Below are positions 1-64,000 of a stretch of DNA of 64,000 nt, in pieces. A program made the position numbers and the translations under genes. The notes below the pieces were generated by a model. It ran no database searches and was not told where the DNA came from. It worked only from the letters and a program-made list of their open reading frames with translations. The first letter of the stretch is position 1. Each line of letters begins with the position of its first letter. Source of the stretch: Antedon mediterranea. Its lineage: Eukaryota > Echinodermata > Crinoidea > Comatulida > Antedonidae. The stretch covers positions 17,793,201 to 17,857,200 of the forward strand of contig NC_092670.1 in NCBI RefSeq assembly GCF_964355755.1, written 5' to 3'.

Positions 1-3000
1 TATTTTTAATCTACCCAGTAATTTTCAAACATTCTGAATATAGCATTTATAAGATACTAAATTAGCTAAATTTTAGCATCATTAAAATTGCATTTCCATG
101 CATCTAGCTAGGTGTTCACATTCTCCAAATTTCTGCTCAGTTAGGGATAATTTTTAAAGCCAACAAACCATGGGTTATTACAGCCCTGGTATTTTTGTCC
201 CGATTTGTTGTGTAATATCCATTAGATTTACCGGAGGGTCACAATAATTGTCCACGATTTATATTCGGGGTCTCTGTAAAAAAGATTGTGCACACAGTAC
301 TAAAGAAAAACACAGTGCCAATTCTGTTTAGTTTTCTATATAATATTTATCTGTGAAAATTGTTGTCATCTGAAACTTAATTTGTTTACTTTAATAACAT
401 TGTCATTAGTACATGTTATGGGTTTTACTGTCTGCTATTGGAATTCCCAATGACAGCCAAATAAAACATTGACTGACTCATTATATTAACTATAGCTTCA
501 CTGTGACAGCTTGTAATTTATACAAAAACATTGCTTGGTTTCACATGTGACGTCATAATAATTGTATTAGACATAGTTCATCAAAAAAGACATAAGGAAG
601 TCGGCTACATATTTGCTTAAAATTCAGATTTACCATACTGTATATATGAATTTATTTTTATGAATGTACAGTCGTCTCCAGTCAAATTCGCGCAAGTCGA
701 AAAATCATTACTGTGTAATTTTTATTTGTAAGTAGAATTTTTTAAAGTAGAAGCTCGTCTACGTCTTTTTAAAATCCAAATACACACATTCTTTAGTGAT
801 TTATATCATATAAGTTGAAATCACAAATCACGCAGCAACAACACGCCAAAAAAGCCAACGAAACGTACATAATTTCGACCATATCGGTTCTCTCAAGCAG
901 GTTGTATAGCATAGGCACTCTTCTTGTATGTACACAGTCTAGTATACAATGCATAAGGAGCTGTCAGCATTGAGCGGCGTTTTGTGGGTACCCATTTTGG
1001 GCTAGACAGAAGACAATAAACAATGGCCAATCAATTAGGCCTAGCATTTTTTTTTACAAATCCGTAAGTCGAATAAATAACGCATTATGCCAGTCCTATT
1101 AGTGTTCTGTGAAAAAGTATCTTAGTTTTGGTTGTTCATGATAAATGATGTGAAATATTATTAGATTAGCCTTCCTTGTGGGATGTATATCTATACTACT
1201 AAGTGTTATGTTTACAGTGTTTTTTAGAAATTAAGTCACTTTTTATACTCCAGTATGTTCCACTTCAAGAAGTGATTATTGCAATAAGATGTGTATAGAT
1301 ATCGGCGATGAAAATATTTTGGTGTATATGGCCACCAAGATAGAATGTGTCTTAAGTTTACTTTCACAGATAGTTACCTATTGAAATGTTTGATATATGA
1401 GGCATGGCACGCTTATAACGAATGTAAAAATATTTGTACACTTAACCACTTAACATGTATTTATCTTGTCCTTGCTAATTTTGTTATTCTTTTACTACCC
1501 AAAAGTGGCGGGTATAAATGGAATGTAATACAGTACATTATAAAAGGAAATACTGAACTCAAGGAATACATAGATAAATATATATTGTACTGTATTGTGC
1601 TTTTTTACAATAACACTGCGTCAGTGTGCAGTGGACTAGATATGACATACAACAACTTTATTTTCCCTAAGGGTCCTTTTGTGAGTACACCAAATAGCAC
1701 CCATTCATCTGTCCATAACTGGGTCTAAAGTGAACACCAATTCCCTCACAGACACGAATATACTATGATATTTATAATTTATTTTACAGCATATTTGCAT
1801 AATAAATGATGAAGGCAAGAAGAAATTTGCTGTTTAAATACAATTACTGATTTCAGCAGACAGCAGGGAAAATAATACTCGTCGTAAAAAGGGTAATTTT
1901 GTTGTAATAGAAACCATTTTGAGTTTTTAACTTAAGGTTGTATTTTAAATTTTATCTTTTTCAAAACATGTAACAAAACAGAAGCAAAATTATATTATAT
2001 TTTTCATAGCAGATTTCTATTTACTTTACACATTTCTTAATTAAGTGATGGTTTTGAAACAAATAAAGTGAATGTTAATAATTTATATACCATATTGGGT
2101 TTTGGTAAAAAGAAACTTAAAATTAACATTCTGCAAGTAAATTAACATAGCAGCATTTACTTTACACATTTCATAATGAAAGTGATGGTTTTGAAACAGA
2201 TAAAATAAAAAAGTGAGTATTAATAGTTTTTGCCATATTGGGTTTTGGTAATTAACTTAAAATTAACTTTCTGAAGTATGTAATATTTGATAATTCAGTG
2301 AATAGACAGGTGTTACTAATAGAATTTATCAGTAATGTCATAAACAAGCTATTTTTAGCCACTGTCACAAGTAAATGTTGGAACAGCAATCTTTGGCACT
2401 GGGTTATTTATATCGCAAAAATTACACCCAAACCTCTTGTTTTACTGAGTTATATTAATACACCAAAACCTGAATATTATCATAAATAATAAATGTTATT
2501 CTTATTTACTGTAGTGATTTGAATAATATTTTCTACCACATTCTGTGTTTTCTACCACGTCTTCTGGTTTCTGTGTATTGATTGAGATCTATCGGCAGAG
2601 TACTTAGCAAGCTGGTAGATTTAAGACTCCTAATCGTCAAATTCTAATATTTAGAGTATAGTACTAAGTGTGTAATATTAAAGTGCTGTAGCTAAACTTA
2701 CATGTATGGGTGTGTGTTTGTTTATTAGTGTGTTGTATGAACCACCAAGGTATAAAGGGTCTTTCACCTCTGTTCCGATGCGGCGACCCTTTAGCAAGTT
2801 AGACATGTACTTACCCGGCAGTAAATATTGTCGTGGTGTGCAGTGGTTTTAAAATAGTTTTTCACATCCAAAAGCTTTATTTTTATTATATCTGTATTTA
2901 AGGTAAAGCAAAGTAAAATATATTCTTCTGTGAAGTAAAAAGTTTTTTAATCGTGAAAAATGTGTTTGTATAACTGTTAGTAAAATAGTTGATAAATTGT

Positions 3001-3479
3001 TGCCTAATTAGATGGTGCTGTCGAAACCATGGTCTAAGCAGGGAGTTGTTAATTTAGTCCCTGGTCTAAATACTTAATTAGTGGTGCCTTATTGGTTGAT
3101 TTATATGTTGCATCCGTTGATCTAGAATTTCATATGAGGAAGTATTTATGTCGGCTTAACTGAACTATTAAAGGTGCATTCTCACAGAAATGAGAAATAA
3201 TAATCCAAAATAAATAGTTTGAATATACCTTTAGGCAGACCGAGAGAGTAATTGTTACCGGCCACTTGCACTAACCAAAATGTCAATATTTACCAAGGGT
3301 CTTTTTCAACACTTTTTCAATGTGTCGTGCCCCCTGATCGTGCCTGCTTTTAGTTCTGAATTTCACTCACACCACATAACAGTATTTTGAACCAAATTCA
3401 GATTTAAATACCCACATTACCGCACATGTTTTGATAAAATATAGTAAATGATTGATTATTTGACAGGGTATGTTGTCTA
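1..3479. other. Gene-free AT-rich stretch
   Basis: No open frame here resembles a known protein or is flanked by convincing splice sites. The longest frame (127 codons from 1345) has no recognisable domain and sits in low-complexity AT-rich sequence. The stretch holds scattered AT-rich tracts and the tandem duplication listed separately at 2017-2279. Confidence 0.6.
2017..2279. repeat. Tandem duplication, two ~130 bp copies
   Basis: Two diverged direct copies run about 2017-2150 and 2151-2279. Shared landmarks are TTTACTTTACACATTTC, GTGATGGTTTTGAAACA, CCATATTGGGTTTTGG and CTTAAAATTAAC, in the same order. The copies differ by small indels and substitutions, so the duplication is not recent. 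No coding content. Confidence 0.8.
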
Positions 3480-4570
3480 GATAAAATATTGTATTGATTG
3501 ATTATATATTGTACTGATTGATAATATGTTGTATTGATTGATAATATTGTTGATTGATAATATACTGTATTGATTGATCATATATTGTTGATTGATAATA
3601 TACTGTATTGATTGATGATATTATTGTTGATTGATAATATACTGTATTGATTGATGATATATTGTTGATTGATAATATACTGTATTGATTGATGATATAT
3701 TGTTGATTGATAATATACTGTATTGATTGATGATGTATTGTTGATTGATAATATACTGTATTGATTGATGATGTATTGTTGGTTGATAATATACTGTATT
3801 GATTGATGGTATATTGTTGATTGATAATATACCGTATTGATTGATGATGTATTGTTGATTGATAATATACTGTATTGATTGATGATATATTGTTGATTGA
3901 TAATATACTGTATTGATTGATGATGTATTGTTGATTGATAATATACTGTATTGATTGATGATGTATTGTTGATTGATAATATACTGTATTGATTGATGGT
4001 ATATTGTTGATTGATAATATACTGTATTGATTGATGATGTATTGTTGATTGATAATATACTGTATTGATTGATGGTATATTGTTGATTGATAATATACTG
4101 TATTGATTGATGGTATATTGTTGATTGATAATATACTGTATTGATTGATGATATATTGTTGATTGATAATATACTGTATTGATTGATGATGTATTGTTGA
4201 TTGATAATATACTGTATTGATTGATGATATATTGTTGATTGATAATATACTGTATTGATTGATGGTATATTGTTGATTGATAATATACTGTATTGATTGA
4301 TGATATATTGTTGATTGATAATATACTGTATTTATTGATGATATATTGTTGATTGATAATATACTGTATTGATTGATGGTATATTGTTGATTGATAATAT
4401 ACTGTATTGATTGATGATGTATTGTTGATTGATAATATACTGTATTGATTGATGGTATATTGTTGATTGATAATATACTGTATTGATTGATGATATATTG
4501 TTGATTGTTGATAAACTATTGATTGATGATAAACTGTATTGATTGATGGTATATTATTGATTGATCATAT
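3480..4570. repeat. Minisatellite, ~38 bp unit, about 27 copies
   Basis: A tandem array whose unit contains TTGATTGATAATATACTG followed by TATTGATTGATGATATATTG. Each unit is itself two related halves built on TTGATTGAT. Variants in the second half (GATATATTG, GATGTATTG, GGTATATTG) are interspersed irregularly, and rare single changes occur (ACCGTATTG near 3829, TATTTATTG near 4328). The edges at 3480-3580 and 4500-4570 are degenerate. It lies between genes. Confidence 0.92.
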
Positions 4571-4915
4571 TCGTTGGTAATATATTGATTACATTAATGA
4601 TTGTATGAAGCATGATGGTTATGATATTGGCATTGGTGTGTGATTCTATCAATTGATTTATCAAAAAACGGTAAATGATTGTTATTATTATTATTATTAT
4701 TATAGTATAGCCATACTGCATGTAAATACAATTTTTATGAAATGTAGCCTAATGTAGTGAAATCAAACATATACAGTGCATACTGTATCCAAAATAATGG
4801 TTTAAGTAATGTTTATTTGATTATAATATGAGGTACAATGAAGAAAGACTAATAAAATCGTCTGAAAAAGTAAAATATTTAATATTAGTAATTATATAAT
4901 ATTATATATTATAAT

Positions 4916-5066
4916 ATGCTTTCCAATAGGCGAATCAAAAAGCGTCAGTATTTATGCGCATGCGTATCCGTAGTTCCATCTACTTTTTACGATGCGAAAT
5001 TAATACAACCAATCAAAGCTGGGAACTGTTGATTTTTCTCGAAGATTCGCCTAATGGAAATCAGTC
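4916..5066. mobile_element. MITE-like inverted repeat (family C, short copy)
   Basis: The ends are inverted copies: TTTCCAATAGGCGAATC on the left and GATTCGCCTAATGGAAA on the right. The same termini bound the 375 bp copy at 60419-60793. The interior has no open frame. This is a deletion derivative or sub-family of a non-autonomous DNA transposon. Confidence 0.65.
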
Positions 5067-6109
5067 TGATCTGATAATTATTGACCCCAGAGTATAGTAC
5101 TCTAGGTATTAATCTTGAAAGCTTTTGATTGGTCGAATCGCTTTTGTCTTAATGAGAAAAAAGTTTTATTTTCCTCGTTTCCTTAAAAAAGAACATTTCA
5201 AATCTATTTTAAAGCTTGTGATTGATTTCTATATAAAGGATGTTGTTTTTGTGACATAAGGGGAATTCCCCTTCACATCCCTATTAGTTTAAGGACATTT
5301 ACTTATGCCCCAGGAATGTACGCACGTATTTATGGTGACTTCAATGACAAACTGATTTAGTGCGTTGTTAATGTTTTACATGACATCACGTATTATTTTA
5401 TAGGCGTATTCACACTAATTATCTGACTATAACGTTGTAAATATGCGTTCACACCTATCACTACTGTATAACTCTTAATTGACTTAGTTATTGTTCCAAA
5501 AGTATGAAAAAAAGGGTGTGGCAAAATTGATATTACGTAATATATTTATTTCAGGTTTATTTTAACACTAATTTATTTGCACTTACTTTCTGTAAAGTCA
5601 CCAGATACTGTATACGTATACTTAAGTTTTTGTGTGCCATATCCCGTTAATTGTTAGAAACCTCAATTACGAACATTAAAAGTAAATTTATCCTAATTTC
5701 CATTAGGCCTAACATGATAAAGCAACTAATTTATACTTATACACAAATTGTACTATTAAAGTTCAATTTTAATGCCACAAATTGGGTAATATTACTACAT
5801 TATTATTTCCGGTATATTAAGATGTATTGTTTTCATTGAACTGGATAAAGATGTTCATAACAGTTTACCATTGCAAGCTGGTTGTTAGGCATGCGTTTCT
5901 GTGACGTAGTTATTGACTACCAGCATATCCGGTTCGTGGAAGTGATTACATTCTTGAACTGAAACCTGGTCATTCATTATTCAAATATAATTATCGAAAT
6001 GTATTAATGCAATTGAAAGCAACAAATTCTATTTATATCCGTTACATCTATTTTTTTTTAAAGTTTCCATTCGTAGCTCTCCATCATCGATATCCCACAG
6101 TGCATCCGA

Positions 6110-7120
6110 TTAAAATGAATCAGTGGATTTCGAACACCCAGACATCTCAACATTATAGGAATCCTCGAACTTCACTTGAAAACACAAACTAAACATTTTA
6201 CCTAAAATGGCTGACACGCCTTTTTTGATATCTGGTAAAGTTTTCCAATAGATGACAGCATTTGCCGAAGCGTTCAGCAAGCCCAAACTGAATGTATAGA
6301 AATAGGCAGCAGTTATTTCGAGACAGCGCTCCTCCTCGGGTAACATTGCGTACTGGGTGACGTAAATACGCAGTGTCTCCACAATCCAGGGCATCCAGCA
6401 GACGGCATCAGCTACCACAAGCGTCGCGTACGCTCTCAACACCAATTTGCTTTTTTCAAACTTCTTCCTTCCTATGGCTGCTTTCATATTTTCTTCGTGC
6501 TTACGAACTTTGAGAAAGATAATAGTGTACAGCACAGCTATGATGTCAACAATGAGAAAACATGCTATCGGGCTTACAGTGTAAGTGACCAGAATGTACG
6601 CGTCACGGTCAACCACTAGAAGAATCGTGAACAGTGCCAGAGGAACCACCCAGAGTGCAACAGAGACGCCGTACAGAATCTTTCTTTCTGTCATTTCGTC
6701 GACAGTCTTCGGAAAGTAGAAAACACGATAGGAGCGATCCAGTGCTATCGCAAGATGACAGCATGACGACGTCAAACAGAGACTGAAGGTCAACATGGAA
6801 CTGACGTCGTCTTCTAAAACGACCCAAATGGTCAAGATTATTCCCATCAGGATGTCCGCAATGCTCAGGTTCAGAATTAAAATATTTCTCGTTTTCGGCA
6901 ACTTGTTCTTCTTATCTCCAGCTTTCTTAAATGTCCTGCCGCCTTTCTTCCAGAATATGGCTCCAGAAACGAGTATATTCCCCACGATAGCAACAAACGC
7001 AGTTACAACAATATAAATTATAAAAACAATTAGGTGTTTTCTGTTATGTAGGTTGAACTCGTAGTTTCCCTTACAACCAGCCATAGTTAATACAGTTCTC
7101 TGCTCTACAGAATCCAACAC
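6110..7120 (-). CDS. Rhodopsin-family (class A) GPCR, orphan
   Basis: This is an intact 336-codon frame for a seven-transmembrane receptor of the plasma membrane. Seen: TM1 with GNILVS (about residues 46-51), TM2 with LNLSIADILMG, a TM3 end reading DRSYR where DRY is usual, TM6 with CWMPW, and TM7 with NAVIY in place of NPxxY. The first intracellular loop is long and very basic. The position 25 residues before the TM3 arginine is Asp, so the usual TM3 cysteine is absent, and extracellular loop 2 is very short. The receptor at 20814-21821 shares these traits, plus a KLVLRAY-type TM6 entry and an IYWxxLPD helix 8. An internal Met (codon 13, position 7084) follows a possible acceptor (TTCTGTAG), so translation may start there. 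The ligand cannot be told from sequence. Confidence 0.85.
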   Translation of the reverse strand: MLDSVEQRTVLTMAGCKGNYEFNLHNRKHLIVFIIYIVVTAFVAIVGNILVSGAIFWKKGGRTFKKAGDKKNKLPKTRNILILNLSIADILMGIILTIWVVLEDDVSSMLTFSLCLTSSCCHLAIALDRSYRVFYFPKTVDEMTERKILYGVSVALWVVPLALFTILLVVDRDAYILVTYTVSPIACFLIVDIIAVLYTIIFLKVRKHEENMKAAIGRKKFEKSKLVLRAYATLVVADAVCWMPWIVETLRIYVTQYAMLPEEERCLEITAAYFYTFSLGLLNASANAVIYWKTLPDIKKGVSAILGKMFSLCFQVKFEDSYNVEMSGCSKSTDSF

Positions 7121-9491
7121 AATGTCTTTGTGAAGGTATAAACTTACATTAACTATCAGGTCATGATTAATATAGATTTAAATTTTTATTAATAAGGAAA
7201 TCGAAATTGAAAACCACAACAATGGTTTCTATTGTTTAAGCATTATTATCGGCACGAAAGAAATACTGTAATTTAATTTGTATTAGAATGTTTAATTATT
7301 GACTGATTTTGTTTGTTTTTCGTTTTGTATAAACAAATGACCCGTTGAAATGACCGTCTCAAACGACGCCGAAGGGTTAGATAGTGGGAAAGGGAAGGGT
7401 GTGTTTGGGGCCTTGTAATATCCTCAGCCATTTTGTGATATAGGCCTACTCTACATTTATGCTTATACTTTTTTTACATATTCCTTTATGTCAGTGTAGT
7501 GAGTTGACATATAACTTTATAGGTCCAAACAGCCCATGCAAAATAGAGATTACTATATAAATGTATTTGACTTGGATTACATCCAGCAATTTGACCACAA
7601 TCATTTTTGTTTCATCTTTTTGTATTGGGTCATCGTTAATTATTTATCTTTACCTTGTTTGTAATTTTGTGTAGGCCTATAATGTGTAGGCCTATATAAA
7701 GTACTCGTTTTTTTTAACGTTTGCAGGCCGCTATTTTATTTGTACGCGCGTTAATGCGTTTCGTTTTATGTCTGGTATTACACCCGTGCCGTTTATTTCT
7801 CCCGTTGAAACGTTTATCATTTTAGGCCTACACGAACACACGTTTCGAAGTGCGTGTAGCTGTTTTTGTGCTACAAGTTTGACACATGCGTAAGCATAAA
7901 TGTACGTAGACTTCCGTTCAGCACAGACCGTACCAAGCAAGCCCAAAGAAATATCTACATCTAAAAAAAACCGGTTCTATAATAAATCATCTTTAACCAT
8001 CCACATACTATGAATATGTAATTCCATGGAGGTATAATTCTGTCTGAATCTACAGGGAAAATTAGGCCATCTTGTTATGTACATACAGCCATCAGTGATT
8101 AATGGCTATGTTACTATTGGCGTTTACTGTGCATACGTCACCTTTTTGAAGAAGCAAGTTACAATTCCATCATTGATGAGTTCAGCATGACAGCGTGTGT
8201 TACGTAGAAACTCGTCGGTGTCTCCAATTCAACGTTATTCAAACGCGCTTGTTACGATTTTGAAATATTTGAATTACTGTATAATTAGCGACAATTATTA
8301 TATAGGCCTATATAGAGATCGCATTTTGTATTTGATATTACTACATCCCAAGCGTCATCTGCTTTTGCAATAACTTCATAAAAACGTAAGTAAGATATGT
8401 ATCATCTACTGTACTTTGTTAGTGTTTGTATATTGTATTCTTCTAAAGATAGGCCTATATTTATTATGAATAAAGATGATGTGTGCGTGTGCGCAGATTT
8501 TTTATTTTTATAAACATCAACATCTAAGGAAATTAGGATTGAAATGCTCCATATCTAGGCCTACTGCAGTGTCAGCGCGCCTACCATGTATAAATTAAGA
8601 TTCTTCATTTGTACATATATATATTCTTCTGATAAAGAAAATAAATAATCTGTGAAATCGTAGACGTGTCATTGCCCCGCCGTCCATTTATCTACAACTT
8701 TTACAATTCCTAAAACTTGGTAGTTCAATTTGTATACAACTTTTATTTTCAGTTGAGTTCATGTTGTGTTTTATGAACGTTTAGGAATGCAGTGATAGGC
8801 CCACAACAGAAGCAATTGAATTCTCTAGGGGCTTTAATTTAAAAAGTGAAGGGTATGCCAGTGCCCAGGTTGCTCGACTTGTTATAATTGTTTCCAGGTG
8901 CAACACAATGGTAATCTATTTGATGCTCCTCACTCGCTTATTAACTGAGGCTATTTCTGTACGTTGTTACTGCCTGTAGGCTTAGCATATACTAACATGC
9001 ATTATACACGGTTATACAAGACTGCTTGATGAACTTTTATCTCCCACTTTCATCTCCTACTCGCTTCCCTGTCACCCCATCACCCTACCCTATCCTAGTC
9101 TAGTTCTACACGGCGATATGACTTATTATTGGTTTTTAAACAGACTTGTGGCATCTACCATACCCAGTATGCCTACATAACATTTATTGTCCCTATCAAA
9201 GGGTATTCCACTTCCCTGTCAGCACAAAAGGGTTAATCTTTTCGTTCAAGTGTGTGCTACTAGGTGAAGCGAGTTTAGGCCTAAAATAAATATTTATAAC
9301 ATGAACGTAAACAAGCCAATCTGATAAGTACAGTATTAACATACGTTAACTAAACCTCCGTTATTTCCTTACGAAAACATATTAATAATTTGTTCAAGCT
9401 TGATTTGGACTTGGATGCAACGCGTTAAACGCACTAGTGAGTTGACCTATCACAGGTGGCAATCTGTATGGTCTATTGCGTCGTGATTGGT
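7121..9491. other. Gene-free stretch between receptor and MITE
   Basis: No supported gene. The 5' non-coding part of the minus-strand receptor gene probably lies in the first few hundred bases. The palindrome TAGGCCTA, or its core AGGCCTA, recurs (near 7443, 7674, 7688, 7825, 8306, 8453 and 8558). Confidence 0.5.
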
Positions 9492-9675
9492 AAAGCTTGG
9501 TTCCCACTAGAACGTAACGCAAGGACGTAAACGCAACGCAAGCGTTTTAACCAATGACAAGCGAACTTATAGACAGTTAGCAATCACAAGCGAATAAGCC
9601 ATCGCTTGTGATTGGTCAATTCACTTGCGTTGCGTTACGTCCTTGTGTTGCATCGCTAGTGGGAACCACGCTTAA
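9492..9675. mobile_element. Palindromic MITE, family B
   Basis: The ends are inverted copies, AGCTTGGTTCCCACTAG on the left and CTAGTGGGAACCACGCT on the right, each flanked by TAA (a 3-bp target duplication). The interior is also self-complementary and carries CCAAT-type sequence (ACCAATGACAAGCGA and CGCTTGTGATTGGT). There is no coding capacity. The TWA target duplication is typical of PIF/Harbinger elements. Other copies are at 13612, 13986, 19899, 23850, 32970 and 44104. Confidence 0.8.
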
Positions 9676-10122
9676 CTCTTGCGGTGCGATTACGTCCTTG
9701 CGTTGCGTTCAAAAAGCAAAACTCCGGGGTTGACGCCCCGATGTTTTGGTGTGAAAGGGGTACAAGAGAAACCAATCGGAATTCAAAGGTGAATGTTCAA
9801 CAAATAAATAAACATTGAATCGGCTGTTGCTGCTGTTTACCTTTTTTCTTCTATTTATTAATGTAGGCCTATTGTTGTTGCTCTTTATTTTAGTCTTTAG
9901 TTTGCCCTTTTACATACATTGTGTTGATCTCAAATTCATCATAGGTATAAATAAGCTGAAATTTTGATGTTGTTTTCGTTGCCATGTCGTCACCATAATG
10001 TATTTTATATTTATAGATACGTAGGCCAGAGATGTTTATTTTGTAGAAAAGTGTAGCCTTTTTAAATAAAAACTGAGATATTAGTGTAGTTTCGAAGATC
10101 GTAGTTTTTAATTGATTTATAT

Positions 10123-10396
10123 TACCCGTATATCCTCTGGTATAATCCCACCCCCTAGAATACAAAATTGGGCTGACTGTGAGGGTGGGACTATATCCGG
10201 GGAATGTCTGGTTCAGGAAAAATAATGATTGGTAAGCATTAATTTCTTGTAAAAACTCATCGGAACTGGCTAGAGACTACCCAGACCAAAAGTCTATACT
10301 GGGATTATACCCGGGGATATGCCTGTTTGTAAAACCAGACATAAAGTAGGGGTGGGATTAGACCCGAAGTGGGATTATACCCGAGAATATACGGTA
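10123..10396. mobile_element. MITE with ~30 bp inverted ends
   Basis: The left end TACCCGTATATCCTC and the following GGTATAATCCCACCCC reappear inverted at the right end as GTGGGATTATACCCG and GAATATACGGTA. Extra internal copies of the TGGGATTATACCCG-type motif occur near 10309 and 10350. There is no open frame. Fragments with the same GGTGGGATTA motif lie at about 38363-38470. Confidence 0.65.
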
Positions 10397-11134
10397 TTTA
10401 AATTGCAATAGAACTCGAACTGAATGCGAATACGCTTTCAAAGTTGCTGAGAATTAACTACAGTATTTATAAAGCCATAAGCGCCGAAGTTCATATGCCT
10501 TATAGGACATGGCATGCACGTGAAGAAGATTTTAATTCTTGCATTTTGTGTATTTTGCTGAAGTAAGGTTTATTATCTATTTATTGTGTAATGAATGGGG
10601 ACGGAGACCTATATATATGGCATGCCCGTCTGGTTAGATCATTTCTTATGTTAGTTCGACCCTAGATAATTATGTGGAATTGAAAATCTACCTCTAGCAG
10701 ACTTCTTTCTCATTATATTACGATATCTCATCTCATCTTTCTAATTTCAGTGAAAGAAATGATAAATTGCTAGATTAACTTGTTTTGTGTTATCTAGTAC
10801 GGTAGATGATGGGGATGATGAACATGATGAAAGGGGTTGTTTTATGAATAGGTCTGAAAGGTGTTGGTAAACAACAAGGGTAAAATAATGAAGACTTGAT
10901 GAAAGTGGCAAGATGAAGATGAAGAGAATGACGCGCGCCAGAAGGGTTAGGAGAAGTTTAGATTACAATTACGTCCGTAGTGATTTTGAAATTAATGATG
11001 TAGAAAGAAAGGAAAAGATTTGACAATGATGTAACTTAGTAGACCAATTACTCTATGGAATGAATGGCTCAGGCAGGATACCAATGTCGTATTGTCTTCA
11101 CTACCTGTTAAAAGGCGGGACTTGGTTCGAGTAA

Positions 11135-11232
11135 TCTTTTTAGTCGCGTGCAACGCGACAATACAGCTCACGTCGGTAAACACTAACTTGAGCACACGAC
11201 TGCAGCCATATTATATATGACATTGTTGATTA
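11135..11232. repeat. Interspersed ~95 bp repeat, copy 1
   Basis: It begins TTTTTAGTCGCG and contains CGGTAAACACTAACTTGAGC followed by an ACGACTGCAGCCAT-type end. A second copy with the same order lies at 45124-45219 inside an AVL9 intron. No inverted ends were identified, so the class of element is unknown. Confidence 0.6.
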
Positions 11233-12545
11233 AGTAGGCCTAATGGTTTGCGCATGGGATACTCGTTACGGTTTGTTTCATCTGGTACCGTAATTGTTGG
11301 TAACCTATACTATTACTAAATAGTTATGTTAGCTGCTTACTGAGCTTTTCATTGTTCTGTTAACTGCAGTAGACAGACGTCAGTTTGAACTTCAATTGTG
11401 TTAACTGATTGATAATTATATATGGTGATGTATTATTCAATGGAGGACACAATGATTAAAAGTAAACCGAAACTTCATCCTTTAAATTCTGTTTTCTTCA
11501 ACGCGTAATTATGATAAAGTAACTCTGTAATGAACTCTGAAAATAATGTAGGAAATAGCCGTAAGGGTCTCGTCAGCACTTTAGCATTATGAAAATCTTC
11601 ATTAAGATAAATACCAAGTGTCTGTTTCATATTCACGCGCACAGAATCAATTATTTTAGTTCCCGTATGAGTACTTCATTGTTAGGTTGATTATTCTTCC
11701 ACCCTTCGTCGTTCATTCATTAACCTACTTCTTTTCATTGTCTATCCCATTGCATTCCCTCCATTATTTAATTTGTTCGTAACAGTGTGGTTCTCTATCT
11801 TTATTCTTACATGCTTGTAATGTATACGTCTCTTCGATATTCAGTTGATCCCAATTTAATTTATATTAATAAATACAGTAATTTAAGTATGTTGTATTTC
11901 ATAATAGTTAGTATGTTTAAATCTATTGTATTCGCTCCCGGCCTAATTAGACCAGTCAGTTTAGGTCACCATAGTGTAGTTAATGTGTAGAGAGACATGT
12001 TCATTTTGTTCGTCACAATGGTTAACATTCTTTATTCGTTCATATAGGCCTACATACATAAACTTCCTTTCTGCTCCTGTAATAATTCGTTCTTTTCTTG
12101 TATATCTTTCTTTCAATCAATCATTCGTTCATTCAATCAATAATGTCTATCTTCTTCAATTTGTCATTTTATAACAATGTATCAGGTTAAATCCTAATTA
12201 GCTTGTGTGGCTATTCACACGTATAAGATAGGCCTACATAGTAAATTAAACAAGCATAATATGTCGATGTTAATATCTTTAAATGTCAGTCCGTCTATAA
12301 CGACGGTCTTTATTGTACTTTAAAGGAATCTAATATCGATATACGCAACAGTGATATGTTTAATCGACGTGTATGCGAGGGTTACGTAGATTAATTTCAC
12401 GGCGATAACAACAAGTTGTGGCAGACGCGTTGTATGAAAATGAATTGTGTCCATTCCGTTATTTATTTCTTTTTTGATTTCATCCAACACCGAGCATAAA
12501 CTGGCTAATTACAGGATGGATAAACTAATTTAGTTTAGCCTATCG

Positions 12546-12580
12546 TGCACGTTAACCATCAAGCTACAGCTCCACTATCG
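12546..12580 (-). repeat. SINE head fragment (tRNA-like)
   Basis: On the minus strand this reads GTGGAGCTGTAGCTTGATGG then TTAACGTGC. It matches the start of the plus-strand copy at 40863 (GTGGAGCTGTAGCTTGGTGG, TTAATGTGC). TAGCTTGGTGG fits an RNA polymerase III A box. Only the 5' part is preserved here. Confidence 0.5.
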
Positions 12581-12879
12581 GAGCTGGTCCAACATTTTAT
12601 TCTTATTTTGACACATTTTCTTATGCGTAAATGATAATAACAATGTTTATTTCCAATAATAAATAATACAAATAATAATGATTTCGTTCGCAGTTGGAGT
12701 CCCCCGGATCTAGCATGTGTGTTATTTTATTGTTTATATTGTTCATATGAAATTCGGAATAAATTGAATATTGAATTGAATAGACAAATAATATTCCAAA
12801 AACTGGCCGCTTATATACGACGTCTATAAAACTATGGACGTGATTCCCGCAACGCAAACACACAATGTAAAATTGGAAG

Positions 12880-12938
12880 ATTATTTTCTTACGTTGCGTA
12901 GGTTACGTTGCGTTGCTATAGTGGGAACCAAGCCTTAG
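12880..12938. mobile_element. MITE family B fragment (right end)
   Basis: Contains TTACGTTGCGTTGCTATAGT then GGGAACCAAGCCTTA, which is the right terminus of family B. The left end is missing or too diverged to see. Confidence 0.6.
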
Positions 12939-13611
12939 CATAGATATCTAACTCGATACAACCAAGACAATTTAAAAACGATTATTGCCTTGATATGACA
13001 TTAATGATATTATAATAAATATCCTACTTTTGCATTTTTATTAGACTGAAAAAAATGTCAATTTGTTCAAATTGTGAGGTAATATCGAATGAAAGCAAAA
13101 ATTAATTAAGAGGATGGCAAGCAATGTTATAGTCTGTCTTATAATATGCTCATAATGTGCCCGATAAATTGCTGAACGTAATTTCCGGATGGAATTGTCG
13201 ATAATGAAACGTCAAACGTTAGCATTTCGACCAAAACATGTTTTAGTGTAATGACAATTTCAATTATCTTGGTCTAAAATATTTAGCAAATATGCATATT
13301 CCAGTATAGTATACTCCACCTATCCTTTTCTATTGTAAAGATATTGCGGTTTAATATACTGGTATACCATTACAAGAATTGTTCAAATACTAATGCCTAT
13401 AATTAAATATTTGCTTGTCAAGACAACGGTAGAATTTGTATTTACCAAGAGATTGACTTTATATACTGTAATTAATTCGGCAACATGCACAGAAGTGCTC
13501 GTGTAAATACTGGCTAATATTAATTTAAGTTGACTAATTAAATCTTTGAGATATTCAGTACACAAAAGTTATTTATTTTAAAATAATTGGTGAAATATGT
13601 TGATGAGACTA

Positions 13612-13765
13612 TAGCTTGGTTCCCACTAGGACGAAACACAAGGACATATAGGACGCAAGTGAGTTGACCAATGATATGTGACAGTTCGAATGATCTCGCT
13701 TGTGATTGGTAAAATTACTTGCGTTGCGCGTAAGTTCTTGTTCTCGTGTGGCTAATTAAAGACTA
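13612..13765. mobile_element. MITE family B copy
   Basis: Starts AGCTTGGTTCCCACTAGGAC and has the internal self-complementary core with TTGACCAATGA and CGCTTGTGATTGGT. The right end is degenerate (TTCTCGTGTGGCTAATTAA). Confidence 0.7.
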
Positions 13766-13985
13766 TGTAGTAAATTATTTTTGTATAAATCTTGCTTACC
13801 TACATACTATAAGCCGTACCTTGGGAATTAATTGTGTCGAGTAGGTTATTATTGAATTAATTAGTGTAGAATTATTGCTAACAACCAATGTCGTAAACTA
13901 ACGTTTTACCATGAAATAATATGACGTCTTAGATGAGAGAGATCCCTTCATCTGACCCTTGTATGAGAACGAAGAAAACGACGTT

Positions 13986-14100
13986 CTAGCTTCGTTCCCA
14001 CTTGGACACAACGCAATGACGTAAGCACAACGCAAGTGTTTTATGAACTGTCGCTGAGATAAACTTCACTTGCGTTGCGCCACGTCGTTGAGATGGGTCC
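13986..14100. mobile_element. MITE family B copy, short
   Basis: Starts AGCTTCGTTCCCACTTGGAC, with CAACGCAAGTG and CACTTGCGTTGCG as inverted internal parts. It has lost most of the CCAAT-bearing core and its right terminus is diverged. It lies about 220 bp from the previous copy, in the same orientation. Confidence 0.6.
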
Positions 14101-14401
14101 AAGAAGTACGGCGTGGTACGGCATGGAACTGCACATAAGTTCTCAGTTGTACAAATGTGCAACAGGACTATTTTTTCAGTTTAATTTAATTTTAATTAAG
14201 CTAATTTTGAATTCAATTAGTTTCTAATAATCCTTGACACATTTTGAACTGTTATGTTATTGGGTTATTACCGCCACGATTATCAGCTTTTATACGCGTC
14301 CTAGTCCATCTGTTGTATGCAGGCCTAATAAGGTGATTATTTTTGATTGGCGGTTTTAATTATGTTATTTTTGTACCCGCACCATGCATTATCACTTTAT
14401 A

Positions 14402-15467
14402 CAGGCCCGTAGCCAGGGGGGGTTATGGTTCGGGCGAACCCCCCCCCCCCCCCTTTACAGTGAACCCCCCTTAACCGACTGCGAACCCCCATCCCCGACA
14501 TGCCCAATACCTCACCTTCATCTTCAAAAATCCTCCAAATACGTGCCCCACAGTACAAAAAGTTGTTTGTAAATTGAAAAATTCGTAAACTTGTTCGTGA
14601 ACCTTCTTCTCTGTATGAGCGTCAACTAGCGATACGTGTCTGTAAATTTCTAAAAGCTGCAAATGAATTGCCGATTTTAACCTGAAAAATAAATGTTTGG
14701 TCCCTGCATGTAACATGATATTGACGCGTCTGATAGCGAACTGGGGCACGAACGATTCGTACAAAAGACACCGCCAGACAACTGCGTACCTATAATTGTT
14801 TAGATCACTGGCAGTCAGGCAGCATGCATAAAGTATATAGCCTTCCGACGTACATCAGTATTTTTGTGTGACTATGAAGTATTGAAGTATTGACTCCTAA
14901 AATGTATCATAGAGGATTATAGTGAATATTAATATTTTACACTATAATATCTATGGTATCAAGTACTGTAGTTCACATTATGGCATCCGATTATTTTTTT
15001 CTAGACCACCAGCCGATACGTACTAAAATGTATCAATATCACCTATTTACATATTTATATTCCTCAACAAATTGCTGTAAATAAATATTATAGATAGAGC
15101 TAGCAAATAGCATTTGCCTTCAACCAGTGTGCTTTTTTCGGGGCTGCTCCTAGATGTACGTTCGCATTGAACTTGAATGCAAAACAAAATACGGAGTAAA
15201 TGATCAAACAATCGGCGGTTCCGCACAGAGCACGCGCATCTAACATACGGCAACAAATAGTTATCGTCCTTTAAATTATCGACGTGTTTGAGAAGGAGGA
15301 AAAAAGTACGATCTTTTTGCTCATTGGTAGCATGCTGCACGAGAGTGTCTTTTCCGGCCATCTAGGGGTGTCATTTAACAAAATTCGCTTCGCATCAGGG
15401 GGGGGGGGGGTTGACCCAAATATTTAGTGTCCGAACCCCCCCTTGACAGATCCTGGCTACGGTCCTG
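14402..15467. mobile_element. Non-autonomous DNA transposon, 1066 bp, 5-bp target duplication
   Basis: The termini are inverted: CAGGCCCGTAGCCAGG on the left, CCTGGCTACGGTCCTG on the right. They are flanked by TTATA on both sides (14397-14401 and 15468-15472), a 5-bp target duplication. Just inside each end is a long C or G run and a GAACCCCCC-type segment. The interior has minus-strand frames of 97 and 104 codons with no domain I recognise and no transposase, so it probably moves in trans. A shortened relative lies at 41431-41662. Confidence 0.8.
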
Positions 15468-15472
15468 TTATA

Positions 15473-18400
15473 TATGCGTATTTATTAGGCCTATTAGTTT
15501 GTTTTTTTTTCATGTGTTAGCCAATTCGTGATGACACATTACATAAAAATAGGCCTATGCCTACTAACTTCAGAATATAAGTATTTCTAATGCCCAATGT
15601 CGTTTTATTAATGGTATACGTACACGAGCAGTGTGGATCACTGTAATAGAATTATATTTGTTGAAGATTTCGTCATTACTGCTATTATTGTTGTTATCAT
15701 TGGGTAGGAGTAGTATCATCCATTTATTAGCGTATCATAAATACCAAGTAATTATACTTGATTGTAACTGTATCTGATGCTCCCTTGTGTCTAGCCAATG
15801 GAACGCGTTCATAATAATTTAATTGCGTTTTCATAAGGATGAGTGGATTGTCAACAAGATCTGAACTCGTGTTCATACTTAAGAAGTGTGCGCTTGGAAA
15901 TAATGATCAATATTAATCGATAATACGCATCTCAATTTTGAAATATTCTAATTCAACGGTAACATTTATTGTGTCAGTTTAAAAAGCTTTTAACGTGTCA
16001 ATAACAATATCAAATCACGTTAATGGTAAGTCAAATTATTCTTTATATTCTATTTTTTTTTCTCGAAACTATTACATTTCCAACTTAACTTGAGCTCTTT
16101 AAAAGTCTATATTGTTTATAATATTCATAGAGCAATTATTAGGGATTTTTTCGAGATTTATCCCATTTTGAATCAATCAAAGATAGAAACGACTTGTTCT
16201 ATTCGATAAAGTAATAGTTTATCCATCCTGTAACTGGCTAGTTCTCGCTGTTGGATGAGTATGACATCAAATGAAAATGAAAAAAATGTAAACATTTTGA
16301 GAAAATATGTTGACATTGAGAAAACGGCGTTCTTTAGAGCAAAGTTTAAGCAACGCAAGAGAATGACGTAGGCCTAAAAACGCACCACATTTTGACGCGA
16401 TGGATCATCGGAACTGTCGCTTGTGATGATCCATGAAAATAAAAATTTGGGTCGATGACAACGAAATAATCGACTATAATCAAGCTCAGGTACACGTACA
16501 CCATCGTTGTCAGATTCTATATTTTGATTAATGTTGTCATTATAATGCGACATTATGATATTTATAGTAGTGGCTTATAGGATCTTATTTACTGTATTTG
16601 TAACATGAGTAGACGTCTTTATTCACTGTTAACAAAATGATAGTTTTTTTGTTGTTGTTTTTTTTTATTAAAACGGCGAAATGGCCAATTCAAAGTCTCT
16701 TTTTTTTGCATTAATTTTCATTTATGTTTTTGTGGGACAATACTTCTTTAAAGAAAATGTTTATTAATTATAATTATGAAATCAAGAATGATATTTCCCG
16801 CTTTTGTGTTGAACCTTCGACGCATGGTTTCACGTCGGCCAGTTGCTGTTATCAAATGGGTCAACAATTCTGACAGTTGTACCAAATACTATATCATTTG
16901 GAGAAACTTTGAAAATGTTCGAAAGTTATTTTGTAATGGATGTTTACTAGGCCTGCTGTATGTTTATTTTGAATGCCATCTGGTTCAAAGCAGCCCTTTT
17001 AAGCGCTTATACAATAATTCATTTATTATTTTAACGCATGGTTGACAGAGTAACAAAGGCGTAACTGAACGGTATTGTTGAGGGTTGTCCCAGGCCTCCA
17101 GTCGATCTAACTGAGTTCGTGGCCGCTGTTGTTGAATGACAAGACACTGGTTAAATGCAGTTCATATTATAGGCCTAGTAAGTTATAGTTTTGATTTGTG
17201 AATATTTATTATGGCAAATCAATAATTCGACTTATAGTAGTGTCTCCTGCTTTGAAGAAGATTTCTAGGACACGTCTGCTGTCATACAGAGATCTAGTTA
17301 AGCAAACCATGGAGGTATAAAAAAGACATCGGGGTTGAATTAGTCTAACAACATTCATGGAGGAATTTCCAATGTCACATTAACTCAAGATTATTGGTAA
17401 TGTATTGTAATTTTCCCTTTTTAGCACCGGCACCGATTGGTTTTTATGGCGGTTTTATTTATGCACGCATATTTATGTCTGCATTAATGGAATCTCTTAT
17501 AATTAAATTTAATATCAGAGAGCAGAACACAATTACATTATAATATGTTTTTGTTTTGCGACCTAGTATAGTGGGATCAAGCTTTAGAGTTAGTTAGTTA
17601 GACGCGTAGCCTATGTCTACTAAATCTAAGATGATCATACTGAAAACCAAAGAAAGAAAACAGAACACAACATTCAATAGTTGAAAACTGATGTGTTTTG
17701 TTGTAGTAGGAGAGTGGCAAACAATGATATTATTAATATGATTTATGTATTACGGAACTCAAATAAGATATTGTAGTTTTGATTGATATTATAGTAGGCC
17801 TAGGCCTAATTATAGGCCTAATAATAATAATTTTCTAGCCGATTCTCAAAACTGTATCTTAATTTGCCCATTCTCATTGGCAAATACCGTATCACTTGTG
17901 AAACACATATAAAACCTGTGCCAAATTATCCTTAAGTTTTGACGTGTGATACACATAACACATGAGATGCTGTATTTAGGAATACTCGAGAAATATTTCC
18001 ATTTATGGAGATACGTCCTTAATCGGGTGGATTTGTCAAAATATCGTGATTTCAATACAGTAGGCCTAGATTGTCAGGTCCATTTAGATAAAAAGAGCGT
18101 ATACTTTTCGATTCAGGGTCCTGCAATGGAATCTTGAGCGAAAGTGCTTGATCTACGAAACCTTTGTAATATGCCATTCTGTTATTTCAACCATTATGGA
18201 GAAATTAGTTTTTAACCTGCTTCTTTTGAACTCCTACTTTTTTCCATTAACAATTAACCGATTACCATATTTTCATTAAACCGTATAATAACAACGAACC
18301 GTTTAATACATAATAAGCTGTCCTTTGTTACTTTGAGGGTGGAAAGGGGAATATAAAAGGTTTTAACAAAAAACGGAGTTTTAAGGGGGTGTTCAAGCTA

Positions 18401-20801
18401 TTTGACAAATTTTTCGATTTACAAGCGCAATTAAAATTTGACAATCGTCATTTGTATCAGTCACCATGGAAACATGCGTGCCAAACGCTGATACTACTTC
18501 GCGGCGTCGAATATCAATGATGAAGTGAGCTTGCATAAGTATTCATTAATATGGTTACATATTGGCAATTAATCTAAATTCATAACATTCAGTTAAGAAA
18601 GTGCGTATTCAGAAGAATCTATTAAAGTTAGATAAGATAAGATGTAATTAAATTTATTTCCCTTCCTTTCAACAAACTAAACCATCATGCTAAATTTCGA
18701 ATTAAATTTCTGATTAATATCTTTTTTTTGGTCGTATCTTTCAATTACCTTTATACGCAAAAGAAAACCAATTAATTAAACGAGAACCAAGATTTTATTA
18801 TGATGCTTTTACTATAAATGCATCGCAAGTATTGCGTTTGTTTTCATTGTTTTTTTTTTTGCTTCCGTGATATTATGTGAATTAATAATTTGATATGTAA
18901 AGGCATGTTTAAAAATAAAACACTTCTTGAGAATATTATTATTGTTGAATTGAATTGACAACTTTATTTCGGCAACAAAAAATGTGACAAAAGTCTGATC
19001 CCAGGAAAATGACAACAGTTGGTACTGAATAGTGACCATGATAGTTTCACCCCCTCAAAAATAGCCAGTGACATCGGTAGGCCTACTAATGTACCAAACA
19101 GTTTGTACTAAAACAAGTATGTTCGTTGACGATGTCCCACACCTGCGTCACTCTCCATTTATGCTTCGGACACGTACAAAACTTTTTATCTTAAAAGCAA
19201 GATTATTGCAGTGAGATTTCTCTTGATGTGGGTTTATAAAATCTGTGTCAATCCTTCATCATTAATATTTTACTCGTAATTTCTCAAAATGAAGTGTTTT
19301 TGACAGTTACGTCCGGTTTATACATTAAACACCTATCTGTGTGATTTTAAATGATCATGTTATTGTATTCGCGTGGTGTCACTTCCCTAAGGAGATATCA
19401 TTATATCCTAAATTCATTTATAAAAGGAGATTTGTTCTATCGTATTTTCTTAAGTAGAGTACGATATACATTATAAAAAAGTGCGGTGTAAAATGGTCTT
19501 TTGCTCAGGGCGGCGGCGTCTCTGAGAGTCCATCACAACACAGGCCTAATGGATAGATTATGAGACTCTTATCTGCGTTCTTAAATACTTAAGAAAATTG
19601 TCAAACATAGATATAGTCTTGGCATCGTGAATGTCAAATTTAATTGGCTAAATTTTACTTCTGGGCATTGTTTCAAATTTACACTTGGTTTTTCCAAAGG
19701 GTCATTTAAAAATGACCCAGTTTCGGTCAAGCCCTCAAAGGGAGATCAATCACCAGATCTTTGGCCTGAAAGAACAATTAACAAATGATAATGGAAACAA
19801 AATAAATCCACCTGATTGATTTTATTCGATTACAATAGGGATGTTTACTAGTTTAGGTTATAACTTATTTTTCCATGGTTTATGTAACTGAAAAGATTCC
19901 CACTGACTGGAATGAAATTTTGACCAATCACAACGTGATGATCATCAAAGCTGTCGCTTGTGATTGGTCAACTCACTCACTCACTACTTCGTTGTTTTGC
20001 GTCTGTTGTGGGAACAAAGCTTCATTTGAATTATTATCGTAGTATCTGCAGAAATTATTCACAATTTAACTGCCTTGCTATAGAGTACCGCATTTACTTT
20101 TAATATGATAGACAATATATCATTCGTATCCTTAGTAATAAGTATGAGTATAGGTTATACCTTTAAAATAGTATAATCTATTAATAAATAATCGTCTTTA
20201 ATGTCACCGCGTTTCCATAGATATTAATAAACAGTTTTGAAAATTATCGATTACAACAGTTTCAACATTCAATCATTTCATTAAGTTTAGATTACAGTTT
20301 CTTAATCACATTTAGGTAGTATATCACTTTGTTATTTCTTGTGTATACGTAAGCCTAATAAGATTAATTCAAGTTATGACATCCAAGTCTAAAATTTGCA
20401 AGAAAAAAACATTATAACGAATATTAAAAGCAGAGCAGCACAAAAACAACCAATCACAGGCAAGATGTAAGCGTTGTCTTCAAATTGTGTATATTATCTA
20501 TCTCTTACTGAGTGATCAAGACATTACGATGCGCGCACACCGTGTTGGTGGTTGTAGATCGTTCTGCTCTGTATGCCAGCAACCTGCCACATCTTCCATA
20601 CCCACTGAGTATTGTTTTGAGTTCCTCCCAGATATCATTTTGAGGCATTAGTACAGTAGGTGTTTTAAGTTCTAATAGCCTCCGTGACCAGTCAGTAATG
20701 TAACCGTATCCAGACGTTTCTTATATCCGTTAGACAAATATTGTAGATAATATTTGTATACTCGAAATAAATTAAGTACGCTGTATTGCTTTGTCTTTCA
20801 G
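15473..20801. other. Gene-free stretch upstream of the second receptor
   Basis: No supported coding region. It contains a diverged family B fragment at about 16345-16440 (GTCGCTTGTGATGATCC) and a better copy at 19899-20022. Clustered AGGCCTA palindromes occur (17797-17825 holds three). Upstream non-coding exon(s) of the receptor at 20814 should lie somewhere here, but none can be placed from sequence alone. Confidence 0.5.
19899..20022. mobile_element. MITE family B copy
   Basis: Contains TTTTGACCAATCACAACGTG and GTCGCTTGTGATTGGTCAAC, the self-complementary core, and ends TGTGGGAACAAAGCTT, the right terminus. The left end is degenerate (CCCACTGACTGG). Confidence 0.65.
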
Positions 20802-20813
20802 GCTGCCTCTTTG

Positions 20814-21821
20814 ATGGAGTCCTTTGGAAATGAGACAGTGGATGAGTTCAATCCTGATGATTGCGATCTACCCGATATAACAAAAACCAGTTTATATCAG
20901 AACAAAGTGATATTACTCATCTATACAGCTCAACTACTGCTACTCTGCTTCTTCATCATAACTGAAAACTCGATTATCCTTTTTGCCTTCTACAAAGTCA
21001 GGAAACTACGCCAACGAAACAACGTGCTCATATGCAGTCTGTCTCTGACAGACTTCTGCACTGGCATCATATTGCCGATTCAGATGCTAGGCCCCCCAAG
21101 TGTCATCGATGTTATAAGCTTTTCAATGTTTTTTATCTCCGTGTTGACTATACTTTTGATAGCGATAGAACGATTTTATGTCCTGGTTATCATGACGAAA
21201 AGACTTGAACGAGATCAAAATAGAAAGAGCGCGCCGTTAATATGGACATGTGTCGGACTTTGGGTGGGTACATTAGCCCTGTTTGTCCCATGGGCTATGA
21301 AACCATACGTGTACATATTAATACTGTATACCGTTGCACCACTGAGTGTTATTATTGTAATGGTGGGTGTTGTTTGTCTCTACATAGCTATATTTTATTC
21401 TATACATAAGATGGACTTGCAGAAACAAAGTTACATTGGCAAGAAAGACTATCAGCGGACAAAAGTAGTTCTGCGTGCGTATGGTATTATCGTCGTGACG
21501 TTTGTACTTTGTTGGTTTCCATGGAGTTTTGAAGCCCTTCGTATTGGGGTGCAAGTTTACTTAAATGTTGAACCAAACGATCGTCAATGTTACTACGCCA
21601 GTATCACCGCATGTTTTCTTCTTAACATAGGTATATTCAACTCCGCCTTAAATCCCATCATTTACTGGAGAAATCTTCCAGATTTTCGAGAGGCTATCTG
21701 TAGTGTTTTTAGTTGCTGTCCTTGTAAGTGTGTGCAGGAGAAGTCTCTCGTTGACGAAGAGACGTCTTCAAATTTAAGAAACAAGCCAACGTCATTAACA
21801 GATCTACATATGGAGGCCTAG
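20814..21821 (+). CDS. Rhodopsin-family (class A) GPCR, orphan
   Basis: This is a 335-residue seven-transmembrane receptor of the plasma membrane. I chose the ATG at 20814 because a strong 3' splice site (TTGTCTTTCAG, ending 20801) precedes it, so the upstream in-frame ATG at 20754 is intronic. The gene thus has at least one 5' non-coding exon. Seen: an N-glycosylation site NET (residues 6-8), TM2 with LSLTDFCTG, a TM3 end reading ERFYV (an E/DRY variant), TM6 with CWFPW, TM7 with NPIIY, and a cysteine-rich SCCPCKC tail suited to palmitoylation. The TM3 cysteine is absent and extracellular loop 2 is very short, as in melanocortin-type receptors, but no specific ligand class is implied. It is the likely paralogue of the minus-strand receptor at 6.1-7.1 kb; the two are transcribed divergently. 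Confidence 0.9.
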   Translation: MESFGNETVDEFNPDDCDLPDITKTSLYQNKVILLIYTAQLLLLCFFIITENSIILFAFYKVRKLRQRNNVLICSLSLTDFCTGIILPIQMLGPPSVIDVISFSMFFISVLTILLIAIERFYVLVIMTKRLERDQNRKSAPLIWTCVGLWVGTLALFVPWAMKPYVYILILYTVAPLSVIIVMVGVVCLYIAIFYSIHKMDLQKQSYIGKKDYQRTKVVLRAYGIIVVTFVLCWFPWSFEALRIGVQVYLNVEPNDRQCYYASITACFLLNIGIFNSALNPIIYWRNLPDFREAICSVFSCCPCKCVQEKSLVDEETSSNLRNKPTSLTDLHMEA

Positions 21822-22610
21822 AAGTATAAACAACACGTGCGCGTTCAACTACTGTTAAGATTTGATTTTATGTTACATTATATTGTCTCCGCCGTGATTT
21901 CACTGATGACTGGAAAGAGCTACTGTACCATTATAAGAGAGATCAAAAGAGTTCTGATACATCTGTATATTAAACCGAGAATAGTCGTGTTGCTCATCCA
22001 ATCTGGTTAATATATCTTAGTAATTTGAAAAAAAAAACTGAAATAATTCAAACTATACGTCCATATGCCTGATTTGATGAAATGAAGACATCAAATGCGT
22101 TACCGGACGGACAGACTATCAATGAGGCAGGCTAACCATGTGAAGTTTGTGTGAAACGTTTTAAGACGCAATATTTGTTATCTGTAGACTTAAGCCTATT
22201 TAGTAAATTAAAAAATATCAATTATTTGCTATATATATATTAAAATATACGTACTGTAATGTACTTTCTGTTGTCGTGTACTTTGTGCTAGTGACAGTGA
22301 AAACATGATTGTTGCTGATGCGTACGTTTAAACGTGACGGTATGGCATGTACTAACTGATGACGTGTGCGCGTTTAAATACTGATATAATACTTTAGCAT
22401 GATTTAGCAATGACAACGCGTTTAAATAATTAGTATGGTAGTTAACATTGACGCACGCATTAGATTATGACAGTAACGGTATGGTTTGCACGACGTCGTT
22501 TGCACGCGTTTAAATAATCAGTATGGTACCGTTTTAACTTTAACGCACGCGTTTAAATGATGATCGATTTAGTACTGCAATGAACTCGTTACTGGATCAA
22601 AGAAATACTT
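21822..22610. other. 3' flank of the receptor gene
   Basis: No coding region is visible. From about 22320 to 22560 the sequence ACGCGTTTAAAT/ACGCACGCGTTTAAAT-like recurs several times (near 22368, 22419, 22503 and 22545), a loose degenerate repeat. Confidence 0.45.
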
Positions 22611-22758
22611 AAAGCTCTGTCTAACTATCAAACTAATTTGACAAAAAAGTATAATGTGCCCAAATAGGTATGGTAGTGATATGACATCATCATGTCCATA
22701 TATGGACACATAACATTTTTATTGTCACATAAAGTTTGATAGTGTAAACAGAGCTTAA
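22611..22758. mobile_element. Palindromic MITE, family A, with TAA duplication
   Basis: The ends AGCTCTGTCTAACTATCAAA and TTTGATAGTGTAAACAGAGCT are inverted copies flanked by TAA on each side. The interior is nearly self-complementary (CCCAAATAGG, ATGTCCATATATGGACA). There is no open frame. The TWA duplication suggests a PIF/Harbinger source. Further copies are at 24370, 28640, 36359, 37326, 40985 and 47697. Confidence 0.82.
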
Positions 22759-23849
22759 GATGAAAGATGGGTGACCTGATTATTTGTTAAAAGTAATTAT
22801 TTTCGATTTTCCCCTTCCGTCGTAATTGAGATGGACGATACGACACCTGCGACCACCGTGTATGACATTGAACGACCGACGATCCATATCCATCCTTCCT
22901 GCTTCAACATTGAAGTTGAACAAAATAGTAATACTAGTATTACTAGTATTATGAAAATGGCAATATTTGTAAGTAGCTATGAATAATTTGACGATAAAAA
23001 ATTGTAATAAGTAGATGTTAACATTGTCGTAGTATTTCCTTAGGGGTTTTCGTGTGTATTGAATCTTATAATGATTATTACCAGAAAAACAGAAATAGAC
23101 CAATCAATATAGAGAGCGAACCGACGCGAATATTTACATCAAATACACCCGCATCACTCGATATAAAAATATAGGTACAGTACGTGTGGGAGATTATAGG
23201 AAGACAAGGTGTGACGTCATGTTTTTTGGTGACCGAATATTATTTGGTGGTTGATGAAAAAAAAAATTTCTGACTATTGTTTAATATTTAATGTCCATTT
23301 ATTTTGATTATTTTCATCGTTAATTTTGTTTAATTAATTTTGATTGGTGATGTAATGTCCATCCATGGGTCTACCTCAATATTCTTGTAACCTAAATACG
23401 TTACATTGCAAAAGAAAGTATATCCATTCCTGAAGATGAACAAAATAAAGTTTGAAAATATGAATCACATATTTTTGGAGTTTCTATCAAACTTACTATT
23501 GGACACTCGGAGCAGTATGTGTAAGCTATTTGATGAGGATGAGGATGACAATAATGTGACAACGATTATGAATTATAGGAACATGTGTAAATGATTATGT
23601 TTATTATGTTGTTGATGAGGATAATATGATGTTTATTTGAAACCCGGATGTCTCCAGATGTCAATTCACTTGATGTACTGCTATAGTTGTACTCATAATA
23701 ACTAATATCAAGCGACGATCGAAACGCATTCACCGCGCGCTGTTAATTATCAATGCAGATATTGAGAAATTAATTTAGAGAGCATGTTCATGTTTTTCAA
23801 GCATCTTCAATTAATGTTTTTGGAATTGTTTTTTTAATCAAGTAATTTG

Positions 23850-23945
23850 TCCAATCACGTGGTGGATCAATGGTCGCTTGTGATTGGTCAACCCTTGCGT
23901 TACATCTGCGTCGTTGCTCTCTGCGTTCAAGTGAGAATCTAACTT
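23850..23945. mobile_element. MITE family B fragment
   Basis: Has CCAATCACGTGGTGGATCAA and GGTCGCTTGTGATTGGTCAA, the family B core, followed by a diverged right arm. The left terminus is not recognisable. Confidence 0.55.
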
Positions 23946-24369
23946 TAACCAGCAAAATCAACACCGTACATTTAAATTATCTTTAGAAGCATGATTGTCC
24001 TTTGCTCTCGGGAATCAGACGTGTATATTAATAAAATGTTTATGTGACACAAATCAACTATTTATCACTACAACACGTATATTTATCCACTATTTATTAC
24101 TAAACTTCGTTTGTGAGGTGAAAGTGCCAAGTTTCATTATAAACAATATAGTTTTTATGTATTTATTTTATTAGATCCTTTGAATATTTATTGAAATTAT
24201 GCGGAACAAGATGGTTTGAAATACATGTAAGCACATCAAATCTGAAATGAAAACAATTAATATATAATGAGTTTGAGGTGGGATGAGTTTATGTTCATTT
24301 CATTTGTTCTAATAAGTAGTATAAAATTATATTGCTCCGATAAAAATGGCAAAACTTCAGCTCAGTTTT

Positions 24370-24465
24370 AAAGCTCTGTCTACACTATCAAACTATATTG
24401 AAGTGTGATGCGCCAAAATATGGTATTGGTGCCCAAACATCATCATTTCCATATAACACTTTCTT
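24370..24465. mobile_element. MITE family A, left part
   Basis: Starts AAAGCTCTGTCTACACTATC and continues with AGTGTGATGCGCC and AATATGGTATTGGTGCCCAA. The right arm is missing, so this is a truncated copy. Confidence 0.65.
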
Positions 24466-24659
24466 GAATGTTATCTGAACATTCTTAAAAATCATTGAAT
24501 TTAACTTTTATTCTTTAATATGGGAATGTTCAGTGGGGGTTTAGATAAGTCCCAATACCTCTGTATAACGGCATGATATATAGATCATTAATTGTAATGA
24601 TTTGCATGTTTTCCCATCTCTTAAAGTATGACTAAACGTATTGTTTACGTTACATGTTA

Positions 24660-25220
24660 TTATAGGTCGCCAGCTACACTAAACTCCTTAGCACCCATAA
24701 TCTTGTCCCCGCCTTTAAGCGACAGACCCCGTGCATCCTCAATCTTCTTTGTGGCCGTCGCAACAAACATATCTTGTTCTTCTTCGTTGCCAGTTTTAAC
24801 AGTTATCTCTACTGTGTACACGCCGGGTTTCTCGGTTTCAATCTGTCAAAAAGAGTGAAAGTGTGATATATGAGAGGTAATAAGGACCAGACCCACTATA
24901 AGGTCTAGAAGATCTATAATTTTGGAAACTTGATCCGCGGTATCCCCGGTGTGGTGGTATAATTAAGAGTTAAAAATAGCACAAACATTAAGTATAAATT
25001 GTCTAGCCTGGTCTAAATGTAAAGAGTCAGAATAGCATCATCGAACCTTAAATGTCCGTGCTTGCTCGCCCACCAGCTCACAAAGTTTGTCTGCAATATC
25101 TTCATGTGAAACTTCTTCTTTAAACCTAAGTCGAACAAATCGACTTAGCACGAATTCTTTCTTCTTTTCAGATACATGCATGGTTTTAACATTACCGGGG
25201 CTACTCGATCCACAACCCAT
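24660..25220 (-). CDS. Small acylated-type protein, 118 aa, two exons, unknown function
   Basis: I do not recognise the family. Two minus-strand exons, 25220-25047 (58 codons) and 24842-24660 (60 codons plus stop TAA), join in phase 0 across a 204 bp intron with AAG|GT and TTGACAG| boundaries. The N-terminus MGCGSSSP fits N-myristoylation at Gly2 with palmitoylation at Cys3, which would place the protein on a membrane (inference). Residues 18-35 are basic (SEKKKEFVLSRFVRLRFK), then an acidic helical-looking stretch (EEVSHEDIADKLCELVGEQA), then alternating strand-like segments (GVYTVEITVKTG, DMFVATATKKI). The clean splice sites, frame retention and non-random composition argue for a real gene. 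It stands alone between the second receptor and TROAP. Confidence 0.72.
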
Positions 25221-26029
25221 GGTGTTAGAAGAACTGTTTCGTGAACAGAAAATGGGATGCGAATGTTCTTTTAATCGCGAGTGCTTGCGTCGTCTGTGTA
25301 CATGGTTACTTGGTTGCCGTGCGCGTGTGCAACATCCAATCTGCCTTTTTGTACGCCGCGGAAATAGGCGCGCTTCAAAGTGTCACATCATCCATGATGC
25401 TTCGATGTATGTAAAATAATATATAATTATCAATTAACGTGATCAGCTTGGTGTAAATTATGCATGAACCAACCCTAGGCCTACAGTGCATTCTACCTCT
25501 ATCATATTCTTAATTATTCTTATTCTGATTTTTTTTTTCTTTTTTGTTGCTTTTAGCCTCACACAATTCACCACTCAACATTACTGGATTGAAAGTTATT
25601 ATCTTATCTATTTGCACTTTACTTTTAGTTTTAATTTCAACGAACAACATACAGGAAACTTGCTCACTTTTTCTACAGCAGTAGGCCAAAAGAGGGCAGT
25701 CGACGAGAAGCGACTTGGGGGTTTTGAATACGCATGCGCAATTAAAGCTACTGTTTCGATTCATAATTTCCTTCCTGACGTGATTGGATGAAATTGTTAT
25801 GTTATGATTGATGATCCTTAGCTTAAAAACCGTTCTCGCCGTCGATCTCAGCGTCAACCGGGAAATTTAATGTTGTTAGTGAAACACAGTATAATTTTCT
25901 GTTTTTAGAATATTTAACGGAATTTTATATAATAAATTAGTTTAAGTTAATATATTTGTAACAGAGGCTTTCCAAAATAAATAGTTTTAATAATCTTTAA
26001 GCCATCTTTAGCTATCCAAAGTCGTCGTC
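25221..26029. other. Upstream flank of the small acylated-protein gene
   Basis: No supported coding region. Frames of about 100 codons occur on both strands at 25486-25857, but they overlap a T-rich tract and show no domain. The first few hundred bases probably contain the promoter of the minus-strand gene; no specific element could be assigned. Confidence 0.4.
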
Positions 26030-26215
26030 GTTACTTACCTCTAGAGGCCTAACTAGGCCTTATATAGGCCTAGGTAGGCCTAGGTAGGGTAGGCCTAGGG
26101 GGGTGAAGTAGGCTAGGCCTCCTCTATCCAGGCTTACTATCTTTGCTTAACTAGGCTAGGCTAGCTAGCCTACTAAAGCCAGGCCTAGCCTACCTAGCTT
26201 TAATAAAAAGAACTA
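26030..26215. repeat. Dense cluster of AGGCCTA/CTAGGC palindromes
   Basis: Within about 190 bp, AGGCCTA, TAGGCCTAGG and the related CTAGGCTAGGCTAGC recur more than ten times with irregular spacing. The 8-mer TAGGCCTA is common across the whole window, but this is its densest cluster. It borders the transposon-like element at 26330. Confidence 0.7.
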
Positions 26216-26329
26216 AGTCTACTACTAGCCTAGAGTAGTGGGCAGTAGGGCTCTGCTGGTCTCTTCTATTCTATAATATTATTACTATTAATTAGAATCC
26301 AAATAAAATTATTTAGGCCTAGGAGGGCC

Positions 26330-27525
26330 GGATTACCGTCGAAGCGGCCGCTAGTTCAATAACGGTAATTTGTATGGAACGCCGTGTGCGCTTTGATTGT
26401 CGTTGTTTTGTAACTTTTGATTGTCATTGTTTCGATCGACAGGTTTTCTTTTCCTCGGATGTAAATAACAACCTACATTATTACTATTATGTAATTTATT
26501 CTCTTTTTTTACAGATTGAATGTGATACGTTCTTTTAAACGAAATGGCGAATCGATGATTACTTACTTTAACTGTTTAATAAAGTCAATAAAATACATTG
26601 TGGTGTTTGTATTGTATATTAATATAATATATAATAAGCCAATTATTAAGAATAATATATATATTTTTTCAATAAAGTATATCAAAATATATATATTTGT
26701 TATTGTATATTGCAAGTGTCTGTACGGTACGGTAATTCATTACGCAAATTTCTGCTAATAACTCGACTGGCGGCCGGCCAGGAATAGTGCTGTAGAAGGT
26801 CGCGTTTTCGTCTTCACGTTGCTTTATTGAAAACACAAACAATTTATTACAATGGAATAACACTTAAATATATAACAGACCCTATTACTAATCATTAAAA
26901 ACAAGATTCGATAGTATTGTGTAAACGAGATATAAAAATTCGGCAATACCGTACGTAAATTATTATTGCAATACTGTATAAATGATTCGATGTAAATGAG
27001 ATATAAAGATTCGGCAATACCGTACGTAAATTATTAATGCAATACTGTATAAAGATTCGATAGGAGAGTGCTCAAGAAACGTCGGGTCAGTTCAACGTTA
27101 TTTTTTTCCTTCACTGCCAACGTATTTAAAAAAAAAAAGAGATATAAATAAATAAACAAATAAATAGTACGTAAATGAGACATAAAGGTTCAATAGTATG
27201 TAGATTATGATGCAAACGTAAATTATTAATGATTTGATAGTATATGTAAATATATTTAGTTAGTTAATATTAAAATACAAATAAAATATACATTGATTTA
27301 TCGGCGCGGCAGGCAAAATTAATTATTATAGAAATATAAAGATTCGATAGTACATGATTTGACTTATATTTATTGGTTTGACCATACATACAGCTGTAAA
27401 TCAACTCGCCATAGGCCATGGCGTTGACAACGACAATCAAAGATTAAAGCGCACATGGCGTTCCATACAAATGACGATATTAAACTGGCGGCCGCTTTCG
27501 TTGGCGGCCGCTTCGACCATACTCC
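26330..27525. mobile_element. Non-autonomous DNA transposon, ~1.2 kb, inverted ends with GCGGCCGC
   Basis: The left end (GTCGAAGCGGCCGC, then AATTTGTATGGAACGCCGTG and TGCGCTTTGATTGTCGTTGT) is repeated inverted at the right end (ACGACAATCAAAG, GCGCACATGGCGTTCCATAC, GCGGCCGCTTCGAC). GGAGGGCC flanks both sides (26322-26329 and 27526-27533), an 8-bp target duplication as made by hAT or P-type transposases. The interior is AT-rich with no transposase and contains an ~80 bp direct duplication (GGCAATACCGTACGTAAATT near 26942 and 27013). The right arm has an extra GCGGCCGC. Confidence 0.82.
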
Positions 27526-27872
27526 GGAGGGCCTAGGGCCTAGGCCTATATTAGTAAATATTATATTGTTATATTTTGGTCTGAGATTGTTGTAGGCTTC
27601 AATCTTCTTTCTATTCTACAATTAATTATGGATTGTTCCTTGCTTGCCTTCCTTTTATTGTTTTTTAATGTTTGTTGTGTTGAGGTAATGAGATTGAGAA
27701 GGTAAGCTCAAGCCAAGACACAAAAGTTACTCTAATCTAAATGAGTTCCCCCACAAACTAGGCTTATCTATAACTATACCACTACAAAGTTGCCAAGACT
27801 AAAAAAAATATTGATCCATAAATTAGATTATTTTATTTTTTGAAGCAGATGCCTTAAGTGTAGTCAATCAAC

Positions 27873-30800
27873 ATGTCAACCAAAAGTAGGCCTGCTGGCA
27901 GTGGTAGAGTATACAACTTAAGGTGAGATTTGATCAAACGTTATATAATTTATATGCAGAAGAGCATTCGGCACTAATCTACTGTATACTCCTTAAATTT
28001 ACCTAAAATTGTTTCAATACCTCATCAAACGTACTTGTAAGTTTCAAACATGCTGCAACAAGTCCAATGATTTTAAATTTGTTATTCCTAATTATTTGTA
28101 ATTTGCACCATGATTAGTACTATACTACAGTATTATTATATTTTTAAAATGTTTATCTTTATAACTGAATGATTTGCTTTGATCATGAACTTGCCAGTAA
28201 TGATAGCTTACAGTCCCACTAACAAATGGTTATTACAACTTCTTATAATTCAGAAGTAATATCCCGGTTAAAAAGAAAACTGGCACAACAACGAAAACAG
28301 ATGCAACGAAGCCTAGACCAAGTACTAAGGCTCGTGCAATTCCAGACTTCAAGAAACTTCATGAAAATTGGAATGACAAATTTAATAAGGTAATGCTTTG
28401 TTTATTCATCAGTCCATCCATCAATTTGTATCGAATAAACAAGGCATTGGATGACAAAGATTACACAAGCTACTTGAGATGGATAACAGCTGCACCCGTG
28501 TATTCTCAACATTTAATATGTTTCGCCAACATTAGTCATTCATCATAAACTGTCATCATGTAATTTATAAGCTTTGTTTAGTTTTAAGTCAATCCATCAG
28601 ATGCAATACATTGTGAATGTAATCATTCCTTCTTTTATAGGTCTGTCTACGCTATCAAACTAGTTTGACAAAAACAGTGTGATGTACCCAAATATGGTAG
28701 TGATATGACATCATGTCCATATATGGCCACATCACATATTTTCACATAAAGTTTAATAGTGTAGACAGAACATCCATCAGATGCTATCTATTGTGAATGT
28801 AACCATTCCTTCTTTAAGTTAATCCATCACATACCATCCATCCATTGTGAATGTAACTATTCCTCCTTTTAAGTCAATTCATCAGATGCCATCTATTGTG
28901 AATGTAACCATTCCTTTCTTCTTTTTTAAGGGTAAAGCTGTAAAGAAAAAGACATGTACTCAGGTAGATTATTATTTTAACTTTAATGTGGAGATGTTAA
29001 TTACTTGCTCTGAATATTTAATATGTTTTATTGAGGGCCCTTAATGGAACTGGGATAGACCACCATGACTAAACAGGGTATTCAATAAATAAATGCAAAA
29101 AAAAAACATATTCATGCCCCACTGTTTTCCCTGCCTGCTGCATTGATTCCGGTGCAGTGTAAATGTTTCTTTATACATACTTGATCAGATACAGGCATTT
29201 GATCTAACAAGACCAGTTACAAGATCTCAGAAAAGTTTCAAGAGGGATGAGGTTGCAGTGGATGAGAGAGAGGAGTATCTAGATGACGAAGCTTTGCAGA
29301 GTGTACTAGACAAGACTAGCGTTGACAAGCAACAGGCTTCAACAGGTACATTCTACACAGTATTTTTATATTTCATTTAGTTTCTATGTTTTATGGATCA
29401 TAAAATACTTATCTGTTATATTTGATTTATATTGTTTTCATTAACATCATGAGCAATATTTTGTGACTATCATTTGTCATCACCATTAGCGGTAATGCTT
29501 GCATTATAAGTATTGTTGGTATTATCAAATTCACCATGAATGAGTGGCTGAGCGGTTAAGACAGTGGAACTGTAATCCACAGCCATAACACCAGCAAGGG
29601 TTTTAGGCTCACTCCATAGTTTTGGTGGTAGAACAAGTCTTCTCGGATAATGACTATACCATAGGTCCAGTGTACGCATATTGCTCGTGTGCACTTTAAA
29701 GAACCTAATACATCTTTCGAGACGAGTAGAGGGTTAACCCGGTGTACTAGTATACACACTGAGCCACTGTCATGGACAGACGTAATGACACCATAGATGG
29801 CTGCCGATAACATGACGGGACCCTTAGGGGAGAAGAATGTTGTTGAAAGGGTGTAATATCTAAGTCCACAGCGCTCTGATCTTCACGAAATAGCGCTATG
29901 TTGCATTATATATGTATATTGTTTGTCATTATTATTATTATAACTGATTATCATAATTCTAATCTTTGCTATTGTTCATCACTTTGTTCATATTCATTGT
30001 TTTTTCTAGTTTTATTTACCAATATGCTTTAATAATAATTTTTTAAAATCTTGTAGAATGTTTGTTTGAAACAACAAATAGCGTCAGTTCTAGAATTCTT
30101 CGTAGCCATCAAAATCCTCCTAAACCAGTCAAAAGCAGCAAAGATAAACTCGCTGCAAAACAGATCGGTCATGGAAACATAAAAGATACTAGTAAAACAG
30201 GTAACTAAGTTTGTAATGTATCATCTACTATCATAAATCATACATGATACAGGCACAACATGTGATACACATGAGATGCTGTATTTCCCTATGATACAGC
30301 AATGATAATCGTGTAGAAATTTTATCTTTTCTTTCTTGTTAGAACTGGTTACTAAAAGCCGTAAAATTCCAATAAATGCTCTACAGGTTCGCCAACATCA
30401 CAAAGAAACAAGACAACAAAAGGCCCACACAATCAAAGATGAAGTGAAGATGGATAAGAAAGAGAATGAATATGACGGAAAACCTGAAAAAATATCAATG
30501 AAAGATATGCAAAAAGGTTAGACTAAATTTTGTTTTGGTTCTAAAGCTTGTTTTTTTTTTGGTTTTTTTTCTGGAATTTTTTTAGCTTTTATTTATTTTG
30601 TCTTAGGATTGTTAATAAAAAAAAAAGAATGTTTATGTTTTGTTAGAATTTGATATAGAGTTTAAAACAGATGTCGGCGCCCTCAACAGCATTTTGAACA
30701 ACACCGGAATCAGTCATGCACGACCCATTGCTAGACAAACAACTGCAGGAATTGCAAATTCCAAATATGGTGGAAACAGACCAAATAAGGTATTTGATAG

Positions 30801-33800
30801 AAGACAATAACAGATAAAGAATAATGATAATTTCCAATTGTAGGTAGTCTCATTTTGTTATGACTGTTTTATTCCAGGCTTACCTAAGGACATCTATATA
30901 TGATCGACCAGTTCGTAATTCCATATATGATCGTAGGTGGACTAAAGCAAATTTTAGGACTCAAATGACGTCAAAATGGAATAGTAAGTATTTAATCAAC
31001 ATTTATATACAGTAGAAACAATGGTATCAATAAACGATTATTATTACATTAAGATATACTGGCCCCCTGAAAAAGTAATTTTTAAATTGTTTTTTGTTTG
31101 AATATGCCATTTGTTTTGCCTAATAAAAATACAATTTAAAGTTTAAACAATTTCAAATTTTCTGTCAGACAATGGGTTTTTGATTAATTTAACCATTTTA
31201 GTAAAAATTATTATTTTGTTTTCTGTTTTTTATTCTGAAGTAAATTTATGCATTATGCAAATGATTTGTACAGTAAATTTGTAATTATGCATTATGCAAA
31301 TGATTTGTAACTGTTGTTCTTTCCAAGACAAAACTCCATCACCTGTAAAGCAAATGTTGACAACACCAGCAAGAGTTCTTCAACCTAGGAACCAAAACCA
31401 GCTTGTGATAAAAACTCCTGGTGTAAAGACACCAGGAAAAGGCATTTACGGACTGACAACAACAATGCCAAAGACTCCTGTAACAGTATGTATGAATTAT
31501 TGCTAATTCACATGATAATGTGTTTAATATGTGCACATAAATTATATGTGCAGAGGTTTTGAAGGCTTCATAAGCTGAAGACATATACTGATATTAACAT
31601 GAGAGTGGAATTATAGCTTGGTGGTTAAAACGCTCGGCTACCAATCCAAGTGTCCTCATTCAAATCCTGTCATATGTCAGGATTTGTTCTCATGAAAAAA
31701 ATAAAAAACAACTTCACTTGTTTGTTCTTTTAACAGGATTTTCACCTTTAAAAAGGACAGTGAATAAATTCACTTAAGCCTGGTTTCCAATAATGCTATT
31801 TAACAAATGCTATTTCACAAAGCTGTTCCCGACGCAATCTGGAAGGCTTCCCAAATTAATCGCAGTCAAATCGGCAAAGTTCAACCAGGTTTAACCTTTA
31901 CAGTTATCCTTGCTAATTTGCTTTAATATATGTATAAACAATATTAACAAATACTATTATTGTATTCCTTATTATTCCCCTATCTATTCCTATTATAGGC
32001 TTCTCGTGTCGCCAATCTTAAATTCAGTGCCATGGTACCTACTGCGCCTTCACCTTGTCAATCACCCGCTGTGAGAAAGACTGTCAATATACCAACACCT
32101 CAAAGAGTAACTAGACCACAGGTATGTAATGCAAAATCTTGAAAATCTATTTACCCAGGGAAGATTTACTAATTTCACTCTTCCCTGATTTATCTACCCT
32201 ATGGCTTATTTCTCCTAGATAAAACCACATTTTTTCTTGCAGCAGAAATTGATCTTAAAAAAAATAGAACAAAAAATTATTAATACCATATTTTTACACA
32301 TACAATTATTTTGGTCCTAAAGGCCAATTTACACAAACAAGTGGCAACGGTAAGCAGGAAAACTGCTGTGCTTGTCCCACATAGAATCTGTAGCCTATCT
32401 TTTCTAAGCGTGTTTCTGCTCGACCACTGCATGTTTTGTGTAAGTGCATGTCATTAGGAATAACATGGATTCTTTACTTTTGTTTTCCACTTACCATTGA
32501 CGTTACCACTTACCTCATCTGTGTCAATTAACCCCAATGCTGCATTTAGTAGAATGTAAGTAATTTTATAGTTGAGTTTTTATTCTTTCTCTCTCTCTCT
32601 TTTGTGAAGAGTTCAACCAAAAAGAAAGTTAGATGGGCAGAGGTATTAAAGTCTCCTGAAGACCACACTGCAATAAAACAAAGTGAAATTGTAAGTTCAT
32701 CTTCTTTTACAAAATTAAGTTCTTTTATTTCTTGCGCATCCAACAACAAGAAACTATATTACCTTGTACTTGGTCAAGATTGAACTTTTGATCTTCGATC
32801 TAGAAAGCAAACACATTAGCCACCAAGCTACTACTTCAATCTTAATTATTTTTATTTTTCCAGGATGAAATAGTGACTATTTTAAAGTTTACCGATGTTG
32901 ATGATAATGAAACAAAAGAGAATGAGATGAAACCTGAACAGAATACAACAGAGGAATACTTACAGGTAAGGATTGGTTCCCACAGGGATTGAGTCAAGAT
33001 CATCATAAGTAATTTTTCTAATCACCACTTGATTGGATGCTCAAACTGTCACTTGTGATTGGTCGACTCATTTGCTTGCTTTATCTTAAGATATGCTTGT
33101 TAATTTGTTGATTCTTGACTTGTACTTTGTAGAAGTAATGTATTCAAATTTCTTTATTTTTCAGAAAGTAATTGAGCTTGAAAAACAACTTTTACAAGAG
33201 ATTCATAAGCTTCAGGAAGAAAGGAAACCAATACAAAATGAGTCATGTGACTCTGCCCATCCAATCAATGAACAAGCTATACAGAAAGCATCATCAATTG
33301 CTCACACTGATTTAAAATTTGTGAAAATCCAGGAGGATCTTCTAAACGCGGATAATGATTCAGAGAGTTCATGTGAACCTCTTGACCTTACTGTCAAAGC
33401 GCCCTCAAGAACTGTGAATGAGGCACAATCTGTGTTCAAATTGCCATTGCCAATGGACAGAGTTCATCCAGTTCGTCCACAGACATCAACAACATCAGTA
33501 AATTCTTCTAGGATGTTACAAAACGTGACAGCTAAAGCAGCAGTTACAAGCAGGTTATGCAGTGCTACTGATGGGGTCAAAGCCTCTCCGTTGATGGTAA
33601 ATAATCGTCTTGATAATCCTAGCATGCCAACTTCTAATACTCCAAAATCAATGAGAACACCATTGAGTTCTGATAGCAACACTAATCTGCATTCCTTGAA
33701 CTCTGAGCTACATTCCTTGAACTCTGACCTGCAATCTGGTTTTGATGGACTGATTGCCATGCATCAGATCTCACAAGAAAGGACGCCTAGCAGAAAGTTT

Positions 33801-35788
33801 TCTGCATTAGAGAACAATACTTCAGGTCAAATGCAATATATTTCAGAGCATTTTAAAACCGCAAGTTCTTTGTATAATCATGGTTTACATAAACACACTG
33901 ATGGCACTATCACAGACCAAAGTGCTCATACCACTTTGAGTTTGTCATCACCAAATAGTGACGACACAGAGTGCCATGCTAAGAAGTCTGAACATATGGA
34001 GGCAGAAGTGTTAATTTCTGGAGTGGTATCTGTACCTACACCTTTGAAAAGAGTAACCAAAACCGTGCAATACGAATCACCTTATGGTGAAATTGAAAAG
34101 AGGCGTCATGTAGCACACTCTGCTCCATCAGTTCATGAAGACAGAAAGATCTCATCTAGCATAACACAACCGTCGGAAGGTTTTACTAATATTCAACCAT
34201 TGTCTCCTTGTGAAGTACCTGACAAAGAATACTACAGAATGACCTCAATTTACCCTTCTGAATATTCAAATCTCACATCTGTTGCATTGCATCGAGATCG
34301 ATTACTAGCCCTGTCAAACATCGTAATAAGCCCTGTGCCACGATATGCAAATAAACCTAAATGCATGACCGTAAACGGTACAGCTTTAAATAGCCAGTTA
34401 CCTCTGCACAATGATGGGCATATGGATAAAGGTCAACGTTCAGATTCCTCAAGTAAAAGTGTTCAACTAACGCATGTTCAGAAGCTTCAACATGCAATCG
34501 GTAAGATGTGATTATTAAATAGAAATAAATAAAACATTTTTAAAGTTCAGTACAATTATTCTTCTTTAACATGTTTTGTCTTGCAACATTACACTTTGTA
34601 GGGGATGCAGTGTTGCAGCTTTTTTCTTGTTGATCTTTGTCTATTTGACTGTTACAATTATATTTTGTTTTTTTAATTTTCTTGTTTAAAAACAAAAAAA
34701 CGTGCCCATAATAATAATACCGTATTTGGACATCACCACCATATTTGAGCACATTGCACTTTTTTGTTGTATACAGACAAAGCTTTATATCTAAAGTTGT
34801 GTAACATCATCTTCAGCCAAGTTGTGTTTGTTAGAAAATATTACTGATGCCCATCTGCTTGTTTTTGTTTAGCATTAGGTAATAATGGCGGAAAGTATGA
34901 GGAAGTGTTTTTAAATGAAGAGGTGGCTTTGTTTGCTTGTCGTCTACGGAGCAAATTTAGCCCCAAACCAAAGGTGCCGCACAACTTCACAAATCCTCTA
35001 GCAACTACTTTACTACATGGTGATGAAAGAGTAGTAAGTATTATTATTATTATATTTATACATAATTAATCACCAAATTATTTAAGAAATAAAGTAAGAT
35101 ACATGGATATATATATAATAATACGTCAATCTAAAGGCCAATTTACACAGACCAGCGGTAACGGTAATAAAAATATAGAATCTATGTTATTACTTATGAC
35201 CATTTACACACAACGCAGAGCGGACGGACGGTTTCCATTCAAGATAGATACAGATTCTATGTGGGTCAATCTACGCGGTTTTCCGCTTACCGTTACCGCT
35301 CGTCTGTGTAAATTGGCCGTTAAAGTGGCTTAATGCACAAATCCTGTAAGCGCTTCACATTATTACCCCAGTCAATTTTTGGATTAAACATGTATGGAAA
35401 TATACAGTACTCCCATGCTGTTGCAGCCAGTAATCCGCGCAGTAATTGTGTTTTACTTATACCAGGTACCCATTTGTACACATGGGTTAGGCAAATGTAA
35501 CTTAAGTATCTTGCCTAAGGATACTAGCAATGCGAAGAGCGTTAGATTCAACCTCATGATCAATAGTCCAACGTTCAACACACGGCACCACACGCCCTCA
35601 CATTAAGATTCACTTAATATATATGCATAATACATTAAATAACAATCAAAGTTTGATGGTCGACAATCTATTATTAACATTGTTATCATTATTTGTTTTT
35701 CTTTTAGCATTTTATTCCAATAGATGATGCAACAGAGTTGAAAGCCTTACCCATCCCAGGATCTGCATTCATGGCTTTAAAGCATTGA
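27873..35788 (+). CDS. TROAP: TROAP/tastin homologue, 15 coding exons, 994 aa
   Basis: Homologue of tastin, a cell-cycle protein of the mitotic spindle and centrosome that is needed for bipolar spindles. Exons: 27873-27922, 28254-28389, 28931-28963, 29189-29345, 30057-30200, 30343-30516, 30647-30789, 30878-30983, 31328-31485, 31999-32121, 32610-32690, 32864-32965, 33165-34500, 34873-35033, 35708-35788; every join keeps frame. Recognised by an IEFKTDVGALNSIL block (about 236-249; vertebrate tastin has IEFVADPAALATIL) and a C-terminal block EEVALFACR, FTNPLATTLL, HFIPID (about 925-975). Between them it is disordered and basic, rich in TP/SP sites (TTPAR, KTPGVKTPGK, PTPQR, RTPSRK), with a short coiled coil at 470-490. 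A KEN box lies at 453-455, KKVRW (PP1-type RVxF) at 413-417, PLDLT at 541-545. Longer than human tastin (about 780 aa). Convergent with AVL9. Confidence 0.9.
28586..28930. repeat. Four ~52 bp direct repeats ending in a 3' splice-site-like tract
   Basis: Copies lie at about 28586-28640, 28771-28818, 28819-28873 and 28874-28930. Each has CCATCAGATGC-like sequence, ATTGTGAATGTAA and a pyrimidine tract ending AG (CCTTCTTTTATAG, CCTTCTTTAAG, CCTCCTTTTAAG, TTCTTCTTTTTTAAG). The last AG is the acceptor of TROAP exon 3. A family A MITE (28640-28769) sits exactly between copies 1 and 2, so it inserted after the duplication. Confidence 0.75.
28640..28769. mobile_element. MITE family A copy in TROAP intron 2
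   Basis: Starts GGTCTGTCTACGCTATCAAA and ends TTTAATAGTGTAGACAGAAC, inverted copies, with the ATGTCCATATATGG centre. It interrupts the four-copy repeat array of the intron. Confidence 0.8.
29533..29885 (+). repeat. SINE with tRNA-like head in TROAP intron 4
   Basis: Begins GAATGAGTGGCTGAGCGG, which fits an RNA polymerase III A box (TGGCTGAGCGG) of tRNA-Leu/Ser type, and continues with a degenerate B-box region (GGTTTTAGGCTCACTCC). The body carries GTGCACTTTAAAGAACCTAA, GGGTTAACCCGGTGTAC and TAGATGGCTGCCGATAACAT. No tail repeat is clear. The structure suggests an old retroposed SINE. Confidence 0.6.
31612..31690 (+). repeat. SINE head fragment in TROAP intron 9
   Basis: Contains TATAGCTTGGTGGTTAAAAC (A-box-like) and TTCAAATCCTGTC (B-box-like), matching the arrangement of the copy at 40863. 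It resembles a decayed tRNA-derived SINE head; it cannot fold as a functional tRNA by eye. Confidence 0.5.
32321..32533. mobile_element. MITE family D copy in TROAP intron 10
   Basis: Starts AGGCCAATTTACACAAAC, with GGCAACGGTAAG, and ends GACGTTACCACTTACC... TGTGTCAATTAACC as the diverged inverted partner. TAA precedes the left end. It is the older relative of the copy at 35135. Confidence 0.65.
32780..32850 (-). repeat. SINE head fragment in TROAP intron 11
   Basis: On the minus strand it reads TAGCTTGGTGGCTAATGTGT followed by TTGCTTTCTAGATCGAAGAT and AAAAGTTCAATC. The A-box-like start is shared with 31612 and 40863. Confidence 0.5.
32970..33085. mobile_element. MITE family B, right arm lost, in TROAP intron 12
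   Basis: Begins GATTGGTTCCCACAGGGA four bases after the exon 12 donor and includes the core GTCACTTGTGATTGGTCGAC. Its left end almost abuts the 5' splice site GTAAGG, so the insertion left the donor intact. Confidence 0.6.
35135..35320. mobile_element. MITE family D with TAA duplication, TROAP intron 14
   Basis: The inverted ends AGGCCAATTTACACAGAC and GTCTGTGTAAATTGGCCGT are followed inward by GCGGTAACGGTAA and TTACCGTTACCGC. TAA flanks both sides (35132-35134, 35321-35323). The 186 bp have no open frame of note. PIF/Harbinger-like by its target duplication. Confidence 0.8.
35335..35608. repeat. Interspersed repeat family E, copy 1
   Basis: Contains CATTATTACCCCAGTCAATT, GTATGGAAATATACAGTACT, CCAGTAATCCGCGCAG, AAGTATCTTGCCTAAGGATA and CAATGCGAAGAG in this order. 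A copy with the same order lies at 61730-61985 in an ABITRAM intron. Inverted ends are not visible; it may be a SINE body or a LINE 3' end. Confidence 0.7.
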
Positions 35789-36358
35789 TAGGAATGAATA
35801 GAGGTATACAGTACTTTATGAACAGATAGTCTAATGGTATAGTTACACATGACAAAGCAGTCGTTACTTTATGCATATTAGAACGTAACAAGAGATGTCA
35901 CAAACCAAAAGGTGTCGCAAACCAAAAAATGTCACAAACCAAAATATGTCAGCAGTGATCGAGGTGCGGTGCCATATTTGTCCAGATAAAGCAGCTTTTG
36001 ATTTGATGTGGCATCATGAGAAGGTTATACCTTTCAATCGAAGTCATCCATGCTCCCTGCTGATTTGACAAAAGAAAGAAAGAAATCGTACAATTTAAGC
36101 AAACAAATGGGTTCTTGATTCATCGCTCCGATGGATTTCGAATCTGGTACATATTCAAATTGTACAAATTTGGTGTGAACAATCCAATGCTTTACCTGAA
36201 CCCATTTTCAATGATGTTTTTCTCAAGGCACCTGATTGAATCCGGCCACGATGTGAAAACAGCTTTAGGCTGAATACAATGAAAAACCAAAAAATAACCA
36301 TTTTTAATTGTAATACATGTAGGCCTACTAAATCGCTACAGATGTCATAAACCAACAT

Positions 36359-36521
36359 TAAGCCTTGTCTACACTATCAAACTTTATGTGACAAAAAAAT
36401 GTGATGTGCCCATATATGGATATTATGATGTCATATCACTACCATATGTGGGCATATCACTACCATATTTGGGCACATCACACTTTTTTTGTCAAACTAG
36501 TTTGATTAGTGACAGAGCATT
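36359..36521. mobile_element. MITE family A copy, long variant
   Basis: Left end AGCCTTGTCTACACTATCAA, right end CTAGTTTGATTAGTGACAGAGC. The centre has a duplicated ATATCACTACCATAT segment, making this copy about 20 bp longer than the others. Confidence 0.75.
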
Positions 36522-37325
36522 AGATATGCCTTTAGAATTTGTCAGCACCTGCTCAGCAGGCCTTTGGAGGTTACACACTTATGATGCACAAAACGCCGAT
36601 GTTGAGGCCTCTCTGTGTGTAAACTCTTGTCGAGTCTTGTTACGCCATGTGAATTAAGTATACGGGTCATTTAATCATGTTTAAACTAAAGGATCTAATC
36701 ATGCTTTGAATTCAATGATACTTTGAGTAGAAATTATTGCACTTTCAATCGCATTAAATAAAATGTCTACATAGTGGAATAATAATCACAGCAGTCTTGT
36801 CACTATTGCAGTGATAGTTACCATTTATATTGTAAATTTGTATAGAGCTAAGACCGTTCATATGTGCATTGGATCAGAGGCGATGTTGCATGCAATAAAA
36901 GGCAGGCAATGCAATCATGATTATGCCAGATAACAGCTTCTAAAATATAGTTAACTTGTGGCCCGAACGGGCTTCCGTACATATGAAATGAAATTGTATA
37001 TACATTTATTTACTGTACATGTAATGTATACTTGCCTAAATGTTTTTATAAAACATTACATTTTTGGGATTTTTTTAAAATTGCAGTGTGTATATAATAT
37101 TGTATACAGTCATAAACTAAAAAAATTACATGTTTTGAGTTTTATTGTTTTTTTATTTGTAGAAGTATTTGATTTGACATGACATTTATGGAGGTTCTAG
37201 GTTTGCATAAAAACACACATTAAGACGGTTGCAATTGGTCATCCAGTTCGATTTGACCCAAAAGAGAACTGTTCACCAATGACAATCCTACAACCATGCC
37301 AATGTTTGGCACAGTGGTTTTGTAT

Positions 37326-37406
37326 TGTGTACATATGTAGTCCTAAGCCTAGATATGTGATGACACGATGACATATCTAGTTTGATAGTGTGGACAGAGC
37401 TTTAAA
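37326..37406. mobile_element. MITE family A, right part
   Basis: Ends ATCTAGTTTGATAGTGTGGACAG with AGCTTTAA, the family A right terminus. The left arm is missing. Confidence 0.55.
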
Positions 37407-37725
37407 CATGCAGAATTTACAGAACTAGTAAAAAAATGTAATACCTGTATTGATATGCTAATAGAATATTTATTTATTCATCAAACATGTAAAACAGTTA
37501 TTCTACATACAAACAAAAATTCCCCCCCAAAAACATAATAACGTAATGATATTAACAAGTCCCATTAAAACAAGTACAATGTTCATAATTACTAATATAA
37601 ATATTATGATAATAAATAACTAGTTTTGAAACAGAATGGAATAATTTACAAATAATTAATCAGGCACTGCATACAAAGATGTACATATACATATTATTAA
37701 CGGAAAACCACCTTCCACAAAATAT

Positions 37726-38030
37726 ACATTTTTCTTTCCATATAATAGACAAGACAACTAGAATTTATTCTGTGGTCTTACAGGATGATACCTTTACGCG
37801 ACAAGTCACTGGGTCGAATCGTACAAGACATTTTTCTTTCCATACACTGTACTAGACGAGACAACTTAAATCTAATCTGTGGTCTTATGGTATGATACAA
37901 GCCCTTTATGAAACAAGTCACTGGGTCGAATCGTACAAGACATTTTTCTTTTCATACACTGTACTAGACAAGACTGTGGTATTATGAGACGATAGATATG
38001 TTCCCTTTAAGAAACAAGTCACAAGACTTT
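37726..38030. repeat. Three ~105 bp tandem repeats downstream of both converging genes
   Basis: Copies start at 37726, 37828 and 37940. Shared parts are ACATTTTTCTTTCCATA, AGACAAGACAACT, CTGTGGTCTTA, AAACAAGTCACTGGGTCGAA and TCGTACAAG. The third copy is shortened. They lie between the TROAP and AVL9 stop codons and could be in either 3' untranslated region. Confidence 0.8.
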
Positions 38031-38948
38031 TTTCAACAAGAACAATACATTATATTGATTAGCTACAACTGATATGATGTTTCGATATTTGTGGTAAACT
38101 AGATTAGAAAAATACTTTATATTACGATTGATTACAACAGCCATTTCTTTATACATTTATTATATCACAGAAAAGTACACACTTAACATAATATACAGTT
38201 TAATTAGAAATGATATGATTATTATATTCTAAGTATTATTCATCAACTTATTATTATTCTAAGTATTAAGTCCTCTATAAAAATATGCTTTGAAATTTCT
38301 ATATTAAATATGTAAACCATACATCCCATGGGGACCTCGTTACGAAATTTGGCAAAAACTAATAGGGTGGGATTATACTAGGATTGCATTAAGAATGGAA
38401 GTGCCAAAGTATTGTGTCTAAATTTATACTAAATTAGGGGTGGGATTACATTTGAGCATAGGATTATATTTGGTCATAATAATATACAGTATAATAACAT
38501 ACAATACAGTATAATAACATTGTAGAACCCTACATTGTTCTATGCTTAGAATGCACCATACATTTAAGTTGACAAAACTTGTGCAGTACCTTACTTTTAA
38601 CTTATTAAAGACAGACAGGCAGTAAACAATTAAATAGTAATTCCAATAATTAATAATAGACAAAAACTATACAGTTAAAACTCCAACAAGGAAACTAGTG
38701 AGATACAAGGAATACATATTATATAGAAAGAATATTAAAATTCAACACTGGACATTGTGTCCATTGTAATGTGTTTGGAAAGACTAATAATTGTAGTGTT
38801 ATATATACTAAAATAATCAATAATTAAATAATTAATTAATTTCATGGCACCAGCCATACATTTAACTAGCCTGGACGAAGTAACATTAAAATAATTGCGT
38901 ATTTGAGAAAACATTATTAAGGTTTACAATTAATTAAACAAATGATGA

Positions 38949-39535
38949 TTGTACAGGCTAGTACTATACAAAGATTGTACAGGCTAGTACTATACAAAGA
39001 TTGTACAGGCTAGTACTATACAAAGACTGTACAGGCTAGTACTATACAAAGATTGTACAGGCTAGTACTATACAAAGATTGTACAGGCTAGTACTATACA
39101 AAGACTGTACAGGCTAGTACTATACAAAGATTGTACAGGCTAGTACTATACAAAGATTGTACAGGCTAGTACTATACAAAGATTGTACAGGCTAGTACTA
39201 TACAAAGATTGTACAGGCTAGTACTATACAAAGATTGTACAGGCTAGTACTATACAAAGATTGTACAGGCTAGTACTATACAAAGACTGTACAGGCTAGT
39301 ACTATACAAAGATTGTACAGGCTAGTACTATACAAAGATTGTACAGGCTAGTACTATACAAAGATTGTACAGGCTAGTACTATACAAAGATTGTACAGGC
39401 TAGTACTATACAAAGATTGTACAGGCTAGTACTATACAAAGATTGTACAGGCTAGTACTATACAAAGATTGTACAGGCTAGTACTATACAAAGATTGTAC
39501 AGGCTAGTACTATACAAAGATTGTACAGGCTAGTG
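38949..39535. repeat. 26 bp satellite, about 22 copies, next to the AVL9 stop codon
   Basis: A highly uniform array with unit GATTGTACAGGCTAGTACTA plus TACAAA. Nearly all copies are identical; the only recurrent change is GATTGT to GACTGT (near 39022, 39100 and 39283). It ends 29 bp past the AVL9 stop (39564-39566 on the minus strand), so it is probably transcribed in the AVL9 3' untranslated region. There are no spacers, so it is not a CRISPR array. Confidence 0.95.
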
Positions 39536-39563
39536 TTGACTATTACGGACTTGTACATTAAAT

Positions 39564-42500
39564 TTACATTGTTTGTGAGAAATCTAAGTGTTCTGGTTTC
39601 TCCTCATCTGTATCCCCATCTTCATTATCTTTCCATTCTTGGGCCAAGCTAGTGAACCATGACGATACGGCTGAGCGAGCATTGCCAATTGCTACTGTCG
39701 TCTTACTCAAAGCGTTGTTTATTTTACGGCCACGCTCACTTGCTTGCATTGCACTATGAGGAAAAAACATTAGGCCTATTGTTACTATGGAATTGAGTAG
39801 ATTGGAACCTCATAATTATGCGAGTGACACTTAGTTGAGTGACTCCTATTTAGATTGAATTGCACTGTGGTAAACAAAATTAGTAGTAGAGTATTAACTA
39901 TTAACTTAGTAATTATTTATTATTAGTATTAAACACTTTCTTGGTCTTGAATGTGTCCCTTAATAATTGTTAATGATATTAGTCAATGTAACGGTCATTC
40001 TAACCTCATACTGGTTCATTTGGGTTTTTTAAATACATTTTAGAACAGTTGCATCTATTCAAACAAGACATTTTTACCTTACAGTTTACACCATCTGTGG
40101 CTGATCAATTTTATGTTATTTTCACATCATTTATGTACAATATAAACCTAACATAATGGTCTGGTATTTATTACTTGAAATTCATTCATTTATACTTTCT
40201 TAGATTAGTGGGTTTTTTTTTCTGGTAGAAGTTGTATTATTAGTATTAAAATTAAACAAAAATGCGGTAGTGTCAAAGGTCACATGTTATTGGATTTAGT
40301 TTGATCATTCCCATGATGCAAAATTGTTTTACCGAGTTGAAAATGACCAATGTCTGAAGCTGCTGTAGATGTAGAATAACACAACACATTTTAAATATCT
40401 CATCTTATTGTTTGTGTGTATGGCGTGAATGGAGAATTATTAGGATTTTGTCAATTCTCGCTCACAATACTATGCATTTGTGACCAAATGAATATTATTT
40501 TACTAAACTTTTGCATATAATTTTCACTCCTGGTCATGGTGCATTTGATTGATTGATTGTTGAATTCATTTTAAGTCAAATTTTTGCTTGGCCATTTCTC
40601 ATTTAATATTAACCACTCTCAGGCAGTAGTTTTTGATTATTATTTTTATTTATAAATTCAAACTAAACAGGTGTTCAACTAAACAGGTGATCATTACCTT
40701 TGCAATCTAATCTTCATATCTGCAACCCCTAACTGTCCTTTACATGGATGCCTGAAACATACAAAAAAATCATATGGTTCATTCATCGGTGGAAATATTT
40801 ATATCATTTATATGAATATAAATATGTGTTGCTCTGCAACACACACATGCAAAAGTGGAATAGTGGAGCTGTAGCTTGGTGGTTAATGTGCTTGCCTTTC
40901 AATCTCAAGGTCCGGGGTTCAATTCTGACTCAGTGTAAAGGTTGTGACTCACGACTGTACTCTTTCAACTCCATTCAAATGAGACTAAAGCTCTGTCTAA
41001 ACTATAAAACTAAGTGTAAATGTGCCCAAATATGGTAGTGATATCATCATATCCATATATGGGCACATCAAATTTTTTTGTCACATTTAGTGTTGATAGT
41101 GTAGAGACAGAGATTTAGTTCACAAGCACGATAAATTACAAAATAGTTTATCCATCCTGTACAGTAAGTACAAATTCTTTGGATTTACACTAGGGCCGTG
41201 GTTCACATATTTAGTCAGCAGAACCAGTGACCCCTCAATAAATAACATATTATTGCACATACCCAGCCAGCTCATTGTTAATTGCACTGTGCTGCTTACT
41301 TCTCCATATTTTATAATTGTGCGTTTTCTTCCAGGCCTCAATAAAATGCTCGTTGTATTCATGTGCAGCACTTTCATCTGTTACAAAGTAAAAATGATAA
41401 TACCATTATTTAATAATTTTTATGATAAAAGCCAGGGGGGTTCTTTTTTTCACAAAAAGGGGAAAGTGCTAGCGTAAGCAACTGAAGAAAAGATAGATGT
41501 AGACCTAGTCTAGTAGATGAAAGTAATTTGGCAGCTGGTTAAGTAGAATTTGCTATAACATTGTCATAGGTTAGGTCAATTCTCTACTGTAGCACTCGCT
41601 GTTGTTTGAAAGGGGCCATTTGGGAAATAGTGGGCGTTCATTCATTCCTGGCTACGGCCTTGAATGCTATTTTTTCCTGTTTCATATGTACTGTATGTGA
41701 TGTGAAAGCTAAATCTGTAGTTGTAGTAAGCTAAGACTACAATTATGTTTATTTTGCAATTTATTTTGAATTCTAAACGATTCAATGCTAAGGACTGGTC
41801 AACAACCTCCATATTATTTGACCTGTACAGTACCTGGTTCCAGTGAAGATGCAAGAAGTGATATTAAGTATTGTCTGAACTGCGATCTTATCCACTCATT
41901 ACCTCCTTCCCATCCTATAATATAAGAAAAGTATTCACTATTATTTTAGTACGGTTGTTTCTGAAACTACTGTATGGTCATAGCTTAAGTGGGGGGGGGG
42001 GGGGGACCTTTCAGTATAAATGAGGGGAATAATTTTAATGATTCTTCTAAATTTTATTTAGTACAAGTATATTTTTTACATCTGTGTATCGTAAAGGACA
42101 AAGGCATGTATTACCAAAGCACTTAGTGTATATGCACATATTTAATTAGGCAACTTAAATATGCACATAATTATCAGGCTCAATATGTCTTACGAGGCTT
42201 ACATGCAGTACCATAAATTATGACTATCCACTATATAATACATTACCAGTTCCATCAAACAGGATATCATTATCACCCATAACACTTTTAACAATGACAT
42301 CTGCAAAGCGAAGGTCAGCAGTACTTAGGCTTAGTTCTCGTTTTAAGTCATTGTCCAAGATCATCATTTTCCCTTCGTCTGGCTGTAAGAAATTAAAAAT
42401 AAGCAATGGGAATAACAAATTGAACAGCATCAAGTAAGCTGAATGAATATTCTTCTGCTGTGCCATTCCAAACAATACAAATCACCCTATCAACTATGAA

Positions 42501-45500
42501 TCTTTTTTATATTGCAAAACTCCAGTGTTGCAGGATTGATGTTAATGTGAACTCTCAGGGGTTTCTGATTGATACTAGGCCTCCAGAATTTATTAAGTGT
42601 TTAATGTGAAGGGGTATTATTGCATATGACACACAATTGATTTCATATCGTAATCTGTTTATTTATAGGCAATTTTGTTCCCTAAAGAATACAATCAATG
42701 CACCAGTGATTCTCCTGCTCCTTACCTCTACAATGACATCATGAAGATGTTTCTTCTGTTTGAATAAAATGTTTGTTGCACCAACCACAAAGCACCTGAC
42801 GTTGATATCTTGCAGGAGATCGTGTTGTTGTAAGGCCATGTATGGCTGGCATATTGATCCCTGTCAAATATAACAATCACCATCAATATCATTGTTATCA
42901 AGAATTTAACGTATACAGTGTTTAATGTATACAGTGTTTAAAAATGTTTCAATCTACCAATAGTACTGGGCATAATGGCACTATAGCTTGTGCATATATC
43001 AATCCAAGCTCTGACTCTGTCACAGAAACAAAAAGCACCACTACCTGAGACTCATGGTTAGGAGTCTTGGTTTAGAAACTATGGTTTTAGTCAACCTGTG
43101 AATAGGCTAATGCTGTTGAATGTGTAATGAAATAAAATTCCAATTGAGAACCCTTTTTTACCTTGCCAAATATTGAAAGTGGAAATCCAAATTCATCTAC
43201 ATTGAGCGTACCAACTGGCAGTTCACGTTTCACAACAACGAACTCACTTGAAGAACTGGTTGGTGGAGCATTTTCTGATGTCATTGCTTTTTCATTTTTC
43301 TCTTTCTCTGCATCATTAACAACTTCTTCTGCTTCACTTTTATTCTCATAATGTAATGTGTTATACGCATAAAAACGACTAGAACCCGTTTCAATTTCAA
43401 GATCGTTACCGTTCGTCGTCTTTGGGATATTTTCTGTTTCTTCTTTGGTGGATTTATTTAATGATATTCCATATAATTCAGTTTCAATCAGCTCAAGAAG
43501 CTGGTCTTCATAAGATTGCACATGTTTGCTGCCCTCACTTTTCACTTGGTTGCTGCCCTCAACCACTTGTTTTTCACCCTCAGTTTTACATTTATTTTCT
43601 TTATTTTCAGTTGCACTATTTTCAGATTGTGAAGCGTCTTGTTTATTAACACTAATGTTTGAATGTGTACTCTTTTCAAACATACCGCTATCATTACCAA
43701 ATTGTCCTTCTTTCGACATTCCTCCTACAGTCTTATTATCATCCCCCTCCTTTATAATGGAATCATCCTCAAATTTCAACTTTTTACAATTGTCCTGCAT
43801 TGTGACATCATCGGGTTTGTTCACATCATTTAGCTTGCTATCTTTTATTGTTTCTGTTTCCACAACATCAGATTTTGTTTGTGATTCTTGTTTGATTTGA
43901 TTATCAGGTTTTTTAGAATAATTTGGTAAGTGGGAATCGTTTAACGTGAGGTAATCTGCAGTGCTGATGCCAAAGTCACTTAATTCAAAATCGCATGCAG
44001 TTCCTGAACTCTGTTCAAATGTGACGGACTCTTTTAAACCATGTTGAATCATACCTACAAATATCAAAAGGTTGAATCTATGTCAACAATAACTTAAGTG
44101 TTAAAGCTTGGTTCCCACTAGGGACGCAGTACGTAAGCGATTTGACCAATCACGAGCAATTGATTATTCAAACTGTCGATTGTCATTGGTTAACTCGCTT
44201 GTGTTGCATCTACGCCCTTGCATTGCGTCTCTATCTAGTGGGAACCAGGCTTAAAACTATCTTGGTATTTGGTGAATTTTGTGCAACTCTACTTGGCAGT
44301 AGTCCTACTGTAGTTTCCTAGTATGAACTTGGAATATGGTTTAAACTGCCCTTGGGAATTTATCATGTCATTCATAACCGAAACCTGTAACATGGTTTAC
44401 ATTGCCCTCTGGGGATTCATGATGCAATTCATAACCACAACTTAAAATATTGTTTCTGCCACTTCCTAGTGATTCTTAATGTGGTCTATGACAGGTAACA
44501 TTGTCAGAAGAACCCATTATGTTAATATGACCAATGGCGTAACGGCTGGCTAAACTCAGGGCCCCGGAGCTTACAGGGGCCCTGAACAGTGCCCAGAGTA
44601 AATAACAGGCATTCAAATATGTCAAAAAAGGCTAAAAACTTAGGGTTTGTAAACCAGGGGCCTAGGCCTCTGCGTTACGCCACAGAATATGACCCCCTCT
44701 AATATCAGCATATCCTTTCAGTTGCTTCTCTGACTGTGATCTTGTGAACACTGTATGTAGCTACAGGACAGTATAAATGATATCTTATTTTTCTATACAA
44801 ATTACCAGTCGGCTTACCTGGGAAAAGGGATAGTAAAGTTAGTAGTGATCCACACAGCTTTTCAACGGGTGAGGTGTAGAATAAGACCCGTCGTTCAAGT
44901 AACATAAGTTTAAATAAAACAAGCACCTGCCAATAAAAAACAATAAAAATAAGAATAAAATAGGTATACTTAATAAAGAAACATTTTATATAGCCTACTG
45001 GAATCTTGACCTAACCAGCTCTAGTACTTGGTAACTATAATTTTATTTGGCTCCTAGTCAGTTATAAAAGATAAAGTTATTATTATTATTATTATTAATC
45101 AAAAACAAAGAGAATATTAATATTTTTAGTCGCGACTCTATAGCTTACTGAGACGGTCGGTCGGTAAACACTAACTTGAGCATGCGACTACAGCCATGTA
45201 TATGGCCTTGTTTGTGATCAGAAGCTAATGAAAATGTACTTTACAGTCCCCAGGTTTGTTAATTTGGGCTAGCAAATATGGGTACATATATAAAATAAAC
45301 CACAATTATTCTTACTTTATGCTTAAATGTTGTAACAAGCTCTCGGGCATCCAAACCAATTAACATCTGTGAGCTACTAATCAACTCATGGCTACTTATA
45401 CACAATGACAAGTTCTTATATAAATCCTGAAAGAATAAGTACAGTATTGAATAAGTACAATATTGTATAGGTCTAATACTGAATAAATATACAATAATAC

Positions 45501-48500
45501 TGAATAAGTAAAATATTGAATAGGTCTAATACTGAATAAATATACAGTAATATTAAATAAGTACAATATTGAATAAGATTAGTCTACTAAATAGTAAGTA
45601 CAATATTGAAAAAGTACCAAATTGAATAAGTCTTAATACAGTACTGAATAAGTACAATACTGAATAAGTTAAATACTGAATTATAAGTACAATAACAAGC
45701 AATCTCTTAATTTAGTGTAGGTTCTGAATCTAAATAGCGGGATTTTGACACACATAACTACACTTGAGTTGAAAAAAAAACTTGCTGGTGGCGCTTTATA
45801 AAAAGAAACAAAACAAATATTATATAAACATTGGCATGCTCCTTTAATATCATATGTATTAAATGTGACTCACTTTTAAGATTTCAGTTCTAGAAAAATC
45901 CTTTTCTTCAAAATATGCATGGGTGATTAACTGTAGTTTTGCTTGAATCCAACCATACACAGGCTTAATAGAAAAAACAAGTGCAATATGAAACATAATT
46001 ACTTATTCACATGATAAGCACAAGGATATTACTGATTGTTCTTGTCAGTTCAAATAGCTTTCCATTTATTTATCTTACATTACAAGTAATTGCTACTTCA
46101 AGTAAAGACTAAAATACAGTTTCAATGATCTTTTTCATTTTTCTTTTCCACAGATTAAAGAGTTATACAGATAATATATTATCATTATGCAATATTACAT
46201 CATTATATAAAATGGAGAATAAAAACTAGTAAAGTTTAGGTTTGTGGGAAATAAGTCACAGTAGTTAAGAATTTCTCAACGTTACTTGTAACGTTATAAA
46301 AACATCATCAAAACATCATCAATGTTCTTGTGCCCCTAATATGTCCTCTTTATAGAGGCTCTATTTTATATAATATTGTAGTTAAAAAGACAAATTTTGA
46401 CAAATAAACTTATTTACCAAATTACTTAGTATGCACACAGATTTCTGAACAGTTCCTCTTGTGATATCATCAGTCTTTGAAATAAGATCCTATAAAATTA
46501 AAGTTTATTGTAGCAGTTTAAGGAAGCTATTTTAATTTGATAGTGAACATTTGACAAGTTTGATGAGCAAAGTGAGTAGGATACATCTTTTGTATTGCTT
46601 CACTGCTATACCTGCCATATTATGTTGTGTAGCAATAAAGGTTACTATTTGGAGCATTTTGGTGGAAGTTTTCACTATGACACAAAGCTAAACACTTATC
46701 TACAAATTCAATCAAATCAGTAGTACAGTCAACTCTTCCAATACTGGACACCTTTGGGTTGGCCTATTATGCCTGGTTTTTCAGAAATTCTGGTATTCCG
46801 AATGTGTTTCTAAAAATGAATTTTGGACCTTAAGAAAACTCTGGCTTTGGGAGAGTTTTTGGTTTTTAGAGAGTCCAGTATTGGGAGAGTTGACTGTATT
46901 TAAATATGGACCTTTATAGGTCCATGGTATAAACTACTACTGTTATTATGAATCTGGATTCCGGAAAACCAAACATTTTTGGCCAACCCAAGAGTGTCAG
47001 TTTCTAGGCATTTTAAGCCAACTCAAACCAATTTATATTTTGTAAATTACACAAACAATCAATATCTGTCTAGATTATTTAAAATATTATCATAGTAGCA
47101 AATGTCATCTAAGTGATCATATGTTTTTTTATAGTACGTTTTTTATTTTACTTTTATTTGTATGTATGTCTTTTATATAAACTGTATATATCTTTTAAAT
47201 TATGTATGTTTTTATTTTTCTTTATTATAAGTTATAACTTTTCTTTACTTTTAAAACTTGTAACTGAACCATTTTGAAAAGCAGTATGTTACTGAAAATG
47301 CAATCCAGTCAAAAGAAATAATAAATAAATAATAAAATATTTTATAGGCCAACAGTACATCTGCTGGATTAGGGGAAAGTACAATGACAAAGGGTAGGTT
47401 TAGAATAAAAAGACAATGGTCATTTAAGAAGATATTAGATTAAGATTAAAAAAAACAATTTGTTACTGGCAGCTATAATATTCATACCTCTGTGTTTATT
47501 TGTCGATAACAGGAAACGCCAAAAACTGTTGATGTTTTATCATCTAATGCTGGTAGGTGAAAATAAATGGTATCTGAAATTATAATTAAAATATTTAATA
47601 ACAAGATTAAAAATCAATTATTATAAATTAATAACATGAGGTTTACTACAGGCAACCAGTTAATGAATCTGAGGAACGGGTCCATATATACAAACTTTAA
47701 GCTCTGTCTCCACTATCAAACAACTCTACAGTATGTGACAAAAAATGTGATGCCACATATTTGGGTATATCACAACCATATTTGGGTACATTACACTTTT
47801 TTTTGTCAAACTAGTATGATAGTGTAGACAGAGCGTTAGGACAGGTACATTTTGACACAAATTATTATTATTACCCGAACCTGTTATCAACGATCAAGCT
47901 ACACATACAAAATGTGGCACAGTCACCCAAACACATCATCAACAGATCTTACTCAAATGTCAAAACTTTTATAAAAATATAGAATTAAAATTCACTAAAT
48001 TGAATTATTTAATAATGCCTTTTAAAATCACTAAAACAAAAATATATATTAATGTAAATGCATACACATTTTGAATACAATGAATTAATAAGATAAAATG
48101 TTAAGAATACCATGGATATTCATTTGTAGCAGTACAGGGTAGACCTTGGTATAATAGTGACATTCTTGTTTGAAAGGTAAGGTTTATCAGGGAAGAGTTA
48201 ACCCTTGGTTTATTTATATACACTATAAATTATAATCTACTCTGTGTTGGATGAATATCAATTGGGTTGAATTGAAATATACAATACCTTGTAAGTGATT
48301 ATGTGCACCATCAGGTAAAGCAAGGAATGGTAAGTATTTCCACTCTTCAGGTAACTCGCAACTGTTTTCGGGCTCTCCGTCAACCAATGGTGGGTAAGAA
48401 AAATCAACCTTTTTCAATAAAAAACAAATATTAAGAAAATGTTTACTGCTTGCTAAATAAATTATAATTTATTTTATGGCAGTCATGCATGATCAGTGTG

Positions 48501-48875
48501 ATTATTATTTGAAGAAATAATTAGGCCTAGGGCCTAGGCTAGCTACCTGACTTCTAGGTCGCATCACCGAGGCACAATGTCCCTCCTCCTGCCTCCTGTT
48601 TTGATATGATGATGGCTATGGCCTAGCCCTATGTTAAGTAGGCCTGGTGGTATGCCGTGGACGTCGTGTGTGCGGGAATCCGTGTGTGCTGTGCATGCTA
48701 CTTTAATTAGCTTACCTAGTATAGTAGCCTAGGCTACTACTAGGAGAAGTTAGGAGAGCAATCAAATGAATGTACTTAAATATCAACTCCTTACCTGACA
48801 ACCTCTTTTATGATGAAACCCAACCACAACAACATGGAGGATAAAACCCCCGCCTAGTGGCTTAACTTCTGCCAT
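39564..48875 (-). CDS. AVL9: AVL9 homologue, 14 coding exons, 757 aa
   Basis: AVL9 is a DENN-type protein of late secretory traffic and cell migration. Exons (high to low): 48875-48795, 48408-48288, 47573-47488, 46489-46418, 45963-45874, 45426-45316, 44926-44818, 44054-43162, 42860-42726, 42382-42247, 41914-41834, 41377-41263, 40751-40698, 39753-39564; all joins keep frame. Matches to vertebrate AVL9: HVVVVGFHHKRGCQ then EEWKYLPFLALPDGAHN (about 14-60), VFGVSCYRQI (about 85-95), TRGTVQKSVC, QLITHAYFEEKDFS, LFKLMLLERRVLFY...LLSLFPGMIQHGL (191-229), PYMALQQHDLL, STADLRFAD, GWEGGNEWIRSQF, AWKKTHNYKIW, and SERGRKI near the C-terminus. Exon 8 (about 298 residues) holds an acidic, K/E/N/S-rich low-complexity linker between the DENN parts; its position matches the variable linker of vertebrate AVL9, but its sequence does not. 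Convergent with TROAP, divergent from ARF. Confidence 0.95.
40863..40984 (+). repeat. tRNA-derived SINE head in AVL9 intron 13
   Basis: GGAGCTGTAGCTTGGTGGTT gives an A box and GGTCCGGGGTTCAATTCTGAC a good B box about 35 bp later. The body (TGTGACTCACGACTGTACTC, TTTCAACTCC) then abuts the family A MITE at 40985. It lies on the strand opposite to AVL9. Confidence 0.65.
40985..41115. mobile_element. MITE family A copy in AVL9 intron 12
   Basis: Starts AAAGCTCTGTCTAAACTATA, centre ATATCCATATATGGGCACAT, ends TGTTGATAGTGTAGAGACAGAG. TAA precedes AGCTCTG. Confidence 0.75.
41431..41662. mobile_element. Fragment of the CAGG...CCTG element family
   Basis: Left GCCAGGGGGGTTC and right CCTGGCTACGGCCTTG match the ends of the element at 14402-15467, but the outermost left bases are gone and the interior is only ~200 bp. 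It lies in AVL9 intron 11. Confidence 0.6.
44104..44254. mobile_element. MITE family B copy in AVL9 intron 7
   Basis: Left AGCTTGGTTCCCACTAGGGA, right CTAGTGGGAACCAGGCT, both flanked by TAA. The inner core has GACCAATCACGAGCAATTG and CGATTGTCATTGGTTAAC. This is among the best-preserved copies. Confidence 0.82.
44535..44682. mobile_element. Short inverted-repeat element in AVL9 intron 7
   Basis: TGGCGTAACG at the left and CGTTACGCCA at the right are exact inverted copies. Just inside the left end is another hairpin (CAGGGCCCCGG... CAGGGGCCCTG). There is no open frame. It is MITE-like, of unknown superfamily. Confidence 0.6.
45124..45219. repeat. Interspersed ~95 bp repeat, copy 2 (AVL9 intron 6)
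   Basis: Starts TTTTAGTCGCGAC and has GGTCGGTAAACACTAACTTG then AGCATGCGACTACAGCCATG, as in the copy at 11135. Confidence 0.6.
45435..45690. repeat. Degenerate tandem repeat in AVL9 intron 5
   Basis: Variants of ACTGAATAAGTACAATATTG and AATAGGTCTAATACTGAATA repeat with irregular spacing, the clearest pair being about 57 bp apart (45460 and 45520). It is AT-rich simple sequence. Confidence 0.7.
46726..46896. mobile_element. Tc1/mariner-pogo-type MITE, 171 bp, in AVL9 intron 3
   Basis: Left CAGTCAACTCTTCCAATACT with GGACACC and right TCCAGTATTGGGAGAGTTGACTG are inverted copies, flanked on both sides by the dinucleotide TA. The CAGT...ACTC start, the GGACACC segment and the TA duplication fit pogo/Tigger-like elements. 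No transposase is present. A diverged inverted-repeat arm of similar sequence (GGCCAACCCAAGAGTGTC) follows at about 46980. Confidence 0.7.
47697..47838. mobile_element. MITE family A copy with TTA duplication, AVL9 intron 2
   Basis: AGCTCTGTCTCCACTATCAA at the left, GTATGATAGTGTAGACAGAG at the right. TTA precedes the left end and follows the right end (after CAGAGCG). The interior is self-complementary. Confidence 0.78.
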
Positions 48876-56456
<7,581 letters not shown>

Positions 56457-58670
56457 GCACCAATCAAGAACTATTAACACTTAATGTAAATGATAATGTT
56501 GTATAAATAAGCTATCGGAGCAGTCTTGTTTTAATACATTTATTCCAACTGTATTGAATTGTATGTTTTCTTTAAAGAAGCATAACTGAGAAATTGTAAC
56601 TGCAGATACAGCATTCCTATTATAAAAACACATGGAATTGTTTAGATGGTTAGGACCGAACGTTTTGTTTTTAAATTCTTTTTTTATATGTAATATTTCC
56701 AGACTTCCTTTCGAGTTAGCTTCCATTTACAAAATGGTTACAAAAGGTTTACAAAATTCTGGTGTGAAAGCACCACTGATATCATACGTGAGGATGTAAA
56801 CCATTGAATATAAGGTGTATAGTTGTTATTGAAATGCAGTAATCTGAAATCAACCAATGAAACTCTTGCTTTTGAGGATGTCATCCTTGCTATAAATGTA
56901 ATAATTGTTTTGAAATTGACATGGTTAGAAAAAACAGCAGCAAGGGGTTCAAATATGTTGTGTTCTGTATTTATGATAGAAATGTGTTTTGATGAAGTGA
57001 AGATCTTTTTAGGATCGTTTGTTGATCTACTGTATATCAATTTGGGTTACCTACTGTAAGAAAGGAGTTTAAAGAATTAATAAACCCCTCACTCTAAGCC
57101 ATTTATTATTTGCGACAGTGTATTGTCTGCAGAAATGTTAAGGCTCACGCATTGTTTTAGCGACTAGTAAATATTCCTAGCCTATAAGATGAAAATACTC
57201 CCAGATATTTCTTCATTGTATACAATTGAAACGTTTACTAGTTTACAATAATAGTTGATGTCTATTTGTACAGTGTCCCAATAGTATCTAACCATCATGC
57301 AAATATTCATATTTATATTGCTGTTTAAAATACAAAAATATGGTGTTTCTAATTTTGGGATTTTTTTTTTTCATTCATGCAAATTACTTGCGCAAACCTT
57401 TTCAAGATATTTGACAATTGTTAATGTTATGTGTATTGGTATAAATGACATTTTATTTGGTGATGTATCTTCTAAATTATGTGTTTTGAGATATAAAATC
57501 AAGATTTATTCCAATTCCTGTTTAATTTTTTTAATTATATTATATTCTAAATAAATAATACAAATAACATTAGTTTGTGTTATTACATACAGAAATAAGT
57601 ATAGTACTTATTTATCCATGGTTGTAATAAGCAAAACTATAATATTGTAATTATTTTTTAAGTTTCATATTAAATTTAATCAGAAAAAAAACAGAGGTGG
57701 GAGAGGGGATGGTGTAACCATTTTATTGTTTAATGTAGAATAAAACCGATGATTTTTTCCCCATTCTCTTTTGTATAATAAATTTATGTGTGGTATAATA
57801 TGTTAAACTTTGTTAATGCTGAACCTCCCACATGTCAAGTAAAACTGTGTAGAAAAGTACTATTATCTTGTGTGTTTCTTAATTGCATTATTTTAACCTA
57901 TTTATTGGTGATGTGTTGTGGGGTGATGTTCGTTAGGGGTATGGATCCAGACTAAGGGCATATCAACTACCCTTCTGATTTAATATACCCTGAAAGAAAT
58001 TACATGACTGATCCAATGGGATTGCACATGAAGCGCATTCGCCCGCCTTTTGAAGCTAATAAACTGAAATTATGAACTTCTTTTTGATATTTTATGTTGG
58101 AAAAATACTGGATCTGCCATGTATGCTGGCTGCAGTGATAAGCAGGTTTTTTTCAAGAAAGTGAAAATAGGACTGTGTATAAACACTTCATGTTTCATTG
58201 TTTGTAAATTCACGACTAAAGATAGAAATCATGTGATGTACTAGAATCTATCAAACAAACGATACAGTTTCTTTCTCTGTGAAGTTCATCCGTATTATTT
58301 CCTGTATGACTGTTTTGCAGATTTTCGCCATGAGAATAACAATGATGTTAAATAGAATATAATTTGAAATGTTTAGCTTCAGTGGAAGATTCTGGCTGTA
58401 CCTGTGGGTTATTTTTGCTTTCTTTGCCACAATGAAATTGAGAAGCTCAAAAGTAACAGAACTACATACATGACGTGTACCGTAAACTTGAATGTAAATA
58501 TATTTTTTACTGTAATTTTTTATTCTGCATGGATAAAATAAGTAGGTTATTGTATCCATGATCTGTCTCTGGTAACAACGTGTTACATAATTATACATGC
58601 GCCCTCTGGATGATGGTGGTAGAAAAAACAAAAAAGTAGAGAGGGTTGGTTTGTTTGTTGTTTCTCTCCT
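56457..58670 (+). other. ARF 3' untranslated region and downstream flank
   Basis: AT-rich sequence without a supported gene. AATAAA or close variants occur near 57079, 57551, 57778 and 58058; which is the used cleavage signal cannot be decided. A 178-codon minus-strand frame at 58251-58787 lacks any recognisable domain and partly overlaps the inverted repeat at 58671. Confidence 0.45.
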
Positions 58671-59518
58671 CATGGTCAAAGAATATATATAACAAGAATG
58701 AGTAATCCGCGATTTTCCCTGTAACAGTAATATTGTCCATGTGGTAGGGCGCCGCCATAAGTGTGGATGTATCTGGGATGTATACAACTTTTTGTGACGG
58801 TTTCAATAATCAAAGGCTAGACCACCGGTAGTATTTTCATGATAAAAAATGTTATCAACTACATGCCAACATCATGTTAAATACTATTTGGATATTTAAT
58901 TGTTCGTTTTATGCAATTTATTTAGTAAAAACTGCCGTATAAACAGTTTGCTTTATCAACCGGGCGCTACGATAGCGTGACCGGGCATGTTGGTGTTTAC
59001 GCGTTTTCACGTAGGATAGTTTAATAATATTCCTATATTTAACCTGTTTCTGGTAAAACAAATAAATGTTAATGACATTTAACATTTTGTCCTATTAATA
59101 ACATGTATTTTATACTAATTTATATCATAAAAACAATACTTAATTTACCGGGCGTAGAGTAGTACACGGCAATGGTAAAGAATAGGCCGTGCTGAGTAAC
59201 GATTCGTGATTTTTGGTGTTGCTGTGTTAGGCCTTTTTTGTGAACTAACTTAGCATTTTAGTAAATAATTGTCTGTAAAAGTGAATGTACACTAGTTTGT
59301 TAATAAATATGTATTATAAAATAGTTTACAATTGCAAAAACTATTATCATAATTCTATTTAATGTGACATGTATAATATCTATTAAATCAAGTCTTATTT
59401 AGTATGTATACATCCGCCCTTATGAGGGCGGGCATCACTCACTGGAGCTCTCTGTTACAAATTTCTAATGCACAAATCGCGGAATACTCATTCTTGTGAT
59501 ATATATTCTTTGTCATGG
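58671..59518. mobile_element. Fold-back element or inverted repeat, ~848 bp, just 5' of ABITRAM
   Basis: CATGGTCAAAGAATATATAT followed by AACAAGAATGAGTAATCCGC (58671-58710) is repeated inverted at 59475-59518 (CGCGGAATACTCATTCTTGT, GATATATATTCTTTGTCATG). The inner continuation also matches weakly (CTGTAACAG and CTGTTACA). The interior has GGGCG-type patches (58972, 59152, 59422). The right arm ends about 60 bp before the ABITRAM ATG, so the ABITRAM start region abuts it. Confidence 0.65.
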
Positions 59519-59579
59519 TTAGAAGAAAACATTTGCACGTGTGTTTTTAAAAGGCCAACTCTTAGGCCTAGATATAAAT

Positions 59580-62500
59580 ATGTCGAATGTGGATAAATGC
59601 CCATATCCCTCTGTAATAGAACGTTATTTTAGACGAGGTTTTAAACTAGGTAAGCAAAGTGATAAATAATGTATGCCTCTAGCTAAACTAAGCTAGGCCG
59701 GCCCCCTAGTGTTATTATTTATTACTTGTACTCTCGGGCTGGTGTGGTGGTGGTGACCATCTTCATCTTAATCTAGGCCTATAAGTAGTAGTAGTAGTCT
59801 AGGCCTAGCTAGCATCCAGTTAGGCTAGTAAGTAGTGAAACTAGGCCTACTTACTACTGCTATTAATTATAATATAAAGGCTAGGCCTAGAGTGTAACAT
59901 ACAATTTATTTTTACAAAAGATGCCTTCATATAATTAAAAAATAATGTATCAGATATATATATATTAAAATTATTTGTTTGTTTTTTTAAATTATACTAA
60001 ACTATAAGTTCTAGCTAGTCGGCTATATATCAGCCCCGTACTTTTTATGTTTTTTTTGTAACAACAAAGCTTTGATCTCAGATCTGTCTTCTGATTGCTT
60101 TACTGTTTTATTTATTTTTATTGCTGACACCAAATAAAGTAACTGATACTTTTGCGCTCTCAAAGACATTAGTAGTGAATGATGGATGGCAAAATGTAGC
60201 ACAAATTCCAGCACACTTCATGTTTTGGATCTAGCTGTAGAACCTTCGTTGTTACCATGAAATTGATGAATGGACCACAAAACACAAATCATTTTTTTTC
60301 ACAGTAATTCAACTTATGCAAATATAAAGATGTGAATATGTCTCGCTAGGACCCAGAAAAGAGAGAAATTTATTTTTTATTAACAGACGTAATAATACGG
60401 ATGTTAATTAAAATATTAAGCCGATTTTCCATTAGGCGAATTTGTTCGCGCGAGTCCAACGTTTCAAAGAGAAAAAAATCGCCTACTCTCTTTCCACTAC
60501 ATAAGCGAATAGCTGCGACGTTCATGTTCCTCGCGTGGTTGCTGAGCATTTCGATTCGCACGAGTGCTCATGAAAGCGTCATAGCTCATTTCCTGAGCTC
60601 TGATTGGTTGCGCAATATTTCGCTTCGCAAAAAGTAGAAACAATTGGAATTAGTAAATTTCGCTGAAGCAAAAAATCAAAGGAACAAGAATTCGTCGCAG
60701 AAGGGAGTATGACAGACAGAAACTTGAATTAGCATGCGCATAGCATGACGCTTTCAATTCGCGCGAACAAATTCGCCTAGTGGAAAATCGGCTTTAGAAT
60801 TGAGTAAAAGAACATATGAACCATTAAAAGATCACAGTAAGGTCACAACTTGGAAAACTATGTATCATGTCAAACAATAATATTTAGACTTAAGTTTAAA
60901 GGTTAAGTAGGGAATTGGTTTCTTCCAATGACACTCATCCAATCAATGTGATAATAATACCACCTGTATATTGCATGTCACCGTATTTATTTTTCAGATA
61001 TGAAAGGTCCTGAAGAAGATTTTTGTATACTGAAGCATTCAAATAGGTATAATTAATTTATCAATAAATATTTAAATTTAGTTTTTAAAATGGTTTTTGT
61101 TTACATAATGTACTGTACTAATATACCTTCATCTCCCAATAAGCAAACATCTCAGACAATTTGGGTGTCGAGAAAACTAAGATATAGAAGTAATACTAGG
61201 TTTTCTAGATCTAGGAAACTAAGATATTTTCATGATAAGATTGTAGTACCAATTGTATCACAGGGGTAAGATATTTTAAGTGTAAGATTTAAATTCAGCA
61301 AATGGAATTTGTCATTCCATACCATTCTATACATACCTGCAAACAATGGGAAGTTAAAAATAAATCTGTACTCACAAAAAACCTTTGCATCTCCCAGTAG
61401 TGTACACCAAAATAAATAGACCATCAGAAGAACATATTCATGCATATTGCAATTGTTTTTAAAAAACACTTTGATTGATTTTGCTTTTTCTCATTAGAGT
61501 ATGTCTTCTAACACTTGCACCCAGCCACCCAATTGTAAAAAATACAAAAACAGTTAAAAACGTTGATTTTCAAGTATCGTCAAAAATGAATCGTTTAGAC
61601 AATAAAGTATCCGGCAAGTCAAAAAAAGTAAGTTCAAACATTTCATTTTTCAGTTTTGTTAAATATTATTCTTGCCTGTGCCCACCATTTGTTTTCTTTT
61701 TAGCTGTATGTTAATATAATAATAATATCCTGGATTTATTTAGCGCCTAATATTGTGAAACCTCTCTCATTATTACCCCAGTCATTTTTTTTGGATCAAA
61801 CCTGTATGGAAACATACTCCCATAATGCAGCTAGTAATCAGCGCAAAGTTGTGTCTTGATCTAACCGGGTTCCCATTTATACACTTGGGTGGAGAGAGGC
61901 ATACGTAAGTAAAGTATCTTGCCTAAGGATACAAGCAATGCGGAGAGAATTGGATTTGAATCTCGATCTCACGATCAGTAAGGGTTAGGGTTATGAAGGA
62001 ACCCTAACCCCAAACGCCCATATGTTACCAGCTTTCGCCCACTCTACATTCCCTGTGGTCTATCCAACCTTTTCAATATTACCACCAGTGTACACCCCCA
62101 CACTACCCTCATGTATAGGTTTACTGATTGGTACTCTAGTTCCAAAATGTTCTGTCTGGACGCTGTTTATCTATGAACTTAATTGTGACATGGCTTTTGG
62201 CATGTTTTCTGTGACCTCTAAGACCTCTTTATATTCAATGATTTAACATCAATAAATTTAACATATGAATTGTTTTTATAGGCAGAAGGATGTTTTACTT
62301 TTGTTATGAACTTGATAAACATACTTTCGTCTAATGTTCTCATGTTTTCTTCCTTTTTAACAACTTGTAGTCCATACTGGTTATTTTCTAAGAATTTTAA
62401 GAAGAGTTTTAAGAATTCACATTTTATTGAATACTGTGTCAATGACTTAACCCAACATCAGCGTTATGTTGTGTTCCTTCCTGTAATATACCATTTCTAT

Positions 62501-64000
62501 GTTTTTGTTGCAGGTGGGTCAATGTCTTAACCCAACAACAGCGTTATGTTGTGTCACTTCCTGTAATACCATTTCTATGTTTTTATTGCAGGGTGGGGAA
62601 TGGCTTTAACCCAACATCAGTGTTATGTTGCGTCACTTCCTGTAATACCATTTCTATGTTTTTTTTTTGTTGCAGGGGGTGGGGGGTGGCTAATACCCTA
62701 ACCTAACATCAGCGTTTTGTTGTTTCCCTTCCTGTAATACCATTTCTATGTTTTTTGTTGTTGCAGGGGGGGGGGGTGGCTAATACCCTAACCTAACATC
62801 AGCGTTATGTTGTTTCCCTTCCTGTAATACCATTTCTATGTTTTTTGTTGTTGCAGGGGGTGGGGGGTGGCTAATACCCTAACCTAACATCAGCGTTTTG
62901 TTGTTTCCCTTCCTGTAATACCATTTCTATGTTTTTTGTTGTTGCAGGGGGTGGGGGGTGGCTAATACCCTAACCTAACATCAGCGTTTTGTTGTTTCCC
63001 TTTCTGTAATATACCATTTCTATGTTTTTGTTGCAGGTGGGTCAGTGGCTTAACCTAACATCAGCGTTATGTTGTTTCCCTTCCTGTAATATACCATTTC
63101 TATGTTTTTGTTGCAGGGGGGTCAATGGCTTACCTAACTTCAGCGTTATGTTGTGTCCGTTCATGTAATACCATTTCTATGTTTTTGTTGCAGGGGGGTC
63201 AATGGCTTAACCCAACATCAGCGTTATGTTGTTTCCCTTCCTGTAATATACCATTTCTATGTTTTTGTTGCAGGGGGGTCAATGGCTTAACCTAACTTCA
63301 GCGTTATGTTGTGTCCGTTCATGTAATACCATTTCTATGTTTTTGTTGCAGGGGGGTCAATGGCTTAACCCAACATCAGCATTATGTTGCGTCACTTGTG
63401 ATGACGATTCAAACTATACAATGTATAGCTGTATACGAGGAAAGCTAGCAGAGGTCAATGAGAAACTACTCAAAACACCAAATCTTCTCAAAGAAAAGGT
63501 ACAATTATATGAGGATTTGTATTTTACTGTCTTATTTATAATTCTCGCATTCTTAGCATTGTCACTATCTTAAAATTGTTACATTCTTAGCATTGTCACT
63601 TTTTTAGCATTGTCTTAGCGTTATTTTCACTGTCTTAGAATTCTCACATTCTGAGCATTATCACTATCTTAAAATTGTCACATTCTTAGCATTGTCAATT
63701 TTTTAGCATTGTCTTAGCATTATCACTGCCTTAGAATTATTAACAAAATGGTCACAGTCTTAGCCTTGTCACTGTATTAATATTGCCTTTAGTGTTGTCA
63801 CTGTATTATAATAGCACATATTTCCCCTTTTTTTAGTATGACAAGGATGGTTACATTGCTATAATTCTACCAAAGATCTATGAGACAGATGAACAAATGA
63901 AAAGTTTATTAACAGAAGAACAATATAATGAGGCCATTGTGAGTAGAGGACTGAGGACGGCCGAGGACATGCCAGTTGAACAGAAGGGAGGTACAGAGAA
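59580..64000 (+). CDS. ABITRAM: ABITRAM (Simiate/FAM206A) homologue, partial at right edge
   Basis: ABITRAM is an actin-binding protein of nuclear speckles and dendritic filopodia that also affects transcription. Exons: 59580-59649, 60998-61046, 61498-61627, 63352-63498 and 63837 onward (cut by the window end); all joins keep frame. Matches to the vertebrate protein: [13 protein letters not shown] (10-22), [21 protein letters not shown] (about 31-51), [43 protein letters not shown] and [12 protein letters not shown]. The frame continues past where human ABITRAM (181 aa) ends, so this protein has a longer C-terminus. Intron 3 ends in a tandem array of eleven acceptor-like sites (see 62438-63399). 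The acceptor at 63351 was chosen because it is the only one whose downstream sequence continues into the conserved YSCIRGKL segment without running through repeat copies. Confidence 0.93.
60419..60793. mobile_element. MITE family C, 375 bp, with TTA duplication, ABITRAM intron 1
   Basis: AGCCGATTTTCCATTAGGCG with AATTTGTTCGCGCGA is repeated inverted at the right (TCGCGCGAACAAATTCGCCT, AGTGGAAAATCGGCT), about 35 bp each. TTA flanks both sides (60416-60418, 60794-60796). The interior contains further inverted pieces (GAGCTCTGATTGGTTGCGC). PIF/Harbinger-like by target duplication. Confidence 0.85.
61730..61985. repeat. Interspersed repeat family E, copy 2 (ABITRAM intron 3)
   Basis: Shares CATTATTACCCCAGTCATTT, CTGTATGGAAACATACTCCC, AAAGTATCTTGCCTAAGGAT and GCAATGCGGAGAG with 35335-35608 in the same order. 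It is followed by a small inverted motif (AGGGTTAGGGTT... AACCCTAACCCC, 61980-62011). Confidence 0.7.
62438..63399 (+). repeat. Tandem array of 3' splice sites with exon 4 start (ABITRAM)
   Basis: About twelve units of 75-91 bp. Each unit has, in order, GTCAATGGCTTAACCCAACA, TCAGCGTTATGTTGTGTC, CTTCCTGTAATACCATTTCT and ATGTTTTTGTTGCAG. Acceptor-like AG ends are at 62513, 62591, 62675, 62766, 62856, 62947, 63036, 63116, 63193, 63273 and 63351. The last one starts real exon 4 (63352), and the first ~48 nt of that exon are the repeat's exon-like part. Units 3-6 carry a G-run expansion (GGGGGTGGGGGGTGGC). The step from 63273 to 63351 is 78 nt and its frame is open. Other steps are not multiples of three. 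Confidence 0.92.
63548..63760. repeat. Tandem repeat of ~100 bp in ABITRAM intron 4
   Basis: CATTCTTAGCATTGTCACTA, TCTTAAAATTGTTACATTCT and TTTTTTAGCATTGTCTTAGC repeat with slight changes about 100 bp later. Internally they are built from an ~18-bp TTAGCATTGTCA-like motif. Confidence 0.75.

Follow-up and report, generated by a model that had tools for sequence, protein, structure and literature searches.

How does a transcript choose among 3' splice sites when eleven near-identical acceptors face one donor? The locus described here, in a 64,000-nucleotide stretch of Antedon mediterranea DNA (the window), amounts to the classic experiment of duplicating a splice site, carried out by nature. 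Acceptor usage at this locus would reveal what part position, exon length and local RNA structure play in selecting a 3' splice site where local sequence does not settle the matter.

A minisatellite across the intron 3/exon 4 boundary

With its flanks read from the assembly, the host gene consists of five exons separated by GT-AG introns and encodes a protein of 216 residues when the last acceptor is used. In the exon 4/5 region the protein has a match to Pfam GCV_H (E = 1.1e-6), along with weak matches to GcvH chains in the PDB. The name ABITRAM (FAM206A/Simiate), which we take from a similarity to the human protein, would make it a GcvH-like single protein of the ABITRAM type, a tentative assignment. 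Each exon has one match in the genome, besides weak matches to the array copies themselves. The features are listed below in window numbering; a slash marks a splice junction.

59580-59649, plus strand: coding exon 1, joined in frame to exons 2-5
60998-61046, plus strand: coding exon 2 of the in-frame gene model
61498-61627, plus strand: coding exon 3, donor AAA/GTAAGT, phase 0
61628-63351, plus strand: intron 3, 1724 nt to the last acceptor and 886 nt to the first
62512-62513, plus strand: decoy acceptor 1, frameshift, stop; CAG/GTGGGT, with a donor-like site at 62514
62590-62591, plus strand: decoy acceptor 2, frameshift, stop
62674-62675, plus strand: decoy acceptor 3, frameshift, stop; starts the 91-bp unit family
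62765-62766, plus strand: decoy acceptor 4, in register, stop at codon 10
62855-62856, plus strand: decoy acceptor 5, in register, stop at codon 6
62946-62947, plus strand: decoy acceptor 6, frameshift, stop
63035-63036, plus strand: decoy acceptor 7, in register, stop at codon 44; CAG/GTGGGT, with a donor-like site at 63037
63115-63116, plus strand: decoy acceptor 8, frameshift, stop
63192-63193, plus strand: decoy acceptor 9, frameshift, stop; twin of the presumed acceptor
63272-63273, plus strand: decoy acceptor 10, in frame, open, 26 residues added
63350-63351, plus strand: last and presumably used acceptor, with a weak predicted local hairpin (-10.9 kcal/mol)
63352-63498, plus strand: exon 4, 147 nt, peptide ending LLKEK, donor AAG/GTACAA
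63837-64000 and past the window edge, plus strand: exon 5, stop codon ending at 64091

Tandem Repeats Finder (TRF) places a minisatellite at 62438-63389 on the plus strand, with 11.4 copies, a period of 80 and a score of 998. Its units measure 77-91 bp, including a 91-bp subfamily, and a repeat search of the window recovers 12 exon-like segments in register across the array, the first of which (at 62438) is without an acceptor. Alignment of the units shows that each combines about 46 nt from the start of exon 4 with about 32 nt from the end of intron 3, the latter half reading CCTGTAATACCATTTCTATGTTTTTGTTGCAG. The anatomy proposed in the sequence-only reading, namely a unit that holds a pyrimidine tract, the AG and the exon start, is correct. 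The copies lie head-to-tail and each crosses the exon-intron boundary, which makes the array a junction-spanning minisatellite. Further, a full acceptor (tract, AG and exon start) is repeated upstream of an intact exon 4, as in the duplicated 3' splice site of human CBS 844ins68. The exon-like half has the same end point in every unit, and exon nucleotides 48-147 and the GTACAA donor are absent from all of them; because of this, whole exons have not been duplicated, and an origin by whole-exon duplication or a set of mutually exclusive exons was rejected.

Junction-crossing minisatellites are already known, and the array adds to them a longer example on the acceptor side; the similar human cases are smaller or mirror-image. 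In CBS 844ins68 a 68-bp segment across a 3' splice site is tandemly duplicated and creates competing acceptors, according to the relevant passages of PMC2630376 and PMC1334203. The corresponding passage of PMC2630376 calls the site a "donor", but the paper cited there (Romano 2002) names a 3' splice site in its title. CBS 844ins68 has two acceptors rather than eleven and belongs to another gene and animal. The 31-bp VNTR of the same human gene, c.1444_1467+7(16_21), is also a polymorphic minisatellite that crosses an exon/intron boundary with a splice-site region in each copy (PMC2630376); unlike the array, it has a unit of 31 bp and lies on the donor side, reaching from the exon to +7. The human FAM20C VNTR is likewise described as spanning a junction (PMC5941971), the likeness being at that level. 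Internal tandem repeats at exon-intron boundaries of duplicated human genes can alter introns and splicing, with 27 intron modifications recorded, but these are mostly described as creating new introns within repeated exons, whereas the array multiplies the intron end itself (PMC2812944).

Intron 4, 338 nt long, has its own repeat. Just downstream of exon 4, positions 63536-63738 consist largely of a 17-bp minisatellite (TTCTTAGCATTGTCACT), in which TTTTTTAG/TTCTTAG acceptor-like motifs recur ahead of the real acceptor at 63836.

Reading frames behind the acceptors

The array contains eleven TTGCAG acceptors, the G of each AG being the second coordinate of its line above, spaced in order by 78, 84, 91, 90, 91, 89, 80, 77, 80 and 78 nt. 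This count bears out the earlier claim of ten decoys ahead of the presumed acceptor. It had also been proposed that the acceptor at 63273, 78 nt upstream of the last, is in frame and free of stops, and it does lengthen the protein by exactly 26 residues. The further statement that the other copies shift the frame stands for 62513, 62591, 62675, 62947, 63116 and 63193 and fails for 62766, 62856 and 63036, which are offset from the last acceptor by 585, 495 and 315 nt, all multiples of three, and stay in register but run into stops. Read from acceptor to exon 4 donor, 63273 is the only decoy that gives another open product, and the other nine reach stops. The possibility that the array is kept as a coding exon was discarded, as it has stops in all frames.

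Choice among the acceptors

A weaker local sequence at the decoys was ruled out as the basis of choice by the unit alignment and by comparison of 63193 with 63351, which are identical over 62 nt upstream (intron) and 29 nt downstream (exon). Because the two match over these 91 nt, local sequence alone cannot pick the last site. Every acceptor comes with a pyrimidine tract of its own, and the 49-54 nt ahead of it, which are free of AG, contain a branch-point-like UGUAAU. According to PMC1431707, splicing uses the first suitable AG beyond the branch point and, since every acceptor here has its own branch-point-like site, this rule implies that the choice is made at first recognition. Selection would thus take place when U2AF and U2 initially bind, and not at a later stage by scanning for the next AG. 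NAGNAG tandem acceptors also present competing AGs before one exon; these, however, lie 3 nt apart and are resolved in the second splicing step, whereas neighbouring array sites are separated by 77-91 nt and share neither tract nor branch-point-like site.

The acceptors do differ in the exon that each would define. From the last one exon 4 is 147 nt long, and from the decoys it would be 225, 305, 382 and so on up to 985 nt, so that the last acceptor is most likely favoured because it yields by far the shortest exon, set between two introns that exceed 300 nt. Every other choice except 63273 would, moreover, bring in stops. CBS 844ins68 offers a precedent, since the passages of PMC2630376 that describe it report that the distal site is strongly favoured and the product mostly normal, the other transcript being found in traces only (PMC1334203). 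From exon length by position and from this precedent, we infer that 63351 should dominate. Human data indicate that proximity rules depend on exon or intron definition, and that proximity across the exon counts when both flanking introns are long; among exon-defined pairs of 3' sites of similar strength, however, the upstream preference was merely reduced and no clear downstream preference emerged, and for this reason the last site cannot be taken for granted as the dominant one (PMC9225289).

Taken together, these considerations lead us to regard the array as most probably a recent and near-neutral minisatellite growth across the junction, in which 63351 dominates by virtue of the shortest exon, much as in CBS 844ins68. 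A segment of about 32 nt of intron and 46 nt of exon, crossing the intron 3/exon 4 junction, would have been tandemly duplicated, and unequal exchange or slippage could then have expanded it to eleven copies. Use of the upstream acceptors would amount to low-level noise, with most of the resulting transcripts destroyed. However many whole units are gained or lost, the intact exon would still follow directly on the last acceptor, and turnover might therefore proceed with little harm. As every copy has a complete acceptor and the last always abuts an intact exon, the gene is left unbroken; the array thus shows that a minisatellite can grow over an exon boundary without breaking its gene. Variable sites are fewer in the acceptor half of the unit (3 of 31) than in the exon-like half (10 of 31), a difference that might point to constraint but falls short of significance (Fisher p = 0.059, with copies that are not independent), and conservation of the acceptor half was accordingly rejected as a sign of selection.

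A rather unlikely alternative is that the unit masks its own acceptors by folding. In the proposed hairpin an arm CCCUUCCUGUAAU, made of the end of the exon-like half and the branch-point region, would pair with AUUGCAGGGGG, which holds the AG and the exon G-run; nine of the ten decoys would be occluded in this way, and the last acceptor, which bears the arm variant CCGUUCAUG, would stay more open and hence be chosen. Several predictions are consistent with this. The predicted fold of the array RNA is more stable than that of any of 20 shuffles (z -4.56). The local folding energy is -12.3 to -23.1 kcal/mol at nine decoys versus -10.9 at 63351 and its twin 63193, so that for nine of the ten decoys the predicted hairpin exceeds that of the presumed acceptor in stability; at these nine the branch-point region and the AG fall within one predicted hairpin, an arm of which is broken by variants at 63351 and 63193. 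Eight decoys have local folding z-scores of -2.5 to -4.0, and the scores of 63351, 63193 and 62591 are about -0.4 to -0.7; set against 198 acceptor-like control sites, six decoys are at the extreme. Of the eleven AGs, that of 63351 has the highest predicted exposure in the shortest and longest of three window sizes, tying with 63193 in the shortest. Exposure estimates depend on window size, however, and in the middle window 62856 is predicted to be more exposed than 63351. The acceptor of exon 2 in the same gene is also predicted to be paired. Two of the eleven sites are of the weak type, and the chance that the last would be one of them is about 0.18. The twin at 63193 is equally open locally and yet would shift the frame. 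Finally, the arms hardly vary between units, and a search for covariation gave the hairpin no support. We therefore treat this structural lead as a testable idea rather than a result.

The sequence-only reading had suggested that the array could act as a variable regulator of ABITRAM output. Some splicing to decoys would lead to stops and mRNA decay, array length would tune the amount of protein, and 63273 would supply the longer isoform. The stops behind every decoy but 63273 fit this proposal, as does the length variation that recent turnover makes likely. In addition, human tandem repeats at exon-intron boundaries can yield alternative splicing (PMC2812944), and the FAM20C junction VNTR has been indicated to affect splicing (PMC5941971). 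The closest precedent, CBS 844ins68, is however nearly silent, and we consider a regulatory role unlikely. Less likely again is a combination of this role with the predicted folding, a self-silencing cluster in which the unit would fold the decoys shut and leave the final site open, so that variants and array length set the amounts of functional mRNA and of the isoform longer by 26 residues.

Two of the eleven units carry CAG/GTGGGT, in which the acceptor is fused to a donor-like sequence resembling CAG/GTAAGT (7 of 9 consensus matches), the arrangement looked for in recursive splice sites. Intron 3 might then be removed stepwise, or the 89 nt at 62948-63036, for example, included as a poison cassette, and the sites at 62514 and 63037 are the only ones in 62430-63500 that have at least 7 of 9 matches to the donor consensus. 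Against this, GTGGGT is without the A at +4, shifts in the length of the G-run readily create CAG/GTGGGT by chance, and known recursive splice sites occur mainly in very long introns, while intron 3 is short (1.7 kb). Recursive or cassette splicing is for these reasons very doubtful. Least probable of all is an assembly artefact hiding a true locus with one or few acceptors: near-identical 157-bp blocks could come from a misjoin, but the heterogeneity of the units (two length families, distinct variants) and the position of the array inside a 41-Mb contig, where it is found once, argue against a simple artefact, the copy number being that of the assembly.

Turnover and genomic setting

Units 3 and 5 show no difference along 91 nt, and a 157-bp block of two units is repeated with a handful of differences, both far beyond chance. 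Turnover of the array has thus been recent, which makes length polymorphism likely. A genome search found both the array and the gene to be single-copy in the 354-Mb assembly; a dispersed repeat or a second gene copy was dismissed on this result, and the same single assembly yielded no second allele of the array.

Minisatellites are common in this genome: 174 kb of sampled sequence contained 19 arrays with four or more copies. Of these 19, only the main array and that of intron 4 have several acceptor-like motifs on the transcribed strand. Because the genome is so rich in such arrays, it is to be expected that one of them would lie on an exon boundary somewhere.

Other repeats were seen in the window and the genome samples. 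The window holds a 38-bp minisatellite at 3480-4570 (28.7 copies, 94% matches), the minus strand of which is open for more than 330 codons, and a 26-bp minisatellite at 38947-39534 (22.6 copies, 98% matches). At 9.0 Mb on contig C10, a 10-kb sample consists entirely (1-9990) of an 88-bp satellite in 115 copies, and another sampled stretch carries a 392-bp satellite at its positions 5180-10000. Elsewhere in the window are two rhodopsin-family receptor reading frames (6113-7177, minus strand; 20751-21818, plus strand) and an ARF-family gene with at least two exons (52174-53779, plus strand).
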